Source: Halobaculum marinum
GTDB taxonomy: Archaea > Halobacteriota > Halobacteria > Halobacteriales > Haloferacaceae
NCBI RefSeq assembly: GCF_029338555.1
Contig: NZ_CP119989.1
Coordinates: 2,852,001-2,916,000 of the forward strand
Direction: 5' to 3'
Length of the DNA: 64,000 bases
The notes below the pieces were generated by a model. It did not search any database and had not been told where the DNA came from. It worked only from the letters and a program-made list of their open reading frames with translations. Within the stretch, counting starts at the first letter, position 1; the number at the start of each line of letters is the position of its first letter. Of this stretch, positions 1-64,000 are shown one piece after another. A program made the translations under genes and the position numbers.

Positions 1-41
1 CGGACCGCAGGCTGTTTCAGCCGCCGTCCGATCGGTCGACT

Positions 42-1319
42 GTGCGCCCTCCATCGGTTCCACGCTCTGGACTCCTCGCGGTCCTCGCGTCGACGCTCGT
101 CACACCCGTCGGCGTGCTCGCGCTCGGCTGGTCGACGACGGTGTTGCTCGGCGTGTTCGTCGTCGAGGTGATCGCCGTCGTCTGGTGGTCGGTCGCGAAG
201 ATCCCGTTCGCCGCGAAGCGACCGAACGCCGCCGTCGACGACGACCGGCTGTTCGGCCCGTTCCAGGCGAAACGCGGCGAGATCGACCTCCCCGGACCGC
301 TCCCGCCCGTGTACCCGCGGAACCTCCCGACGCTGGTCGTGGTCGTCTGTTTCCTCGCGCCGCTGGAGACGATGGTGGCGCTGGCGGTGTTCGGCGTCGC
401 CGCGCCGCCGGCCACCGAGGCGGCGGCCGGACAGTTGGCGGTCGGTGGGCTGGCGGTCGTCGTCGGGCGCGGGTACGAGACGTGGCGCGACTACTTCCAC
501 GACGGCGGGTATCGCGACCACTCGGCGCGATCGGTGTTGATCCTCCCACTCGTCCACCTGCTGGGCGTCGGCGCCTTGTTGTTCCTCGCCGCGCTGGTAG
601 ACGGGTCGGGCGTCGCGGGTGACGTCGTGCTCTGGGCGATGATCGTCGGGAAGCTCGCGTTCGACGTCCGGTCGCTCCAGGTCGAGCGCGACCCCGACGA
701 CCACGGCTGGCTGTACCGCGTGTTCGGCAGCGAGGCGACCGAAATCGAGCCAGAGCCGGTCGCCGTCCCCGACGACGACCCCACCGTCACCGCCCGCCCG
801 CCACGGCTGGTCGGCGTCGTCGACGCCGTCGCCCGCGGCGTGACGTACTCGCTGTCGAGTGCCGCCCTCGCTGCGTGGGTGCTCGCCGCCGTGTTGGTCG
901 GTGTCGGCGCCGCGTCGCTCGCAGTGTGGCCGCTGCTCGCGGCGGTTGGGGTCGGCGCGTTCCGCACACTCGGTCGTTACCTCGCGTACGGGAGCGTCGA
1001 GTACCGCGTGTACGACGACGTCCTCGTGGTGTATGACCGACTGATCGGCGAGCCACAGGCCCGCGTAGAGCGTACCGGCGTCACCGACGCCGCGGTCGTG
1101 CGCGACCCGCTAGACCGGCTGTTCGGAACGCACACGCTGACGATCGCCGGGGCCGACGACGGCGACGAGCGCCCGCCGCGGTCGAGCCTGCTCCCGGCGG
1201 ATCCCGACGCGGTCACCGACGACGCCGCGAACGCGAATCGCTCCGTGCGAGTGGCCCACGTCATCGAGCCCACGGCGCTCGCGGGCGCGCTCGGGGTGTC
1301 GTGGCTCCTGGAGCGGTGA
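42..1319 (+). CDS. DUF6498-type multi-pass membrane protein with C-terminal PH-like domain
   Basis: A 425-residue membrane protein starting at a GTG. The N-terminal half (about residues 8-235) has six or so hydrophobic helices and opens with a short helix pair (LVTPVGVLALGW) typical of the haloarchaeal DUF6498 family. After an acidic linker there are two more helices (about 265-305), then a soluble stretch (about 310-400, YGSVEYRVYDD to LFGTHTLTI) that looks like a bacterial PH-like DUF304/bPH domain. The job is unknown; membrane location is clear. The gene stands alone, convergent with the halorhodopsin gene. The family name is from memory of sequence style and is moderately sure. Confidence 0.75.
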   Translation: MRPPSVPRSGLLAVLASTLVTPVGVLALGWSTTVLLGVFVVEVIAVVWWSVAKIPFAAKRPNAAVDDDRLFGPFQAKRGEIDLPGPLPPVYPRNLPTLVVVVCFLAPLETMVALAVFGVAAPPATEAAAGQLAVGGLAVVVGRGYETWRDYFHDGGYRDHSARSVLILPLVHLLGVGALLFLAALVDGSGVAGDVVLWAMIVGKLAFDVRSLQVERDPDDHGWLYRVFGSEATEIEPEPVAVPDDDPTVTARPPRLVGVVDAVARGVTYSLSSAALAAWVLAAVLVGVGAASLAVWPLLAAVGVGAFRTLGRYLAYGSVEYRVYDDVLVVYDRLIGEPQARVERTGVTDAAVVRDPLDRLFGTHTLTIAGADDGDERPPRSSLLPADPDAVTDDAANANRSVRVAHVIEPTALAGALGVSWLLER

Positions 1320-1361
1320 GTCGCGGACGGCGGGGCGGACCTGCCGACCCGGGTCGGAGGC

Positions 1362-2195
1362 TCAGTCAGCGGCGGGCGACGCGCCGCCGGTGGACTCGCC
1401 GGCGGCGGCGACGGTCCCCTCGTTGTCGGCGACCCACCGGAGCAGGAGGTACGCAAACACGTACTTCGCGACCACGTCGAGCCCGGAGTACGCCCACGAG
1501 GTAACGCCGACCGACTGCACCAGCGCGAGGCCCTCGACGCCGAGCGCCCACACGATCGGGTAGCCGAGCCAGAGGACGACCGTGAGCGCGCGGAGCGTGT
1601 CGAATATCTCGCCGGCCCCGGCAGCCGTCGCGGCGTCGGCCCACTCGGTGAGCAGTGCGTACAGCACGACCGCGAAGAACGCACAGCTGATCAGGTAGAA
1701 CACCCACCGGAGGAGGTACGAGGAGGTGATCAGCGCCGCCGCCAGCCCCGTGACGCACATCGCGATGTCGGCGACAATGACGGTGAACAGGCTCCCTCGG
1801 TCGACATCGGCGAGCAACCCGAGCGCGAGGAGGATCATCGGCGTCGACAGCGCCCACGTGAGGTACCGTCCCCACTGGCTGAGCACCTCCTGTCCGCCGA
1901 GCGGGTGGCCCGCGGGCATCTCGATCAGGCCGACGGTCAGCCCTGAGACCAGCGCCGTGTAACTCGACAACGAGATCAGCGGGATCATGAGCGTCGCCGC
2001 CCAGATGAGCTTCGCCCGCGGCGTCGACACGCCCCGCGCCAGATACACGAACAGCAGTGTCGACAACCCCGCGAGCGCGATGTTCACCCACAGTGACGAA
2101 CTGAGGAGCGCGTCGTTCTGGATCTGGGAGAAGACATCCGATTGACTCACCTGGAGGAGGGTCGCTCCGGGTGCCGTACTGAGTCCGAGTTGCAT
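1362..2195 (-). CDS. hop: Halorhodopsin, light-driven inward chloride pump
   Basis: A seven-helix microbial rhodopsin of 277 residues. The retinal Schiff-base lysine is K244 (LDVVAKYVFAY). The helix C pump motif is Thr113-Ser117-Ala124, in the places of Asp85, Thr89 and Asp96 of bacteriorhodopsin; this TSA pattern marks chloride pumps and rules out a proton pump. R110 is the conserved helix C arginine. The protein imports chloride across the cell membrane on illumination, helping osmotic balance. The ATG lies about 28 bases after a TATA-like element (2219-2227), so the transcript is probably leaderless. No opsin-related carotenoid gene is beside it. Confidence 0.97.
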   Translation of the reverse strand: MQLGLSTAPGATLLQVSQSDVFSQIQNDALLSSSLWVNIALAGLSTLLFVYLARGVSTPRAKLIWAATLMIPLISLSSYTALVSGLTVGLIEMPAGHPLGGQEVLSQWGRYLTWALSTPMILLALGLLADVDRGSLFTVIVADIAMCVTGLAAALITSSYLLRWVFYLISCAFFAVVLYALLTEWADAATAAGAGEIFDTLRALTVVLWLGYPIVWALGVEGLALVQSVGVTSWAYSGLDVVAKYVFAYLLLRWVADNEGTVAAAGESTGGASPAAD

Positions 2196-2216
2196 CGGAT
2201 CGTCCTACGGGCCGAA

Positions 2217-2232
2217 TTGTTATGAAACTAAC
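2217..2232 (-). promoter_or_regulatory. Likely halorhodopsin promoter with GTTA-N6-TAAC inverted repeat
   Basis: Read on the minus strand, TTTCATAAC sits 24-32 bases before the halorhodopsin ATG, the distance expected for an archaeal TATA box with a leaderless start. The element is flanked by GTTA and TAAC, giving an imperfect inverted repeat at 2219-2232. No copy of the classic bacterio-opsin upstream activator sequence was recognised by eye. Confidence 0.45.
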
Positions 2233-2277
2233 AAGACTCCGTGTCGTCGTGGTGCCAGCAGACGGTCGAAAACGGGG

Positions 2278-2577
2278 CTACCGCATCGAGACGACCGTGA
2301 GGAACACCAGCGCGACGAACTGGAGCGCGCGCATCGCCAGCACCGTCGACTGCGCGAGCGTCGATCCGGCGTACAGCATCCCCATGTCGAAGAAGAAGAA
2401 CAGCGCGACGAGGTTCTCGACGAGCAACACGAGCGCGAAGCCGATCAACCCGAGCGTCAGCGGGGTGCGGAAGGTGAGGTAGTTGCGCCCCCAGACGGCC
2501 AGCAAGGCCACGAGGAGGACGACGTTCAGCGCCGAGAGGGCGCTCGCGACGGTCAACAGGTCGGTCATCTGGGCCAT
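2278..2577 (-). CDS. Small three-helix membrane protein, DUF7521-like
   Basis: A 99-residue protein that is almost wholly hydrophobic, with three predicted membrane helices (about 10-30, 38-66 and 73-96). The middle helix carries a buried glutamate (E54). The ATG at 2577 lies 7 bases after the stop of the upstream winged-helix gene, so the two are co-transcribed. Small membrane proteins beside ArsR-like regulators are a haloarchaeal arrangement I associate with the DUF7521 family. Function unknown. Two relatives in the same context lie at 40746-41296. Confidence 0.75.
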   Translation of the reverse strand: MAQMTDLLTVASALSALNVVLLVALLAVWGRNYLTFRTPLTLGLIGFALVLLVENLVALFFFFDMGMLYAGSTLAQSTVLAMRALQFVALVFLTVVSMR

Positions 2578-2584
2578 TGTGTGG

Positions 2585-2902
2585 TCACTCGGTGGTGTCG
2601 TGGGTGTCGGCGTCGGTCGGCTCGCGCGGTTCGATCCGGTCGGTGATGCGCTCGAACGCCTCGCGGTGGCGCTCGAAGCGGTCGGTGAGGAAGTACAGTT
2701 TCCCGTAGTCGTCGCCGCCGGGTTCGACGACGTCGTGGTCGACGAGCATGTCGAGGTGGTGTCGGACGGTGTTGTAGTCCACGTCCAACTCGGCGGCGAG
2801 GCGGTTGGCGTTGCGCGGCTGCTCGTCGAGCAACCGGATGATCCGGGCACGGTTGGCGCCGCCGCGCGTGCCGGTCAACAGGTACCACAACGCCTTCTCC
2901 AT
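2585..2902 (-). CDS. ArsR-type winged-helix transcriptional regulator
   Basis: A 105-residue protein whose residues 1-75 form a typical winged helix: GGANRARIIRLLDEQPR leads to the recognition segment (LAAELDVDYNTVRHHLDML) and a wing around YGKLYFLTD. The acidic tail is probably a dimerisation or flexible end. No metal-binding cysteines are visible, so a metal sensor is unlikely. It is followed closely by the small membrane protein at 2278-2577 and lies 90 bases after the molybdopterin oxidoreductase gene on the same strand. The recurrence of this trio at 40.4-42.5 kb suggests that it controls that set or is controlled with it. Confidence 0.85.
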   Translation of the reverse strand: MEKALWYLLTGTRGGANRARIIRLLDEQPRNANRLAAELDVDYNTVRHHLDMLVDHDVVEPGGDDYGKLYFLTDRFERHREAFERITDRIEPREPTDADTHDTTE

Positions 2903-2992
2903 CCTGACTCTGGGAATATCTCGGTGGGAGTGTCGTAAATCGTTCGCCGTCGCGACGGCGAAAACCCGCCGCCAGTGTCGGGGTCGCGCCGG

Positions 2993-4504
2993 TCACGCGC
3001 CGACCGTCCGCGACACCCAGCCGGACGGCCCGTTGGGGAAGGCGCGCCGCTCGTCTTCGGGCTGCAAGGTCCCAGTGCCGTCGGTCGCACGGACGACTAC
3101 CTCGTGTTGCGTACCGGGCGAGTCGTACCGGTACACCCACTGGCGCCACACGTCGTCGCCGGGGAGCGGTTCCGACAGGTCGGCGTCGGTCCACGTGTCG
3201 CCGCCGTCGGTCGACACCTCGACGCGCTCGATGCCGCGGGTGCCGGCGTAGGCGTGGCCGCCGACCTCGATCCGCCCGTCGTCGAGGCGGTTCACCGCGT
3301 GGAGTTTCGCGACCGTGTTGACGGGTCCGGTGCCGTGCCAGCCGCGCTCCTCCCAGTACCCCTCCATCTCCTCGTCGAGGATCTCGATCTCGGTGAGCCA
3401 CTTCACGTTGATCTCCCCCCAGTGCCCCGGAATCAGCGCCCTGACGGGCGCACCGTGGCCACGTGGGAGGTCGGCGCCGTTCATCCCCCACGCGAGGAAG
3501 CCGTTGCGGAGGGCCGACACGGAGAACTCCTCGTAGAAGCCGTCGGCGGCGCGCAGCATCACGTAATCGCCCTGCAGGCCCGCGTCTTCGAGGATCTGCA
3601 TCAGCGGGGTGCCCGTCCAGAGGGCGTTGTCCATCTTCATCCCGTTGAGCGACTCCCCGACACAGCGGAGCGTGTTGAAGCGGTGCTCGGTCGGCATCGA
3701 CGTGAGGTCGTCGTAGCTGTACTCGCCGGCGTTCTCCACGGCGCCAGTGACCGAGAGCGTCCACTCGTCACGGTCGGGGTCGGGGTCGACCTGGTTGATG
3801 TCGACCTCGTAGAACCGCTCGCTGACGAGCGGTTCGATGCCCTCGACGGCGAGCGAGCGCTCGCGCGCCAGGTCGAGCAAGCGACCCACCTCGGAGTCAG
3901 CGGGGACCGTGGTCGTGCCGTCGCCAGCGGAGACCGTCCGCCTCGTGCCGATGACGCCGCCCGCCAGCGCGAGGCCGACCGCCGCCGCGATGCTGCCGAG
4001 GGCCGTCCGGCGAGCGGCGGCGTCGGGAGACTCGCCGCGGCCGGCGAGGGCGGCGAGCGTCAGCGGGACCGCGGCGCCGACGGTGGCGCCGACCGCGGAG
4101 GTCGCGTCGCCAGCGAGGCCGACTGCGAGGACGAGGACCGCCACCAGCGCCAGCACCGACCCGGCGACCGTGGCGTCGAGTCGGTCGCCGTCGGCGGCGG
4201 TCGCCGCGCGGCGGACCGCCCAGACGACGACCCCGAACAGGAGGGCGGTGAGGGTGAGCGCCAGCAGGAACGCGATGCTGTCGCCGACGTCGCCGAGCAG
4301 GAGGATGGAGTACCGGACGACGACGTCCGGCGTCACGGCGACGACGAGTCGCGCGACCGGCGCGGCGACGAACGCCGGGAGGCGCCCGACCGCCGCGAAC
4401 GACCCGGCGACCGCACCGACGCCCGCCGCCAGCGCGACGAGCAGCGCCGGGCCGTACTCTCGGGCGGCGTCGACCGCCGCCGCGGTGCGTGGGGTGTGGT
4501 CCAT
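2993..4504 (-). CDS. Membrane-anchored molybdopterin oxidoreductase, sulfite oxidase family
   Basis: A 503-residue protein. Residues 15-155 hold about four membrane helices. A twin-arginine-like segment follows (RRTALGSIAAAVGLALAGG, about 165-184). From about 235 to 395 comes a sulfite oxidase-type molybdopterin domain with the molybdenum-ligating cysteine C281 in NTLRCVGESLNG and the family signature RGHGAPVRALIPGHWG. Residues 400-500 look like the Ig-like Mo-dimerisation domain. The Mo domain should lie on the outer face. The substrate is unknown (sulfite, other S- or N-oxides). The ATG at 4504 was chosen because the upstream extension reads into the spacer. The winged-helix regulator and small membrane protein follow it. 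Confidence 0.88.
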   Translation of the reverse strand: MDHTPRTAAAVDAAREYGPALLVALAAGVGAVAGSFAAVGRLPAFVAAPVARLVVAVTPDVVVRYSILLLGDVGDSIAFLLALTLTALLFGVVVWAVRRAATAADGDRLDATVAGSVLALVAVLVLAVGLAGDATSAVGATVGAAVPLTLAALAGRGESPDAAARRTALGSIAAAVGLALAGGVIGTRRTVSAGDGTTTVPADSEVGRLLDLARERSLAVEGIEPLVSERFYEVDINQVDPDPDRDEWTLSVTGAVENAGEYSYDDLTSMPTEHRFNTLRCVGESLNGMKMDNALWTGTPLMQILEDAGLQGDYVMLRAADGFYEEFSVSALRNGFLAWGMNGADLPRGHGAPVRALIPGHWGEINVKWLTEIEILDEEMEGYWEERGWHGTGPVNTVAKLHAVNRLDDGRIEVGGHAYAGTRGIERVEVSTDGGDTWTDADLSEPLPGDDVWRQWVYRYDSPGTQHEVVVRATDGTGTLQPEDERRAFPNGPSGWVSRTVGA

Positions 4505-5060
4505 ACCAGAGCGGACGGCGGGTGGAGGGATAGCGGTTTTTCGAGATCCGTTCGGTGTCCGGGCGAACTCCGTGCAAACTCCGTTCAAAATCGGTGCCGT
4601 CGGGCGGTTTTTGTGCCGAGCGTGGCGTCGGCTCGCTCAGTTCCCGAAGTTGTACGTCGTGACCTGTCCGTCGACGCCGATCTGGAGGTTGTCGACGTGC
4701 ATCGTCGCTGGCCCCCAGCCGGAGCCGACGCCCACGCCGAAGCCGAATCGGATCGTCGCGTCGGGGTACAGTTCGAGCAGGCGCGTCCAGGTGACGGGCT
4801 GGGAGATGCTGCCCTCGCCCAGCGGGGCTGTGCCGGGGCCGGCAACGAACGACGCGGCCGCGCTCTCGGCCTGCGCGACCTGGTAGAACACGGGCGTGTC
4901 GCCGGGTGATATCTCGGGGCGCGCTCCGTGAGAACGTGGACTATCGACCCCGAGGGCGACGGTGACCCGTCGGGCGTGGCCGTGAGATGTCACTGCCGAG
5001 ATCACCTCAACCAGCAATAAATTCTACCCCAGATGATGTAGCTATTCCGACGGTACCCGT
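4505..5060. other. Spacer with decayed sequence upstream of the glycan operon
   Basis: About 600 bases without an intact recognised gene. The part nearest 4505 holds the start region of the molybdopterin oxidoreductase. The middle (about 4637-4950) holds the likely gene remnant described separately. From about 5015 to 5100 the base composition drops sharply to A/T-rich, unlike the neighbours, and includes the promoter of the secreted protein. Confidence 0.5.
4637..5017 (-). pseudogene. Probable 3' remnant of a secreted beta-sandwich protein gene
   Basis: An open frame of 126 codons whose last 90 residues (from about GDTPVFYQVAQAE to the terminal TTYNFGN) read like the C-terminal end of an extracellular beta-rich domain (FGFGVGVGSGWGPATMHVDN). 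The first 35 residues look like non-coding drift and there is no signal peptide. The 5' end of such a gene appears to be missing, replaced by the A/T-rich stretch at 5018-5075. It may be a decayed gene or a short orphan protein. Confidence 0.4.
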
Positions 5061-5073
5061 GTAATTTAATTAC
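5061..5073 (+). promoter_or_regulatory. Palindromic A/T-rich promoter element of the glycan operon
   Basis: GTAATT-T-AATTAC is a perfect 6-bp inverted repeat around one base, in an A/T-rich island within a G/C-rich genome. It lies 40-52 bases before the ATG at 5113, so it could be the TATA box with a leader of some 20 bases, or an operator overlapping it. Confidence 0.5.
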
Positions 5074-5112
5074 CCCGTTTTCGTAGACCCACTCGCAACC
5101 GAGTACAGATAC

Positions 5113-6057
5113 ATGGGGGGGAGCACACAGCAGCGCAGACAGCGACTGCTAACGGCAGTAGTGGTATCAATACTGATAACATCGGTCGTCGCCTTCGCAG
5201 GCACCTCTGCGGCGGTGCGGACGACCGTCGACGGCCCCGATCAGGTGACGAAAGGCGACAGGGTCGAGTTCACGTCGACGGCCGACGTCCGCGACGACGA
5301 GCGCGTCCCGGTCGAGAGCCTCACGCTGACGATTCGGCCCGAAGACTCGCCGGACGAGGAGGTTCGCGTGACGGTCGCGCCGAACGGCACCGTCTTGTCC
5401 ATCTCGCCGTCGACCGGCGTGGTCGGCCAAGGCGAGATCCGTATCGAACAGCTTCGTCGGTCGCTCGACGTCGCCGTCTCCGGCACCGACGGCGCGTACG
5501 GCTACGGTTACGGCTACCAGGGCGGCATCGACGAGCGCGCCGGCGAGAACGGTTCCGACGCCACAGTCGGCTACGGCTACGGCTACGGCGACACGTCGAT
5601 CACTGTCGAGGCCGCCTTCAGTTCCAAGGCGCTGAAGCACGGGAACTACGAGGCCTTCCTCACGGTGAACACCGGCGACGAGCGCGACCAGTTCCGCTCG
5701 AACGTCGAGTCGTTCGAGGTCCTGGTCCCCGGGAACGGCTCGCCGCCGGACAACGGCGAGGGTCCCGACAACCGACCCGGTGACGACGTGAACGAGGCGT
5801 CTGACGACTCCGAGGACGACGACTCTGACGAGGTCGACTCTGACGATGAGGACTCCGAGGGAGACGACTCTGACGAGTCCGAATCCGAGGACGACGACGC
5901 CGAGGAGCACGAGTCCGACGAGGACGACGCCGACGCCGAGGACGACGACCGCGGCGAGGGGAACGGACCACCCGAGAACCCCGGAGCCGGCAACGGCCCG
6001 CCCGCGCACGCGAACGGCAACGGACCGCCCTCCGACGTCCCGCGAGGCGGACGCTAG
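5113..6057 (+). CDS. Secreted protein with Tyr-Gly repeats and an acidic Asp/Ser/Glu tail
   Basis: A 314-residue exported protein. Residues 10-34 are a Sec-type signal peptide (VVVSILITSVVAFAGTSAA). Residues 35-205 form a beta-rich domain (LTLTIRP, VEAAFSSKALKHGNYEAFL) interrupted by two tyrosine-glycine repeats (AYGYGYGYQGG and VGYGYGYGD). Residues 225-280 are a run of Asp, Ser and Glu, and the end repeats the motif GNGPP three times. There is no C-terminal membrane helix or PGF motif, so it is released or held by other proteins. It is the first gene of the surface-glycan operon, 15 bases before the flippase, suggesting a role at the cell surface. No family recognised. Confidence 0.8.
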   Translation: MGGSTQQRRQRLLTAVVVSILITSVVAFAGTSAAVRTTVDGPDQVTKGDRVEFTSTADVRDDERVPVESLTLTIRPEDSPDEEVRVTVAPNGTVLSISPSTGVVGQGEIRIEQLRRSLDVAVSGTDGAYGYGYGYQGGIDERAGENGSDATVGYGYGYGDTSITVEAAFSSKALKHGNYEAFLTVNTGDERDQFRSNVESFEVLVPGNGSPPDNGEGPDNRPGDDVNEASDDSEDDDSDEVDSDDEDSEGDDSDESESEDDDAEEHESDEDDADAEDDDRGEGNGPPENPGAGNGPPAHANGNGPPSDVPRGGR

Positions 6058-6072
6058 CTGACGGGAGCCACC

Positions 6073-7413
6073 ATGACAGACCAAAATACGCTCCCGTTCC
6101 AGCGACTGCTCCGTCGATTCGCACGCGCCGTCCGGGCCGTCGGCACCGACGACCTCGTCCACCACGGCGGAGTGATGGCCGCGGCGACCGTCGTCGCCGG
6201 CGGCTTCAACTACGGCTACCAGGTGTTCGTCGGCAGGTACCTCGGCGCCGAGGCGTACGGCGCCTTCGGCGCGCTGTTCGCGCTGTTCTACCTGCTGCAC
6301 GTCGTCGGTCGCGGCGTCAGGTTCAGCGCCTCGCGGTTCGCCGCCGAACTCGATGGACCCGACGAGCGCGCCGCGTTCTACCGCGGCTTCCTGCTGCGCT
6401 CGGTCGCCCTCGGCGTCGGCGGCACCGTCCTGCTCGTCGCCGCCAGCCCCGCCATCGCGGGGTTCCTGGGCCTCGACTCCGCGGCGCCGGTGACGGTCGT
6501 CGCCGCCGCCATCGGCGTCGAACTCGTCCTCACCGCCAACCAGGGCACCTTGCAGGGGCTCCAGCGGTTCGGCGCCCTCGGCGTCTTCAAAGTCGCGCAG
6601 GCGGCCGTGAAACTCGCGCTCGGCGTCGCGCTCGTGCTCGCCGGCTTCCGGCTGTACGGCGCCTTCGCCGCCGTCGTGCTCGGCTCGGCGGTTGTCCTCG
6701 TCGCCTCGACGGCGTACCTGCTGCGCGAGTTGGGGACGGCCTCGGCGGCGCAGACGGCGTTCCGCTACCGCCGGGCGTACCGCTACGTCGTCCCAGCGGC
6801 CATCGCCGGCTTCTGTCTCACCGTGCCGGCCAACGCCGACGTGGTCGTGGTGAAGCACTTCTTCCCGGCGGTCGACGCCGGCCACTACGCGGCTGCCTCG
6901 GTGCTCGGGAAGGTGCTGTTGTTCCTGCCGATGGGCATCTCGACGGCGCTGTTCCCGAAGGTGACCGCCGACCACGCCGCCGCCCGAAGCGAGCGGCTCC
7001 ACGCGCTGTTCGACCGCGCGCTCGGGTACGCGGCGCTCGTCGCCGCCGCGGGCGCCGTCGGCTTCTGGCTCGTCGCCGAGGAACTGCTCTTGCTCGCGTA
7101 CGGCCCCGAGTTCGTCGCCGCCGCGCCGCTGGTCCGCTGGTACGGCCTCGCCATCTCGGCGGTCGTGCTCGCGGTCGTCGTGCTCAACTTCGAGTTGGCG
7201 CGCGACCGGACCGGCTACGTCTACCTGTTCGCGCTGGGTTCGGTCGCCGAACTCGCGCTGATCTGGACGGTCCACGACACGCTGATCCAGGTCGCCCAGC
7301 TGGTGCTCGTCGCCAACGCGGCGCTGTTCCTCGCCGGCTTGGCGACGGTGAAACTCGACCTCGACCTGCACCCGACCCGCCTCACGAACGCCCTCTCGAC
7401 CTCGAACGAATGA
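6073..7413 (+). CDS. Polysaccharide/oligosaccharide flippase, Wzx (PST/MOP) family
   Basis: A 446-residue protein with about 12-14 membrane helices spread over the whole length and the usual N-terminal block of this superfamily (VAGGFNYGYQVFVGRYLGAEAYGAFGA is at about residues 42-68). It should move a lipid-linked glycan from the inner to the outer face of the cell membrane. The stop overlaps the start of the following glycosyltransferase by four bases, showing translational coupling. It is similar in type to the archaeal AglR-like flippases, but the exact lipid-linked substrate cannot be told. Confidence 0.88.
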   Translation: MTDQNTLPFQRLLRRFARAVRAVGTDDLVHHGGVMAAATVVAGGFNYGYQVFVGRYLGAEAYGAFGALFALFYLLHVVGRGVRFSASRFAAELDGPDERAAFYRGFLLRSVALGVGGTVLLVAASPAIAGFLGLDSAAPVTVVAAAIGVELVLTANQGTLQGLQRFGALGVFKVAQAAVKLALGVALVLAGFRLYGAFAAVVLGSAVVLVASTAYLLRELGTASAAQTAFRYRRAYRYVVPAAIAGFCLTVPANADVVVVKHFFPAVDAGHYAAASVLGKVLLFLPMGISTALFPKVTADHAAARSERLHALFDRALGYAALVAAAGAVGFWLVAEELLLLAYGPEFVAAAPLVRWYGLAISAVVLAVVVLNFELARDRTGYVYLFALGSVAELALIWTVHDTLIQVAQLVLVANAALFLAGLATVKLDLDLHPTRLTNALSTSNE

Positions 7414-9443
7414 CCGACGACACACACACAGACGAGACCGCCGCCGCACAGCCCACAGAACACACGACCGACCGCTCGGTCGTCGTCCCGGTCTACCGGG
7501 AGCGACCCGACGTGTGGACGGGGCTCGTCGAGCGCCTCCTGACCGCCGGGTGGGACGAGGTCGTCGTCTGCCTCGACGCGCCCGACGACGACGCTCGACG
7601 CGCCGCCGAGCGCGTCGCCACACACGACGGCGTTGCGCTGGCCGTCAGCGACGAGCGTCGCGGGAAGGGGGGTGCCCTCCGCGCCGGCCTCGCGGTCGCC
7701 GACGGCGACGTACTCGGCTACGTCGACGCCGACGGCGCGGTCGCCGTCGAAGCACTCGACCGCCTGTACCGCACCGTCGAGTGGGGAACCGCCCCGGTCG
7801 CCGCGGGGTCGCGCGACGCCGGCGACGCCGACCGCGAGGGACAGTCGCTCCTCCGGCGAGCGCTCGGGTGCGGCTACCGCCTGCTCGCTCGCGGGGCGAC
7901 CGGCGTCCCGGTCACCGACTTCCAGTGCGGGGCGAAGGCGTTCCGCCGGGAGGTGTGGACCGCCGTCGCCGACGACATCGACGAGACGGGGTTCGCCTTC
8001 GACACCGAACTGCTCGCGCTGGCGCACCGTCGCGGCTTCGAAATCCGCGAGGTCCCCATCGCGTGGAACGACCCCGGCGAGAGCGACGTGGACGTGGGCA
8101 CCGACGTGCCCGCCCTCCTCCGCTCGCTGGCGCGGATCCGGGGCACCCTGCGGGAGACGCCGCGGGCGATGCCGGACGGCGGCGCAGGCGTGGCGGCCGA
8201 CCCCGAGCACACGAACGCCGACGGCGGCGACGAGGCCGACGAGGCCGACGACGCAGACGACGACCCGATGCACGTCGCGCTCGTCACCTCCCACCCGCCG
8301 AACCGTGGCCACCTCGCGGAGTACGGCGAGGAGTTGGCCCGCTCGTACGCCGCCCGCGACGACACCGAGGTGACGGTGCTGGCGCGCCGGACCGACCGCG
8401 CGCCCAACGTCGAGGACCGCGGCGACTACGAGGTGCGGCGCGTGTGGGAGCGCGACTCCGCGCGCTCGGCGTGGCGACTGCTCCGCGAACTGCGCTCGGA
8501 CAAATACGACGCCGTCCAGTTCAACCTCCACATGACGTACTTCGGGACGACGAACGCCTACCGCTTCCTCGGCCTCGCGCTCCCGCCGCTGTGCCGGGCG
8601 ACGCTGGACGTGCCCGTCGTCACGACGCTACACGACCTGCTGGAGATCGTCGAGGACGACCACGTCGACGACACCGTCGGCACACTCGAACGCGTCGGCG
8701 CGCGGGCGGCGACCCAACTGGTCCTCCTGTCGGACGCGACGACCGTCACCGCCGCCGAGTACCGCGACATCGTCGCCGAGCGCTACCCGCTGGGCGACCC
8801 GGTGCACGTCCCGCACGGGACGTTCAAGCGCGCCGACGGCGGGACGGTACCGCTCGACCCGCCGCTGCGACTCCTCGTGTTCGGCTTCCTCGGCCCGACG
8901 AAGGACATCGAGACGACGGTGCGGGCGTTCCGGCAGGTCCGCCAGGCGGTCCCGGACGCCGAACTCGTGATCGCGGGCGGCTCCCACCCGGACTACCCCG
9001 GTCACCGTGAGGAGTTGGAGTCGCGCTTCGGCGAGGAACCGGGCGTCGAGTTCACCGGCTACGTCGAGGAGGACGAGTTGGACGACGTGTGGGGGTCGGC
9101 CACGGCGGTGCTCATGCCGTACCACACCTGCACGGGCGTCAGCGGCGTGTTCCAACTCGCGAAGTCGTACGGCAAGCCCGTCGTCGCCTTCGAGAACGAG
9201 GGGATGCGCACCTCGACCGTCGAGACGGGCGGCGACGCGGCGTTCGTCAACCCCGGCTCCGCCACCTCATTGGCCGACGGCATCGTCGACCTCTGGGAGG
9301 ACCGCGAGCGACTCCGCGACATCGCACACACGAACGCCGCCGCCGGCGACGCCGTCAGCATGGCCGAGACGACCGACCAGTTCGTCGACCTGCTCACAGC
9401 GTCGTCGACCGCCGTCGCGACCGACGGAGGTGAGGAGGCGTGA
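7410..9443 (+). CDS. Two-domain glycosyltransferase: GT2 fused to GT4
   Basis: A 677-residue protein made of two enzymes. Residues 22-250 are a GT2 domain of the dolichyl-phosphate glycosyltransferase kind (VVVPVYRERPD; acidic metal motif D106-x-D108; FQCGAKAFRREVW). Residues 265-286 are an acidic linker. Residues 287-670 are a GT-B fold GT4 glycosyltransferase (LLVFGFLGPTKD; GVSGVFQLAKSYGKPVVAFENE as the nucleotide-sugar binding part, about 590-612). No membrane helix is seen, so it acts at the cytoplasmic face. It overlaps both neighbours by four bases. An internal ATG at 8268 could start the GT4 part alone, but the frame is continuous. Confidence 0.9.
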   Translation: MTDDTHTDETAAAQPTEHTTDRSVVVPVYRERPDVWTGLVERLLTAGWDEVVVCLDAPDDDARRAAERVATHDGVALAVSDERRGKGGALRAGLAVADGDVLGYVDADGAVAVEALDRLYRTVEWGTAPVAAGSRDAGDADREGQSLLRRALGCGYRLLARGATGVPVTDFQCGAKAFRREVWTAVADDIDETGFAFDTELLALAHRRGFEIREVPIAWNDPGESDVDVGTDVPALLRSLARIRGTLRETPRAMPDGGAGVAADPEHTNADGGDEADEADDADDDPMHVALVTSHPPNRGHLAEYGEELARSYAARDDTEVTVLARRTDRAPNVEDRGDYEVRRVWERDSARSAWRLLRELRSDKYDAVQFNLHMTYFGTTNAYRFLGLALPPLCRATLDVPVVTTLHDLLEIVEDDHVDDTVGTLERVGARAATQLVLLSDATTVTAAEYRDIVAERYPLGDPVHVPHGTFKRADGGTVPLDPPLRLLVFGFLGPTKDIETTVRAFRQVRQAVPDAELVIAGGSHPDYPGHREELESRFGEEPGVEFTGYVEEDELDDVWGSATAVLMPYHTCTGVSGVFQLAKSYGKPVVAFENEGMRTSTVETGGDAAFVNPGSATSLADGIVDLWEDRERLRDIAHTNAAAGDAVSMAETTDQFVDLLTASSTAVATDGGEEA

Positions 9444-9637
9444 GCCAGCAGTCGCACGAGCACGAGCGCGACCGCCCGACCGGTGCGGACGTGCTCGACC
9501 GACTCGCCGGCGACACCTGCGTTCAGCCGACGTGCGACGGGACCCTCGACCGCCAGCCGTTCAAGGGGACCGACGCCGTCGTCTGCGACGACTGCGGGAC
9601 GCCGCCCGTGCGGGTGTGGGAGGTGGCCGATGACTGA
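9440..9637 (+). CDS. Zinc-ribbon microprotein (HVO_A0556-like)
   Basis: A 65-residue protein with four cysteines in a ribbon layout: C27-x4-C32 and C49-x2-C52 (VVCDDCGTP). It starts at a GTG overlapping the stop of the glycosyltransferase and its stop overlaps the ATG of the sulfatase-like gene, so it is firmly in the operon. It resembles the small haloarchaeal zinc-finger proteins named after HVO_A0556; the name is a recollection. Function unknown, perhaps a regulator or assembly factor of the cluster. Confidence 0.75.
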   Translation: MSQQSHEHERDRPTGADVLDRLAGDTCVQPTCDGTLDRQPFKGTDAVVCDDCGTPPVRVWEVADD

Positions 9638-11084
9638 CCGCGGCGGCGACGGCGACGGCGGCGCTCGCGAGGCGTCCGACGGGGACGAGGCGTCGGGGTC
9701 GGCGTTCGACGACGTCACCCGACGGCTCGTCCAGCGACTCCCCTACGGCGTCAAGCGCCTGCTTGCGGTGCCGTACAACCACGTCCAGCGCGTGCGGGCC
9801 GACCGCGCGTTCGCCCGGCGGGCGCGGGAGTTCCAGTCGCTGACGCCGGGTGCCGACGCGCCGCGCCACGTCGTCTGCGTCGTCGTGGACGCGCTCCGCG
9901 CGGACGTCGTCGACGCCGAGACGACGCCGTTCCTCGCCGACCGACGCGTCGCCAGCGCGGTCACCCCGTCGCCGTGGACGTTCCCCGCCGTCACCTCGCT
10001 CGCGACGGGGCGGTACCCCCACGAACACGGGTCGATGCGGCAGTCGGACGACGTGGACCGCGGCGCGACGGACCTCGTCATCCCGCCGACGCTCCCCGAC
10101 CACGAGCGGACGCTGCCGGAGGTGTTCGCCGCCGCCGGCTACGACACCTACGGCGGGTTCGCGTTCCACATGCCGTTTTTCGCGCTCGGCGGGCGATTCG
10201 CGACGAACCGCGTGTACGACGACGCACCCGCCGACGACGTGCTCGGCGACTTCCTCGACTGGTTCGACGGCCGCCGCGACGGGCGCACGTTCTCGTACGT
10301 CCACCTCGGCGACCTCCACGAACCGGTCGACCCGCCGGCGCCGTACTGGGACCGCTACGACGTCGACGACTCCATCGAGGGGATCCGGCGCTGGCGCTTC
10401 CGCGAGGAAGCCCACCCGGGGCACGAGGGGGAGCGCTACCGCGACCACCGGCGCCGACTCTACCGCGCGGCGGCCACCCACGTCGACGACCGACTGGCCG
10501 TGTTGCGCGAGCGCCTCCCCGACGACGTGGCCCTGCTCGTCACGGGCGACCACGGCGAGGCGCTGTGGGAGCAGACGTCGCTCGACCGGCGGACGTTCCA
10601 CGACTCCCGACCCGCCTACGGCATCGACCACGGCGGCACGCCGTTCGAGGCCATCGCACGCGTGCCGCTGGCCATGGAAGGCGTCGACGTCCGCTCGGGC
10701 GGCGGCACCCCGTCGCTGGTCGACGTGGCGCCGACCCTGCTCGACGCGCTCGGGCAGATGGAGGCGCTGGCGACGACCGGGTGCTCGCTGTCACGGGGCG
10801 TCCCCGGCGACCGCGTGCCGCTCGTCGAGGCCGCGCGCTACGGCCACGAGAAGAAGGCCGCCTACCGCGACGGCTGGAAACTGGTCGTCTCCCGCGGCGA
10901 CGACGCCGCCGTGGGGTTCGACCTCCCCGACGACCCCGGGACGACCGCCCGCGAGGCCGACCTCCCGGCGGACGTGGAAGCGGCGCTGTACGACGCGCTC
11001 CCCCCGTGGCCGGACGGGAGCGACCCGGAGCGACGCGTCTCCGGCATGGCGCAGCAACGACTGGAGGACCTCGGCTATGTGTGA
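9630..11084 (+). CDS. Sulfatase/alkaline-phosphatase-superfamily enzyme of the glycan cluster
   Basis: A 484-residue protein of the sulfatase-like fold. The first metal-binding aspartate motif is VVVDALRAD (D87, about 83-92) and the later one is TGDHGEALWE. The usual Cys/Ser-x-Pro-x-Arg formylglycine motif is absent; in its place is SPWTFPAVTSLATGRYP, offering a threonine (T117) or serine. No signal peptide or membrane helix is seen, so it may work inside the cell. It could transfer or remove sulfate or phosphate groups on the glycan. The ATG at 9630 overlaps the zinc-ribbon gene; the longer upstream frame has shadow composition. The end motif RLEDLGYV matches the second sulfatase-like gene at 25463. 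Confidence 0.85.
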   Translation: MTDRGGDGDGGAREASDGDEASGSAFDDVTRRLVQRLPYGVKRLLAVPYNHVQRVRADRAFARRAREFQSLTPGADAPRHVVCVVVDALRADVVDAETTPFLADRRVASAVTPSPWTFPAVTSLATGRYPHEHGSMRQSDDVDRGATDLVIPPTLPDHERTLPEVFAAAGYDTYGGFAFHMPFFALGGRFATNRVYDDAPADDVLGDFLDWFDGRRDGRTFSYVHLGDLHEPVDPPAPYWDRYDVDDSIEGIRRWRFREEAHPGHEGERYRDHRRRLYRAAATHVDDRLAVLRERLPDDVALLVTGDHGEALWEQTSLDRRTFHDSRPAYGIDHGGTPFEAIARVPLAMEGVDVRSGGGTPSLVDVAPTLLDALGQMEALATTGCSLSRGVPGDRVPLVEAARYGHEKKAAYRDGWKLVVSRGDDAAVGFDLPDDPGTTAREADLPADVEAALYDALPPWPDGSDPERRVSGMAQQRLEDLGYV

Positions 11085-11096
11085 GGTGAGACGGGG

Positions 11097-13883
11097 ATGA
11101 GCGACTCGCAAGGCACCCGCTTCGCGCTCGACCTCTCGCTCGACGACGTGGCCCCGCACGTCGGCGGCGTCGGCGCCTTCTTGCTGGCGTACGCCCTCCT
11201 CTTGCGCGGGATCGAGTTGGGCCGGCTGTACGCATTCGGCGACTTCGTCCCGTACTACGGGTCGCGCGCGTTCGCGAAGTTCCTCGGCACGTGGCACGAC
11301 GGGGGCCTGGGGTTCCCGTACGTGTACAACGTGATGCCGGCGTATCTCGGCACGGTCACGGCGGTCGGCGGTGCGCTGGGACAGAATCTGTTCTACCTCG
11401 CGCTCGTCCCCGCCGGCTTCGCGACGTTCCTCGTGTTCGCCCGGCGGTTCGTCGAGCGACCCGTCCCGCGCTACCTCGCGGCGGGTGTGTACGCCATCAA
11501 CCCCGTTACGATCGGCGAGTTCGTCAACGGCGGCGTCTCGACGCTCATCGGCTTCGTCGGCTTCCCGCTGATCGTCCACTACCTCTACCGGATCGACGAG
11601 GAGGACGCGTGGCGCCCCGCCGCACTCGTCGGCGTCGTCTTCGGCGCGACCGCCATCGTCCCGTGGCTCGTGTTCTGGATGATCGGGCCGTTCGCGGCAT
11701 ACTTCGCGTACCGCTCGCGGCGTGACCCCCGGAAGTTCGCGAAGTTCGTCGCCGGCGGGACGCTCGGTGTCGTGCTCTCGCTGCCGAACGTCCACCACAT
11801 CGTCCAGCGGGCCGCCGGCTTCGGTGACGGCGACGGCGTGCTGTGGACCACCCTCCAGTGGAACTACGAACAGGCCGACCCCCTCGCGGTGGTCCGCCTC
11901 GCGGGCAACCACGGGATGCTCGCGATGAACCAACTCGGCTACAACACCGACCCGACGATGGTGGTCGGACTGGTCGTCCCGGCGGTCGCGCTGTTCGCGT
12001 ACGAACGCGACCGGCTCCGCCTCTACTACGCCATCGCCGTCGGCTGTGTCGGGTTCGTCGTCCTCACCGGACTCGGCCTCACGTACCCGCTGTTCGAGAC
12101 GGTCCCGCTGTTCTGGTCGGTGCGCAACCCCGCGAAACTCCAGTACCCGCTGCTCCTCTCGCTGAGCCTCTTGTTCGGCGCCGGCCTGGAGACGGTGCTC
12201 CACGGCGCCCGCGGCGCGGTGACGGGGCTGGACATCGACGCCCACCGCGGTCGCGCGAGCGACGCTCGCGACCCGCTCCTCCGAGGGGTCGTCGTCGGCC
12301 TCGTCGTGCTGTCGCTGGTCGCGTACGCCGCCCCCGCCGCGGGCGCGTACGGACTGGAGGGCGTCCGCGGCGACGACTACGCCGTGCCCGCCGAGTACGA
12401 CGCCGTCGCCGACGAGGTCGACGGGCGGGCGCTGTGGGTGCCGTACGGCTACACCACCCAACTGCGCTTGCGCGAGACGCACCCGAACCACGTCGGCATC
12501 AAGAGCGGCGGCGTCGTCCAGGGCATCCCGAACGTTGACTACGTCACCCGACTGTTCGAGGACGTCGCCGCCGGCGAGCCGGTCCACCAACGATTGCGCG
12601 ACCTCGGCGTCGAGTACGTCGTCGTCGAGTCGGACCCGCCGGGCGACTACGGCGCCGGCGCGCCCCGCGTGCAGTCGAAGTGGGGCGCACCGTGGCTGTT
12701 CGGCGACCCCGCGACGCTGAACGAACGCTTCGCCACTTCCGACGCCTACGAACGCGCCTTCAGCGCCGACGGCTTCACCGTCTACCGCGTCACGGGCGTG
12801 CCCGACCGGGACCGCGTCGTCAGGAACGAGGGCCTCCACGCGGTCGTGTACCCCGAGGAGACCGACACCGAGGTCGTCGGCGACAACCTGCTGGCGAACC
12901 CGTCGTTCGACGACGGCACCGGCGGGTGGTGGACGCCGCCCAACGAGTCCGGCCGGACGACGACGTACGTCGAGACGGCCGACGGCGGCGCGGTCGAACT
13001 CCGCGTCTCTGGTGACACCCAGCCGTTGCCCGTCGCACAGGCGACCGCCACGCGCGACGACTACCCGTACCGCGTGAACGTCGACGCGACGGGCGACGGC
13101 GTCGCCACGCTGTACTGGTACGAGGGCGAGAAGTCGCCCGACTCGCTCGTCTCCCGCGAGGTCGTCCCCCTGTCGGCGTTCCCGAAGTCGGTGACCGCGA
13201 AGGGTGACACGCTGTCGATCCGGATCAAGCCGAACGCCTCCAGCGAGGTCGTCGTCCGCGAGGTGACCGTCGCCCGGAGCAGTTACCCGGCGGCGACGGA
13301 GTTCACCGCCGCCAGCGGGGGCGTCCCCGGCGTCGTCGTCGACGGGCGGGACGACCCGCCCGGGAACGCGACCGTCGTCGCGGCCAACCTCGGCCCCGAG
13401 GCGGCCAGCGACGCCGGCGCCGACGTGCGCATCGTCGACGCCGAGACCGTCCTCGACGGCGACCTCGCGTTCGACGACGACTACCGGCAGGGCGCGGGCG
13501 TCCTGCTGGCCGACGGCGAGCACCCCGACGCCGTGCCCGACGACGCCCGCCTCGTCACCCACGAGACCGAGGCGGGCACCGTCCTCGACTACTGGGTCGT
13601 CGGCTCGTTCGACGACACCCCGGTGACGACGGTCCGGACCTCCTACGCCGCCGGGTGGAGTGGTTCGCCCGACGCCGAGCACTTCCGTGCACAGGGGTGG
13701 GCGAACGGCTTCACCGACACGACGCCCGACGAGGTGTCATGGACCGGCGGCGGCCTCCGCGGCCTCGTCGTTCGGGTGTGGCTCGGTGCCTGGGCGGTGA
13801 CCCTCCTCGTGCTCGCGGGCCCGCCGGTCGCGCGGCGACTTCGAGAACGGTTTGACGACGGAGACCAGACCAGTCTCCCGTGA
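11097..13883 (+). CDS. Giant GT-C-like membrane glycosyltransferase/hypothetical surface-glycan protein
   Basis: A 928-residue protein. Residues 20-430 contain about 10-12 membrane helices with a conserved acidic loop after helix 1 (YAFGDFVPYYGSRAF), as in GT-C enzymes that use lipid-linked sugars on the outer face. Residues 440-870 are a large extracytoplasmic part, including a possible carbohydrate-binding beta-sandwich (NLLANPSFDDGTGGWWTPP, about 598-616). A last helix (about 885-905) returns to the membrane. It may add sugars to the flipped glycan. It overlaps the next, related gene by four bases. The family is a guess from topology. Confidence 0.75.
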   Translation: MSDSQGTRFALDLSLDDVAPHVGGVGAFLLAYALLLRGIELGRLYAFGDFVPYYGSRAFAKFLGTWHDGGLGFPYVYNVMPAYLGTVTAVGGALGQNLFYLALVPAGFATFLVFARRFVERPVPRYLAAGVYAINPVTIGEFVNGGVSTLIGFVGFPLIVHYLYRIDEEDAWRPAALVGVVFGATAIVPWLVFWMIGPFAAYFAYRSRRDPRKFAKFVAGGTLGVVLSLPNVHHIVQRAAGFGDGDGVLWTTLQWNYEQADPLAVVRLAGNHGMLAMNQLGYNTDPTMVVGLVVPAVALFAYERDRLRLYYAIAVGCVGFVVLTGLGLTYPLFETVPLFWSVRNPAKLQYPLLLSLSLLFGAGLETVLHGARGAVTGLDIDAHRGRASDARDPLLRGVVVGLVVLSLVAYAAPAAGAYGLEGVRGDDYAVPAEYDAVADEVDGRALWVPYGYTTQLRLRETHPNHVGIKSGGVVQGIPNVDYVTRLFEDVAAGEPVHQRLRDLGVEYVVVESDPPGDYGAGAPRVQSKWGAPWLFGDPATLNERFATSDAYERAFSADGFTVYRVTGVPDRDRVVRNEGLHAVVYPEETDTEVVGDNLLANPSFDDGTGGWWTPPNESGRTTTYVETADGGAVELRVSGDTQPLPVAQATATRDDYPYRVNVDATGDGVATLYWYEGEKSPDSLVSREVVPLSAFPKSVTAKGDTLSIRIKPNASSEVVVREVTVARSSYPAATEFTAASGGVPGVVVDGRDDPPGNATVVAANLGPEAASDAGADVRIVDAETVLDGDLAFDDDYRQGAGVLLADGEHPDAVPDDARLVTHETEAGTVLDYWVVGSFDDTPVTTVRTSYAAGWSGSPDAEHFRAQGWANGFTDTTPDEVSWTGGGLRGLVVRVWLGAWAVTLLVLAGPPVARRLRERFDDGDQTSLP

Positions 13884-15760
13884 GACCCTGGGGGGACGAC
13901 GAGCGACCCGAACGGCGGCGCGAGGACCGCCTCGCCGCCGCGCTGTTCGTCGCGCTCGCGCTCGCCGCGTTCGCGCCGACGTTGGGGGGTGGGTTTCTCC
14001 TCCGCCTCGACATGGTGTTCGCGCCCGACGCCTCCCACCTCCAGTTCGCGCTCGACGCGAAAGGGCCCCTCTACTACGGTCGCCTCCCGTTCGTCGCCCT
14101 GTTGGACGCCGCGAGCGTCGTCGTCCCCGACTGGGTCGTCCAGCGCGCGGTCGTGCTCGGAATCGTCGCGGGCGCGGGATTCGCGGGGTACGCCGCCGCC
14201 GGCGCGGTGCTGGCGCGCGAGTCCGGCGTCGGCGACGTCACGACTGACGCGCCCCGCGGCCCGTTCGCGGCCCACCTGTTCGCCGGCGCGCTGTACGCGT
14301 GCAACCCGTTCCTCTACGTCCGCCTGCTCGCCGGGCAGTGGTACTTCGCGCTCGGCTACGCCGTGCTCCCGCTCGCGGTCGTCGCGTTCGACCGGTACCT
14401 CGCCGGCGAGCGCGAGCGACCCACCCGAGCGCTCGCGTGGACGACGCTCGTCGCCGTCTTCGACCCCCACGCGGCGGTGCTCGCGGCGGTCGCCGGCGGC
14501 GTCCTCCTCGCGGTACGGGTCGCCGTCGACCGCGACGCCGCACGGCGGACGCTCGTGCGCGCGGGGCGCTTTTGTGGGCTGGCACTGGCCGTCAACGCCT
14601 ACTGGCTGGTGCCCGCGACCACGGCGGTCGCCGGCGGCGGGTCACAGCTCTCGACCGTCGACGGCGCCGACCTCGCCGCGTTCAGCCCGCGAGGGAGCGT
14701 CCTCGGCAAGGTCCCGCTGTCGGTGAGTATGCTGTACGGCTTCTGGCGCGGCGGCTACACGTACCCGTTCGACGTGCTGCCGCTGGCGGTCGTGGTCGGC
14801 TGTTTCGTCGTCGTGCTGGCGCTGGCGGTGTACGGGTGGCTCGTGTCGACGGACGCGCTCGGACCCGGACTGGCACTCGTCGCCGTCGTCGGTGCGGTGC
14901 TGGCGCTCGGTGTCGCGGTCCCGGCGACGGCGCCGCTGTACCGGGCGTTCGCCGCGACACCCGTCGGCGCGGGCATGCGCGAGGCGGGGAAGTTCGTCGC
15001 TCTCGTCGCGCTCGCGTACGCCCTGTTGGGCGCGCGCGGCGTCGCGGCCCTCACGAGAGAACTCGACGCGACACTGACGGCGAGGTCGGTCGCCCCCGAC
15101 CGTCGGACGGCACTGTCGGTCGCGCTCGTCGTGCTCGTCGTCGCCCTCCCGCTGACGTACGGGTTCCCGATGGTCGCGGGATTCGGCGGGCAGTTCCAGC
15201 CGACGGAGTACCCCGACGACTGGCACGCCGTCGACGACCGACTGGACGCCGACGACGGGGAGTACCGCGTCCTCTACCTGCCGTGGCACCAGTACATGGC
15301 CTACGACTGGGCCGGTGGCACCGTCGCCGCGCCAGCGCCGCTGTTCTTCGGCCCCGACACGGTCGCGAGTCGCGACCCCGATCTGGGGGTCGGCAGTCAG
15401 GCGACGGACCCGACCCATCGACGGCTGGACGCGCTGGTGGCGGAGCCGCCGGGCGCGGGCTTCGGCGAGGCGGTCGCGCCGCTCGGCGTGAAGTACGTCG
15501 TCGTCTCGCAGACGGCGGACTACGAGCGGTACGCGGGCCTCGACGACGACCCCGACCTCGGCGTCGTCTACCGCGGTGAGCGACTCGTGCTCTACGAGAA
15601 CCGGGCGTTCGACGCCGCCGACGCAGACCCGGATTCGTGGCCACCGGACGGACCGCGGGTGCCGTGGGGCGCCCTCGGTGTCGGGGGCGTGGTCTCCGCG
15701 GGGAGTGCGGTCGCCCTCCGACGCACGGTCGATGGGTCGAAGCCGGAGCGGTCCCGGTAA
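13880..15760 (+). CDS. Second GT-C-like multi-pass membrane protein
   Basis: A 626-residue protein starting at a GTG inside the stop of the previous gene. About 12 helices occupy residues 18-435; an early outer loop (RLDMVFAPDAS) and the later TPVGAGMREAGKFVALVAL have counterparts in the upstream protein (FWSVRNPAKLQYPLLL), so the two look like distant paralogues. An outer domain (about 440-600) and a final helix follow. It lacks the long beta-sandwich part. Likely to be a GT-C-type transferase or a glycan-assembly partner. It is the last gene of the cluster; the next gene begins 30 bases on with its own start. Confidence 0.72.
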   Translation: MRPWGDDERPERRREDRLAAALFVALALAAFAPTLGGGFLLRLDMVFAPDASHLQFALDAKGPLYYGRLPFVALLDAASVVVPDWVVQRAVVLGIVAGAGFAGYAAAGAVLARESGVGDVTTDAPRGPFAAHLFAGALYACNPFLYVRLLAGQWYFALGYAVLPLAVVAFDRYLAGERERPTRALAWTTLVAVFDPHAAVLAAVAGGVLLAVRVAVDRDAARRTLVRAGRFCGLALAVNAYWLVPATTAVAGGGSQLSTVDGADLAAFSPRGSVLGKVPLSVSMLYGFWRGGYTYPFDVLPLAVVVGCFVVVLALAVYGWLVSTDALGPGLALVAVVGAVLALGVAVPATAPLYRAFAATPVGAGMREAGKFVALVALAYALLGARGVAALTRELDATLTARSVAPDRRTALSVALVVLVVALPLTYGFPMVAGFGGQFQPTEYPDDWHAVDDRLDADDGEYRVLYLPWHQYMAYDWAGGTVAAPAPLFFGPDTVASRDPDLGVGSQATDPTHRRLDALVAEPPGAGFGEAVAPLGVKYVVVSQTADYERYAGLDDDPDLGVVYRGERLVLYENRAFDAADADPDSWPPDGPRVPWGALGVGGVVSAGSAVALRRTVDGSKPERSR

Positions 15761-15790
15761 GTTATCAGGGCGGGCGGACCGACTCGGGAC

Positions 15791-16435
15791 GTGAAGCGGA
15801 TCGAGTTCGTCGCCACCTACCCGCCGGAGCTCCGTCACCCGCTCCACCGCGGCATCGTGAACGAGGCGACGGTGGCGACGCGGGCGGAGCTTGTAACCTG
15901 GGGCCCGACGGCGGCGGTGACGGCACTCCTGTGGGTCGACGCCGACGCCTCGACGACCGACGACCTGCTCGCGAGCATCCCGTCGGTGTCGGCCCACAGC
16001 ATCGTGTCGAGCGACGCCGGCACGTACGCGTTCGTCCGTCAGACCGAGTACGAGTTCCCCGACCCGGTGTTGTCGCTCGTCGATGACGCGACCGCCGCCT
16101 TCCTCCCGCCGGTCACGTTCCACGACGACGGGACACTGCGGGTCGAGGCGGTCGGAGAAGCGGCCGACCTCCACGACCTCTACGCGGCGGTGTCCGCTCT
16201 CGCCGACGCCCGGATCGAACGCGTCCACGAGTTCGAGCGCCGACGCTCGCCGGCGGCGCTCACGACCCGCCAGCGCGATGCGCTCGAGGTGGCCGCCGCC
16301 GTCGGCTACTACGAGGTTCCCCGAACGGGGAGCATCGACGACGTGGCTGCCGAACTCGACTGTGCACCCAGCACCGCGGGGGAGCTCCTCCGGAAGGCCG
16401 AAGCGACCGTCGTCGACGATTACACGCGCTCGTGA
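15791..16435 (+). CDS. Bat-type regulator with C-terminal HTH_10 domain
   Basis: A 214-residue haloarchaeal regulator. The C-terminal part (about 155-210, LTTRQRDALEVAAAVGYYEV and then VAAELDCAPSTAGELLRKAE) is the bacterio-opsin activator HTH_10 DNA-binding domain. The N-terminal 150 residues are a family-specific beta-rich sensor domain with no recognised ligand site. GTG start. It follows the glycan genes by 30 bases on the same strand, so it may be partly co-transcribed with them, but its target is unknown. Confidence 0.85.
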   Translation: MKRIEFVATYPPELRHPLHRGIVNEATVATRAELVTWGPTAAVTALLWVDADASTTDDLLASIPSVSAHSIVSSDAGTYAFVRQTEYEFPDPVLSLVDDATAAFLPPVTFHDDGTLRVEAVGEAADLHDLYAAVSALADARIERVHEFERRRSPAALTTRQRDALEVAAAVGYYEVPRTGSIDDVAAELDCAPSTAGELLRKAEATVVDDYTRS

Positions 16436-16505
16436 GTTCCTCCATTTCAAACGCCGCACGTGTGCGGCACCGGCGGGACGTGGCACGCGCTCGTAGTCGC
16501 AGTCG

Positions 16506-17441
16506 ATGACCGCCACAGGGACGACAGGCGACGCCGACGGTGTGGAGGCGAGCGACGACGCGACGGCGACTCTCGGCCACAGGGTCGCACGGTCCGTCGA
16601 GTCGGTGTCCGTCACCGAACGCGGCACGGTCTCGTACGCGGAGTACGGCGACCCCGACGGGTCGCCCGCGGTGTTCCTCCACGGGACGCCGGGGTCGCGG
16701 GTGCTAGCGGCGCTGTTCGACGACGCGGCCCGCGAATTCGGCGTCCGAGTGGTGTCGGTCGACCGGCCGGGCTACGGTCGGTCGACGCCGTGGCCGAGCC
16801 GCTCGCTAGCGGACACGGAGACGTTCGTCGAGGCCGTACTCGACGACGTCGGCGTCGACCGGGCCGGCGTGGTCGCCTTCTCTGGCGGCGGCCCGCACGC
16901 GCTCGCGCTGGCGGCGACGGCACCCGACCGGGTCCGCGAGGTCGACGTCGTCAGCGGCGCCGTTCCGACGGCCTCCGGCGTCGACACGCCGACGCCGATC
17001 CGGGTCCTCGGAACGCTCGCGAGACGGACGCCCCGCCTGCTCGGCACGCTACTGCGCGGACAGGCGTGGCTTGCGGGCCGCGCGTCGCCGGCGGTCGTCC
17101 TCGCACAGTACACGACCGGCGACGAGCACGAGCTGACCGACCGGGAGGCGGCTATCGTCCGAAGGGACTTCGTGACGGCGTTCGACCGCGGCGCGGCCGG
17201 CGCTGTGACGGAGTTGGCGACGACGACCGGCGAGTGGGACATCCCCCTCGAGGCAGTCGAGTGCCCCGTGCGCCTCTGGCATGGAGACGACGACACGAAC
17301 GTGCCGCTCGCGGGTGCCGAACGACTCGCGGCGCGCCTCCCGACCGCCGTCGTCCACCAAATCGAAGGGGCCGACCACCTCGGCACGCTCGTTCGCTCGC
17401 GGTCAGCAGTCCTCCGGCACCAGTGCGAGCACGACGGCTGA
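16506..17441 (+). CDS. Alpha/beta-fold hydrolase
   Basis: A 311-residue alpha/beta hydrolase. It shows the oxyanion-hole motif HGTPGSR (about 58-64), the nucleophile elbow FSGGGPHA (serine at about 125, in place of the usual G-x-S-x-G), the acid region LWHGDDDTNVP (about 259-269) and the catalytic histidine in EGADHLG (about 292). No signal peptide. The first 35 residues are a poorly ordered acidic lead. Substrate unknown; the HGTPGSR form is common in esterase and epoxide-hydrolase-like members. Confidence 0.87.
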   Translation: MTATGTTGDADGVEASDDATATLGHRVARSVESVSVTERGTVSYAEYGDPDGSPAVFLHGTPGSRVLAALFDDAAREFGVRVVSVDRPGYGRSTPWPSRSLADTETFVEAVLDDVGVDRAGVVAFSGGGPHALALAATAPDRVREVDVVSGAVPTASGVDTPTPIRVLGTLARRTPRLLGTLLRGQAWLAGRASPAVVLAQYTTGDEHELTDREAAIVRRDFVTAFDRGAAGAVTELATTTGEWDIPLEAVECPVRLWHGDDDTNVPLAGAERLAARLPTAVVHQIEGADHLGTLVRSRSAVLRHQCEHDG

Positions 17442-17486
17442 CCGAGACCGTCAACCCGTCGGCGGGCGGCCGCAGGCGTCCGCCGT

Positions 17487-17669
17487 TCAGACCGCCCGTG
17501 GGGTGAGTCGCTCACTCACCAGGTCGACGGTCGGGTCCGCCTCCAGCGCCGCGAGACAGTCGCGACACGCCGGGCGGTTCCGGAACGACCGTGGAGGTGA
17601 GGCGTCGCTCACCCGCGCTACCGCCTCGCCGCCGGTGCAGGACCGCCAGATGGCACACTCGACTCCCAT
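17487..17669 (-). CDS. Four-cysteine microprotein
   Basis: A 60-residue protein with C5-x5-C11 near the start and C35-x2-C38 (RPACRDCLAAL), a pattern suited to binding one zinc ion. Real gene rather than shadow: codon third positions and the well-formed amphipathic end (LEADPTVDLVSERL) support it. It stands alone between a hydrolase and a membrane protein on the other strand. Function unknown. Confidence 0.6.
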   Translation of the reverse strand: MGVECAIWRSCTGGEAVARVSDASPPRSFRNRPACRDCLAALEADPTVDLVSERLTPRAV

Positions 17670-17815
17670 ACCACGTCACTTGGTAGCACGAGACGATAAA
17701 CGATCAGGTCGTGATCCGTCGCGAACACACCACTACATAACCACTTCGCCGTCGCGGGCGACCCCCGAACAGCCGCCGTGGCGTGATGCCCCGGGACAGC
17801 GAACCGGGCGGTCGC

Positions 17816-18289
17816 ATGTCGACGACAACAGCGACTGAACACGGGACGAGAGCAGAATCGGGGAACTGGCGGGCCGGCACAATCGGCGGGATCGCCGGTG
17901 GGCTCGCGATGGGAGCGCTCGTGCTCGCCATGAACGCGGCGACGATCTCGGTCGCCATCCCGTCGCTGTACGGGTTGGCCCCGCCGCCGGCGCCCGGCCT
18001 CGGGCTAGTGGTCCACGTCTCACACGGCGCCGTGTTGGGTGTCGTGTTCGCGGGCATCGTCGGGTCACTCGACCTCGACGACGACCGCGCGGTCGTCGGA
18101 CTGGGCGTCGCCTGGGGAGTGGTGACGTGGGCGGTACTCGCGGCGCTCGTGATGCCGGTGTGGCTCGGCGCCGTCGGGTCGCCGGCGAACCCGCCGTTCC
18201 CCAACTTCGCGCCGCCGTCGCTGCTGTGGCACGTCGTGTACGGGCTGGTGCTCGGCGGCGTCTACGCGGCGACGGCTGACCGCCTGTGA
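17816..18289 (+). CDS. Four-helix membrane protein, haloarchaeal
   Basis: A 157-residue protein from the ATG at 17816 (GTG at 17783 or ATG at 17786 would add 10-11 residues). Four predicted helices: about 18-40, 60-80, 90-115 and 135-152. Features such as GGIAGGLAMGALVLAMNA and WGVVTWAVLAALVMPVWLG are typical of small haloarchaeal membrane proteins of unknown function; in databases such proteins sometimes carry a misleading histidine kinase label. No kinase motif is present. Confidence 0.72.
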   Translation: MSTTTATEHGTRAESGNWRAGTIGGIAGGLAMGALVLAMNAATISVAIPSLYGLAPPPAPGLGLVVHVSHGAVLGVVFAGIVGSLDLDDDRAVVGLGVAWGVVTWAVLAALVMPVWLGAVGSPANPPFPNFAPPSLLWHVVYGLVLGGVYAATADRL

Positions 18290-18306
18290 AGTGACCCTGG
18301 CGGGCG

Positions 18307-18846
18307 CTACGCGTCTCTGAACACGGTCCACTCGGTCGCCGACTCGGCATCGGCGATCCCCTCCACCTTCTCGCGACTCAGTTCCTCGACCCGCTCGGCG
18401 CCGACGCCGGCCCACGCGAGGAACGACTCGCGCAGCCGTCGCCGGACGACCGGCGGCGGCTGTGGGACGTACACGTACACGTCGCCACCGCGGTCGAGGA
18501 GTTGGCGACGCTTCTCCACGACGCCCAGCGCCGCGAGGTGGTTACAGTGGCGCGCGACGACGCTGCGGTCGTAGTCGACGCGCTCGGCCAACTCGGCGAC
18601 GGTCGTCCCGCCTGCCTCCATCACGCACAGACACACGTCCAGCTCTGCGGGCGACATCCCCAAGACGACGCGCAACACGGTCTCCAGCGACGGCTCCCGC
18701 CCGTCGTCGTCCGACTCCGTCGACCCGGGCCGCGCCGCTGGGGGCGTCATCGACGCGCCACAGCACGTCGGCTCGCCGCTGCCGAAGGCGACGGTGCCGC
18801 ACTCCGCACACGCGACCAAGCGGTCACCGACCTCACTCGCGTTCAT
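18307..18846 (-). CDS. Zinc-ribbon plus winged-helix (TrmB-like) transcriptional regulator
   Basis: A 179-residue protein. The N-terminal 30 residues hold a compact four-cysteine site (C13-x2-C16, C28-C29). Residues 52-135 form a winged helix (LGMSPAELDVCLCVMEAGGT; VAELAERVDYDRSVVARHCN; wing VEKRRQLLDRGGDVYVYV), and the C-terminal 40 residues form a dimerisation helix. This is the haloarchaeal TrmB/MarR-like type. It could sense redox or zinc through the ribbon. The gene is convergent with the membrane protein at 17816. Confidence 0.8.
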   Translation of the reverse strand: MNASEVGDRLVACAECGTVAFGSGEPTCCGASMTPPAARPGSTESDDDGREPSLETVLRVVLGMSPAELDVCLCVMEAGGTTVAELAERVDYDRSVVARHCNHLAALGVVEKRRQLLDRGGDVYVYVPQPPPVVRRRLRESFLAWAGVGAERVEELSREKVEGIADAESATEWTVFRDA

Positions 18847-18942
18847 ACCAGCCTGTCGGCGAACCGACGCAAGAAGCGAACGCGCCCGGGCGTCGCGTGC
18901 GACCGAGCGACCGTCGCCAGGCGATCCGACCGTCGACGAGCG

Positions 18943-19680
18943 CTACCAGCCCGCGAACTTGTCGCGGCGGTACAGGTCGAGTTCGCTCACGGTGTCGGTG
19001 CCCTCCTGGGAGAGACAAAAGCGGATGCCGTCGGCGATGGCCGTCGGGTCGGTCACGTCGTCTGCGTCGAACCGCTCCTCGAACGCCTCCCCCTGCTCGG
19101 ACGCGAACTCCGTGCGGACCTCCGTCGGGTTGACGACGCTGACTGCGACGCCGTCCTCGCCGACCTGCCCTTCGAGGCTGTGAGCGAAGCCGCGCACCCA
19201 CCACTTCGTCGCGGCGTACACCGGATTGCCGGGCCGGGGGTACTCCCCGGCGAAACTCGCGACGAACACGACCGTCCCTTGCGACTCCCGGAGGTGCGGG
19301 AGCGCCGCCCGCGCCGTGTAGAAGGCGCCGTCGACGTTCACGTCCATCATCGCGCGGTAGTCCTCGTCGGGCATCGTCTCCACGTCGCCCGCGAGGCCGA
19401 TGCCGGCGTTCACGACGAGGCCGTCGAGTTCGCCGAACGCGTCGACGGCGGTCGCCACGAAGTCGTCGACCGCCTCGCGGTCGGTCACGTCGACGGGAAT
19501 CGGTTCGACCGCGACGCCGTGTTCCTCGCGCAGGTCCGCCGCCAGGTCGGTCAGGCGCTCCTCGCGCCGGGCGCCCAGCGCGAGGTCGACGCCCGCGTCG
19601 GCGAGCGTCCGCGCGGTCGCCGCGCCGATACCGGAACTCGAACCAGTGATCGCCACCGCGTCGTCGTCGATGTCGCGCAT
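18943..19680 (-). CDS. Short-chain dehydrogenase/reductase (SDR)
   Basis: A 245-residue classical SDR. The cofactor-binding motif TGSSSGIG is at residues 10-17, the NAG motif is around residue 88, the catalytic serine lies in VASFAGEYP and the Tyr/Lys pair in YAATKWW. The arginine-rich loop (GARREERL) after the second strand suggests a preference for NADP(H). The ATG at 19680 gives the right N-terminus; the frame continues upstream only as shadow. Substrate unknown; cytoplasmic. Confidence 0.9.
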   Translation of the reverse strand: MRDIDDDAVAITGSSSGIGAATARTLADAGVDLALGARREERLTDLAADLREEHGVAVEPIPVDVTDREAVDDFVATAVDAFGELDGLVVNAGIGLAGDVETMPDEDYRAMMDVNVDGAFYTARAALPHLRESQGTVVFVASFAGEYPRPGNPVYAATKWWVRGFAHSLEGQVGEDGVAVSVVNPTEVRTEFASEQGEAFEERFDADDVTDPTAIADGIRFCLSQEGTDTVSELDLYRRDKFAGW

Positions 19681-19774
19681 GGACGGTGGCACAGACGGCT
19701 CGGCGAAAGTCGTTCCGGCGACGGCGACGCGTTCGGTGTGCACGTGCGACCGGAGCGCCCCAGCCGTTCTCGAA

Positions 19775-21094
19775 TCAGTCGTCCGCGGGCGCGACACCCG
19801 CCCGCGGCGCCGCGGGCGTCGGTCGACTCTCGGTCACGCGCAGGGAGACGAGGCCGGCGGCCCCGAGCGCCAACACGGAGGCGGCGGCGAACGCGACGGG
19901 GTAGCCCGCGACCGTGGCGACGGCGCCGACGCCGAGGGGTCCGACCACGCCGCCGACCGAGCGGAACGTCGACGCCAACCCCATCAACTCGGACTCGCGG
20001 TTCTCGGGGGCCACGTCGCCGACGAACGCGACCGATCCGGTCCACATCGCCGAGTACGCGACCGCCAGCGTGACGTAGCCGAGCGCCACCACGCCCGCGG
20101 CGGCGAGGTCGGTGGGGACGAGGACGGCGGCGGCGGCCACGAGGCCGAACGCCGCCGACCCCGCCATGCCGAGGGTGACCATCGGCTTGCGCCCCCGTTC
20201 GTCGACGACGCCCCCGAGGTAGTACATCAGCGCCGTCTGGGAGACCGGGTTGAACGCGAGCACCGCACCCATCCACGCCTCCGGCAGCGCCAGCGTCGTC
20301 ACGATGTAGACGGGCATGAGCGCGCCGACGCCGGAGACGGTCGCCTGGCGCGCCGCCAGTCCGAGGTAGAGGTAGCCGAGGCCGTTCGTGCTGAGGTGGT
20401 CGCGTTCGCCCGCCGCGGGGAGGAGTCGACTACGGATCTCGGTCCCGAGTGACCCCGCGTCGGGGTCGGGCGTCGCGTCGCCCGGGTCGACGAGCGCGAC
20501 GGCGACCGTCGCGAACAGGGAGATGCCCGCGACGACGACGTAGACGCCGTCGGGGACGAGCGCGCCCAGCAGGAGGCCCGCGACGAACTGGCCCGCCCCG
20601 GCGCCGGCGGCGGTGAAGGAGTTGTACGAGCCGACGGCCTTCCCGCGACCGCCGTCGCCGCCGCGTTCGGAGGCGACCGTCAACATGAGCGGCCCGAACC
20701 CGGCGATAAACACGGCGTACAGGCCGCGGACGAGCACCTGCACCCACACGGGGTCGACCCGAAGCGGGAGGAGTGCCGTCGCGGTCGCCGCGAGCGCGTC
20801 CGCCGCGAACAGTGGCGTCAACGCGAGCGTCGCGCCGATGCCGGTGCCAACGAGGACGAGGCGGCGCCGACCCGTCACGTCGGCGATGGCGCCCCACACC
20901 GGGGCGAACAGGATGATGCCGAGCGAGAAGGCGGTCGCGAGCAGCGACACCTCCAACGGCGTGCCCGACCGACCGACGTGGACCGCAAGCGACGTGCCGA
21001 GCAGCGCCCCGGCGGTGACGCGCGTCACCGCGGCGAGTCCGACGAGCGCCGTCCCGCGGTCGACGCGGGCGCGGAGCGCGGAGGGGAGGTTCAT
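19775..21094 (-). CDS. Major facilitator superfamily transporter
   Basis: A 439-residue protein with 12 predicted helices in two six-helix halves. The MFS loop motif after helix 2 is visible (WGAIADVTGRRRLVLVGT, about 77-94) and its counterpart in the second half is GGVVDERGRKPMV. Similar to drug-efflux type MFS proteins; substrate unknown. The SDR gene follows it on the same strand 94 bases away, probably as a separate unit. The ATG at 21094 matches the beginning of the first helix. Confidence 0.88.
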   Translation of the reverse strand: MNLPSALRARVDRGTALVGLAAVTRVTAGALLGTSLAVHVGRSGTPLEVSLLATAFSLGIILFAPVWGAIADVTGRRRLVLVGTGIGATLALTPLFAADALAATATALLPLRVDPVWVQVLVRGLYAVFIAGFGPLMLTVASERGGDGGRGKAVGSYNSFTAAGAGAGQFVAGLLLGALVPDGVYVVVAGISLFATVAVALVDPGDATPDPDAGSLGTEIRSRLLPAAGERDHLSTNGLGYLYLGLAARQATVSGVGALMPVYIVTTLALPEAWMGAVLAFNPVSQTALMYYLGGVVDERGRKPMVTLGMAGSAAFGLVAAAAVLVPTDLAAAGVVALGYVTLAVAYSAMWTGSVAFVGDVAPENRESELMGLASTFRSVGGVVGPLGVGAVATVAGYPVAFAAASVLALGAAGLVSLRVTESRPTPAAPRAGVAPADD

Positions 21095-21446
21095 ACGAAG
21101 CGAAACATCCCGACCCCCCAAAGCACTCTGCTCCCGGCTGACATCGCCGGAAAGCGTGCGGATCGCCGACACGAGCCGTGGGGTCGAACGGTACGCCGAA
21201 CCCAGCGACGAGGGCGATTCGCCGACACGAGACGGGGGCGGATATCGCGTACGTACCGGGTCGGGATTGCGCCACGAGAAGCGCCGATAAACGGTCTCGG
21301 GCGTTCTCAAACAGTCGTAAAGTGTTCGATAGTCGCCGACCAACCGTCGCAAACGGTCGTGAACCGAGCGAGAACCGGCCGAACTGCTGGCAACGGTGTC
21401 ACCCTTATACGTGGTCGGGGGACGGTGTGTGAATCACGCCCGACTC
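21095..21446. promoter_or_regulatory. Divergent intergenic region between MFS and small membrane protein genes
   Basis: About 350 bases holding two divergent promoters. The plus-strand TATA-like box CTTATAC (21404-21410) lies about 37 bases before the ATG at 21447. The region contains repeated words such as GCCGACACGAG (twice, near 21166 and 21220) and CAAAC-GGTCGT or CAAAC-AGTCGT (21309 and 21349), which could be regulator sites. No gene seen. Confidence 0.5.
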
Positions 21447-21743
21447 ATGTCCACCACCGACCGAACACCCTCCGTCCCCGTCCCGTCAGCCCCGAACGCC
21501 ACCGTCCCCGACGCCCTCGGATCGCGTGTGACCGCGGCGGCGTCGACGGTCGCCCGCGGCGCCACGCAGGCGGGGCAGGCGACCGCGTTCTGGGCCGCCG
21601 CCCTCCTCCCGCTGACGTACCTCCCGATGCTGGCGTCGGGCGGCGTCTCCGCTCGCCCGCTCCTGTTCGCCGGCCTGCTCGCGGCGCACGTGGCCGCGCT
21701 GGTGCTCGGTCGCGACCACGCGACCGGCGACGACCCCCGCTGA
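21447..21743 (+). CDS. Small two-helix membrane protein
   Basis: A 98-residue protein. The first 45 residues are Ala/Thr/Pro-rich and possibly amphipathic (VTAAASTVARGATQAGQATA). Two hydrophobic helices follow (about 47-62 and 68-86), with a short charged end. It has a good TATA-like box 37 bases upstream. Its stop codon lies within the first unit of the 17-bp tandem repeat that fills the next 90 bases. Function unknown. Confidence 0.65.
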   Translation: MSTTDRTPSVPVPSAPNATVPDALGSRVTAAASTVARGATQAGQATAFWAAALLPLTYLPMLASGGVSARPLLFAGLLAAHVAALVLGRDHATGDDPR

Positions 21744-21832
21744 CGACGCCACCCTGCTGACGACACCTCCTCGCTGACGACACCTCCTCGCTGACGACAT
21801 CTCCTCGTTGACGACACCACCTCGCTGACGAC
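21739..21832 (+). repeat. 17-bp direct tandem repeat, about 5.5 copies
   Basis: The unit GCTGACGACACCTCCTC is repeated head to tail at 21739-21755 (diverged), 21756-21772, 21773-21789, 21790-21806 (one change), 21807-21823 (two changes) and a 9-base partial copy at 21824-21832. The two central copies are identical. The first unit covers the stop codon of the small membrane protein gene. Because 17 is not a multiple of three, copy-number change would not keep frame, which fits a non-coding minisatellite. Confidence 0.92.
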
Positions 21833-21907
21833 CCTCGATCGGCGATCCCTGCACTCGTACGGACTCCAGACACACCCGCCCCACCCTCCACGCGGCGCTC
21901 GCGGGTG

Positions 21908-22753
21908 TCAGGACGGGCGGTGTTCGGGGCGTTCGGATCGGTCGAGCCGTCGGCGTTCCCGGCGGAGGATCCGCTCCCACACGCCGAACAGCGCCGAGTT
22001 CAGTCGGTAGCTGGCGTCCACGTCGCGCACCCACGCGTCGTCGGCGAACAGGTGGCGCTGGAAGCGACGCACCCGCGGCGACAGCGACTCCCGGTTTCCG
22101 GTGTAGTACGCCGCGGACTCGCTGACCGTCCGCTCGACCAGTTCCTCTGGGACCCGGATCCCACCCGAACGAGCCACGTCGGCGAACCACTCCGTGTGTA
22201 ACACCGCGTCCGCGAGCAGGAACGACCGTTCGAACGCCGACCAACCGCCCGCGTCGCGCACCGCCGCCACCGCGTCGGCGCCGACCGAGAGGTCCGCAGG
22301 CGTAGAGTAGACGGGGCCGACCGGCGGCACACCGCCGCGTCGGTGCGTCTGGCCGCTCGCGTCCGCCCCACCGCTCCCGCCGTCGAGGACGACCCGCCGG
22401 ACGAACGGTTCGGCGACTCGGCGGAGTCGGCGTGTCGCCAGCGCGACCGGCCCGGCGAGCGCCAAGCGGTACCACCGCGGCGTGTACGCCAGGAAGGGCG
22501 CGCCGAACTCCGCGTCGCCGAGGTACGTCGCCGCGACGACCCGCGCCGTCTCCGGTGGGAGGTCCGTCCGCCCGGCGCGCAGTGCCGTCACGACCGGCGC
22601 CGGGTTCGCCAGCGGGTCGGCGCCGTCCGGGCCGACGCCCGTGCGCTCGAACCCCATCCCCTCGGCCACGCGGTCGGAGTACTCCGCGCCCGCGCGGTAC
22701 CACTCCGCGAAGTCGGCGGCGTCGCGGGCGCCCAGCAGTCGGAGGACCGTCAC
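21908..22753 (-). CDS. Uncharacterised haloarchaeal protein
   Basis: A 281-residue protein starting at a GTG (22753) just after the AI-2E transporter gene; the frame extends further upstream but only as a shadow of that gene. Mostly alpha-helical by eye, with an internal hydrophobic stretch (WYRLALAGPVALATRR, about 90-105) that may touch the membrane, a low-complexity Gly/Ser linker near 125-135 and a basic end (WERILRRERRRLDRSER). No family recognised. Co-directional with and 64 bases behind the transporter, so probably in one transcript. Confidence 0.65.
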   Translation of the reverse strand: MTVLRLLGARDAADFAEWYRAGAEYSDRVAEGMGFERTGVGPDGADPLANPAPVVTALRAGRTDLPPETARVVAATYLGDAEFGAPFLAYTPRWYRLALAGPVALATRRLRRVAEPFVRRVVLDGGSGGADASGQTHRRGGVPPVGPVYSTPADLSVGADAVAAVRDAGGWSAFERSFLLADAVLHTEWFADVARSGGIRVPEELVERTVSESAAYYTGNRESLSPRVRRFQRHLFADDAWVRDVDASYRLNSALFGVWERILRRERRRLDRSERPEHRPS

Positions 22754-22817
22754 TGCCGGATCAAGGGGCGGTGTGACCGTAGGTGGCTCGGTCGGTTCCC
22801 CTGCGCCGACTCGACAG

Positions 22818-23969
22818 TCAGTCGTCGGCGGCGTCGGTCGCGCCGTCGGTCGAGGTCGCGGCGTCCACGTCCGGGTCGGTGCCGATGGCGACGCCGTCGG
22901 CGACCGCGTCCACCGGCTCACCGACGACGACGTGGGGGAACGCGTGGGCGGCGACTTGGACGACGACGACCGCGAGCAGCGGTCCGAGGAACAGCCCGTA
23001 CCAGCCGAACAGCGCCGCACCGAGCACGTACGCGAACAGTACCAGCCCGCTGTGGAGGGTCCGACCGGACAGCACTGGCCTGAGCACCGTCTGCGGGAGC
23101 ACGTCGAGGAGGAGGAACGACACCACCAACAGCGCCGCCGGCGGGAGGTAGCTGGCGTCGGCGACCGCGGCTTCGCGGACGAGGTACGCCGTCGCGGGCA
23201 CGTACACCAACTTCCCGACGACGATGGGGACGAACGTCGCGAGACCGGTCAACAGCGCCAACAGCGTCGGGACCGGGAGCGCGACGGACGCGGGGGCGAC
23301 CGCGTTGTACCCGTTGTACACGACGACCGCCGCCGCGGTGACGACGCCGACGGTCGCGACGTTGCCGAAGTACACCCGTTCGAGGTCGGCGTCGACCCCG
23401 CGGAGGAACGAGTACGCCGCCGTCTCCGGACCGGCGACCCGGGTGCGGACCCACGCGTCGAGGCGCCCGCCGTCGCGCAGGAGGAAGAACGACAGCGACA
23501 GCGACAACGAGAGGTGGAGCAGTCCCGCGCCCAGCGCACCAAGGGTGGTCGCGGCGGTCGTCACCCGGGTTCGCAGCGGCCCGAGGCGGTCGAGACGTCC
23601 GACCAGTGCTCCCGGATCGCGCACGAGTGCCGAGATAGAGCGCGGGTCCCCCGGGAGCACGCCCAGCGCCGCCTCGACCGCCGCCGGGTCGGCGACGGCG
23701 GCGAACTCGCGGAACCCGACGACCGCCGCGTAGCCAAGCAGCCCCAACACCGGGAGCACCAGCGCGAGCATCGTGAGTGTGGCCGCTGCCGACCGGTTGG
23801 CGACGCGGTCGGCGACCACTCGGTGGACGGGCCGGGCGCCGTAGTAGACGAACAGCCCGAACACAACCGTCCCGACGAACGCGTGAACGAACAGGCCGAC
23901 GACCGCGACCGCCGCGACGACCGCGCCGAGCCAGAGCTGTCGCGACTGCGTCAACGACCGCAGATCCAT
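22818..23969 (-). CDS. AI-2E family (TqsA/YdiK-type) membrane transporter
   Basis: A 383-residue protein with about eight helices: three at the N-terminus, a central amphipathic region (about 70-150, including DPGALVGRLDRLGPLRTR) and four or five at the C-terminus. The conserved C-terminal block (PVLSGRTLHSGLVLFAYVLGAALFGWYG) is typical of the AI-2E exporter family (UPF0118). Members export small molecules or exchange sodium and protons; the substrate is unknown here. ATG start at 23969. Confidence 0.9.
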   Translation of the reverse strand: MDLRSLTQSRQLWLGAVVAAVAVVGLFVHAFVGTVVFGLFVYYGARPVHRVVADRVANRSAAATLTMLALVLPVLGLLGYAAVVGFREFAAVADPAAVEAALGVLPGDPRSISALVRDPGALVGRLDRLGPLRTRVTTAATTLGALGAGLLHLSLSLSLSFFLLRDGGRLDAWVRTRVAGPETAAYSFLRGVDADLERVYFGNVATVGVVTAAAVVVYNGYNAVAPASVALPVPTLLALLTGLATFVPIVVGKLVYVPATAYLVREAAVADASYLPPAALLVVSFLLLDVLPQTVLRPVLSGRTLHSGLVLFAYVLGAALFGWYGLFLGPLLAVVVVQVAAHAFPHVVVGEPVDAVADGVAIGTDPDVDAATSTDGATDAADD

Positions 23970-24019
23970 GCCCGGCCGTTCACGCTCGCGCGACGTGTAG
24001 CCTGTGGCTCACGTGTCAC

Positions 24020-24613
24020 TCACTCCCCGTCGAGCTGATCGCTCAGCCCCCACTCGGCGGCGCGGGCCTCCGCCTCCGCGCGGGCGTCGGCTCTCACCTG
24101 CTCGACGCGCTCCTCGTCGGCGAGGAACGCCGCCAGCGCGTCGTGGTCGCCCTCGTCACCGCGGTCGTCTGGAGCGGCCGCGCGGGTCCGGTCGGCGAGG
24201 TCGTCGTCCGCCGCCAGTTCGCGGGCCGGCGCGTCGGGCGCGACCCGGAAGGGGGCCGCTGCGTCGGCGTCGGGGTCGTGGAGGTCGGCGAGCGTCTCGG
24301 CGGGGAGGCGGTAGCTCTCGACGCGGGCGGGGGCGCTCCCCGCGAGCGCCGCGAGCGCCGCCGGCCCGTCGGCGTCGGCGGCGGCGTCGTACACGAGCAC
24401 GGGCACCCCCTCCTCGAGCGTCACGACCGCCTCGGCGCCGGAGCCGCCGAGCAGCGCCTCCCCCGGTTCGATCCGGAGGTAGCCCGTGAGTCGGTCGTCG
24501 AGCGCCGCAGCCAGCGGCGCCGCGAACGCCGTGGCGACGCGAGCGCGCACCAACTCGCCGCGAGGCAGACGGTCGACAACCGACGGCGGGTGCGTCGACG
24601 GCTCCCCAGTCAT
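24020..24613 (-). CDS. Uncharacterised acidic partner of the MinD-like ATPase
   Basis: A 197-residue protein of haloarchaeal style. Residues 1-125 seem to fold as one domain that begins LPRGELVRARVATAFAAPLAAALDDRLTGY; residues 130-165 are a disordered acidic stretch, and the end is a charged helix (VEQVRADARAEAEARAAEWGL). Its ATG overlaps the stop of the MinD-like gene by four bases (24610-24613), so the two are translated together and probably act together. No recognised motif. Confidence 0.72.
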   Translation of the reverse strand: MTGEPSTHPPSVVDRLPRGELVRARVATAFAAPLAAALDDRLTGYLRIEPGEALLGGSGAEAVVTLEEGVPVLVYDAAADADGPAALAALAGSAPARVESYRLPAETLADLHDPDADAAAPFRVAPDAPARELAADDDLADRTRAAAPDDRGDEGDHDALAAFLADEERVEQVRADARAEAEARAAEWGLSDQLDGE

Positions 24614-25380
24614 GGCCGTTCGGGGACGACGGCGCTGCGGAAGCGGTCGGCCACGTCGCCGGCGGCCTTCGGCTCGGGGTCGACGCCCGCGGCCACCTCA
24701 CGGAACGCGCGGGCGGCGTCGCTGTCGGGTGCGTGCGCCAACAGGGGTTCGCCCACGTCGCGGGCCGCTCGTGCGGCGTCGCTGTCAGGGACCGACCCGA
24801 GCATCGGTCCCTCGAAGTAGCGTTCGGCCTGTTCCTCGACGCCGCCGAGGTCGCCGCGTACCCGGTTGAACAGGACGCCCGCGACGCCGGTGCCGTAGGA
24901 GGTGGCGTACTCCTGTACCTTCAGCGCGTCCGACAGCGCCGGAATCGTCGGCTGTGTGACGACGACCACCCGGTCGGCGAGCACGACCGGCAACACGGCG
25001 GACTTCGACGCGAGCGTCGCGGGCGAGTCCAATAAGAGCACGTCCGTGTCGGCGGCAAGTTCGGCGACGACCTCGCGCAGTCGCGCCGGGTCCGAGCGCT
25101 CGAACGCCGCGAGGCTGGTGCCGCAGGGGACGACCCGTAGCCCGTGGCGGTCGTACGTCGCGTCGGCGACGTCGACGGCGCTCCCGTCGGGCGCGAGCAG
25201 ATCCTGGAGGGTGACGGGGGCGTCGGCGAGTCCGGTGTGAAACAGGAGGTTCGCCATCCCCGTGTCGGCGTCGACGACGGTCACGTCGTAGCGCTCGGCC
25301 AGCGCCATCCCGAGTGCGAGCGTCGTGGTGGTCTTGCCGGTCCCCCCCTTGCCGCTCGCGACCGCGAACGCCTCGACCAT
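24610..25380 (-). CDS. MinD/ParA-type P-loop ATPase
   Basis: A 256-residue ATPase with the deviant Walker A motif SGKGGTGKTTT (residues 9-19, signature lysine K11, K16), switch I (VDADTGMANL, about 37-46) and switch II/Walker B (DVLLLDSPAT, about 114-123). Such proteins dimerise on ATP and position partners on the membrane or nucleoid. There is no amphipathic MinD-type membrane-targeting helix at the C-terminus. A TATA-like element (GTATTAG, minus strand, around 25408) precedes the start. The next gene overlaps it. Related haloarchaeal proteins place archaella or chemosensory arrays, but this one has no such neighbours. Confidence 0.88.
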   Translation of the reverse strand: MVEAFAVASGKGGTGKTTTTLALGMALAERYDVTVVDADTGMANLLFHTGLADAPVTLQDLLAPDGSAVDVADATYDRHGLRVVPCGTSLAAFERSDPARLREVVAELAADTDVLLLDSPATLASKSAVLPVVLADRVVVVTQPTIPALSDALKVQEYATSYGTGVAGVLFNRVRGDLGGVEEQAERYFEGPMLGSVPDSDAARAARDVGEPLLAHAPDSDAARAFREVAAGVDPEPKAAGDVADRFRSAVVPERP

Positions 25381-25462
25381 ACCGAGGTCTGGCGCGGGTT
25401 CACACTAATACGTTCGGGTGAACAGCCGTGAAATCTAGTCTGGCCGTCCCGCCGTGACCGGC

Positions 25463-26902
25463 TCAGCGGTAGCCGAGCGCTTCGAGCCGTCGCTCGATCT
25501 CCGCGGGTGCCTCGCCGTCGTCGCCGTGGTCGGCACCCCCGGTGGCGGCGGTCGCACCGTCCAACAGCGCGAGACGGTCGTCAGCGACGCGTTCGAGGTC
25601 GGCGAGCGTCTCCGCGGGGACGCTCGCGGGGTCGACCGGGTCGTGTTCGCCCGGGTCGGCGTCGCGGTCGAACACACGGACGCCACCGTCGGGACCGCGG
25701 ATGTACGTCCAGCGCGCCGTCCGCGCGGACACCAGCGGCGTGCCGTCGTCGAGGCGGCGAGGGATCGGCTGACTGGTCACCGTCTCCCCGCGCAGCGCGA
25801 GCGACGCGACCGGGCCGCGCGCGGGCGCCTCGCCGTCGACGACCGTCGGGAGGAGGCTCTCGCCGGCGAACGCCGCGGGTGGCGTGACGCCCAGCGCGTC
25901 ACACACCGTCGGCGGCACGTCCCGCAGCGGCACCGCCGACTCCTCCCGGCGCGCCGGTGCGCCCGGGTGGTCGACGACGAGTGGGACGCGCACGAGTTCG
26001 TCGTACAGTTTCGGGTAGTGCGCGAGGTGGCCGTGGTCGAGGAACTCCTCGCCGTGGTCGCCCGCGAGCACCACCGTCGTCTCGTCGCGGACCCCCGCCT
26101 CGGTCAGCGTCTCGAGGAGGCGCTCGACCGACTCGTCGATCTGACGGACGGAGGCGTCGTACAGTGCGCGCAGCGTCCGGAGGGTGTCCTCGTCGACCTC
26201 CTTTCCGAGTCCGGCCCGGACGTGACCCAGTAGCGTCTGGAGCGATCCGACCTCACCGTCGGTGACCGCGCGGACGTGGCGCGGTGCGGGGACGTACGGC
26301 GTGTGGGCGTCCATGTAGTGGACCCACAGGAAGAACGGGCGCTCGTCGGCGTCGTCGCCGACGCGGTCGAGCGTGGCGAACGCCCGGCGTTCGAGCGCGT
26401 GGAGGTGGGAGGTGTCGACGGCGTGGCGTCGCTCGCGACCGCGGAGTTTCGCCGCCGCGCTGCCGAGGGGCCACCCGAGGTACTGCACCCAGCCGTTGAC
26501 GGTCGGGTGGGTGGTGAGGAAGCGACCGATCGGCGTCCGGGCGCCGTCGAGGAACGACTCGAACTCGTCGAACCCGCGGTCGTAGCCGTAGTACTCCGTG
26601 AGGAAGCCGTTGCCGGCGTTCACGCCGGTCGTCTCGACGCCGGCGGCCGACAGCGCCTCCGCGAGCGTCGGGTCCGCCGCGGGGCCGGGCGTCGCCGCGT
26701 CGGCGAACACCGGGCGCGCGCCGAGGAGGTCCGGGAACGAGAACGGGGTCCAGTTGCCACCGGCTATCGCAGTCTCGAACGAGGTCCCGCGTCGCGCGAG
26801 GTCGCGCAGCGTCGGGGTGTGCGGGCCGAGCGCGTCCGCACGGAGCGAGTCGACGGTGATCAGGAGGACGCCGCGGGCCGGGGCGTCGCCTGCGGATGTC
26901 AC
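25463..26902 (-). CDS. Sulfatase-like hydrolase/transferase with threonine in place of formylglycine
   Basis: A 479-residue protein of the alkaline phosphatase superfamily. The metal-binding motif VDSLRAD is at residues 17-23, the second metal site in LAGDHGEEFLDHGH (about 296-309). At the catalytic position it has GGNWTPFSFPDLLGARPVF, with threonine or serine but no Cys-x-Pro-x-Arg motif. No signal peptide. A minus-strand TATA-like box (about 26927-26935) makes a leaderless transcript likely. It shares the last residues EIERRLEALGYR with the sulfatase-like gene of the glycan operon and could work on similar surface substrates. Confidence 0.85.
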   Translation of the reverse strand: MTSAGDAPARGVLLITVDSLRADALGPHTPTLRDLARRGTSFETAIAGGNWTPFSFPDLLGARPVFADAATPGPAADPTLAEALSAAGVETTGVNAGNGFLTEYYGYDRGFDEFESFLDGARTPIGRFLTTHPTVNGWVQYLGWPLGSAAAKLRGRERRHAVDTSHLHALERRAFATLDRVGDDADERPFFLWVHYMDAHTPYVPAPRHVRAVTDGEVGSLQTLLGHVRAGLGKEVDEDTLRTLRALYDASVRQIDESVERLLETLTEAGVRDETTVVLAGDHGEEFLDHGHLAHYPKLYDELVRVPLVVDHPGAPARREESAVPLRDVPPTVCDALGVTPPAAFAGESLLPTVVDGEAPARGPVASLALRGETVTSQPIPRRLDDGTPLVSARTARWTYIRGPDGGVRVFDRDADPGEHDPVDPASVPAETLADLERVADDRLALLDGATAATGGADHGDDGEAPAEIERRLEALGYR

Positions 26903-27019
26903 GCCTCCAGTACGTCGGAAGTCTGCCTAAACGTTGCTATACCCCAACGAGGCTGCCGTCACGGGGGAGATCGGTCGGCACGGCGGCGCTCGGCTGCGAG
27001 TCCCCGGATAACCGTGGTC

Positions 27020-27229
27020 TCACTCGTTGCCGTCCAACCGGAACAACCGCCTGTCGACGGCGTCACAGCGCGGACAGGTGTGCCGATAGACGAGTCGGCG
27101 GTCGCGGTAGCCGGTCCGCCAGACGCCCCCCTCGTCGGTGTAGCCGCACTGGTCGCACGTCGGTGCCTCCCGCAGTCGTTCGCGGTACAGATCCAGGGCG
27201 GTCGTGCCGCTCGGGCGCCTCATTGACAT
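27020..27229 (-). CDS. HVO_0649-family zinc-finger microprotein
   Basis: A 69-residue protein with two CxxC pairs (C25-x2-C28, C52-x2-C55). The opening RRPSGTTALDLYRERL and the end agree with my memory of the haloarchaeal HVO_0649 zinc-finger family. In Haloferax volcanii the gene of that name sits beside the same prefoldin/Rpo12/L37Ae block, which supports the call. It lies 86 bases after DUF3194 on the same strand. Function unknown. Confidence 0.82.
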   Translation of the reverse strand: MSMRRPSGTTALDLYRERLREAPTCDQCGYTDEGGVWRTGYRDRRLVYRHTCPRCDAVDRRLFRLDGNE

Positions 27230-27315
27230 GTGCTACCGAACCACGTGGCGAGTGTTGAGCGTTCGTACCAGCTACCAGTCAGTTGTCGCCAGAAAAACGT
27301 CGTCGCGAGCGCGGG

Positions 27316-27576
27316 TCAGCGCTCGCCGAACAGCTCGTCGACGGCGTCGCGGGCCGCGCGCGCGGCCTCGTCGGCCACCGTCTCGGCGTCGAGGTCGGCG
27401 TCGGCGGGCGGGTTGACGTACACGTCGACGTCGAGCACGCCGTCTTCGAACGTGACCGTCACGTCGAAGTCGCGCAGTTCAGACTGCCTGTACCGGTCGA
27501 GTACGAGCCCCTCGGCCGCCTCGGATGCGGCCCGGACGACTTCCTCGTCCGTCGGGTCGGGGCGGTCCTCGCTCAC
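27316..27576 (-). CDS. DUF3194 domain protein
   Basis: An 86-residue archaeal protein: an N-terminal helix (DEEVVRAASEAAEGLVLDRY), a beta pair (DFDVTVTFEDGVLDVDVYVN) and a C-terminal helix. It matches the small archaeal DUF3194 family, whose genes usually follow prefoldin beta, as here (3 bases apart). GTG start. Function unknown; the constant link with prefoldin hints at protein folding. Confidence 0.88.
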   Translation of the reverse strand: MSEDRPDPTDEEVVRAASEAAEGLVLDRYRQSELRDFDVTVTFEDGVLDVDVYVNPPADADLDAETVADEAARAARDAVDELFGER

Positions 27577-27579
27577 GGC

Positions 27580-27978
27580 TTACGCGCCGCCGGCGCCGGG
27601 GCCGCCGGGGCCCATGCCGCCGGGGCCGCCCGCGCCGCCCTGCAGCATCTGCTGGAGCTCCTCCTGCAGATCCTCGAACTGCTGCTGGACCTTCTCCTCC
27701 TGGGAGTCGAAGCGCTCGGCGCGCAGTTCGAGCGTGTCGACCTTCTCCTCGAGGTCGTCGAAGGCGGTGTCGTAGTCGGTCTCGACGAGGATCTCGCCGA
27801 CCTCGCGGTACATCGTCGAGTCCTCGTCGATGTCCTCCATCGCGTCCAGCGCGGCCTTCGCCTCGGTCAGCGAGGTCTGCGTGGACTGTTTCTGCTCTGC
27901 GAGCTGCTGGGCCTGCTCCTGCAGGTCCTGCAGTTCCTCGATCTTCTCCTGGGCTTCCGGCGGTAGACTACCCTGCAT
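27580..27978 (-). CDS. pfdB: Prefoldin subunit beta
   Basis: A 132-residue coiled-coil protein. Two long helices (about 7-50 and 70-113) surround the short beta hairpin ([18 protein letters not shown]) of beta-class prefoldins. The last 17 residues are a Gly/Pro-rich tail. Six subunits, two alpha and four beta, form a jellyfish-like chaperone that passes unfolded proteins to the thermosome. The ATG at 27978 is preceded by a stem-loop-rich spacer that separates it from the Pcc1-Rpo12-L37Ae genes. Confidence 0.96.
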
Positions 27979-28022
27979 ACACGGGCAGTTGTGCTTCGGG
28001 GTGAAAAGCCCGGTCATTGGGG

Positions 28023-28205
28023 GCGAGGCGTGAGGGAGCGAACGGAGTGAAGCGAGCGAGCGCCTCGGGAGGACGGCGTTCGAAAATCGCGGTGCGATTT
28101 TCGAGCTCACGAGACCAAAGGTCTCGTGAACGGCGAGGTCCGGTGGGCCGAGCCGCCCACTGAAGGAAGCGAGGCCGAACGGAGTGCGGCCTCGTTCGAA
28201 CGGCG
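28023..28205. repeat. Cluster of four stem-loops between pfdB and the Pcc1 gene
   Basis: Four inverted repeats follow one another: CGAAAATCGC-3-GCGATTTTCG (28081-28103), TCACGAGACC-3-GGTCTCGTGA (28107-28129), GTGGGC-6-GCCCAC (28143-28160) and CGAGGCC-11-GGCCTCG (28170-28194). The words AACGGAGT, AAGCGAG and CGAACGG recur around them (28041-28060, 28177-28205). The first two stems are perfect 10-bp arms with 3-base loops. The set looks like the dispersed palindromic elements of haloarchaeal intergenic DNA and could also end the L37Ae-Rpo12-Pcc1 transcript. Confidence 0.85.
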
Positions 28206-28218
28206 AGCGACGCGCCGA

Positions 28219-28479
28219 CTACGATTCCGCGTTCGCTGCGACCGTCTCAGCAGTCTCGACGAGGCGCGTCCACGTGTTCACGCCGGCCCGGAGCGCGACG
28301 AGGTCGTGCGCGCGCACCGTCACCTCGACAGTCGCGTCGGTCAGCGTCGCGTCGGCGGTCGAGCGGTCGTCGTCGATCTCGCCGACCTCGACGCCGATCG
28401 CGTCGTGGACGACCTGTGCGCGCCGCTGGTCGGGGTACGGAAACGAAAGCACGGCGCGGTGGTCGTACGCGTCGGACAC
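28219..28479 (-). CDS. KEOPS complex subunit Pcc1
   Basis: An 86-residue protein with the Pcc1 fold: strand VLSFPYPDQRRAQVVHDAI, a middle sheet (TVEVTVRAHDLVALRAGVNTW) and a C-terminal helix. KEOPS makes the universal t6A37 modification in tRNAs that read ANN codons; Pcc1 is its dimerising end subunit. GTG start, 11 bases after the Rpo12 stop; one operon with Rpo12 and L37Ae, a grouping seen in many archaea. Confidence 0.93.
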   Translation of the reverse strand: MSDAYDHRAVLSFPYPDQRRAQVVHDAIGVEVGEIDDDRSTADATLTDATVEVTVRAHDLVALRAGVNTWTRLVETAETVAANAES

Positions 28480-28490
28480 GTCGACCGCGC

Positions 28491-28625
28491 TCAGACGACG
28501 TCGACTTCCTTCACGTCGGGCGCGCGCTCCTTGAGGAGGACGCGGTGCCCGCAGTAGGGACAGCGCACGCCGCCGTACTCGTCGAGTTCGACGTCGCGCT
28601 TACATCGGGAGCACTTGTAGCTCAT
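28491..28625 (-). CDS. rpoP: DNA-directed RNA polymerase subunit Rpo12 (RpoP)
   Basis: A 44-residue protein, the usual size. The zinc site is C5-x2-C8 and C22-x2-C25 ([14 protein letters not shown]), followed by the basic RVLLKERAP stretch. It helps hold Rpo3 and Rpo10 in the archaeal RNA polymerase core. The gene lies 20 bases after the L37Ae stop. The ATG at 28625 gives exactly the family length; the longer upstream frame overlaps L37Ae. Confidence 0.97.
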
Positions 28626-28645
28626 CTGTGGTAGGGGTCGGGGGA

Positions 28646-28924
28646 TTACTCGTCGGCGCTGTCGTCTTCGAGTGCCGCGCGGATGCTGCGGCGCACGGAG
28701 CGACCGCCGGGCGTCTGGGGGCGGTAGGCGCCGCCGGTGAACGTCTCGCCCGTCTCCTCGTTGACCCACACGCCGGTGCCGATCCGCTTGACGTCGTCGC
28801 CGTCGACCGTCGCGCTCTTCATCTGTGCTTCGATGTCGGACACCCGCTTGCGGGCGACGCGACCGTATCGCGCGCCGAACCGGCCGGCGCTGCCGACCTT
28901 CCGCGCCTTCTTCTGTTCAGCCAT
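28646..28924 (-). CDS. rpl37ae: 50S ribosomal protein L37Ae (eL43), lacking the zinc-finger cysteines
   Basis: A 92-residue ribosomal protein recognised by [19 protein letters not shown] at the N-terminus and [19 protein letters not shown] at the C-terminus. In most archaea and eukaryotes the middle holds a C-x2-C...C-x2-C zinc ribbon; here that part reads [20 protein letters not shown] and the whole protein has no cysteine. Length is otherwise normal. It is the first gene of the L37Ae-Rpo12-Pcc1 operon. Confidence 0.95.
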
Positions 28925-29060
28925 ATGCGAGTCGCTTCGCCGTTCGGCGTCAAAAACCCCGCGAATCTCCGGCGTCGCGTCTCGGGTCGGCGGATACGTG
29001 AACAGGTGGCACAGCTTTATCACCGTGGGTGGACGGAATCAGACCAGGAGACAGCCGGTA

Positions 29061-29549
29061 ATGCTCATCGCTGAATTCCACCTATCGACGCCAGTGCTCC
29101 GGGACGCGCTCGCCGCCGCACCGGAGGTCACGGCCGACCTCGAACGGACGGTCGAGGGCGAGACCACCCGCATCGAGTTCTTCGCCCGCGGCGACGACCT
29201 GACGCGCTTCGAAGACGCGCTCGGCAACGACGCCTCCGTCGACGACATTCGGGTGCTCGGCGAGGGCCCGGACTTCCGGTTCTACCGCGCGACGCTCGCG
29301 GAGGCGGCGACCCACCGGACGACGTACCACACCTTCGAGGAGACCGGGGCGCGACCAGTGTCGGCAAGCGGCGACCACGCCGGCTGGAACTTCCGCGTGC
29401 AGTTCCCCGACCGCGAGGCGTTGGCGACCTACCGCGACCGCTGTCGCGAGCGCAACGTCTCGTTCACGCTCCACGCGCTCTACGAGCGCGCCGACCCCCG
29501 AGCGGAGGCCGACGAGTACGGCCTCGCTGGCGACCACGGCGCCGTCTGA
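29061..29549 (+). CDS. Bat-type sensor domain protein lacking the HTH_10 domain
   Basis: A 162-residue protein that matches the N-terminal part of haloarchaeal Bat-like regulators (LIAEFHLSTPVLRDALAAAPE; VQFPDREALATYRDRCRERNVSFTLHALYE). These proteins normally go on with an HTH_10 DNA-binding domain beginning close to the EYGL words; here the reading frame stops 10 residues later (EYGLAGDHGAV) and no HTH is found in any frame before the next gene. It may be a decayed regulator or a sensor that works by dimerising with others. TATA-like box CTTTAT at 29015-29020. Confidence 0.75.
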   Translation: MLIAEFHLSTPVLRDALAAAPEVTADLERTVEGETTRIEFFARGDDLTRFEDALGNDASVDDIRVLGEGPDFRFYRATLAEAATHRTTYHTFEETGARPVSASGDHAGWNFRVQFPDREALATYRDRCRERNVSFTLHALYERADPRAEADEYGLAGDHGAV

Positions 29550-29570
29550 GCGTCTCCGCTGCCCCGACCG

Positions 29571-30341
29571 CTACCGACGCCCGCCCTCGCCGAACCCCGA
29601 CTCCTGCAGCACGTCGTTGAGGTCGTCGCGGACGCGCTCGCCCGTCTCGCGGTCGCCCGCGGTCGTGACGACGCGGTTCTCTTGGACGCTCGACCCGTCG
29701 CGGAGCAGCAGCCGCACGTTGCCGTGTTCGTCCGCTCGGGTGACCTTCGCGCGCAGGCCCGTGCGCGACCCGGAGCCGCCGGCGTCGATGGGGCCGGGAA
29801 TCACCTTCTTCACGTGGGGGTGTTCGGCGGCGGTGAGGATCGCTTTCATCCCCGTGCGCTCGCCGATGAGCGTCGAGTGCGAGCCGCCGATCTTCGCCTC
29901 TGGCGGCGTTTCCACGACCTCCAGTGCCGGTTCGCCGCGCCGGGCGAGCACGGCACCGACGGGGTCGTCGTCGGGGACGCGGTAGAACTCGTAGTGGAGT
30001 TGCGCGCGCGCCTCTCGGAGCGGGTCGCGTTCGCCGGCGGCGTACACCGTCTCCGGGCGCTTGCGGCGCACCTCGTCGGCGACGCGACCGGCGAAGTTCC
30101 GCAGTTGGACCGGCGCCGTCTGCTCGCCGTCGTCAGGAATCGTCGTGACCGTCGTCTCCCCGAGTACGAGCGAGGTGGGGTCGAAGTCGTCCGACAGGTG
30201 CTCGGGTTCGAAGCCGAGCATGGTGAGCGTCGCGCGGTCGGTGCGGAAGTCGATCACGACGCTCTCGCAGTTGGCGGTGTCGCAGGAGAGACAGTAATCT
30301 CCGGGCTTGCGGAGGGGCGAACCACACCGCCGACAGTTCAT
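29571..30341 (-). CDS. DUF2103 domain protein with N-terminal zinc ribbon
   Basis: A 256-residue archaeal protein. The zinc ribbon is at residues 3-20 (C3-x2-C6, C17-x2-C20). The remainder contains the DUF2103-type core, with GGSHSTLIGERTG (about 153-165) and HPHVKKVIPGPIDAGG (about 174-189). The HS-x-h pattern and basic residues suggest binding to nucleic acid or nucleotides, but no activity is known. It follows TruD and the small membrane protein on the same strand, and may share their transcript. Confidence 0.82.
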   Translation of the reverse strand: MNCRRCGSPLRKPGDYCLSCDTANCESVVIDFRTDRATLTMLGFEPEHLSDDFDPTSLVLGETTVTTIPDDGEQTAPVQLRNFAGRVADEVRRKRPETVYAAGERDPLREARAQLHYEFYRVPDDDPVGAVLARRGEPALEVVETPPEAKIGGSHSTLIGERTGMKAILTAAEHPHVKKVIPGPIDAGGSGSRTGLRAKVTRADEHGNVRLLLRDGSSVQENRVVTTAGDRETGERVRDDLNDVLQESGFGEGGRR

Positions 30342-30428
30342 AGTCGCCGAAGGGTCGGTGTGTGGATAAGCGCGTCCGTTTCGGTCCTCCGCCCCGCAGT
30401 CGGCTCCGCCGTCCGTGTCGGTCGGCTC

Positions 30429-30620
30429 CTACGCCGGCTTGTGGGCGGCCCACGAGACGGCGTATCCGATGAGCACGCCGATGGCGATGAGGACCCACTC
30501 CTCGGAGACGATCGACGAGGGGCCGGTGATCCCGAACAAGGAGAGGTAGTTGATCACCACGAAGAACACGAGGCCGGTCAACAGCGCCGCTGTCAGTCCC
30601 GAGACGTGCCTGAGACCCAT
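30429..30620 (-). CDS. Small two-helix membrane protein
   Basis: A 63-residue protein with two membrane helices (about 8-27 and 38-57) joined by LFGITGPSSIVSEEW. The ATG at 30620 is 5 bases after the truD stop, so they are translated from one message. Conserved small membrane proteins in this place are known in haloarchaea, with no assigned function. Confidence 0.75.
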   Translation of the reverse strand: MGLRHVSGLTAALLTGLVFFVVINYLSLFGITGPSSIVSEEWVLIAIGVLIGYAVSWAAHKPA

Positions 30621-30625
30621 GTGCT

Positions 30626-31987
30626 TCAGAGCCGCTCCGGATCGCACTGCAGGTACTCCCGCAACAGCGCCGTCGCGTACGACCCCGAGGGGAGCGCGAA
30701 CTCGAACACGGGGTCGCCCTCGGTGTCAGAGACGGTCAACTCGGTCGGCACCGCGACCGCCCGGCGGGTGCCCCGCGACTGAAACTCGCCCGGCAACTCG
30801 AAGTCGCCCGGGTCGACGTCCAGTTCGGTCAGGATCTCGCGTTCGATCTCGCCGGGTTCGCCGTCGCCCAGCGTCGTCTCGGTCCCGACGAGCGGCGCGG
30901 TGACGAACGCCCGCCCGCGCTCACAGTGGCGCGCGAGCGTGTCGACGCGCCCGCCGGTCGCGCGCTGGAGGCGGTCCATGTCCGGCTTCGGGTACGGCAC
31001 GTCGCGCTCGACGAACGCGACCACGTCGCCCTCGACGGGGCGCGTGAACGGGAGCCCGCGGCGCAGGCGCTCGGAGAGGATCCGGTTGAACACGTACGAC
31101 TGCGCGGCGTTGACGAACAGTCGCTGGAGGTTCGATGGGACCGCCTCCAGCGCCTCGCGCCAGTCGGCGCCCTCGTCGAGCCGGTGGAGCATCGAGCGCT
31201 CGAAGCGCAGGCGGCCCGGCATCGCGTCGAGCGCGGCGCTCCAATCCGGGTCGTCGCTCGCGGCCTGGTCTTCGACGACCTCGCGGGCGTGCTGGGAGTC
31301 CTCGGGCTCGGCCTCGTTGGGATTGCCGCAGTACGCGAGGACGGCGCCGCGCCAGTCGGCCCGCACCGCCGCGAGACCGACCTCGTGGGTGACCGGGCGA
31401 CGGCTTCCGAAGCGCTGGTGGCCGAACCAGTTGGGCACCGCGACCTCAACCGACTCGCCTGCGTCGTCAGCAGGATCGATTTCGTCCGGGTCCTCACCCG
31501 CCGCGAACGCGCGGAGGTCACGGGTGATCGGTGCGGGGTCGCCTTCGGTCTCGCGCACCCGGATTTCGAACTCGTTGCCCGCGAGGTCGCCGAAGGAGAG
31601 GTCGCGACCCACCCGGCCCAGCACCTCGACGTCCGCGCCGTCGAGGTCGGGAATCTCGTCGGGGTCGGCGTCGCGCACCGTGAACAGTTGGGTCGTGACG
31701 GCGTGTTTGTCCTTCGTCCCGGCCCACGAGACGCGCTCTCGGCTCGCGCCCATCGCGTTCGACAGCGCGCTCGCGAAGTCGTTGGTGTCCCAGCCGCGCA
31801 GTGTGGCGCGCAGGAGGAGGAATGGGTACGACCCCTCGTGGGCGTCGAGCGGTTCGGGGTCCATCCGCTCGCGCTCGCGGACGCGGAAGTCCTCGGGGGC
31901 GACGCGGAGGCGCCCGCCGATCCCCTCTGCGTCGCTGACGTAGTAGTCGACGCCGGTGGCGCGCTCGCGGGAATGGGCCTCCCGCAT
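30626..31987 (-). CDS. truD: tRNA pseudouridine(13) synthase TruD
   Basis: A 453-residue enzyme that makes pseudouridine at position 13 of tRNAs. The catalytic aspartate is in [14 protein letters not shown] (about residues 79-92), and the RNA-binding motif [13 protein letters not shown] (about 174-186) and the [12 protein letters not shown] block are present. A TruD-specific insertion domain sits in the middle. The start overlaps the pth2 stop by one base (TGATG). Length is usual for archaeal TruD. Confidence 0.96.
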
Positions 31988-32331
31988 CAGTACAGCGAGA
32001 GGTCGCCCGTCACCTTGTCGACGATGGCCTCGTCGCCGGGACCGACGGCTAGCGTCGTCACCGTCCCCGGGTCGAGTTGGGTGTGCCCGGCGTCGCGGAT
32101 GACGGCGTTCGGGAGACCCTCGCGTTCGGCCTTGTCGGCCAACTCGAAGATCTGCGACTCGCCCGCCGCCTTCAGGACGACCTTCTTCTGTCCCTCGCCC
32201 TTCCACGCGCGGCGCGTCTTGGCGCCGGTGTCCTCGTACGCCGACAGCGACGCGTGGGCGACCTGCGCGGCCAACTTCCCCGTCCCCATCCCTAGGTCCG
32301 TGCGGACGACGATGGCCTGCTTCATGCTCAT
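31987..32331 (-). CDS. pth2: Peptidyl-tRNA hydrolase, archaeal type Pth2
   Basis: A 114-residue enzyme that frees tRNA from peptidyl-tRNA dropped by the ribosome. The family opening [20 protein letters not shown] carries the active-site lysine and the [11 protein letters not shown] helix; [15 protein letters not shown] is the second signature. An ATG two codons later (32325) is an equally good start. Coupled with truD, an arrangement common in haloarchaea. Confidence 0.96.
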
Positions 32332-32486
32332 ACCACGGAGTCGGGGAGGGCGACCGAAAGCGTGTCGCACCGCCGGTAGGGAGGTCCATCCCACCCGCGT
32401 CGCTCGGTTTCCACCCGCGCTCCGGTCGGGTGCAACAGTCGCACAGGCGGCGCTTAGTAATGCTCCAGAACGGCGTAGTGTGTTCC

Positions 32487-32864
32487 ATGGTGACATACAG
32501 CAACTTTACCGGCGGGGCACGCGGCGACCCACGTACCTTCGCCGATCACGGCGTGGCGGACGCTCGTCTGCTGTACCGCGCGGTCGAGCGGGGGCTGGAC
32601 GCGCCAGCGGGGACGACGGTCCGCGTCGGCGCGCTCCCGCTGGGCGTCGTCGCCGCCGCCTACCGCGAGGCGTTCCGGTCGGTCGGCGAGCAGGTCCCCG
32701 ACGACGTGGAGGCGGCGCTGGGCGACGCGGTCGCGTGTACCGCCGAGGAGTTCGACGGGCGGTCGGCCCGCGTCAGCGAGGAGTTGCTTCCGGCGTTCTA
32801 CGGCCACTTCGTCGGGTTCCACGCCGCGTACCACGGGGCGAGCCAACCCGTCGTCGTGAGCTAA
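32487..32864 (+). CDS. Uncharacterised small haloarchaeal protein
   Basis: A 125-residue acidic protein. A TATA-like box (CTTAGTAA, 32452-32459) lies 28 bases before the ATG at 32487, favouring this start over the one at 32460. It is helical with the pattern [16 protein letters not shown] and [21 protein letters not shown]; its end ([16 protein letters not shown]) has three histidines that could bind a metal or cofactor. No family recognised. Confidence 0.6.
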
Positions 32865-32922
32865 CCGGCGGACGGCACGCGCGACGAGAAGCTATTTGTC
32901 CGTCGACCGACACCGCCCGTCG

Positions 32923-33639
32923 ATGGCCGGTCCCCGGACGCCCCTCCTCCGCCCGCACCGCTACTTCGAGAACCACGACGGCTCACCGCCAGTCGCCCAC
33001 GCCCTAGCAGCGGTCGCCGTCGTCGCGGTCGTCACCGCCGGCGCGGTCGCCGTCTTCCTCGGCGAGTTCGCCGCCGCGCTCGACGTGCCCGTCACCGTCG
33101 ACAACCCCGCCTACCCCGGCGAGCCCTTCTGCGAGGACTCGGCGTTCGAGACGACGCCCGCCGGCTGTGGCGAACCCCCGACCGTGGAGCGCGAGGTGGG
33201 CGCGCTCGTCGCCGAGGAGTACGGGTGGCTCCCGGGCGCCGCGTTCCTGATCGTCCCCCTGTTCTGGCTCCTGCAGGGAGCGGCCCTCCACGCCGGGAGC
33301 GCGGTCGTGGGCGGCGAGGGCGCGTTCGGCGACACGCTCGTCGTCGCCGGCTGGGGACTGGTGCCGAGCCTCGCACGGGTCGTCGGCGTCGGTGCGCTCC
33401 TCGTGTACCGGATGCGGACGACGACACTCCCCGGTACTCCCGACGGTGCGGCAGACGCGTTGGCGACCGCGTTCGCCGGGCTCGACGCCGCGGGACTGTT
33501 CGCGGCTGCCGTCGTCGCGGTCTGGGCGGGCGCCGTCCGACTGTACGGGCTGGCAGAGGCGCGCGACCTCTCGACCGGCGAAGCCGGCGCGGTCGTCGGC
33601 GTGCTCACGCTGTTGGGGCTGCTCGCCGAACTGTTCTGA
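32923..33639 (+). CDS. Yip1-like membrane protein
   Basis: A 238-residue protein with five predicted helices, beginning [11 protein letters not shown], which is the usual opening of archaeal and bacterial Yip1-domain proteins. A loop outside the membrane holds two cysteines (FCEDSAF and AGCGEPP, about 66-85) that could form a disulfide. A TATA-like box (GCTATTTG, 32891-32898) makes ATG 32923 a leaderless start. Its role is unknown. Confidence 0.8.
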
Positions 33640-33710
33640 CTGTCCCGCGCGCCGCCACCCGTGCGAGCGGCATGGCCGCGTTTAAGCCGTCGGCCGCCGC
33701 GCCACCGATC

Positions 33711-34346
33711 ATGATACTCTCGGACACGGACATCCTCGCCCGACTGGAGACGGGCGACCTCGTCATCGACCCGCTCGACGACGTCGACACGCAGGTCCAG
33801 CCGGCGAGCGTCGACCTCCGTCTCGGCTCCGAGTTCCTGGAGTTCCGCCGCACGAACATCCCCTGCATCCACCCGAACGACGCCCGCGAGGTGGGCGAGT
33901 ACGTCGAGGAGACGCACGTCGACGAGGGCGACGACTTCATCCTCCACCCGGGCGACTTCGTCCTCGGCACGACCAAGGAGACGGTCGCCATCCCCGACGA
34001 CCTCGTCGCCCACGTCGAGGGACGCTCCTCGCTGGGGCGACTCGCCATCGTCGTCCACGCGACGGCTGGGCTCTGTGACCCCGGGTACGAGGGCCAGATC
34101 ACCCTCGAACTGTCCAACCTCGGCAACGCCCCCGTCGCGCTCTCGCCCGGGATGCGCGTCTCCCAACTCACCTTCACCGAGCTCACCTCGCCCGCCGACC
34201 GGCCGTACGGCGCCGAACGCGGCTCGAAGTACCAGGGCCAGCGCGGGCCGCAGGCGTCCCGCATCGGCGACGACCCCGAGTTCGCTCCGGGAGCGGGCAC
34301 CCCCGGCGAGGACGACGGCGACACCGGCGACGGGTCCGAGCGATGA
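33711..34346 (+). CDS. dcd: dCTP deaminase
   Basis: A 211-residue enzyme of the dUTPase/dCTP deaminase fold. The N-terminal [12 protein letters not shown], the catalytic region [19 protein letters not shown] (with the catalytic Glu further on in LDP/ITLELSN-type sequence, here [14 protein letters not shown]) and the C-terminal lid [18 protein letters not shown] are all present. It turns dCTP into dUTP for thymidylate synthesis; some archaeal members also cleave dUTP. A TATA-like box (TTTAAG, 33681-33686) fits a leaderless start. The acidic tail (about 185-211) is added. Overlaps the next gene by four bases. Confidence 0.94.
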
Positions 34347-35287
34347 GGTTCGTCGAGGAAGTCGTCGTCGACGAGTTCCTCCCGACGGTGCGGTCGATGC
34401 TCGCCGAAGCGTTGCGCGAACGCGACCTCACCCAACGCGAGGTCGCCGACGCGCTCGGCATCAGCCAGTCGGCGGTGTCGAAGTACGCCCACGGCGAGGT
34501 CGCGACGAACGACCTCGTCGCCGGCGACGACCGCGTGCGCGAGACGGTCGCGCACGTCGCCGAGGGGCTGGCAGAGGGCGACCTGAGCCGCGTCGCCGCG
34601 CTCGTCGAGTTGGAGGTGCTGATCCGCCGCTTGGAGGCGGGCGACCTGCTCGCGGACCTCCACGAGGCGGCGATGCCCGAACTCGCGGGCGCCGACTACG
34701 ACTTCGCCGTCCACGACCCCGACAGCGACCTGCGCGAGCGCGAGCGCACGCTGTCGTCGCTCCGGCGTGGCCTCCGCACGCTCACCGCCGTGTCGGGGTT
34801 CGCGGGGCTCATCCCGCACGTCGGGTCGAACCTCGTCGAGTGCGTGCCCGACGCCGTCGACATCGAGGACGTGGCCGCCGTCCCGGGGCGCATCTTCGAC
34901 GTGAAGGGGACCGCTCGCGTCCCGAGCGACCCCGAGTTCGGCGTCAGCGAGCACGTCGCCGGGGTCCTCCTGTCGGCCCGTGCCGCCGGACTCGACGTCC
35001 GTGGCGCCGTGAACGTCCGCTACGACGCCGCCCTCGTCGAGGCGCTCGCCGACGCCGGCCACCCGACCGTCGAGTTCAGCCCCCGGGAGTACGGTGAGAC
35101 CGACCCCGGGGCCGCCGACGACCCGGTCCGGGCGGCGCTCGCGTCGGCGACCGTGGACCGCGACGCCGCCGACGCCCCCGAGACGGTCGTCGTCTACCAG
35201 ACCGGCGGCGTCGGCGTCGAACCCGTCGTGTACGTGCTCGGCCCCGACGCGCCCGCCGTCGCGCGGACGGTCCGGGACCTCCTGTAG
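34343..35287 (+). CDS. HTH regulator with C-terminal ThiN-type thiamine-phosphate domain (ThiR-like)
   Basis: A 314-residue protein. Residues 15-60 are a Cro/XRE-like HTH ([23 protein letters not shown]); residues 130-314 look like the ThiN domain of thiamine-phosphate synthase ([55 protein letters not shown]). In archaea such HTH-ThiN proteins act as repressors of thiamine genes that sense thiamine phosphates; here the start of the ThiN part seems built for binding, not catalysis. Coupled to dcd by a four-base overlap. Confidence 0.85.
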
Positions 35288-35298
35288 CCGTGGCGCCG

Positions 35299-35961
35299 AT
35301 GTCCGCACCGTCGTTCTACACCCGCGTCGCCCGCCTGTACGACGCACTCGCGCGGCGTGGACCGGGCGTCGACACCCTCAGGCGAACGCTCGCCGACACC
35401 CTCGACCCGGCGCCGGGGGCGACGGTCGTCGAGTTCGGCTGTGGCACCGCCGCGAACCGGCCGTACCTCGAACGGCGCGTCGGCCCCGCCGGCACCTACG
35501 TCGGCGTCGACTTCTCGCCGGGCGTGCTTCGGGTCGCTCGCGAACGCGGCGTCGCCCGCGGCGACCCCGGCCACCTCGTCCGCGGCGACGCGACGCGACC
35601 GCCCGTCCGGTCCGAGCGCGTCGACGCCTGCTGTGGCGCGTTCGTCGCCGGGATGCTCGCCGACCCGGCGGCGGCGGTGCGCGACTGGGCCGACCTCGTC
35701 GGGCCGGGCGGGCGACTCGGCCTCCTCGACCTCGCGGCGACGAGCAAGGCGGGGTGGCGGGCGCTGAACCCGGCGTACCGCCTGTTCGTCCGCGCGGGGT
35801 CGCCGCCGGGCACCGCGGGGGCGCTGGCACAGTCGCCCGCGACCGTGCAAGACGAACGCGTCGCGGCGGCCCACCGGGCGCTCCGGGAGGTGTGTGTGGA
35901 CGTTGAGTACCGGACGGTCGTGGGAGGGTTCGGTCGGGTGAGCGCGGGGACCGTGGAGTAG
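35299..35961 (+). CDS. Class I SAM-dependent methyltransferase
   Basis: A 220-residue methyltransferase. Motif I is VVEFGCGTAANRPYL (about 40-54), followed by GVDFSPGVLRVAR (motif II) and the motif GPGGRLGLLDLA. Close to UbiE/COQ5-like lipid or quinone methyltransferases, but the substrate cannot be told. Start ATG 35299; a GTG at 35290 would add three residues. Eleven bases after the ThiN-domain regulator. Confidence 0.85.
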   Translation: MSAPSFYTRVARLYDALARRGPGVDTLRRTLADTLDPAPGATVVEFGCGTAANRPYLERRVGPAGTYVGVDFSPGVLRVARERGVARGDPGHLVRGDATRPPVRSERVDACCGAFVAGMLADPAAAVRDWADLVGPGGRLGLLDLAATSKAGWRALNPAYRLFVRAGSPPGTAGALAQSPATVQDERVAAAHRALREVCVDVEYRTVVGGFGRVSAGTVE

Positions 35962-35984
35962 CGGTGCGTGCAGACACGACCGGG

Positions 35985-36143
35985 CTATCCGCGGTTGGCG
36001 CGCGCCTCGCGGACGCTCGCCCCGTCGCGCACGAGGTCGTCGCAGTTCGGGCACACTCGCGGTCCCGCCGTCGCGTCCGGTGCGAACACCCGCGCGTACC
36101 GCTCCGTCACCATCGACTCGCAGTTCTGGCACTTCCGTCCCAT
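35985..36143 (-). CDS. DUF7563-type zinc-finger microprotein
   Basis: A 52-residue protein with paired cysteines C5-x2-C8 and C31-x2-C34 (GRKCQNCES, RVCPNCDDLV) in a typical small haloarchaeal zinc finger. The opening and VTERYARVFAPD agree with my memory of the DUF7563 family. The ATG at 36143 is preferred; the upstream nine codons are shadow. Function unknown. Confidence 0.82.
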   Translation of the reverse strand: MGRKCQNCESMVTERYARVFAPDATAGPRVCPNCDDLVRDGASVREARANRG

Positions 36144-36284
36144 GGCGGCGCGTTCGACAGTGGCACACATAATTTCTTCCCCAAAGTCAGGATTTCAATA
36201 CAGGTGGTCGGTGTCGTCCACGGGTCGCGCGGCACTTCCGGCGCCACACGCCTTTAGCCGGTTGCGGCCCACTCGTGGACCACA

Positions 36285-37298
36285 ATGAGCGACGCGACGA
36301 ACATGCTCGTCGACGGGGAGTGGCGCACGGACGTCCGCCGCGACACCGGCGACTCCGGCGAGTTCGAGCGGACCGAGACCAGTTTCCGAAACTGGATCGA
36401 CGGCTCGGTGCCGGAGCCTGGCGCCGACCCCGTCGACAACCCCGATTTCCCCGCCGAGTCCGGGCGCTACCACGTGTACATCTGTCGGGCGTGCCCGTGG
36501 GCCCACCGCGTCGCGATGACGCGCGCGCTCAAGGGACTGGAGGACGACATCTCGCTGTCGCTCACCCAGCCCGAGCGCTACGACGAGGGGTGGGAGTTCT
36601 CCGAGTCGGAACCGGACCCGCTGTACGGCGCCGACTACCTCCGCGACATCTACACGGAGGCGGACGACGACTACACCGGGCGCGTCACGGTACCCGTCCT
36701 CTGGGACAAAGAAGCCGAGACCATCGTCAACAACGAGAGCGAGGAGATCATGCGGATGCTCGACACCGCCTTCGATGGCAACGGCGCCGACCTCTGGCCT
36801 GACGGTTCCCGAGAGACGGTCGACGACCTGATCGACGACATCTACCCGCGCATCAACAACGGCGTCTACCGTGCCGGGTTCGCGAGCACGCAGGAGGCGT
36901 ACGACGAGGCCGTGGACGAGCTGTTCGACGCGCTCGACGAGTACGACGACCTGCTCGCGGACCAGCGCTACCTCGCGGGCGACCGTCTCACCGAGGCGGA
37001 CGTGGCGATGTTCGCCACGCTCGTCCGCTTCGACCACGTGTACCACACCCACTTCCGGTGCAACCGCAGGGGGATCCACGAGTACGAGCACCTCTGGGGG
37101 TACACGAAGGACCTCTACCAGACGCCCGGCGTCGCGCAGACGGTGAACGTGGACCACATCACCCGACACTACTACAAGTCCCACGAGAGCCTCAACCCGA
37201 AGCGACTCGTCCCGACCGGCCCGGACATCGACTTCAGCGACCCCCACGACCGCGACGACCTCCCGGGCGGGCCGCCTGCGGCGCTGCTCGACGACTGA
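36285..37298 (+). CDS. Glutathionyl-hydroquinone reductase-like GST-superfamily protein
   Basis: A 337-residue protein of the Xi-class GST type. The thioredoxin-like N-domain has the catalytic motif ICRACPWAHR with C70 in CPWA, and the C-terminal all-alpha domain follows (about 165-310) with RYLAGDRLTEADVAMFATLVRFDHVYHTHFRCN. Enzymes of this family reduce glutathionylated hydroquinones; haloarchaea usually contain gamma-glutamylcysteine instead of glutathione, so the natural thiol is likely to differ. TATA-like box about 36249-36255. Single gene. Confidence 0.9.
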   Translation: MSDATNMLVDGEWRTDVRRDTGDSGEFERTETSFRNWIDGSVPEPGADPVDNPDFPAESGRYHVYICRACPWAHRVAMTRALKGLEDDISLSLTQPERYDEGWEFSESEPDPLYGADYLRDIYTEADDDYTGRVTVPVLWDKEAETIVNNESEEIMRMLDTAFDGNGADLWPDGSRETVDDLIDDIYPRINNGVYRAGFASTQEAYDEAVDELFDALDEYDDLLADQRYLAGDRLTEADVAMFATLVRFDHVYHTHFRCNRRGIHEYEHLWGYTKDLYQTPGVAQTVNVDHITRHYYKSHESLNPKRLVPTGPDIDFSDPHDRDDLPGGPPAALLDD

Positions 37299-37345
37299 CC
37301 GACCGCGACCCACCGCCGTCGGCGCGGACACGACGGCCACCGGAG

Positions 37346-37352
37346 TTATATA
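37346..37352 (+). promoter_or_regulatory. TATA box for the HTH gene at 37385
   Basis: TTATATA in a clear A/T-rich spot, 33-39 bases before the GTG at 37385. A second A/T stretch (AACATTTATT, 37364-37373) lies between the box and the start. Confidence 0.6.
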
Positions 37353-37384
37353 GGGGAGTCGACAACATTTATTCCGAGCAGAAC

Positions 37385-37750
37385 GTGACAGAATCAGACC
37401 ACGATTCCGACCGACAGTCGGTCTGGAGTGCAGAGGCCGGCCGACTCGACCGCGTGTTCGGCGTCCTCAGCCACCCGGCCAGACGGGTCGTCCTCGATCG
37501 GTTGGTGGAGCGGTCGCCGGACGAGGCGGATCCGCTCCGGGTCGACCGCGTGGTGTCCGGAGCGGACGCGCCCGAGGCGGGTCGACTGGAGTTGCACCAC
37601 GTCCACCTCCCGAAGTTGGCCGCCCACGGGTACGCCGACTGGGACGCCGACGAGGAGACGATCCGTCGGGGGCCGTCGTTCGAGGAAGTCGCGCCCGTCG
37701 TTCGCCTGTGTCGGCGACGGGGCGAGGCGTTCCCCGCCGAGTGGCCGTGA
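37385..37750 (+). CDS. DUF7344-like winged-helix protein
   Basis: A 121-residue haloarchaeal regulator. The pattern RLDRVFGVLSHPARRVVLDRLVE at the start and LELHHVHLPKLAAHGYADWD in the middle is that of ArsR-like winged helices named DUF7344. GTG start chosen from the TATA box and from composition. Its last residues (CRRRGEAFPAEWP) are basic. Target unknown; it stands alone upstream of the aminotransferase. Confidence 0.78.
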   Translation: MTESDHDSDRQSVWSAEAGRLDRVFGVLSHPARRVVLDRLVERSPDEADPLRVDRVVSGADAPEAGRLELHHVHLPKLAAHGYADWDADEETIRRGPSFEEVAPVVRLCRRRGEAFPAEWP

Positions 37751-37815
37751 GGGGCGCGGGGTGGCTCCCGTTCCTCCACACGTAGGTTGAACTCACTGGA
37801 GCCGAACCCGGTCGC

Positions 37816-38967
37816 ATGCACCAGCCCACGGCCCGCGTCAGCGCCTGCGAGCGCTCCCGCATCCGGGTGATGTTCGACCTCGCACAGGAACTCGAACGCG
37901 AGGGGCGCGACCTCGTCCGCCTGGAGGTCGGCGAACCCGACTTCGACACGCCCGAGCACGTCGTCGACGCCGCCGTCGACGCCGCCCGGGGCGGCCACAC
38001 CCACTACACGAGCAACGCCGGCCTGCCGGAACTGCGCGAGGCGATCAGCGACACCCTCGCCCGCGAGTACGGCGTCGAGCACGCCGCCGACGAGGTTCTC
38101 ACCACCACCGGCGGCATGGAGGCGCTCCACCTCGCGTTCCTCGCGACCGTCGACCCCGGGAGTGAGGTGTTGCTCCCGTCGCCGTCGTGGCCGAACTACT
38201 GGACGCAGGCGCGACTCGCCGACGCGACGCCCGTGGAGGTGCCCATGCCCGCCCCCGACTACGACCTCGACGCCGACACGCTGGTCGCCGAGATGGGTCC
38301 CGACACCTCGCTCGTCGTGCTCTGCTCGCCGTCCAACCCCACTGGACGCGTCGCCGACCCCGACGAGGTGCGGGCGGTCGTCGACGCCGCCGCCGACCAC
38401 GACGCGTACGTCATCGCCGACGAGGTGTACGCGAAACTCACCTACGACCGCGACCTGACGGGCATCGCGGCGCTGACGGGTCACCCCGAGCACGTGCTCA
38501 CGGTCGGCTCCTGTTCGAAGACGTACGCCATGACCGGCTGGCGCGTCGGCTGGCTCGCGGGCCACCCGTCGGTCGTCGACGAGGCCACGAAGGTGCGCGA
38601 GTCGACCACCGCCTGCACGTCCAGCGTCGCCCAGCACGCCGCCATCGCCGCCCTGACCGGCCCACAGGAGCCGGTCGAGGAGATGTACGACGCGTTCCGC
38701 GAGCGTCGCGACTACGTCGCCGACCGCATCGCCGACATGGACGGCGTGAGCGCGCCTCGCCCCGAAGGGGCGTTCTACGCGTTCCTGAACCCCGACACCG
38801 ACGAGGCGAGCCTCCCGCTGGCGAAACGCCTCTGCCGCGAGGCGGGCGTCGTGCTCGCCCCCGGCGACGGCTTCGGGGTGGCTGGCGAGGGGCAACTGCG
38901 GCTCTCGTTCGCCAACTCGATGGAGCGCCTGGCGGAGGGGCTCGATCGCATCGAAGCGGCGCTGTAG
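37816..38967 (+). CDS. Class I/II pyridoxal-phosphate aminotransferase
   Basis: A 383-residue aminotransferase of fold type I. The cofactor lysine is K235 in GSCSKTYAMTGWRVGW, with Asn174 (SPSNPTG), Asp202 and Tyr205 (IADEVYAKL) for PLP binding and Arg near the C-terminus (QLRLSFANS) for the substrate carboxylate. Amino donor and acceptor cannot be told; the family includes aspartate and aromatic aminotransferases. Cytoplasmic. Confidence 0.93.
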   Translation: MHQPTARVSACERSRIRVMFDLAQELEREGRDLVRLEVGEPDFDTPEHVVDAAVDAARGGHTHYTSNAGLPELREAISDTLAREYGVEHAADEVLTTTGGMEALHLAFLATVDPGSEVLLPSPSWPNYWTQARLADATPVEVPMPAPDYDLDADTLVAEMGPDTSLVVLCSPSNPTGRVADPDEVRAVVDAAADHDAYVIADEVYAKLTYDRDLTGIAALTGHPEHVLTVGSCSKTYAMTGWRVGWLAGHPSVVDEATKVRESTTACTSSVAQHAAIAALTGPQEPVEEMYDAFRERRDYVADRIADMDGVSAPRPEGAFYAFLNPDTDEASLPLAKRLCREAGVVLAPGDGFGVAGEGQLRLSFANSMERLAEGLDRIEAAL

Positions 38968-39076
38968 CCGGCGGTGTATCCGGCCCGGACGCGCCGTGTC
39001 GACGGTTCCCCATCGTCGGGAACCGGCGAAAGGCCGATAGTCTTGGGTGACCTATGCACAACCAGAGATGAGACCC

Positions 39077-39409
39077 ATGACGACACCACTCGACGTGCTC
39101 GCACAGGTCGGCCCGCACACCCCGATGGGCCCACACGGCCCCATGGGCGGCGGGTGGAACGGCGGGTGGATGGGCGGCGGCATGCTCCCCTGGCTCGGCC
39201 CGTGGGGTGGCCTCCTCGCGACGCTGCTGCTCGTCGGCGTGCTCGCGGTCGTCGTCTACGCCGCCGTAGCACGCACCGAGAGCGGCGGCGGCGGAACCGG
39301 CATCGCGCGTGAGGACGGCGCGCTCGCCGTCCTCGACCGTCGTTACGCTCGCGGCGAGGTCGACGACGAGGAGTACGAAACCCGACGGGAGCGGCTGACG
39401 GGGAACTGA
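39077..39409 (+). CDS. SHOCT-domain membrane protein
   Basis: A 110-residue protein with a Gly/Met/Trp-rich N-terminal stretch (GPHGPMGGGWNGGWMGGG), one membrane helix (about 49-69) and a C-terminal SHOCT motif (LAVLDRRYARGEVDDEEYETRRERL spans about 84-108). Upstream ATG at 39068 and GTG at 39047 are alternative starts. SHOCT proteins are small helical adaptors; the function is unknown. Confidence 0.8.
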   Translation: MTTPLDVLAQVGPHTPMGPHGPMGGGWNGGWMGGGMLPWLGPWGGLLATLLLVGVLAVVVYAAVARTESGGGGTGIAREDGALAVLDRRYARGEVDDEEYETRRERLTGN

Positions 39410-39557
39410 TCGCGCGGGTCGACCGGGCGTCGACCCGGCGGTCTGGGGGACCTGTGTCGACTCGTCTCCGTCACGCGCCGCGACGCAGCCGCGGGGTGCC
39501 GCTGGCGCCCCGCTGATGGGTACCGCGACTCCCGCCGACGTCTCGGCGGCGCTCCGT

Positions 39558-40280
39558 TCAGTGACTGTCGTCGATCATCCCGTGGACAGTCTCGTTCAAT
39601 CCGCGGATCTTCTCGCGTGCACCCGACGGGAGCGACGACTGTGGGTCGGTCAGGCCAGTTGCCTCGTGGGCGTCCGGGTGCCCGACGACCACCGTCGCGA
39701 CCATCCCCATCGCCTCGTGGGGCGCGCAGTAGTAGTCGTACACGCCCGGGGTGTCGAGCGTCACCTCGTGTTCGGCGCCCGCCTCGGTGAGCATCCCGGT
39801 GTCGAACGCGGTGCCGCCCTCGGGGATGCGACCGGGCTTGTCGTTGGCCTCGGCGTACGCCGTCGCCGTGTGACTCCCCGACTCGTTGTGGAACGTGACG
39901 GTGCCGCCCGGCTCGACCCACACCACGTGCGGGTCGAAGTGGTAGCCGCCGTCCGCCGTGACGAGGTTCACCGTCGCCGACGCCGACGGCTCCTCGGGGA
40001 CGCCGTGACCGTGGTCCGACGACTCGTCGGCGTGTCCCGTCTCCGTCTCCTCGCCGTGGTGGGTGTTCTCCTCGTGGTGCCCGTCGTCCTCGTGGTGGCC
40101 GTCCTCTTCGTGAGTCCCGGCGTCGCTGTGCGCCTCCGTCGCCGTCGCCGTCGCCGTCGGCGAGCCGCCTCCAGCACCAGCCGTCTCTTCGCGGCTACCG
40201 GCCACACACCCCGCTGTCCCGGTGACGGCGGCGGCGGTCAGTGCGACGAACGTCCGACGGGAGAGGTCGTGTTCCGACAT
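39558..40280 (-). CDS. Halocyanin-like blue copper lipoprotein with His-rich linker
   Basis: A 240-residue exported protein. It has a Tat-type lipoprotein signal (SRRTFVALTAAAVTGTAGC; lipobox cysteine about 25), a linker rich in His/Asp/Glu (about 50-92, HEEDGHHEDDGHHEENTHH) and a plastocyanin-like domain (about 100-200) with copper ligands His in ESGSHTATA and Cys/His/Met in YYCAPHEAMGM. It should carry electrons at the outer face. The C-terminal 35 residues are extra. It is divergent from the regulator/cytochrome-molybdopterin gene set, so it may be its electron partner. ATG 40280 is preferred to GTG 40289. Confidence 0.93.
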   Translation of the reverse strand: MSEHDLSRRTFVALTAAAVTGTAGCVAGSREETAGAGGGSPTATATATEAHSDAGTHEEDGHHEDDGHHEENTHHGEETETGHADESSDHGHGVPEEPSASATVNLVTADGGYHFDPHVVWVEPGGTVTFHNESGSHTATAYAEANDKPGRIPEGGTAFDTGMLTEAGAEHEVTLDTPGVYDYYCAPHEAMGMVATVVVGHPDAHEATGLTDPQSSLPSGAREKIRGLNETVHGMIDDSH

Positions 40281-40364
40281 TCGGGTCACCTACAGGTGGA
40301 CCGAGGGCCCCCACCACCTTACAGCCGACACCACGTTCGCTGGCCCAGCGACTCACCCCCGACG

Positions 40365-40372
40365 TTTTATAT
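40365..40372 (+). promoter_or_regulatory. TATA box of the regulator/cytochrome b-molybdopterin gene set
   Basis: TTTTATATA lies 20-28 bases before the GTG at 40393, the distance of an archaeal TATA box for a leaderless message. Confidence 0.75.
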
Positions 40373-40386
40373 AGTTGGATCCAACT
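40373..40386 (+). promoter_or_regulatory. Perfect 14-bp palindrome, likely operator
   Basis: AGTTGGATCCAACT is a perfect inverted repeat directly behind the TATA box and ends seven bases before the start codon, so it lies between the box and the transcription start. A dimeric winged-helix protein bound here would block RNA polymerase. The gene it controls encodes just such a protein, which suggests self-repression. Confidence 0.7.
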
Positions 40387-40392
40387 GCCGGT

Positions 40393-40746
40393 GTGAGCGA
40401 GGACCGGTCCGCAGACGACGTGCTCGACCTGCTCGGCGACGAGTACGCGCGAGCCATCCTCGCGGCCGTGACGACGGACGCCATGTCGGCCTCGGAGCTC
40501 GGGTCCCACTGCGGGATGTCCGTGTCGACGGTGTACCGCCGGGCGGAGTCGCTCGTGGAGCGGGACCTGCTCGCCGAGCGAGTGCGCATCGACGCGGACG
40601 GCCACCACGAGTCGGTGTACGAACCGACCGTCGAAGCGCTGCGGGTCGAGATACAGGACGGCTCGTTCGACGTCGACGTCGAGCAGCCGAGCGAGGATGC
40701 GGTCGACCGCTTCACCCGCGTCTGGGAGGACATCAGAGACAGCTAA
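40393..40746 (+). CDS. Winged-helix transcriptional regulator
   Basis: A 117-residue ArsR-like protein. The winged helix covers residues 7-75 (DDVLDLLGDEYARAILAAV; MSASELGSHCGMSVSTVYRR as the HTH; wing around DADGHHESVYEP). A single cysteine (in GSHCGMS) and the HH pair could sense redox or metal, but this is open. The GTG at 40393 is chosen from the TATA box. The stop overlaps the next ATG by one base. Confidence 0.87.
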   Translation: MSEDRSADDVLDLLGDEYARAILAAVTTDAMSASELGSHCGMSVSTVYRRAESLVERDLLAERVRIDADGHHESVYEPTVEALRVEIQDGSFDVDVEQPSEDAVDRFTRVWEDIRDS

Positions 40747-41024
40747 TGCACGTCGAACTCGTCATCGCGAAGGTCGCCACGGTGTTGTTGGGAACCGCCA
40801 TCTCGGTTCAGGCGCTGCGCGGCTACCGCCGCCACGGGAGCGAGCCGATGCTGTACCTCGGCGTCGGCTTCCTGTTCGTCACGGTCGGCTCCGTCCTGGA
40901 GGGGGTGTTGTTCGACGTGCTCGGCTGGGACCTGTTCACCGCCGGCGCGGTCCAGACGTCGCTAGTCGCCGTCGGAATGCTCGTCGTCCTCTACTCGCTG
41001 TTCGGGGAGGTGTCGACGTCGTGA
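40746..41024 (+). CDS. Small three-helix membrane protein, DUF7521 family
   Basis: A 92-residue protein with three helices (about 5-24, 34-58, 65-86). The loop ALRGYRRHGSEP after helix 1 and a glutamate within helix 2 (E52 in GSVLEGVLFDV) recur in the next gene, so the two are tandem duplicates. Coupled to the regulator by a one-base overlap and to the next gene by a four-base overlap. Function unknown. Confidence 0.82.
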   Translation: MHVELVIAKVATVLLGTAISVQALRGYRRHGSEPMLYLGVGFLFVTVGSVLEGVLFDVLGWDLFTAGAVQTSLVAVGMLVVLYSLFGEVSTS

Positions 41025-41296
41025 CCGACGGTGCCCACCTCGCGCTCGGGGTCGTCCGCGCGCTCGTCCTCCTGCTCGGCCTCGGCGTCACGCTGACGGC
41101 GGCGCGGGCGTACCGGCGTGTCGGCGAACCGTACCTCCGCGACGCCGCCGTCGCGTTCGCCGTCATCACCGCCGGCGTCCTGGTCGAGGGCGTCCTGTTC
41201 CAGTTCACCGACCTCGACCTGACGGCGGTCCACGTCGTCGAGTCCGTCGCCATCGGCGTCGGCTTCCTCGTCCTCCTGCGGTCGTTGCGCGCGTGA
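41021..41296 (+). CDS. Second small three-helix membrane protein, DUF7521 family
   Basis: A 91-residue paralogue of the preceding protein: ARAYRRVGEPYLR in the first loop and VLVEGVLFQF in helix 2 with glutamate E56. GTG start overlapping the previous stop. The pair may form a heteromer in the membrane. The following cytochrome-molybdopterin gene has its own TATA-like box within the 43-base gap. Confidence 0.82.
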   Translation: MTDGAHLALGVVRALVLLLGLGVTLTAARAYRRVGEPYLRDAAVAFAVITAGVLVEGVLFQFTDLDLTAVHVVESVAIGVGFLVLLRSLRA

Positions 41297-41310
41297 CGCG
41301 CGAGGGGGAC

Positions 41311-41316
41311 CTATAC
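41311..41316 (+). promoter_or_regulatory. TATA-like box of the cytochrome b-molybdopterin gene
   Basis: CTATAC, centred about 26 bases before the GTG at 41340, which would make a leaderless message separate from that of the upstream regulator. Confidence 0.55.
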
Positions 41317-41339
41317 TGCTGGAGCGCCTCCTCCCAGCC

Positions 41340-42461
41340 GTGTCGAACCGCCCGGACGACGCCGACCGCTCGCGGGTCGGTGCGCAGATCGCGCGTGCTC
41401 TCCGTCGCGTCGAGCCCTCGCCCCGCGTCGTCGACTGGGCCATCGCCGCCTGTGTCGCCGTCGAGGTCGCCTCCGGCCTGTACTCGTTCACGCAGGGACG
41501 CCCGAGCGGCGCGTGGGTATTCTGGCTCCACTCGGTCGTCGGCCTGACGCTCGTCGCCCTCGTCGGCTTCAAACTGTACCGCGTCCGTCGCCGCGTCACC
41601 GCGCGGGCCGCGTGGGACCGCTTCACCCCGGTGTCCGTCCTCCAAGCGGTCGTCGCGCTCGCGGCGCTCGCGACGGGCGTGTTCTGGGTACTCGGTGGCA
41701 ACGTCCCCATCTTCGCGTGGACGACGCTGAACCTCCACGTCGGCCTCGGCCTCCTGCTCGTGCCGCTCGTCCTGTGGCACCTCCGCGGGCGCTACCACTC
41801 GCCGCGGGCGCTCGACCCGGACCGCCGGAACGCCCTCAAAGTCGGGGCGCTCCTCCTCGCAGGCACAGTGGCGTGGCGCGCGACGGAGACGGCCGACCGC
41901 GCCCTCGGCGGCGCGAGTCGGCGCTTCACGGGATCGAAGCCCACGGGCGACCTGTACGACACCGAGACGGAGGGTGGGGGGTTCCCGGTCACCTCCTGGG
42001 TCGCCGACGACCCGGACCCCGTCGACCGCGACGCGTGGACGCTGTCGGTGAGAGGACTCGTCGACGAGGAACTCGCGCTCGACGGCGGCGAGGTTGGAGC
42101 CGAGCGGACGCTGGAGGCCACCCTCGACTGCACCTCGGGGTGGTACACGGTGCAGGAGTGGGGCGGCGTCCGCGTCGGCGACCTGCTCGACGCGGCGGGC
42201 GTCGACGAACGGACGCGCTACGTCCGGTTCACGTCGGTGACGGGCTACCGCTGGTCGCTCCCGGTCGAAGAGGCTCGCGACGCGCTCCTCGCGACCCACG
42301 TGGGCGGCCGACGGCTGAGCCACGGTCACGGCGCGCCGATGCGACTCGTGGCGCCGGGACGCCGCGGCTTCCAGTGGGTGAAGTGGGTCGAGTCGGTGGA
42401 GGTGCGCGAGCGCGCCGACCCGATGCAGTGGCTCGTGACGCTGGTGTCGGGGTTCGACTGA
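41340..42461 (+). CDS. Cytochrome b561-like / molybdopterin oxidoreductase fusion
   Basis: A 373-residue protein. Residues 30-150 make a four-helix membrane domain with histidines placed as heme ligands (H64 in FWLHSVVG; H133 in LNLHVGLG; H147 and H153 in WHLRGRYH). A twin-arginine-like helix follows (DRRNALKVGALLLAGTVAW, about 161-179). Residues 205-360 form the sulfite oxidase-type molybdopterin domain, with the molybdenum cysteine C264 in TLDCTSGWYT and SHGHGAPMRLVAPG. The dimerisation domain is missing, as in MsrP/YedY. It would pass electrons between an outside substrate and quinone or the nearby halocyanin. GTG start. Confidence 0.88.
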   Translation: MSNRPDDADRSRVGAQIARALRRVEPSPRVVDWAIAACVAVEVASGLYSFTQGRPSGAWVFWLHSVVGLTLVALVGFKLYRVRRRVTARAAWDRFTPVSVLQAVVALAALATGVFWVLGGNVPIFAWTTLNLHVGLGLLLVPLVLWHLRGRYHSPRALDPDRRNALKVGALLLAGTVAWRATETADRALGGASRRFTGSKPTGDLYDTETEGGGFPVTSWVADDPDPVDRDAWTLSVRGLVDEELALDGGEVGAERTLEATLDCTSGWYTVQEWGGVRVGDLLDAAGVDERTRYVRFTSVTGYRWSLPVEEARDALLATHVGGRRLSHGHGAPMRLVAPGRRGFQWVKWVESVEVRERADPMQWLVTLVSGFD

Positions 42462-42975
42462 TCAGGTGTCTGCGGCGCCGTCCACGGCCGCCGTGTCGGC
42501 CCCCCGCGGACTGACGAGGTGGACGTGGTCGTCGCTCGCGAGCGTCCGCGATGCCCGCCGGCAAGAAGGGTGCGTCTGCCTCGCGCAGTTCGGCGGGGGT
42601 CCGCCAGTACGCCTCGTACTCGACTGGGTCGCCGTCCTCGTCTGCGTCGTCGACGCCAGCGAACGTCGCCCGGTCGTACAGCGACACGTCCGCGAACGTC
42701 GCCTCGCGGACGACCGCGAGTTCGTGGTGTGCGTCCCCGCCGAACTCGAACAGGTTCTCGACGGTACAGACGACGGGACCGGCGTCGACTGCGACGCCGA
42801 GTTCCTCGCGGAACTCGCGTTCGAGCGCCACGCCGCTCGGCTCGCCGTGTTCGATGCCGCCGCGGATGAACCGGTGGAAGTGCGTCTCGTCGGTCCCCGA
42901 GAGCCGTTGCACGAGGTACGCGTCGGTGTCGGGATGGCGCACCGCGCCGAGAACGACGCCGCGGATGTCGGGCAT
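42462..42975 (-). CDS. NUDIX hydrolase, apparent frameshift near the C-terminus
   Basis: A NUDIX protein of about 170 residues. The NUDIX box is GGIEHGEPSGVALEREFREE (about 39-58) plus LGV, complete with all catalytic glutamates. Near the end (about 42546) the frame shifts: read on, it runs as arginine-rich nonsense into the molybdopterin gene on the other strand (to 42229); removing one base in the GCGGACG word gives a sensible end ATLASDDHVHLVSPRG and a stop at 42462. The substrate is a nucleoside diphosphate derivative, not further known. ATG start at 42975. Confidence 0.8.
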
Positions 42976-43048
42976 GGATCAGTGACGATTTCGAGAGTGG
43001 GAGAAGTCGGTATCGGTTCGTTCGATGACGACCGCGGACACCGCCGCG

Positions 43049-43885
43049 TCAGTCCAAGTCGCCGCGCCGGATCGCCCGTTCCGCCTCCTCGAGCGCCGCC
43101 TCGCGGTCGAACGACTCGACGATCTCACGCAGTTCCTCGTCGCTCGCGTCCGCCAGGTCCTCGGCGTGGCGGGTGATGTTCGGCACGGCGCGGAGGATGT
43201 TGTCGACGATGGGCACCGCCGCGACTTGCGCCGACCGGCTCATCGGGTTGAGGTCGATCACGATTTCGGTCTTCCCCATCGCGCCGAGCGCCTCGGCGCG
43301 GTCGCCGTCCTCCAGCGGGACCACGACCACGTCGGCGTCGCCGATACCGTCGGCGTCGACCTTCGCGCGCTCGTGGCTGAGGCCGGGGATCCGGCCGTCT
43401 GCGGTCAGTCCCTTTACCTCGCTCGCGCCGTGCTCGCGGAGGTGGTCGGCGATCGCTTGCATCCGTTCTTCGGTGCGGTTGAACAGGTTCACTTCGACGT
43501 CCGCGCCCGTCGCCTCGGCCAACTCGACGATCTCGCCCGGCACCAGCGCCGCGACGTTGCCGTTCACCGAGAGGACCGCGTGGTCGGCCAACAGGAGGTG
43601 TGCGGCGGCGGCGCGGGCCGCGGCGTCAGTGCTCGGGAGGGTCTCCTCGCCGAGCAAGTAGTCGAACGCCTCGCCGCGCCCCTCCGCGATGAGGCCCTGC
43701 TGGGACGTGATGCCGATGTCCACGCCGTGTTCGATCCGGTGGCGGGTGAGCAGCGACTGGTAGCGCGGGTGGTCCTCGGGAATCTCAGACTCGTGGTCGA
43801 CCTCGCTCGGCGCGTCCGGTGCGGTCGACGCGTCGCCGGCGGGGTCGCCCGCGTCGGCGGCGTCGGCGTCGGCGTCGTCGGTCAT
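43049..43885 (-). CDS. 4-phosphopantoate-beta-alanine ligase
   Basis: A 278-residue enzyme (formerly DUF137) that joins 4-phosphopantoate with beta-alanine using ATP, the archaeal way to 4-phosphopantothenate for CoA. It is recognised by HPRYQSLLTRHRIEHGVDIG (about 39-58), NLFNRTEERMQAIADHLREHG and ADVVVVPLEDGDRAEALGAMGK, then DLNPMSRSAQVA. An acidic tail of about 30 residues lies at the N-terminus. ATG at 43885 preferred. Its gene follows the pantoate kinase gene, the two consecutive steps. Confidence 0.94.
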   Translation of the reverse strand: MTDDADADAADAGDPAGDASTAPDAPSEVDHESEIPEDHPRYQSLLTRHRIEHGVDIGITSQQGLIAEGRGEAFDYLLGEETLPSTDAAARAAAAHLLLADHAVLSVNGNVAALVPGEIVELAEATGADVEVNLFNRTEERMQAIADHLREHGASEVKGLTADGRIPGLSHERAKVDADGIGDADVVVVPLEDGDRAEALGAMGKTEIVIDLNPMSRSAQVAAVPIVDNILRAVPNITRHAEDLADASDEELREIVESFDREAALEEAERAIRRGDLD

Positions 43886-43959
43886 ACCCGCCCGTCGTCG
43901 CCGCGGCGCGAAAAACGCATCCACTCGCGGACGGTGGCTGTGGTGGTCTCGCTCGTGTG

Positions 43960-44847
43960 CTACTCGACGGCCCGCAGCGTCGCCCCCGTCGGGTGGATCG
44001 CACAGGCGTCGGCGTCGTAGCCGGCGTCAGAGAGCCCGGAGCCGAGCGCGTACACCGTCCGACCGAGCATCGCCATCGACGCCTGTCCGCCTTCGGCTTC
44101 GACCGCCTCGACCGCCTCGGCGACCTCCGGCACCAACAGGCCGGCCTCACTCGCGAACTCGCGGCCGGCGGCGAGCAACTCGTGTTCGTCGGGGGCGCGC
44201 ATGAGTCGCCTGAGCGCCGTCTCGCCGGCCTCTTGCACTGGGTCGAGTTCGCCGCCGAGCACCCGCTCGGTCGACAGTTCGCCGAAGGAGACGTACTCCA
44301 CGCGAGGGCGCGCCGGGACGCCGTCCATCCGCCCGTGCCCCGGTGCGCCGGGCTCCAAGCGGACCGGGAGGCCCCCGCGGAACTGCCCGACCACGTCGCC
44401 GAGTCCGGTACCTGCGGCGGCTTCAGCCGCGTGGGCGACGCGCACCAGGTCGTTCTCCGAGCGGCCCAACGCGAACAGCTCGTTGGCCGCCAGCGCCGTC
44501 GCCAGCGCGGCGGCCCCGGAGACGCCGAAGCCCGCGCCGACGGGAACGTCGCTGGTCACCTCCACGTCGGCGACGATACCCAGTTCGGCGAGCACGCGGT
44601 TCACCGGGTCCATCTCGGCGGGCGACCCGTCGAGGTCCAGCGCCGCGAGGCCGCCCTCCGTCGCCGCGGCCGCGGGGTCGCCAGCCACATCTGTGACGTC
44701 GCCGTCGGGCGGTCGGACCGTCACCTCGACGCCGTCCGACAGCGCGAGGCCGGCGCCACGCGAACCGGCGCGTACGGGGTCGTCGTCGGGGTACGGCGCG
44801 AAGAAGGCGGTGACGTGCCCCGGCGCGAACGCGGTCGCCTCGTCCAT
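43960..44847 (-). CDS. Pantoate kinase (GHMP family)
   Basis: A 295-residue GHMP kinase. The opening is FAPGHVTAFFAP, the ATP-binding motif is PVGAGFGVSGAAALATALA (about 100-118), and the last motif lies in ALGSGLSDAGYDADACAIHP. It phosphorylates pantoate for the archaeal CoA route. It is followed 74 bases on by the ligase for the next step. The ATG at 44847 fits the family's N-terminus. Confidence 0.94.
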   Translation of the reverse strand: MDEATAFAPGHVTAFFAPYPDDDPVRAGSRGAGLALSDGVEVTVRPPDGDVTDVAGDPAAAATEGGLAALDLDGSPAEMDPVNRVLAELGIVADVEVTSDVPVGAGFGVSGAAALATALAANELFALGRSENDLVRVAHAAEAAAGTGLGDVVGQFRGGLPVRLEPGAPGHGRMDGVPARPRVEYVSFGELSTERVLGGELDPVQEAGETALRRLMRAPDEHELLAAGREFASEAGLLVPEVAEAVEAVEAEGGQASMAMLGRTVYALGSGLSDAGYDADACAIHPTGATLRAVE

Positions 44848-44942
44848 ACTCGCGACAGCGCCGGGGTGAGAGTAGGGGTTTCGATCCCCGTCGAGCGGTC
44901 GCTGACCCGCGGGCTTTTGTCTCCAGCGCCGACCCACCGGGC

Positions 44943-45494
44943 ATGGACCACGTCGTCGTCGACGACCTCGACAACTCGCTGCAGCCTGCCGCGGTGATGC
45001 GTCACCTGACGGAGCCGCTGGGGTGTACGGATCTGGCGATCAACTACTACGAACTCGCGCCCGGCGACTCGTTCGCCTTCGCGTACCACAACCACGAGGT
45101 CCAAGAGGAGGTGTTCGTCGTCCTGTCGGGGACGGCGACGTGGGTCGTCGGCCCCGAACCGGACGAGGCGCCGTTCGAGGAGGCCGGCGCGCCCGAGGAG
45201 CGTCGCGAGGTCGCGGTCGGGCCGCTGGAGGCGATTCGTCTCCCGCCGGGGCAGTTCCAGCGTGGGTGGAACCGCGGCGACGAGCGGGTGACCGCGCTCG
45301 CGCTCGGTGCACCGTTGGCGTACGGCGAGCAGTTGAAGCGCGACGACTGCCCGGCGTGCGAGGAGGAGGTCGCGGTGTCTATCGAGCGTGCTGGCGACGA
45401 CGAGTCGCAGTTGATCACCGAGTGTGCCGACTGCGGCGCCGAGGTGGCACGGTGGCGACGCGGCGACGACGGCGAGAACGAGCGGGTCCGCTGA
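44943..45494 (+). CDS. Cupin protein with C-terminal zinc ribbon
   Basis: A 183-residue protein. The cupin barrel covers residues 35-130 with the metal-site histidines in YHNHEVQEEVFVVLSG (H49, H51, E55 type) and LPPGQFQRGWNRG. A zinc ribbon follows (DDCPACEEE and ECADCGAEVA, C-x2-C twice, about 139-168). A combination often seen in haloarchaea, with unknown substrate. Divergent from pantoate kinase. Confidence 0.87.
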   Translation: MDHVVVDDLDNSLQPAAVMRHLTEPLGCTDLAINYYELAPGDSFAFAYHNHEVQEEVFVVLSGTATWVVGPEPDEAPFEEAGAPEERREVAVGPLEAIRLPPGQFQRGWNRGDERVTALALGAPLAYGEQLKRDDCPACEEEVAVSIERAGDDESQLITECADCGAEVARWRRGDDGENERVR

Positions 45495-45497
45495 CGG

Positions 45498-45842
45498 CTA
45501 CACGGAGCGGGCGGCCTCGTAGCTCGCGCGGAGATAGCGGTCCAGGTCACAGTCGGTGGCGGTCGCGGGTGGGAGCACCGCCCACCGGTCGACGGTGCGC
45601 GCCCCCGCCGCGAACGGTTCGACCGGGAACTCCGCCGCGAGGTGCTCGCGGTCGTCGTCCGGGAGGCGAGTGAGGGCGACGCCCTGCGTCGAGACCACCG
45701 CGAACAGCGTCCCGTCGGCGGTGTAGGAGGGGCAGCCGAACATCGTCGTGTGGGCGACGCCCGGCCAGTTCTCGATCACACGGTCACACTGCGCCCGGAG
45801 GTCCCCGGCGACCTCCTCGTCGTAGTACCCGCTCGGCGTCAT
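45498..45842 (-). CDS. TfoX/YjbR-like small protein
   Basis: A 114-residue protein with a fold resembling the TfoX N-terminal or YjbR/DUF1801 type: VIENWPGVAHTTMFGCPSYTADGTLFAVVSTQGVALTRL is at about residues 22-60. Such proteins are small and of unclear function. ATG at 45842 preferred; the 17 upstream codons run into the spacer. Convergent with the cupin gene. Confidence 0.72.
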   Translation of the reverse strand: MTPSGYYDEEVAGDLRAQCDRVIENWPGVAHTTMFGCPSYTADGTLFAVVSTQGVALTRLPDDDREHLAAEFPVEPFAAGARTVDRWAVLPPATATDCDLDRYLRASYEAARSV

Positions 45843-45957
45843 GCCGTGGGGTACGCGGGAGCCGAATCTATGTGTATCGGTACCGAAGATCACAGTCTAT
45901 CGCGCGTCGGTCCGCTCCCGTCGGCGGAAAAATGGAGAATCCAGAGCGTCGCGTCGT

Positions 45958-47262
45958 CTACGGGCTCAGGCGCTGGCGGTCGCGCGGGAACAGGACGGCC
46001 TCGCGGATGTTGTCGAGGTCGAGCATCGTCATGAGGAGGCGCTCGGCGCCCATCCCCCAGCCGGCGTGGGGCGGCATCCCGTAGCGGAACATCTTCGTGT
46101 AGTAGTCGAACTCCTCGGGGTCGAGTCCCTGCTGCTCGAAGCCGGCGATGAGCTCCTCGTAGCGGTGCTCGCGCTGGCCGCCCGACACGAGCTCCATGCG
46201 CGGGTGCATCATGTCGAAGCCGGTCGACTTGTCGGGCTCGTCGTCGTGGTCCTTGATGTAGAACGGCTTCACCTCCGACGGCCAGTCGGTGATGAAGTAG
46301 TGCTCGCCGACCTCCTGCCCGAGCACGTGCTCGGCCTCCGTCGAGAGGTCGTCGCCCCACACCAGGTGGTCGTCGAGTTCGCCCGTCGCGTTGACGCGGT
46401 CGAGCGCCTCCTGGTAGCTCAGGCGCGGGAAGTCGCCCTCGGGGACCTCGAAGTCGTCGGCGAGGTCGAGCAGTTCGAGTTCGTCGGCGCAGTTCTCCTG
46501 CACCGCCTCGTAGGCCGCCTTCGTGACCGCCTCGGCGACGTCCATCGCCTCGGTGTGGTCACAGAACGCGCCCTCGAAGTCGATGGAGTGGGCCTCGTTG
46601 AGGTGGCGCGGCGTGTTGTGCTCCTCAGCACGGAAGATCGGGCCGATCTCGAACACGCGCTCCAGGTTGGAGCCAGCCATCAGCTGCTTGAACAGCTGCG
46701 GGCTCTGGTTCATGAACGCCTCCTCGCCGAAGTAGGAGATGGGGAACAGCTCCGTGCCGCCCTCCGTCCCGGTGGCGACGATCTTCGGCGTGTTGATCTC
46801 GGTGGCGTCGTGGCTGCGGAAGGCGTCGCGGACCGCTCGGAGGAGTTCCGCGCGGATCTCGAAGATGGCCTGGACCTCCGGCTTGCGGAGGTCGAGCGTG
46901 CGGTTGTTCAGGCGGGTCGGCAGTTCGGCGTCGACCTTGCCGGAGGGGTCGAGCGGGAGTTCGGGGTCGGCGGGCGCGACGACCTCGATGTCGGTCGGGA
47001 CGACCTCGACGCCGGTGGGCGCGCGGGGCTCCTCCTTCACGTCGCCCTCGACCTTGAGGACGGACTCGCGGTGGGCGTCGAGGCCGGTCTCGACCATCGC
47101 CTCGTCCATCTCGTCTTTCTCGAGTTTGACCTGGATCTTCCCCGTCTTGTCGCGGAGGATCAGGAACGCGATACCGCCGAGGTCGCGGGTCTCGTGGACC
47201 CAGCCGGCGACGGTGACCGCCTCGCCGGGGGTCGCGTCAGCCGTGTAGGTTCGACCGTGCAT
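45958..47262 (-). CDS. aspS: Aspartate-tRNA(Asp/Asn) ligase, non-discriminating archaeal type
   Basis: A 434-residue class IIb synthetase. The OB-fold anticodon domain covers residues 1-105, motif 2 is [20 protein letters not shown] (about 207-226) and motif 3 is [14 protein letters not shown] (about 401-414). In the anticodon domain the sequence GWVHETRD has histidine where discriminating archaeal enzymes have tryptophan, and APTGVEVVP has proline, both signs of an enzyme that also charges tRNA(Asn) for later amidation. Start ATG 47262. Confidence 0.96.
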
Positions 47263-47393
47263 ACAGTGCGCTTCCGGCGCGATGTGTTAAAGTCGGTCGA
47301 TCCCCGCTGTCACCCCTCGGGAAGGCTTAACACGGAGGATCGCCCGCCAGTCGTGAGTGTCGGTCGGCAGACGCGCGTCGGCCGACGGGGGTA

Positions 47394-47401
47394 CGCTTAT
47401 C
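47394..47401 (+). promoter_or_regulatory. TATA-like box of the histidine kinase gene
   Basis: CGCTTATC, centred about 28 bases before the GTG at 47426, supporting a leaderless start there. Confidence 0.5.
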
Positions 47402-47425
47402 CCCCCGGCATCGAATCGACCCGCA

Positions 47426-48691
47426 GTGACGAACTCGGGCGGACGTGAGGAACCGAGAGACGACGCCGTGACCCGCGGCGCCGCGACTCGCGACGGCGCC
47501 GACGCGCCGGCGGAGGTCGACGACGACGCCGGACCGGCCTGGTTCTCCACCGCACTGGCGGCCAGCGGCGTGTTCACGGGGGCGCTCGTCGTCGGGACGG
47601 CCGCCCTCGCGTTCACCTCCGCGGGGCGGTCCCCGGGGTCGATCGTGTTGGGTCTCGTCGGCCCGCTGTGTGCGGTGTGGGCGTACGGCGTCACCCTCGC
47701 GTGGGTGGCGCGCACGCGCCCGCCGCGCCACCACCACGCCCGTCTCGCCGGCTGGCTGGTGATCGGGGTGATCCCGCTGGTGGTCGGTGCGGTCGTGATG
47801 CAGGCGTACAGCGCCGCCGTCGGGGCGCTGTCGTCGTTCTCGCCGGCGGCCGCGGGCGGGTGGGCCTGCGGCGGGGTCGTGTTCGGCGCCGCCGTCGGCA
47901 TCGGCGACGTCCGCGTCCGGATGCGCACGGCGGAGGCCGAGGAGGCGAACGCCCGCTTCGAGCGACTCGTCGAGGTGCTCACCGTCCTCAACCGGGTGTT
48001 GCGCCACGACGTGCGCAACGACCTCACCGTGATCGCGGGGTACATCGACCTCGCGCGCCGCGAGGGCGACGCCTCCATCGCCGAGTACCTCGACGGCATC
48101 GAGGCACGCGCCGAGCGCATCGAGCGGCTGAGCGACCACGCGCGCCTCGCCGAGGACGCGGTGTTGGGCGACGAGACGATCGAGGGGACGACCGACCTCG
48201 CGCTCGTCGCCGAGCGCGTCGTCGGCACCATCGCCCGCGACTTCCCCGCCGCGGCGGTGTCGGTGCAGGTCAACCCCGAGGGAACGAGCGCCCGCGTCCC
48301 CGGCCACGACCTGCTGGAGTCGGCTATCCACAACGTCGTCGAGAACGCCGTCGAGCACGCCGGGCGCGAGGACCCGACGGTCGACGTGACCGTGCGGGTG
48401 CGCCAGACCGACGCCGTCGACGACGACGCGACCCCCCGACTGCCGTCGGGGCGAGCCCCGGTCGGCGTCGTCGAGGTAGTCGTCGCCGACGACGGCCCGG
48501 GGTTCCCCGACCGCGAGCGGGCCGTGCTGGAGGAGGGCGGCGAGGACGCGCTGGAGTCGAGTTCCGGGATGGGGCTGTGGGTGGTCCACTGGATCGTCGA
48601 CACCGTCGGCGGCGTCACGACCGTCGCGGACCGCGACGGCGGCGGCAGCGTCGTCACGCTCCGGTTCCCGCGAGTCGACGACGGCGAGTGA
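47426..48691 (+). CDS. Membrane histidine kinase
   Basis: A 421-residue sensor kinase. Residues 35-165 carry four membrane helices. A dimerisation/phosphoacceptor domain follows with the H-box LNRVLRHDVRNDLTVIAGYI (histidine at about 195), then the ATPase domain with N box (IHNVVENAVEHA), G1 (VADDGPGFP) and G2 (SSGMGLWVVHWIVDTVGG). No separate sensor domain, so it may sense the membrane or chloride/osmotic state. There is no partner response regulator gene in the window. GTG start. Confidence 0.93.
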   Translation: MTNSGGREEPRDDAVTRGAATRDGADAPAEVDDDAGPAWFSTALAASGVFTGALVVGTAALAFTSAGRSPGSIVLGLVGPLCAVWAYGVTLAWVARTRPPRHHHARLAGWLVIGVIPLVVGAVVMQAYSAAVGALSSFSPAAAGGWACGGVVFGAAVGIGDVRVRMRTAEAEEANARFERLVEVLTVLNRVLRHDVRNDLTVIAGYIDLARREGDASIAEYLDGIEARAERIERLSDHARLAEDAVLGDETIEGTTDLALVAERVVGTIARDFPAAAVSVQVNPEGTSARVPGHDLLESAIHNVVENAVEHAGREDPTVDVTVRVRQTDAVDDDATPRLPSGRAPVGVVEVVVADDGPGFPDRERAVLEEGGEDALESSSGMGLWVVHWIVDTVGGVTTVADRDGGGSVVTLRFPRVDDGE

Positions 48692-48781
48692 ACTGAGTCG
48701 CTGGTGAGCCACGCGGCTCGACGGGGTGACGAGAACGGGAGGAGGGTGGCGGCAGGCTGGCGGTTCGTGAGTGACGTAGCC

Positions 48782-49504
48782 TCAGGCGTCGGCGAGGTCG
48801 GCGTGGGCGTCTTTCACGCCCTCGACGGTCTCACGGACCGCGTCGGCGCCCTCGTCGTGGAGGAGGTCGCCGACGACGACGGTGTCGGCCACCTGCCCCA
48901 TCGCGTGGGCGTCATCGTAGTCGTGGATGCCGCCGCCGTAGAACAGCGTCGACTCCTCGAGTGCGTCATGGGCCGCCTTCACCGTCTTGCGGTCGCCGAG
49001 GGTGCCGGAGTACTCGACGTACACGATGTCCTGGCCGAACATCTTCTCGGCGACGCGGGCGTACGCGCCGACCTCCTCGGGCGTGAGGTCGCAGTCGGCG
49101 CTGGTGAGCTGTGCGGCGGAGGCGTCGGGGTTGAGCACGATGTACGCCTCGGTGTGGGTGCGGTCCCAGTCGAGGTCGTCGGCGATGCGGACCCACTCCT
49201 TGTGGGCGCCGGTGATCCAGAACGGCTCGCCGGCGTTGAACACCGTCGGGATGAGGTAGCCGTCGAGCGCCTCGTCGTCGACGACGACCGCCGGGTTCGA
49301 CGGCTCCTGGTACAGCGGCACGTCGTGGGCCTTGCACGCCTCGATGACACGGGTCGCCTTCTCGGAGGTCACGTCGAGCGTGCCGCCGATCTCGATGGCG
49401 TCCGTGCCGGTCTTGCAGGCGTCTTCGAACGTCTCGTCGCCGTGGAGTTCCTTGTCGGGGTCGATCTTGAGGATGTGGTCCCACTCCTCCCAGGGCGCAC
49501 TCAT
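48782..49504 (-). CDS. Geranylgeranylglyceryl phosphate synthase
   Basis: A 240-residue TIM-barrel enzyme that joins geranylgeranyl diphosphate with glycerol-1-phosphate, the first committed step of archaeal ether lipids. The phosphate-binding parts are visible: [14 protein letters not shown] (N-terminus), [14 protein letters not shown] (about 36-49), [12 protein letters not shown] (about 168-179) and [16 protein letters not shown] (about 192-207). Short haloarchaeal form. A TATA-like stretch (about 49531-49538, minus strand) stands 26-34 bases before the ATG. Confidence 0.95.
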
Positions 49505-49820
49505 ATTGGCTGTTGGTGGTGTGCAGAGGGCTAAAAAGGGCGCGGATGCGCGGTGTGACACCCGTAGATTCAACTCCCAGCTGTGGAGGACGGACACGAG
49601 GGGCCGGCGTGCGGCATCGAGACGGCGGCTCTGCCGATAGGGTGGAGGCACGGATCGAGCGCACCGACCAGAAGGTCGATATCGTGAGGAAGCGGTAGGG
49701 GGTAGTCGTCGCCGAGTCGCGCCGCGAACGACCGACCGATTCGCTCACGGTCGCGACCGCTCCACGCTCTCGTCCCTCGATCCCAACTGATACCCGTGGT
49801 CCGCGTCTCCACAGAGAGAC
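49505..49820. promoter_or_regulatory. Divergent spacer between GGGP synthase and a small membrane protein gene
   Basis: About 315 bases. Near the left end is the minus-strand TATA-like element CTTTTTAG (about 49531-49538) for GGGP synthase. The rest shows no convincing gene: an open minus-strand frame of 80 codons (49570-49812) lacks a recognisable protein pattern. No strong TATA box before 49821; CTGATACCC around 49788-49796 is the best candidate. Confidence 0.5.
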
Positions 49821-50057
49821 ATGGGATTCTTAGACTCCTTCGGAGCCTTAGCGAGCAGCATCGTCGCGTCGATCGTGCTGCTGGTGTTCGCCATCCTCAG
49901 CTTCTTCATCACGGTGTTCATCGTGCAGGTCGGCGCCGGCCTCGCGGGCTACTCGCCCACCGGCGACTTCATCGTGCTGTCGGCAGCCATCCTCGCGACG
50001 GGCGCCATCGTCGCGGGGGCGACGCCGCTGTCGGGACTCAGCGGCATCACGGAGTAA
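49821..50057 (+). CDS. Small two-helix membrane protein
   Basis: A 78-residue protein with two long hydrophobic helices (about 10-42 and 48-70), joined by GLAGYSPTGD. It starts with the amphipathic MGFLDSFGALASSI. Function unknown; small membrane proteins of this look are common in haloarchaea. Confidence 0.7.
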   Translation: MGFLDSFGALASSIVASIVLLVFAILSFFITVFIVQVGAGLAGYSPTGDFIVLSAAILATGAIVAGATPLSGLSGITE

Positions 50058-50079
50058 CGACGGGCAGTCGGCGCGCGAC

Positions 50080-50871
50080 TCAGTTCGTCAGCTCCCGATA
50101 GTACGACACCGAGAGCGTGCCGATGAAGCTCCCGAACAGCGTCCCGACGACGATCAGCACCGCCGACAGCGCCACGGCGCCCAGCGACGGGAAGCCGACG
50201 GCGAGCGGGTCCGTCGGGACCGCGGGCATCGTCAACACCGACGAGAGCCCGACAACGGCGCCGAACCCGCCCCCGAGCGCCCCCACGAGGAGCGTGTACC
50301 CGAGGACGCTCACGAGATTCCGGCGAACGAGCGCGTAGCTGTGTCTGAGCGCGTCGAGGGCGTCGTAGTCGTCGACGACGATGGCCTGCCCGTAGAACTG
50401 GACCACGAACACGAGCACCAGATACGCGAGCACCACTGCGAGCACGACGAGGCCGGCGGCGACAAGCAGCGGCGTGCTCGGCGTGCCGCCGCCCGGGTAG
50501 AGGCTCACGACCGCGACGACAGCGGCGACGAATCCGAACAGCCCGAGCGCGAGGTTGACGCCGACGAGCAGGAGGTACACGAGGAACACCTGCACGAAGT
50601 TCGCCTTCCCGGCGGCGACGAACGTCGACAGCGACGTGTGCCCGTCGAGCGCCTCGTCGGCCATGCCGATGAAGCCGGCCTGCACGAACGGGGTCACCAC
50701 GAGGAACAGCGCCGAGACGGCGAGCGACACGACGCTCGCGAGGAGCGGCGCGCTCGATTGGAGGAGCAGTTGCGGCGTCTGCAACAGCGTCAACACGAGC
50801 ACGGGCACGAACAGCGCGGGGTTGCGGACGAGCGTCGCGGGCGTCCGCCGGAGGGCGGTCTGGAGGGCCAT
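50080..50871 (-). CDS. DUF7847-like membrane protein
   Basis: A 263-residue protein with six predicted helices, opening LQTALRRTPATLVRNPALFVPVL, as seen in haloarchaeal DUF7847 proteins, which are related in pattern to the membrane domain of glycerophosphodiesterases. A conserved internal piece is YDALDALRHSYALVRRNLVSVLG (about 169-191). Unknown function. A/T-rich promoter words (TTTATCAG, about 50894-50901 on the minus strand) precede it. Confidence 0.75.
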   Translation of the reverse strand: MALQTALRRTPATLVRNPALFVPVLVLTLLQTPQLLLQSSAPLLASVVSLAVSALFLVVTPFVQAGFIGMADEALDGHTSLSTFVAAGKANFVQVFLVYLLLVGVNLALGLFGFVAAVVAVVSLYPGGGTPSTPLLVAAGLVVLAVVLAYLVLVFVVQFYGQAIVVDDYDALDALRHSYALVRRNLVSVLGYTLLVGALGGGFGAVVGLSSVLTMPAVPTDPLAVGFPSLGAVALSAVLIVVGTLFGSFIGTLSVSYYRELTN

Positions 50872-50943
50872 GGCTGACCACTCGTTCAGCTTCTGATAAA
50901 CCTACTGACTGATCCGGCGCCGCGACGCCGCGGTCCGGCGCCG

Positions 50944-53470
50944 CTAGTCCGCCTTCGCCTGCCAGTCGCGCACGGTGTCGGGGCCGACGCCGTCCAACTC
51001 GTCGGCGAGCGCGTCCGGCTCCATCTCCTTGAGCGACGACACGTCGTCGACGCCGGCGTCTTTCAGCTTCTTGGCGGTCTTCTCGCCGACGCCCTCGATC
51101 GTCTCCAGTTCCGACCCCTTCTGGCGCGACTGGTACTCGCGGTAGTTGCAGATCGGACAGCCGAGTTCCCACGGTTCGTCGCCCGAGTGGACGACGAGGT
51201 GCGGCAGGTCGTGCTCCTCGCACGTCTCGTCGGTCACCTCGATCTCACCGCGCCGGGGCAGCGGCAGCGAGTAGTCGCAGTCGGGATAGCGCGTACAGCC
51301 GACGAGCCGCGACCCGGAGCGCAGGCGCTTGATCGCCAACTCGCCGCCGTGCTCCTCGCCGCAGTCGGGGCAGACGCCGATGACCTCGTCCTCCTCCTCG
51401 TCGGCCTCGTCGGCCTTGCACTGCGGACAGCCGTGGACGAACGTCTTGCGCCCCGCGAGCATCTTCACCTCGTTCAGCCCGTGGTCCTCGCACACGTCGT
51501 CGAGGATGAGCGGCTTGCCCGTCGACGGGAGCGGCAGAGTGTACTCGCACTCGGGGTAGCCGTCACAGCCGACGAAGTACGACCCCGCCCGCGACTTGCG
51601 CACGAGGAGCGTGTCGCCACACTCCGGGCACGGGCCCAACTGCTTGTCCGCCTTCAGCGACTTCTGGAGGTGGTCGCCGACCTCCTCGCGCGACTCGGCG
51701 AGTTCCTCGAACACCTGCGCCAGCATCTCGCGGGACTCGTCGGCGACCTCGTCGAAGTTCTTCTCGCCCGCGGCGATGGCCTGCATGTCCGCCTCCAGTT
51801 GGGCGGTCATCTCGTCGCTCACGATGCGGTCGGCGAACTCTTCGCTGGCCTCGACGACCGCCTTCGCGAGGCCGGTGGGTCGCGGCGGGTCGCTCTCGAT
51901 GTAGCCGCGGTCGTACAGCTTCTGGATCACGTCGTGACGCGTCGCCTTCGTCCCGATGCCCATCTCCTCCATCGTCTCGATGAGCCGCGACTGGCCGTAG
52001 CGACGCGGCGGCTGGGTCTGCTTGGCCTCGAACTCGGTGTCGGCCACCGCGAGCGCCTCCCCCTTCGACACGTCGGGGACGAAGCTCTCGTTGGTCGAGA
52101 AGTACGGGTACACGCGGTGGTACCCCTCCTCCACGAGGCGCTTCCCGTTGGACTTCAGGCGGAGCGGGCCGTCGTCGATGCCCACGCTCGCGTCGCCCTC
52201 CTCGACCTCGGTGACGACGCGCAGGTGCTCCCACTCGGCGTCGGGCGCGCAGGTCGCGAGGAAGCGCCGCACGACCAGTTCGTACACCTCCCACTCGTCG
52301 TCGGAGATCTCCGACGGCGCGGGCAGTTCCCCGGTCGGGTGGATCGGGGGTGGTCGGTCGTCTCCTCGTCACCCTCGGTGGGCGTGATGTCGTCCAACTC
52401 CAGCAGCGACTCGGCGTCGTCGCCGAACTTCCGCCCCATCGACAGCTCGTCGAGCAACTCGCGCTCGTCGAGGTCCTCCGGGTAGACGGTGTTGTCCGTC
52501 CGCGGGTAGGTGATGAACCCGGCGGTGTACAGGTCCTCGGCGATGCTCATCGCCCGCTGGGCGGAGTAGCCGATGGAGGAGGCCGCGCGGATGAACTGCG
52601 TCGTGTTGAACGGCGCCGGCGGCTCGTCCGTGCGACTCCGGCGGCGGACCGAGGAGACGGTCGCCGACTCGGCCGACTCCAGTCGCTCGTAGACGGCCTC
52701 GGCGGTCGCCTCGTCCCAGACGCGCTCGGCCTCGGTGCCGTCGTCGTCCTCGTAGAAGTACTGCGCCTCGAACGCCTCCTCGGGGTCGCTCTCCGACTTC
52801 AGCAGGTCGGCGAACAGTTCCCAGTAGTCCTCGGGGTCGAACGCCTCGATTTCGCGTTCGCGGTCGACGATGAGCTTCAGCGTCGGCCCCTGCACCCGTC
52901 CGACGGAGATGAAGTCGTTCCCCAACTGCCGCGCCGACAGCGAGAGGAACCGCGTCAGCGACGCCCCCCAGATGAGGTCGATGATCTGGCGGGCCTCGCC
53001 CGCGGCGGCCAGATCGAAGTCGATCTCGTCGCGGTTCTCGAAGGCGTTGGTCACCTCGCGCTGGGTGATCGACGAGAAGCGCACGCGGTCGACCGGCACG
53101 TCCTCGTTCACCTCGCGGATCAGTTCGTACGCCTCCTTGCCGATCAACTCCCCTCGCGGTCGTAGTCAGTCGCGATGACGACGCGGTCGGCCTCCCGCGA
53201 CAGCAGGCGCAGGGCGCGGACGATGCCCTCCTGCGTGGGGCGTTTGCGGACGGGCGCGTCGATCAACTCGACCGGCTCCACGTCGCGCCAGTCGTCGTAC
53301 TCCGGCGGGAAGTCCACCGCGACGACGTGGCCGGACAGCCCGATACAGCGGGTGCCACCCCAGCGGTAGACGTTGACGCCGGCGCGACGCTCGGTGTCGA
53401 AGTCCTCCCCCGAGAGGATCTCCGAGAGACGCCGCGCGGCGTTGTCCTTCTCGGTGACGATCAGTTCCAT
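50944..53470 (-). pseudogene. topA: DNA topoisomerase I, reading frame broken by two single-base deletions
   Basis: Three overlapping frames together give one full archaeal type IA topoisomerase of about 840 residues. Part 1 (53470-53144) is the Toprim domain (MELIVTEKDNAARRLSEIL; ATDYDREG). Part 2 (53147 to about 52350) has the cleavage domain with the catalytic tyrosine in GFITYPRTD. Part 3 (about 52348-50944) has the rest of the core, three four-cysteine zinc ribbons (such as CPECGDTLLV) and a helix-hairpin-helix end. The frame is lost at 53150 (one G missing before CCC on the plus strand) and within the G run at 52346-52350. The gene relaxes negative supercoils and is expected to be needed, so sequence error is likely. 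Confidence 0.93.
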
Positions 53471-53547
53471 CAGTTGCCCGGGGATAAGCCGAAACCCCGG
53501 GTAAAGCTTTCGCGGTCCGACCCGTCCGGCGACGACCCCCCGCCGAC

Positions 53548-54996
53548 TCACTCCCGGCCGACAGCCTCGTCGGCCACTTTGTGGAGGTGCCAGCGGTCGT
53601 ACAGCAGGTCGACCGCCGGGCCGCGAGTCCTTGGTCGACCGGCCCCACTCCCGTCGTCGCCGTCGCCAGCGGTGGTGCCCGTGTCCTCGCCCACGCGGAA
53701 CTCGACGGGAACCGGTTCGCCGGCCTCGTTGGGCGTGTGGAACGTGTACGGGTCGTCCGACGCCACCAGCGGGAACGACTCGCCGCCCAGCGGCCCGACG
53801 AGTTGGAGGCGGAGCGCGTCGCCGTCGCGGGCGACGTACGCGCGCTTGGCGCCGCGGTAGGCGGCGTACTCGCCCGTCAGGCGGTCGAAGCGCCGGCGGC
53901 GTTCGACGAACGGCACGACCTCGGCTGGGTCCTCGCCGAGCGCGCACGCGAAGACGGCTTCTCCGAGTCGGACGAGCGGGTAGTCGGGCGCGGAGTTGGC
54001 CGCGACGGCGACGCCGACGCCCTCGTCGGGACAGAAGCCGGCGTACGCCGAGGAGACGGCGATAGAGCCAGAGTGCCCGACAAGTTCCCGACCGCACGAC
54101 TCGCGGGTGCGCCAGCCGTAGCCGTACGGGCCGCTCGGGGTGTCGACCCGCGGGGCGGTCAGCGCCGCGACCGAGTCGGGTGCGACGACTTCGCGACCGT
54201 CGAGCGTCCCCTCGTTGAGGAACAGGCGCAGGAACCGGCCCAACTCGGCGACCGAGGCGAGCAGTCCCCCGGCGGGACGAGACAGTTCCCGGGTCGGCAC
54301 CGACGCCGCCACCACGTCGCCCTCCTCGTGGAGGTACATCGTCGCGTGGTCGTCGTCCATCGCGAACGCCGCGTCCTCGAACGTCGCGCGGTCGAGGTCG
54401 AGCGGGTCGAGGACGTGCTCCTCGACGTAGCGGTCGTACGACCGCCCGGTGCACGCCTCCACCACGTCGCCGAGCAGGACGTACCCCTCGTTGCTGTAGG
54501 CGAATCGCTCGCCGGGCGCGCCGACGCGCTCACCCCGGGCGGCGGCACCCTCCACGTGGGCGCGGAAGTCGTCGCGACTCGCCAGCGCGATGGTGTCGGT
54601 CGCGCGCCGGAGTCGGCGTCCGATGAGCGCCTCGCTTGTACCCAGCGACGGGAGCCCCGACGAGTGCGACAGCAGGTGGTGCAGCCGAACCGGGTCGTCG
54701 TCGTCGCCGCCGAGGTCGACGTCGAGGTGGGTGGAGACGGGGTCGTCGAAGTCGAGCATCCCGGCGTCCCGCAGTTGCGCCAGCGCGAGCGCCGTCACCG
54801 ACTTCGTGACCGAGCCGACGCCGTACAGCGTGTCGGGCGTCGCCGGGCGGTTGCCGGCGAGGTCGCGAGAGCCGAAGCCGTCGGCGTACACGACGCCGTC
54901 GCGGTCGACGACGCAGACGCTGACCGCCGGGAGCCGGTCGCGTCGCATCGTCCGCCGACACACGTCCGCCGCCAGCGCTCGCGCGTCTTCGTTCAT
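53548..54996 (-). CDS. Serine hydrolase, class C beta-lactamase/DD-peptidase fold
   Basis: A 482-residue protein. The three motifs are SVTK (nucleophile serine and lysine, about residues 62-65), YSNEGY (about 165) and HSGS (about 324). The C-terminal part (about 370-470) is a separate beta-rich lipocalin-like domain (LTGEYAAYRGAKRAYV). Haloarchaea have no murein, so it more likely acts as an esterase or D-amino peptidase. No signal peptide, thus cytoplasmic. Start ATG 54996; the upstream frame overlaps the gene on the other strand. Confidence 0.9.
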   Translation of the reverse strand: MNEDARALAADVCRRTMRRDRLPAVSVCVVDRDGVVYADGFGSRDLAGNRPATPDTLYGVGSVTKSVTALALAQLRDAGMLDFDDPVSTHLDVDLGGDDDDPVRLHHLLSHSSGLPSLGTSEALIGRRLRRATDTIALASRDDFRAHVEGAAARGERVGAPGERFAYSNEGYVLLGDVVEACTGRSYDRYVEEHVLDPLDLDRATFEDAAFAMDDDHATMYLHEEGDVVAASVPTRELSRPAGGLLASVAELGRFLRLFLNEGTLDGREVVAPDSVAALTAPRVDTPSGPYGYGWRTRESCGRELVGHSGSIAVSSAYAGFCPDEGVGVAVAANSAPDYPLVRLGEAVFACALGEDPAEVVPFVERRRRFDRLTGEYAAYRGAKRAYVARDGDALRLQLVGPLGGESFPLVASDDPYTFHTPNEAGEPVPVEFRVGEDTGTTAGDGDDGSGAGRPRTRGPAVDLLYDRWHLHKVADEAVGRE

Positions 54997-55092
54997 GGTC
55001 GGGCGTCGCGCCGGACGGCCTTCAACCCGCCTCCCCGCTCGCGGGGTGCCGCTTCCCGAAGGGGTATGCCCCGGGAGGCCGCCGGAGGCGGT

Positions 55093-55836
55093 ATGCCCGA
55101 GACCGAACACGACCTCGCGACGATGACGTGGGAGGACGCCGGCGACCGCTTCCTCGGCGCCGACGGCGTCGTCGTCCCGACCGGCTCCACCGAACAGCAC
55201 TCCGTCCACCTGCCGCTGTCGACCGACAGCCTCCGCGCCGAGCACCTCTCTGCGGAGTTGGTCGAGGCAGCGCCCGACCACGACCTCGACCTCCTGCGCG
55301 CGCCGACGCTCCCCTACGGCTACAGCGAACACCACATGCCGTTCCCCGGCACCGTCACGCTCTCGCAGGACACGTACAAGCAGGCGCTCATCGATATCGG
55401 CGCCTCCCTCGCGGAGCACGGCGCACAGCGCATCATCTTCCTCAACTGCCACGGCGGCAACACGCAGGCACTGGCGCTCGCGAGCGACCGCCTCAGCCGC
55501 GACCACGACACGACCGCCCACGTCGTCCACTGGACGGACTACGGGCGCGACGAGTTGGAAGAGCACTTCGGCGAGGGGTGGGGCCACGCCGGCGACCACG
55601 AGACGAGTTTCGTCGAACTCGTGCGCGACGACCTCGTGAAGGCCGGCAAAAAGGAGCCCCAGAACGCGAAGGACCTGCCCGAGACGACCTCGTGGACGTA
55701 CTTCTCGGACGTGACCGAGTTGGGCGGGATGGGCGACCCGACGAACTCCGACCCCGAGTTCATGGAGGGGGTCGTAGAGCGGACGACCGAGCGGATCCTG
55801 GAGGCGTTGAACGAGGACATCGCCGAGGGGTGGTGA
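55093..55836 (+). CDS. Creatininase-family amidohydrolase (ArfB-like)
   Basis: A 247-residue metal hydrolase. Motifs are VVPTGSTEQHSVHLPL (E and H ligands, about 27-42), FLNCHGGNTQA (about 116-126) and GHAGDHETSF (about 162-171). In archaea one member, ArfB, removes formate from a formylaminopyrimidine in riboflavin and F420 synthesis, and is a good candidate function; other creatininase relatives cannot be ruled out. ATG start. Divergent from the serine hydrolase. Confidence 0.88.
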   Translation: MPETEHDLATMTWEDAGDRFLGADGVVVPTGSTEQHSVHLPLSTDSLRAEHLSAELVEAAPDHDLDLLRAPTLPYGYSEHHMPFPGTVTLSQDTYKQALIDIGASLAEHGAQRIIFLNCHGGNTQALALASDRLSRDHDTTAHVVHWTDYGRDELEEHFGEGWGHAGDHETSFVELVRDDLVKAGKKEPQNAKDLPETTSWTYFSDVTELGGMGDPTNSDPEFMEGVVERTTERILEALNEDIAEGW

Positions 55837-55920
55837 GCGAGGGCCAACCGGGGCCGAGGGTCGCGACTGCGGTCCCGTGGCTGCCGAAGAACTATCGGGT
55901 TCGAAGTGGTCCGACGATCC

Positions 55921-56334
55921 GTGCCCTCCTCGACCAGACTCGCCGAGTATCTGCTCCCCGACCGCGACCCGACGTGGACTGACGTCGCGATGGCGGTCCT
56001 CGCGGTCGTGTGGCTCCCCGTCCAACTCCTCCAGACGACACCGCCGTTGCTCTGGATCGCCGTCGGTTTCGCCTCCGTGTGGGTCGCGCTCGGCCCGCTC
56101 GCGCGGACCGACGCCGGCGCGCGACTCGACGGGTGGTTCACCCGGATCGGTGTCGCCGGACGAGTCGTCGTGATCGCGGCGGTCGGTGTCGCTATCTGGA
56201 CCGCCGTCACGGTGGTCGAGGCATCGAGAGGACTCGTGTTCGGCGTCAGCGTCGGCGTGTTCGCCGCGATACCGCCGTTCGTCTGCCTTCACGTGCTGGT
56301 CGCTGGACGACCCCAGCGGTGGCGCACTGAGTGA
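55921..56334 (+). CDS. Small four-helix membrane protein
   Basis: A 137-residue protein with four predicted helices (about 25-42, 45-62, 78-98, 102-125) after a short polar lead. GTG at 55921 is 26-30 bases after a weak TATA-like word (AACTATCG, 55890-55897); the ORF begins at a GTG five codons before. No family recognised. Confidence 0.65.
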   Translation: MPSSTRLAEYLLPDRDPTWTDVAMAVLAVVWLPVQLLQTTPPLLWIAVGFASVWVALGPLARTDAGARLDGWFTRIGVAGRVVVIAAVGVAIWTAVTVVEASRGLVFGVSVGVFAAIPPFVCLHVLVAGRPQRWRTE

Positions 56335-56359
56335 CCGACCCGAAAAACGAACCGCGAAG

Positions 56360-57452
56360 TCAGGCCGCGGGGTCGCCGCTGGAACCAACCTCGGGCTCCA
56401 CCGGCTCCTCGCCGCGCTCGCCCGTCCGGCGGGCGTTGAGGGCGAGGAGGACCGCACCGGCACCGATCACGGTGAGCGCGAGCCGGAACAGACCGCCGCC
56501 GGGGACGAACCGCGAGATGCCCACGAGGAGCACGCCACCGAGCAGCGCGTACCAGCGGGCGTACTCGGCGTCCGCGCGGTCGAGTGCCCGGACGCCCCAC
56601 GTCCCGAGGACGTAGGCGCCGAGCACCAAGCCGACCCACAGGAGGACGCCGTAGGCGACCGCACCCAGCAGGGCCAGCGGGATGCCGATGATCGTCACAG
56701 CGACGAGCACGAGCAGGACCGGGGCGAACACGAGCGCCGCGAGGCCGAACCCGCCGCTGCGGGCCGTCCGGGTGAGGCCGAAGTCGCCGACCTCCGAGAC
56801 GAACCGCGGGAGCAGCGCCAGCAGGAGGCCACCCAGCGCGAGGTGGGCGAGCACGGTGTAGACGACGCTCACCCACGACGGGACGGTGAACAGGGGACCG
56901 GGAGTCACCTCGGGCCCGAACTCCAGGTCGGTCGCGCGCACGTCGCCGGCGACGGTCGCGCCCTCATTCGTGAACTGCTCGGTGTCGTACAGGAGGTCGC
57001 CCCCGACGGTGGCGCCCGCGCCGACGACGACCGTGCCGGCGTCGAGCGAGAGTACCCTCGGTGGTCCCGTCGATCAGCGCCTCGCCGGCGCCGACCTCGG
57101 CGTCGCCGACGAGCACGCCGCCCTCACGGAGGACGAACGAGCCGGCGGCCACCTGCGTGGCGCCTTCGACGCGTCCCTCGACGGTGATGGCGCCCGCGGC
57201 GCCGGTGAGGTCCCCCCGGACGACGCCGGTAGGCGCGATCACGACCGTCCCACCGACGGCGTTCACGCTGCCGTCGACGGTCCCGCGGATGATCACGGTG
57301 CCACCGACGGCTTCGAGGTCGTCGGCGACCGTCTCGCCCGCGGCGATCACGACGGTTCCGCCCACGCGGGAGTCGGCGGCTGCGACGGGTGCGCTCGCGA
57401 TCACGAGGACCGCGAACAGCACCGCGAGGAGTCGCGCTGCTGTGGATGTCAT
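56360..57452 (-). pseudogene. Exported bactofilin-like protein with C-terminal membrane domain, frameshifted
   Basis: Two frames join to make a protein of about 363 residues. The first part (57452 to about 57055) has a signal peptide (MTSTAARLLAVLFAVLVIAS) and beta-helix repeats such as VGGTVIIRGTVDGSVNAVGG and VRGDLTGAAGAITVEGRVEG, as in polymer-forming bactofilins. The second (to 56360) begins with a continued repeat VVVGAGATVGGDLLYDTEQF and ends in four membrane helices. One extra G at the CCC run 57055-57057 (plus strand) breaks the frame; removal gives GTTEVLSLDAGTVVVG. It may form a scaffold outside the membrane. Confidence 0.82.
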
Positions 57453-57573
57453 AACGATCACTAGGACGACGTGTGAACGCATAAACACGTACGGAGCCGT
57501 GTCCACAAGCGACACGCAGAACCGGAAGACGAGAGCGAGGTCGGCGCGGGCTATCAAACGCGGGGGCGGCGGC

Positions 57574-59445
57574 TCAGACGTGCTCGTCCAGGAAGTCGGC
57601 GATCAGTTCGAACTCCGCGATCAGGTTCTCTCGACTCGTCGTGTGGTGGCCCTCGTCCTCGAAGATCAGTTTCTCGACCGGGACGCCCTGCTCGCGGACG
57701 GCGTCGACGACCTGTTCGGCCTCGCCGACGGGCACTCGCGGGTCGTTGGCGCCGTGTTGGACGAACAGGGGACTGCGTACCTCCTCGATGTGCGTCAGCG
57801 GCGAGATGGCCTTCAGGAAGTCGTAGTCGTCCGCCAAGGAGCCGTACTCGGCCTCGCGGTGGCTGCGGCGCCACTCGCCGGTGTTCTCGAGGAACGTCGT
57901 GAAGTCCGCGATGCCGACGAAGTCGACGGCTGCGGCCCACAGGTCGGGGTACTCGGTGATGGCCGCGAGCACCATGAACCCGCCGTACGAGCGCCCGTAG
58001 GCGACGACGCGGTCGTCGTCGACCGCGGGCTGGTCGGCGAGCCACTCGACGCCCGCCGCCACGTCGGCGACCGAGTCCATCCGCTGCTCGACGTCGTCGA
58101 GGTGCGAGTACGCCGTGCCGTAGCCGGAGGAGCCGCGGACGTTCGGCTCCAACACGGCGTACCCCCTGTTGAGGAAGAACTGCTTCGTCGGGTAGAACCA
58201 CGGGCGGCGCTGGTGTTCGGGGCCGCCGTGGATGTCGACGATGACGGGGACCGGGTCCTCGGCGCTCGCGCCCGGCGGGAGCGTCCAGTAGGCGGGGATG
58301 CCGCGCCCGTCGAACGTCTCGTAGTGGACCGTCTCCGGGTCGTGGAAGGCGGCGTCGGGGAGTCCGTTGCGACCGACCGGCGTCCAGTCGGTCGCCGCGT
58401 CGTCGCCGAACGCGACCGCCCGCACGCCGTACGGCGTCGTCGGCGACGTGTGCGTGAACACGAGGCGGTCGGCGTCGGGCCCGAACGTGAGGTCCGAGAC
58501 GACGCCGTCGACGGCGGGCGCGGGCGTCGAGTCGAACGCGAACTCGCCGTCGGCGTCGGACGCGAGCGTGCCCGCATGCAGCGACGAGTAGCCCCCCTCG
58601 TTGACAGTGTACGCGAGGCGACCGGTGTCGGGGTCGAACGCGAGCGCGTCGACGTCCCACGCGTCGGTGCCGGGGTTGCCCGGCGCCTCGTCGTGACCAG
58701 CCAGTGGGGTCACGTCGCCGGAGTCGAGCGAGAGCCGGCCCACGTAGGCGGTGTCGCTCCCGCGGTTCGTGACGAACACGAGACCGCCGGCGCCGTCGAA
58801 GTGGACGTGCGAGTACGTCGCCTCGGCGTCGTCCGACAGGCGGGTCGTCTCGCCGGTGGCCAGGTCGAGGAGGGTGAGGTCCTCGTCGTAGCTGGAGTGG
58901 GCTTTGGTGAGCACGAGCCGGTCCCCCTCGGGCCCGAAGGCGGCGACAGAGAGGAACCCGCCCGGCCCCTCGAACACGCGCTCTGGCTCGCCCGCAGGGT
59001 CGTCTGGCGCCTCGACCGACTGCACGTACACGTCGAATCGGGCGTCGTCCGCGCGGTTGGCGGCGTAGGCGACGCGGTCGCCGTCGGGTCCCCACACACC
59101 CCACGAGTGGGTCGAGTCGGGGTCGGCGGTCAGCGCGCGCTCGACGCCGGTGGCGAGGTCGTAGTGGTACAGTTGGTCGCGCTCGTCGCTCCCGGTGTCC
59201 ATCGCGTACACGAACGCCTCGTCGGTGGGTGAGGCCGCCAGCGCGGAGACGCGCTCCTCGTGGGGCGTGAGGCGGTCGGGCCACGCCGCCGGCTCGTCGG
59301 TCGTCCACACCTGCGGCGTGCCGGAGGTGTCCGCGAGGAACAGGAGGCGCCCGTCGGGCGTCAGCGTCGGCGAGTCGACGTGGTCGACCGCGAGGAATCG
59401 GGCGACGCCGTAGCCCGCGTCGGCGGTGTCGGCGGTGTCGGTCAC
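57574..59445 (-). CDS. S9-family prolyl oligopeptidase / acylaminoacyl peptidase
   Basis: A 623-residue peptidase. Residues 15-370 are a beta-propeller (repeats such as SPTLTPDGRLLFLADTSGTP). Residues 380-620 are the alpha/beta hydrolase: nucleophile serine in AYGRSYGGFM (about 473-482), aspartate in HGANDPRVPV (about 561) and histidine in FEDEGHHTTS (about 596). It cleaves short peptides behind proline or acylated residues. No signal peptide; the start is ATG at 59445. Part of the divergent or stand-alone peptidase group with the M20 gene beside it. Confidence 0.94.
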   Translation of the reverse strand: MTDTADTADAGYGVARFLAVDHVDSPTLTPDGRLLFLADTSGTPQVWTTDEPAAWPDRLTPHEERVSALAASPTDEAFVYAMDTGSDERDQLYHYDLATGVERALTADPDSTHSWGVWGPDGDRVAYAANRADDARFDVYVQSVEAPDDPAGEPERVFEGPGGFLSVAAFGPEGDRLVLTKAHSSYDEDLTLLDLATGETTRLSDDAEATYSHVHFDGAGGLVFVTNRGSDTAYVGRLSLDSGDVTPLAGHDEAPGNPGTDAWDVDALAFDPDTGRLAYTVNEGGYSSLHAGTLASDADGEFAFDSTPAPAVDGVVSDLTFGPDADRLVFTHTSPTTPYGVRAVAFGDDAATDWTPVGRNGLPDAAFHDPETVHYETFDGRGIPAYWTLPPGASAEDPVPVIVDIHGGPEHQRRPWFYPTKQFFLNRGYAVLEPNVRGSSGYGTAYSHLDDVEQRMDSVADVAAGVEWLADQPAVDDDRVVAYGRSYGGFMVLAAITEYPDLWAAAVDFVGIADFTTFLENTGEWRRSHREAEYGSLADDYDFLKAISPLTHIEEVRSPLFVQHGANDPRVPVGEAEQVVDAVREQGVPVEKLIFEDEGHHTTSRENLIAEFELIADFLDEHV

Positions 59446-59500
59446 ACGCTCACGGCGTGGGGCCCGGGGCTAAAGCGTTCGGCAGGCGGCGAGGCGTGAG

Positions 59501-60955
59501 CTACAGGTTCGTCTCGGCGACTCGCTCCAGCACCGCCGCCGTCGTCCGGATCCCACGCTCGAAGCAGTCGAGGTCGAGGTGCTCGTTCGGCGAGTGGTTC
59601 CCCTGGTCGGGGTTCGCGTACGGCACCACGAGCACCGGTACGTCAGCGAGCGCGTCGACGCGACGGAAGAACGCCGCCGGGAGTGACCCGCCGAGGACCG
59701 GGAGTTCGACCGGATCGGCGTCCCAGACGGCCGCCAGCGCCGAGCGAACCGGATCGCTCGCTGGCGTGTCGACCGGCGTCTTCATCGGCGGGAACCCGGT
59801 CCCCTTCGTCACCTCGACGTCGGGGTGGACGCCGGCGACGTGGTCGCGGATGCGCTCGAACGCCCGGTCCGGGTCCTGCCCGGGGACGAGTCGCGAGTCG
59901 AGTTTCGCCGTCGCCGCGCGTGGGATGACGGTCTTACTCCCCTCGCCCTGATACCCCGCGTCGAGGCCGTTCACCGTGACTGTCGGCTCCAGCAACAGGC
60001 GCTCGTAGTAGTCCCGGTCGGTCGCGAAGTGGGTGAGGCCCAGTTCCTCGCGCACCGCGTCCGCGTCGTCGGGGAGCGCCGCGACCAACTCGCGGTCGGC
60101 GTCGGTGACCGCCACGTCGTCGTAGAAGCCGTCGACGGCGACCCGGTCGCCGCCGGAGGGGTAGCCGCGCTCGGGGTCCGTCCCCTCGCCGTACGCCGTG
60201 AGGGAGGCCACCACCTCCGCGAGTTCCGTCGCGGCGTTGGGGACGGGGCCGCCGAAGTTGCCCGAGTGCAGGTCCGCGTTCCCCGTCTCCAGGTCCAGTT
60301 GGAACGTGAGGATGCCGCGGTTGCCGTAGATGAGCGTCGGGCGCCCCGAACGGTGCTGCGGGCCGTCGGCGACGTACACTAGGTCCGCGTCGCGGACGGC
60401 GGCCGCGGGCGCGTCGGACTCGGCTTCGGGGTCCGCGACAGTGCCGTCGAGGTAGTCCTTCAGCCCGAGACTTCCGCTCTCCTCGCCGCCCTCGACGAGG
60501 AGTTTCACCGTCACCTCGGGCACCGCGTCGGCGGCCCCGAGCGCGTCGAGCGCGAACGCGTGGGCGGCGAACTGCCCCTTGTTGTCGCCGGCGCCGCGGC
60601 AGTAGATGCTCCCGTCGCGCACGGTCGGCTCGAACGGTGGCGAGTCCCACTGCTCGGGGTGTTCGGCGGGCTGCACGTCGTAGTGACCGTAGAACAGCAC
60701 CGTCGGCGCGTCGGGGGCGGCGGCGACGCGCTCGCCGTACACCAGCGGGTAGCGCTCGGTTTCGATGCGCCGCGCGTCGAGGCCGTGGTCGGCAAGGAAC
60801 TCGCAGACCGCGTCGGCGCCGGCGTCCATCCCCTCGCCGGTCGCGCTGATCGTCGGCAGTCGGAGGAGGTCGAACAGCGAGTCGCGGTAGTCGTCGATGC
60901 GGTCGGCGACGACGGGGTCTGCCGCGCTCGCCGGTGCGGACTCGTCGGTGGACAT
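59501..60955 (-). CDS. M20-family dipeptidase/carboxypeptidase-like hydrolase
   Basis: A 484-residue metallopeptidase of the M20 type. The first metal motif is LFYGHYDVQPA (about 87-97), the bridging DNKGQFAAH follows (about 122-130), the catalytic Glu pair is in LVEGGEESGSLG (about 156-167) and a metal histidine is near the C-terminal HSPNEHL (about 454-460). The dimerisation domain is in the middle (about 205-380). Works on dipeptides or related amides, cytoplasmic. ATG start. Confidence 0.93.
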   Translation of the reverse strand: MSTDESAPASAADPVVADRIDDYRDSLFDLLRLPTISATGEGMDAGADAVCEFLADHGLDARRIETERYPLVYGERVAAAPDAPTVLFYGHYDVQPAEHPEQWDSPPFEPTVRDGSIYCRGAGDNKGQFAAHAFALDALGAADAVPEVTVKLLVEGGEESGSLGLKDYLDGTVADPEAESDAPAAAVRDADLVYVADGPQHRSGRPTLIYGNRGILTFQLDLETGNADLHSGNFGGPVPNAATELAEVVASLTAYGEGTDPERGYPSGGDRVAVDGFYDDVAVTDADRELVAALPDDADAVREELGLTHFATDRDYYERLLLEPTVTVNGLDAGYQGEGSKTVIPRAATAKLDSRLVPGQDPDRAFERIRDHVAGVHPDVEVTKGTGFPPMKTPVDTPASDPVRSALAAVWDADPVELPVLGGSLPAAFFRRVDALADVPVLVVPYANPDQGNHSPNEHLDLDCFERGIRTTAAVLERVAETNL

Positions 60956-61028
60956 GCGTGGACGGGCGCGCTCGGGGGGCTTCGCTCTTGGGCCGGCGGC
61001 GCGGCGTGCCGGAACGACCAGGGCATTG

Positions 61029-61086
61029 CTAACTGAGACAAGCTATTGATGGCAAAGTTAATATTCTAACCCAGGATGTTACTAAC
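61029..61086 (+). promoter_or_regulatory. Promoter/operator region of the metal ABC operon
   Basis: An A/T-rich stretch in front of the ABC genes. CTAAC occurs at 61029-61033, 61066-61070 and 61082-61086. GTTAATATTCTAAC (61057-61070) is an imperfect inverted repeat that can serve as a TATA region; GTTA-C-TAAC (61078-61086) is a perfect inverted repeat over the likely transcription start, six bases before the ATG at 61092. This looks like a binding region of a metal-dependent repressor. Confidence 0.6.
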
Positions 61087-61091
61087 TAGAG

Positions 61092-62136
61092 ATGGAACAC
61101 ACCCGACGCTCGGTCCTCGCGTCCGCCGGTGCCCTCACAGCGGGGGCGCTGGCCGGCTGTCTCGGCGACACGGACGCCGCGAACGCTGCCGAGTCGACCA
61201 CCGGCCCCACGGCACAGGCGTCGTTCTTCGTCTTCGGCGACATCGCCGCCGAGGTGGCGGGCGAGGCGACCACCACGGACCTCCTCGTGCCGGTCGGGCA
61301 ACACGGCCACGGCTGGGAGCCGGGGCCGCGCATCCGCGAGTCGATCCGCGACGCCGACCTGCTCGTCCACGGCATGACGGGGTTCCAGCCGTGGGTCGAC
61401 GACGTGCTCGGCGACCTCGCGGCTGACGACAGCGGTGTGACGACGGTCGACGCCAGCGCCGGCGTCGACCTCCTCCCCGCGAGCGCAGACCACGAGGACG
61501 GGCACGACAGCGAGGAGGAACACCACGAGGAGGAGACGCACACCGAAGCGCACAGCGAGGAGGAACACCACGAAGAGGAGTCGGGCGACGAGCACGACCA
61601 CGAGAACGTCGACCCGCACTTCTGGATGGACCCCCTCCGCGTGCGCGAGGCGACCACGACCGTCCGCGAGGCGCTCTCCGAGGTCGACCCGGACGCGGTC
61701 GACACCCACGAAGCCAACGCCGAGTCGTTCCGCGCGGCGCTGACCTCGCTGGACGAGCGCATCGCCACGCTGGTCGACGAGGCGTCGCGCGACACCGTCC
61801 TCGTCGCCGGCCACAACTCCTTCCGCTACCTCAGCGACCGGTACGGGCTCCACGTCGAGGCGCTCACTGGCGTCGGCCCGGACGACCAGCCGACGACGCG
61901 CGACGTCGAGCGCGCTCGCGAGGCCGTCGAGACCCACGACCTCCGGTACGTCTGTGCGGACCCCATCGAGTCCCAGCGCGCCGCCGACCAACTGGTCGCG
62001 GAGACCGCCGCCGAGGAGGTGCTCCCCTCACCGCGATGCCCGGCTCACCGACGAGTGGGCCGACGAGGACTGGGGCTACCTCGACGTGATGGAGCAAGTG
62101 AACCTCCCGACGCTGGAGCGCGTCCTCGGCGAATGA
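61092..62136 (+). pseudogene. Zinc/manganese ABC transporter substrate-binding lipoprotein, frameshifted near the end
   Basis: A ZnuA-like protein of about 347 residues. It has a lipoprotein signal (RRSVLASAGALTAGALAGC), a metal-binding QHGHGWEPG site, a His/Glu/Asp-rich loop (about 135-172, for example EEHHEEETHTEAHSEEEHH), DPHFWMDP, the AGHNSFRYL motif and the YVCADPIESQ end of the site. Two one-base losses in C runs (62024-62027 and 62044) break the frame before the last 33 residues (LTDEWADEDWGYLDVMEQVN). The intended stop at 62136 overlaps the ATPase start. It binds zinc or manganese outside the cell. Confidence 0.92.
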
Positions 62137-62888
62137 GCGACGCCCGCGACACCGCCGTCAGCTTCGACGACGTGTCGTTCGCCTACGGCGAGCGCTCGGT
62201 CGTCGAGGACGTGTCGCTGACAGTCGAGGAGGGCGCGTTCCTCGGCCTCGTCGGGCCGAACGGCTCCGGGAAGACGACGCTGTTGAAGCTCGCGATCGGC
62301 CTGATTCGACCCGACAGCGGCTCGGTCACCGTGTTCGACGACCCCGCCCACCGCCGGGGCGACGGGCGGCGCGTCGGCTACGTCCCGCAGGACGTCGGCG
62401 GCGCGAGCGACGGGATGCCGATCACCGTCGCCGAGGTCGTTCGGATGGGGCGCTACCCAGGACGACTGTACCGCCGGTTCGACGCCGACGACCGGCATGC
62501 GGTCGCCGCGGCGATGGACCGCGTCGGCATCGCCGACCTCGCCGACCGTCGGATCGGGCGGCTCTCCGGGGGGCAACGCCAGCGGGCGTTCATCGCGCGG
62601 GCGCTGGCCGCCGAGGCTGACCTGCTCGCGCTCGACGAGCCGACCGTCGGCGTCGACGCCGAGTCGCGCGAGGCGTTCTACGAGTTGCTGGGCGAGTTGA
62701 ACGCCGAGGGGATCACGGTGGTGCTCGTCGAGCACGACATCGGCGTCGTCACCGCGCACGCCTCTGAGATCGCGTGTCTGAATCGGGAGCTGTTCTTCCA
62801 CGGCGACCCCGACTCGTTCGTCGAGACGGACGCGCTCGCGGAGGCGTACGGCAACGCACACCACGTCGTCGCCCACGACCACCCATGA
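62133..62888 (+). CDS. Zinc/manganese ABC transporter ATP-binding protein
   Basis: A 251-residue ABC ATPase. Walker A is GPNGSGKTTLLK, the Q-loop lies in YVPQDVGG, the signature is LSGGQRQRAFIARAL and Walker B is LLALDEPTVGVD. Similar to ZnuC and MntB proteins. The end is histidine-containing (AHHVVAHDHP). The ATG at 62133 overlaps the end of the substrate-binding gene by four bases, and its stop overlaps the permease start. A continuous frame into it from the substrate-binding gene exists only because of the frameshift. Confidence 0.94.
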   Translation: MSDARDTAVSFDDVSFAYGERSVVEDVSLTVEEGAFLGLVGPNGSGKTTLLKLAIGLIRPDSGSVTVFDDPAHRRGDGRRVGYVPQDVGGASDGMPITVAEVVRMGRYPGRLYRRFDADDRHAVAAAMDRVGIADLADRRIGRLSGGQRQRAFIARALAAEADLLALDEPTVGVDAESREAFYELLGELNAEGITVVLVEHDIGVVTAHASEIACLNRELFFHGDPDSFVETDALAEAYGNAHHVVAHDHP

Positions 62889-63916
62889 CCGGCGTCACCT
62901 CCCTCGCCGCGCTCGTGGTCGCGGTGCCGCTCCTCTTCGCCGGCGTCGCCGACGCCGGCGACCGCGCGCTCGGTGTCCTCCTCGACGACCTGTGGGGCGG
63001 CGTGCTCGACGTGCTCGCGGGCGCGACGGGCGTCGACGTGCTCGCGTTCCCGTTCATGCAGCGAGCGTACCTCGCGGCCGTCTGCGTCGCGGTGGTGGGC
63101 CCGCTCGTCGGGAGCTTCCTCGTCCATCGCGAGTTGGCGATGATCGGCGACACGCTCGCGCACGCCGCGTTCGCGGGCGTCGCCGCGGGCCTGTTCGTCA
63201 ACAGCGTCTTCGCGACGAGCGTCCCGCCGCTGGCGACGGCGCTTGTCGTCGCCGCGCTGGCGGCGCTGGTCGTCCAGACGCTCGTTGACTACGCGGGCAC
63301 CTCCCGCGACACGTCGCTGGCGATGGTGCTCACCGGATCGTTCGCCGTCGGGAGCGTCCTGATCACCGCGACCGACGGCGGCATCGCGGTCGGCATCAAC
63401 GCCTACCTGTTCGGCTCGCTCGCGACCGTTTCGCGGGGCAACGCTGGCATCTTGCTCGCGATGACCGTCGTCGTCGGCCTCGCGGTTGGCGCGGCCTACC
63501 GCCCGCTCGTGTACGTCACCTTCGACGAGGTGGGCGCCCGCGCCGCCGGGATCGACGCCGGGTGGTACACCCGCCTGCTGGCGGTGCTCACCGCGGTCGT
63601 GGTCGTCGGCGCCATGCAGATCATGGGCGTCATCCTCGTCGCCGCGATGTTGGTGGTCCCCGTCGCGACCGCAGCCCCGGTCACGGGGTTCAAGCGGTCG
63701 ATGGCCGCGAGCGTCGTCGCCGGCCTCGTCGCCACCGTCGGCGGCGTCACGCTGTCGTACTGGTTCGACGTGGCCGCGGGCGGCACCGTCGTCCTCGTCG
63801 CGCTCGCGACGTACGTCGCCGTCACGGGCACCGTGCGGGGCCGCCGGCGGATCGCCGTCCGCCGGGATTCGGAAGCGACGGGCGTCGCTGCAGACGGCGG
63901 CGACAACGGGACCTGA
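62885..63916 (+). CDS. Zinc/manganese ABC transporter permease
   Basis: A 343-residue permease of the ABC-3 (ZnuB/MntC) family with about eight helices. The conserved block ELAMIGDTLAHAAFAGVAAG (about 83-102) meets the ATPase; MQIMGVILVAAMLVVPVATA (about 245-264) is the second signature. Residues 1-55 are an additional hydrophobic/linker region. The last 30 residues are an acidic, cytoplasmic tail. The start overlaps the ATPase stop. Confidence 0.93.
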   Translation: MTGVTSLAALVVAVPLLFAGVADAGDRALGVLLDDLWGGVLDVLAGATGVDVLAFPFMQRAYLAAVCVAVVGPLVGSFLVHRELAMIGDTLAHAAFAGVAAGLFVNSVFATSVPPLATALVVAALAALVVQTLVDYAGTSRDTSLAMVLTGSFAVGSVLITATDGGIAVGINAYLFGSLATVSRGNAGILLAMTVVVGLAVGAAYRPLVYVTFDEVGARAAGIDAGWYTRLLAVLTAVVVVGAMQIMGVILVAAMLVVPVATAAPVTGFKRSMAASVVAGLVATVGGVTLSYWFDVAAGGTVVLVALATYVAVTGTVRGRRRIAVRRDSEATGVAADGGDNGT

Positions 63917-63964
63917 CTGCGTCCGAGCCACCGGCTTCTTGTGGAAACGCCGGCTGGTGCCGAT

Positions 63965-64000
63965 ATGGACACCCGCTCGCGAGTCCGCCTCGCGATCGCC
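63965..64000 (+). CDS. Start of a truncated gene at the window end
   Basis: An ATG at 63965 opens a frame (MDTRSRVRLAIA) that is still open at the end of the window. Only twelve codons are visible, so nothing can be said of the product. The arginine-rich opening leading into a hydrophobic run would fit a membrane protein. Confidence 0.35.
   Translation, partial: MDTRSRVRLAIA

Follow-up and report, generated by a model that had tools for sequence, protein, structure and literature searches.

The main contig of a haloarchaeon that belongs to Halobaculum as defined by GTDB carries a compact seven-gene operon. We regard it with moderate confidence as a multi-component transmembrane glycosylation module whose target is a surface glycan and which has a secreted Tyr-Gly protein as its dedicated partner. 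The stretch of DNA analysed, called here the window, is 64,000 nucleotides long (G000:C1:2852001-2916000). A preliminary description of the window had proposed a surface-glycan operon acting as a unit, and this proposal is now well supported by the conserved order of the genes, the perfect co-occurrence of g1, g6 and g7 among 391 haloarchaeal genomes and the largely congruent gene trees.

Organization of the operon

Seven open reading frames (g1 to g7) fill positions 5113-15760 of the plus strand, at the limits given earlier. The list of open reading frames bears out the earlier picture of tightly packed genes that mostly overlap by four to eight bases: overlaps of 4 or 8 bp are present at four of the six junctions (g2/g3 -4, g3/g4 -4, g4/g5 -8 and g6/g7 -4), and the remaining gaps measure 15 bp (g1/g2) and 12 bp (g5/g6). 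Details of the features are presented in Table 1. A short divergent open reading frame immediately upstream of g1 (4637-5017, minus strand) resembles in its sequence (GFGVGVGSGWGPATMHVDNLQIG) the C-terminal part of a secreted protein and is possibly a remnant. A gene for an HTH_10 regulator (15791-16435) lies on the same strand 31 bp downstream of g7; it was rejected as an operon member since it is found beside the operon in no relative.

As had been noted before, the seven-gene operon lacks genes for an oligosaccharyltransferase, for nucleotide-sugar enzymes and for an S-layer protein. The sole STT3 match of the genome, the STT3/AglB gene, is located about 0.6 Mb away (C1:2238544), and therefore the operon is not an N-glycosylation (Agl) cluster. 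Neither a Wzy polymerase nor an initiating phosphoglycosyltransferase was matched among the seven proteins by Pfam or NCBIfam, whose profiles could miss a very divergent Wzy.

Table 1. Features of the glycan operon, in positions of the window.
Feature	Position	Strand	Basis
Candidate TATA element, AT-rich TAATTTAATTA	5062..5072	+	About 40 bp 5' of the g1 start; sequence read directly, function inferred
g1, 314-aa secreted protein with a signal-like N-terminus, Tyr-Gly repeats in a beta-rich domain and an acidic tail	5113..6057	+	ORF list, hydropathy
g1 first GY repeat	5500..5517	+	Sequence, alignment
g1 second GY repeat	5569..5589	+	GYGY core invariant in 9/9 aligned haloarchaeal g1 proteins
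g2, Wzx-type flippase, 446 aa (transport role predicted)	6073..7413	+	PF01943 2e-14, PF13440 2e-11, both above Pfam cut-offs
g3, fused GT2-GT4 glycosyltransferase, 677 aa	7410..9443	+	PF00535, PF13692, above Pfam cut-offs
g3 GT2 domain, dolichyl-phosphate-sugar-synthase-like	7476..7955	+	DAD motif conserved
g3 GT4 domain	8328..9326	+	Pfam
g4, HVO_A0556-family zinc-finger microprotein, 65 aa	9440..9637	+	NF041921, 69.6 bits against a cut-off of 65
g5, alkaline-phosphatase-superfamily enzyme, 484 aa	9630..11084	+	PF00884 E 5e-17, above Pfam cut-off
g5 Thr117 in PWTFPAVTS, predicted nucleophile	9978..9980	+	At the Cys/Ser position of sulfatases
g6, large GT-C-like membrane protein of 928 aa with a helix at its C-terminus	11097..13883	+	Profile comparison, hydropathy
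g6 Asp49 (FGDF/L), invariant; candidate GT-C catalytic Asp	11241..11243	+	Alignment; role inferred
g6 CBM-like beta-sandwich, aa 605-730	12909..13286	+	PF02018 CBM_4_9, predicted model
g7, MmpA/AftD-like GT-C membrane protein, 626 aa	13880..15760	+	NF053599 E 1.3e-52
g7 Asp44 (LDMVFAP), invariant; candidate GT-C catalytic Asp	14009..14011	+	Alignment; role inferred

Flippase, fused glycosyltransferase and zinc microprotein

The flippase, the fused glycosyltransferase and the zinc microprotein named in the preliminary description are each recognized above the cut-offs of their families. The closest NCBIfam models of g3 are two, AglJ and dolichyl-phosphate hexose transferase, with scores below the cut-offs of these models. 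Hydropathy indicates no membrane helix in g3, which is thus without the anchor of GtrB-like synthases. In the record of Halobaculum litoreum DT92 (L013, ~6549-8596), the g3 frame breaks and the g5 matches are split, reflecting either sequencing indels or real decay.

Although g4 scores above the cut-off of the HVO_A0556 zinc-finger microproteins, most members sampled elsewhere sit in other contexts. The microprotein was rejected as a marker of the operon because the family is widespread, its members are located elsewhere in most of the sampled genomes and no g4 was detected in the orthologous operons of G008, G010 and G367.

A phosphatase-superfamily enzyme in place of a sulfatase

The earlier label of g5 as sulfatase-like holds at the level of the family (PF00884) and fails at the catalytic position, where threonine replaces the cysteine or serine of sulfatases. 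This residue is threonine in all eight g5 sequences that were correctly extracted. The metal-binding Asp motifs are retained, and the Cys/Ser-X-Pro/Ala-X-Arg signature of the formylglycine sulfatases is absent from g5. Because of the threonine in PWTFPAVTS we do not call g5 a sulfatase. Neither a signal peptide nor a membrane helix is seen in its hydropathy profile, and in view of the lacking export signal the enzyme is placed in the cytoplasm, where it may act on lipid-linked intermediates. PDB sequence searches with g5, g6, g7 and the A1 and A2 profiles returned nothing relevant. In plasmids, the searches turned up no more than one MmpA-like protein of Nonomuraea and some dispersed sulfatase-like genes of haloarchaea in the vicinity of other glycosyltransferases.

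Two large membrane proteins

Hydropathy identifies g6 and g7, like g2, as membrane proteins. g7 aligns with the MmpA family (NF053599) over positions 4-538 of the 543 in the profile, with 179 bits, below the curated cut-off of 210. All six homologues from the operons then known are matched likewise below the cut-off, and none of the 391 haloarchaeal genomes exceeds it. Since the curated cut-off was tested and missed, g7 is treated here as a divergent homologue and not as MmpA itself. The model of the AftD GT-C domain (PF11847) does not match g7 itself, while it matches one of the operon homologues (E 1.6e-8) and, with 41 bits where the gathering score is 26, an archaeal relative that is not part of such an operon. 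In the genome of Haloferax volcanii laboratory strain H26, no homologue is detected with either the MmpA or the AftD profile.

A protein of Nonomuraea gerenzanensis (L113, 8896-10437) reaches 385 bits, above the cut-off of the MmpA family, although this genus is, to our knowledge, without mycolic acids; 'trehalose lipid delivery' is therefore probably too narrow a name for the family. We know of no archaea that make mycolates, either. MmpA (NCgl2761/Rv0226c) has a role in the acetylation and transport of trehalose lipids, no transferase activity having been shown for MmpA itself, and it is reported to have no homology outside the corynebacteria and mycobacteria, save a partial one to AftD (PMC8698533).

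By sequence g6 matches no GT-C family; its only link to one is a weak similarity of its profile to that of g7, which extends over 336 columns with an hhalign probability of 41%. PF02018 (CBM_4_9) matches three of the six g6 members, with a best value of 7.5e-5, and the modelled segment of residues 605-730 resembles carbohydrate-binding modules (CBMs) and other jelly-roll folds with VIA Z values of 8-10, which indicate only a common beta-sandwich, with CBMs among others. AlphaFold2 models from four-row alignments have a mean pLDDT of 40 for g7 and 36 for g6, too low for a fold assignment; AftD (6wbx) appeared in the Foldseek search of the g6 model only at rank 24 (E 0.059, TM 0.1) and was discounted. 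The preliminary description had spoken of two giant GT-C-like proteins. This is supported for g7 through the MmpA and AftD profiles, whereas the GT-C nature of g6 is indirect.

Another haloarchaeal glycan cluster (L075, G110:C2:596000-615999) is a cousin of the operon that has no g1. It encodes a GT-C-like protein of 984 aa, two enzymes of the phosphatase superfamily and a flippase that shares 51% identity with g2.

The secreted Tyr-Gly protein

The reading of g1 as a secreted Tyr-Gly-repeat protein agrees with its signal-like N-terminus, which forms the only hydrophobic N-terminal peak (residues 12-30), and with its GY repeats, a run length reached by none of 20,000 shuffles. Seven of its eight tyrosines, counted by eye, fall within the two GY runs, and 24% of its residues are acidic. 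No Pfam family was matched by g1, and a literature search on archaeal proteins with GYGYG returned nothing relevant. Conservation in the alignment is highest at the GYGY core; the N-X-S/T sites are not conserved. g1 is the sole secreted protein of the operon and is missing from none of the operons, and its strong homologues are restricted to operon-bearing haloarchaea. Distant relatives in G370, G240 and G432 adjoin GT2/GT4, flippase or GT-C-like (DUF2298) genes, which suggests that a protein of the g1 type accompanies glycan loci even without g7.

Conservation of the operon among haloarchaea

The order g1-g2-g3-(g4)-g5-g6-g7 recurs in nine more genomes, from several genera and three families: three are likewise of the Halobaculum type, one is Halorarius litoreus, and the remaining five represent other genera in three families. 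The genes are thus not scattered in relatives without a conserved order, the outcome that would have spoken against the preliminary description, with g4 as the dispensable member. The more distant versions carry one extra phosphodiesterase-type gene (PF01663) 5' of g6. In the longer version of G114, a secreted right-handed beta-helix (NosD-like) protein, perhaps a polysaccharide-modifying enzyme, is inserted (L074, 6157-8385).

Strong matches to the g6 profile are found in nine of the 391 haloarchaeal genomes. The same nine are matched by the MmpA profile, which has one further partial match (G384, 4e-6), and by the g1 profile with E < 1e-69. Fisher tests of the co-occurrence of g1, g6 and g7 give 1.9e-18 and 1.3e-15, values that overstate the case because kinship is ignored. 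Gene trees of g2, g3, g6 and g7 are largely congruent, so the seven genes evolve together as one operon; no detail was drawn from the trees of g5, g3 and g4, for which g5 of two genomes, g3 of G008 (frame breaks) and g4 of Halorarius were not correctly extracted. In the gene trees, two genera from the same family as the window cluster with a different family, which suggests horizontal transfer. Seven operon-free Halobaculum genomes retain the downstream neighbourhood (an SDR gene, often together with others) and the region is therefore a variable site.

Relatives of g7 and Tyr-Gly partners in other archaeal classes

Searches with the g7 profile recover strong relatives, at E values from 1e-108 to 1e-150, in four genomes of other classes (G467, G485, G522 and G613), to which G716 was added later; their identity to haloarchaeal g7 is about 30-40%. 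All five of these methanogen-type genomes encode a secreted protein with a GYGYGY repeat of the g1 kind. In G613 and G467 its gene directly follows that of the g7 relative on the 3' side, and the protein has a PGF-CTERM tail in addition to GYGYGYGY repeats; in G485 and G522 the Tyr-Gly proteins are located ~17-20 kb from the g7 relative, in or beside the same locus, the repeat of G522 being shorter; in G716 the protein is encoded elsewhere in the genome. Within the class of G613, a g1 relative (E < 1e-20) is present in all four genomes with strong g7 relatives versus 4 of 116 others (Fisher 8.5e-6). In the G485 locus (L137, G485:C2:296000-315999, ~10000-10500, plus strand), a GYGYGY surface-protein frame crosses three in-frame TAG codons and could encode a surface protein that contains pyrrolysine or else be a copy in decay; downstream of it lies another open frame, whose signal peptide is similar.

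The idea of the preliminary description that g1 is the defined partner of the pathway gains support from these Tyr-Gly proteins and from the distant homologues in other glycan loci. The most fitting role for g1 is that of a dedicated partner at the surface, be it an acceptor, an anchor, a scaffold or a binder.

The loci of the g7 relatives are polysaccharide loci that hold a large GT-C-like protein and many glycosyltransferases. In G613, G485 and G522 they also contain a flippase and rmlABCD-like (rhamnose-type) genes, as judged by size, order and sequence beginnings. In G716 the CBM_4_9 domain is found above the cut-off in the protein that follows the large GT-C protein, while Halobaculum carries the CBM-like part inside g6.

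Proposed mechanism and alternatives

From the gene content, conserved order, co-occurrence and homology described above we infer the catalytic steps, sugar, carrier and acceptor of a transmembrane glycosylation scheme. The GT2 domain of g3 would load a sugar onto dolichyl phosphate in the cell interior, and its GT4 domain may add a second sugar or build an acceptor. The lipid-linked sugar would be flipped outward by g2 and transferred outside onto a surface glycan by g7, of the MmpA/AftD type, together with g6 and its CBM-like domain, with the secreted g1 as the putative dedicated acceptor or scaffold. g5 would act in the cytoplasm as a phosphotransferase or phosphodiesterase and not as a sulfatase, and g4 may be a small accessory zinc-binding protein. 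CBM-like sandwiches occur in GT-C enzymes that act on glycans (PMC11127046, PMC8035078), and AftD and its relatives hold their acceptor polysaccharide with such domains (PMC11127046); by analogy, the CBM-like domain of g6 argues for a glycan acceptor. In favour of the module we count the conserved DAD motif of GT2, the threonine of g5 and the aspartates of g6 and g7, as well as a helix-free g3 beside membrane-bound g2, g6 and g7. Against it we count the score of g7 below the MmpA cut-off, the low pLDDT of the g7 and g6 models, the lack of a GtrB-like anchor in g3 and the weak tie of g6 to g7.

The glycan might alternatively be a free or loosely bound exopolysaccharide, for which g3 would make a short lipid-linked unit and g2 export it, g6 and g7 would serve outside as polymerase and chain-extending enzymes and g1 would hold the polymer at the surface. 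Such a role is possible but on balance doubtful. The methanogen-type loci with their rmlABCD-like genes, many glycosyltransferases and flippase are suggestive of it, as are the beta-helix protein inserted in one haloarchaeal operon and the CBM-like domain of g6; however, the operon is without a Wzy-type polymerase, an initiating phosphoglycosyltransferase and a nucleotide-sugar gene, and a system of two glycosyltransferases is small for a polymer repeat.

That g1 itself is glycosylated by the module, on Asn, Ser/Thr or the Tyr of its Tyr-Gly repeat, appears unlikely. Such a modification would agree with the conservation of its GYGY core, with its constant presence in the operon as the one secreted product, with a pairing with gene 7 that extends to other classes and with the tyrosine O-glycans of bacterial surface-layer proteins (PMC2943079). 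Against it, the operon contains no oligosaccharyltransferase, the N-X-S/T sites are unconserved, a Tyr-Gly repeat could equally bind sugar or self-assemble, and certain g1 relatives occur in loci or genomes without gene 7. A more specific form, in which the Tyr-Gly repeat would be a multi-site glycan acceptor for an archaeal tyrosine O-glycosylation, with the sugar attached by an MmpA/AftD-type GT-C protein and conserved from haloarchaea to methanogen-type archaea, is quite improbable; if true, it would make mycobacterial MmpA a member of a general family of extracytoplasmic glycosyl transferases. We consider very improbable a system for glycolipid export or maturation like that of corynebacterial MmpA, since the whole-length alignment of g7 with a family acting in trehalose-lipid acetylation and transport is opposed by its score below the cut-off, the lack of a TmaT-, MtrP- or MmpL-like gene (Pfam) in the operon, the lack of known mycolates in archaea and the Nonomuraea protein above the cut-off in a genus not known to have them.

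The presence of full-length MmpA relatives in archaeal glycan operons suggests a general GT-C family that handles glycans outside the cytoplasm. The function of the MmpA family thereby becomes testable in mycolate-free organisms. The recurrent Tyr-Gly pairing points to an archaeal surface structure of which we found no description, and the operon offers a compact genetic unit for studying archaeal glycosylation of an extracellular target where the cluster holds no oligosaccharyltransferase.

Comparison with known systems

As far as we could find in the literature searched, this type of system is already known, while its archaeal MmpA/AftD-type component and the conserved Tyr-Gly pairing are undescribed. 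In comparison to MmpA and AftD of Corynebacteriales (PMC8698533), g7 is alike in its near-complete alignment with the MmpA profile and in the match of its archaeal relatives to the AftD GT-C model, and differs in its score below the MmpA cut-off and in having no mycolate context. The acidic exopolysaccharide of Haloarcula hispanica, with AepG, likewise involves a dolichyl-phosphate sugar in a haloarchaeon, but its cluster includes AglB, and we know of no MmpA-like or Tyr-Gly gene described for it (PMC9943897). AglD-AglR-AglS of Haloferax volcanii, which adds the final mannose of the N-glycan (PMC3871713), is, as proposed for the operon, a haloarchaeal set of a dolichyl-phosphate-sugar synthase, a flippase-like protein and an extracellular dolichyl-phosphate-sugar transferase. 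The operon differs in the fusion of GT2 with GT4, in putative transferases that are of the MmpA/AftD type and include a CBM-like domain, and in the additional g1, g4 and g5. The bacterial three-component scheme, in which a lipid-linked sugar is made inside and flipped before GT-C transfer outside, is represented by CsbB-GtcA-YfhO, GacI-GacK-GacL and GtrB-GtrA-Gtr (PMC8035078, PMC11127046). The parts of the operon fit this scheme in each of its proposed steps; among the bacterial systems Wzx-type flipping also occurs, and some members have carbohydrate-binding domains. The operon differs in being archaeal, in its pair of GT-C-like proteins, in an enzyme of the phosphatase superfamily and in a secreted Tyr-Gly partner that is conserved.
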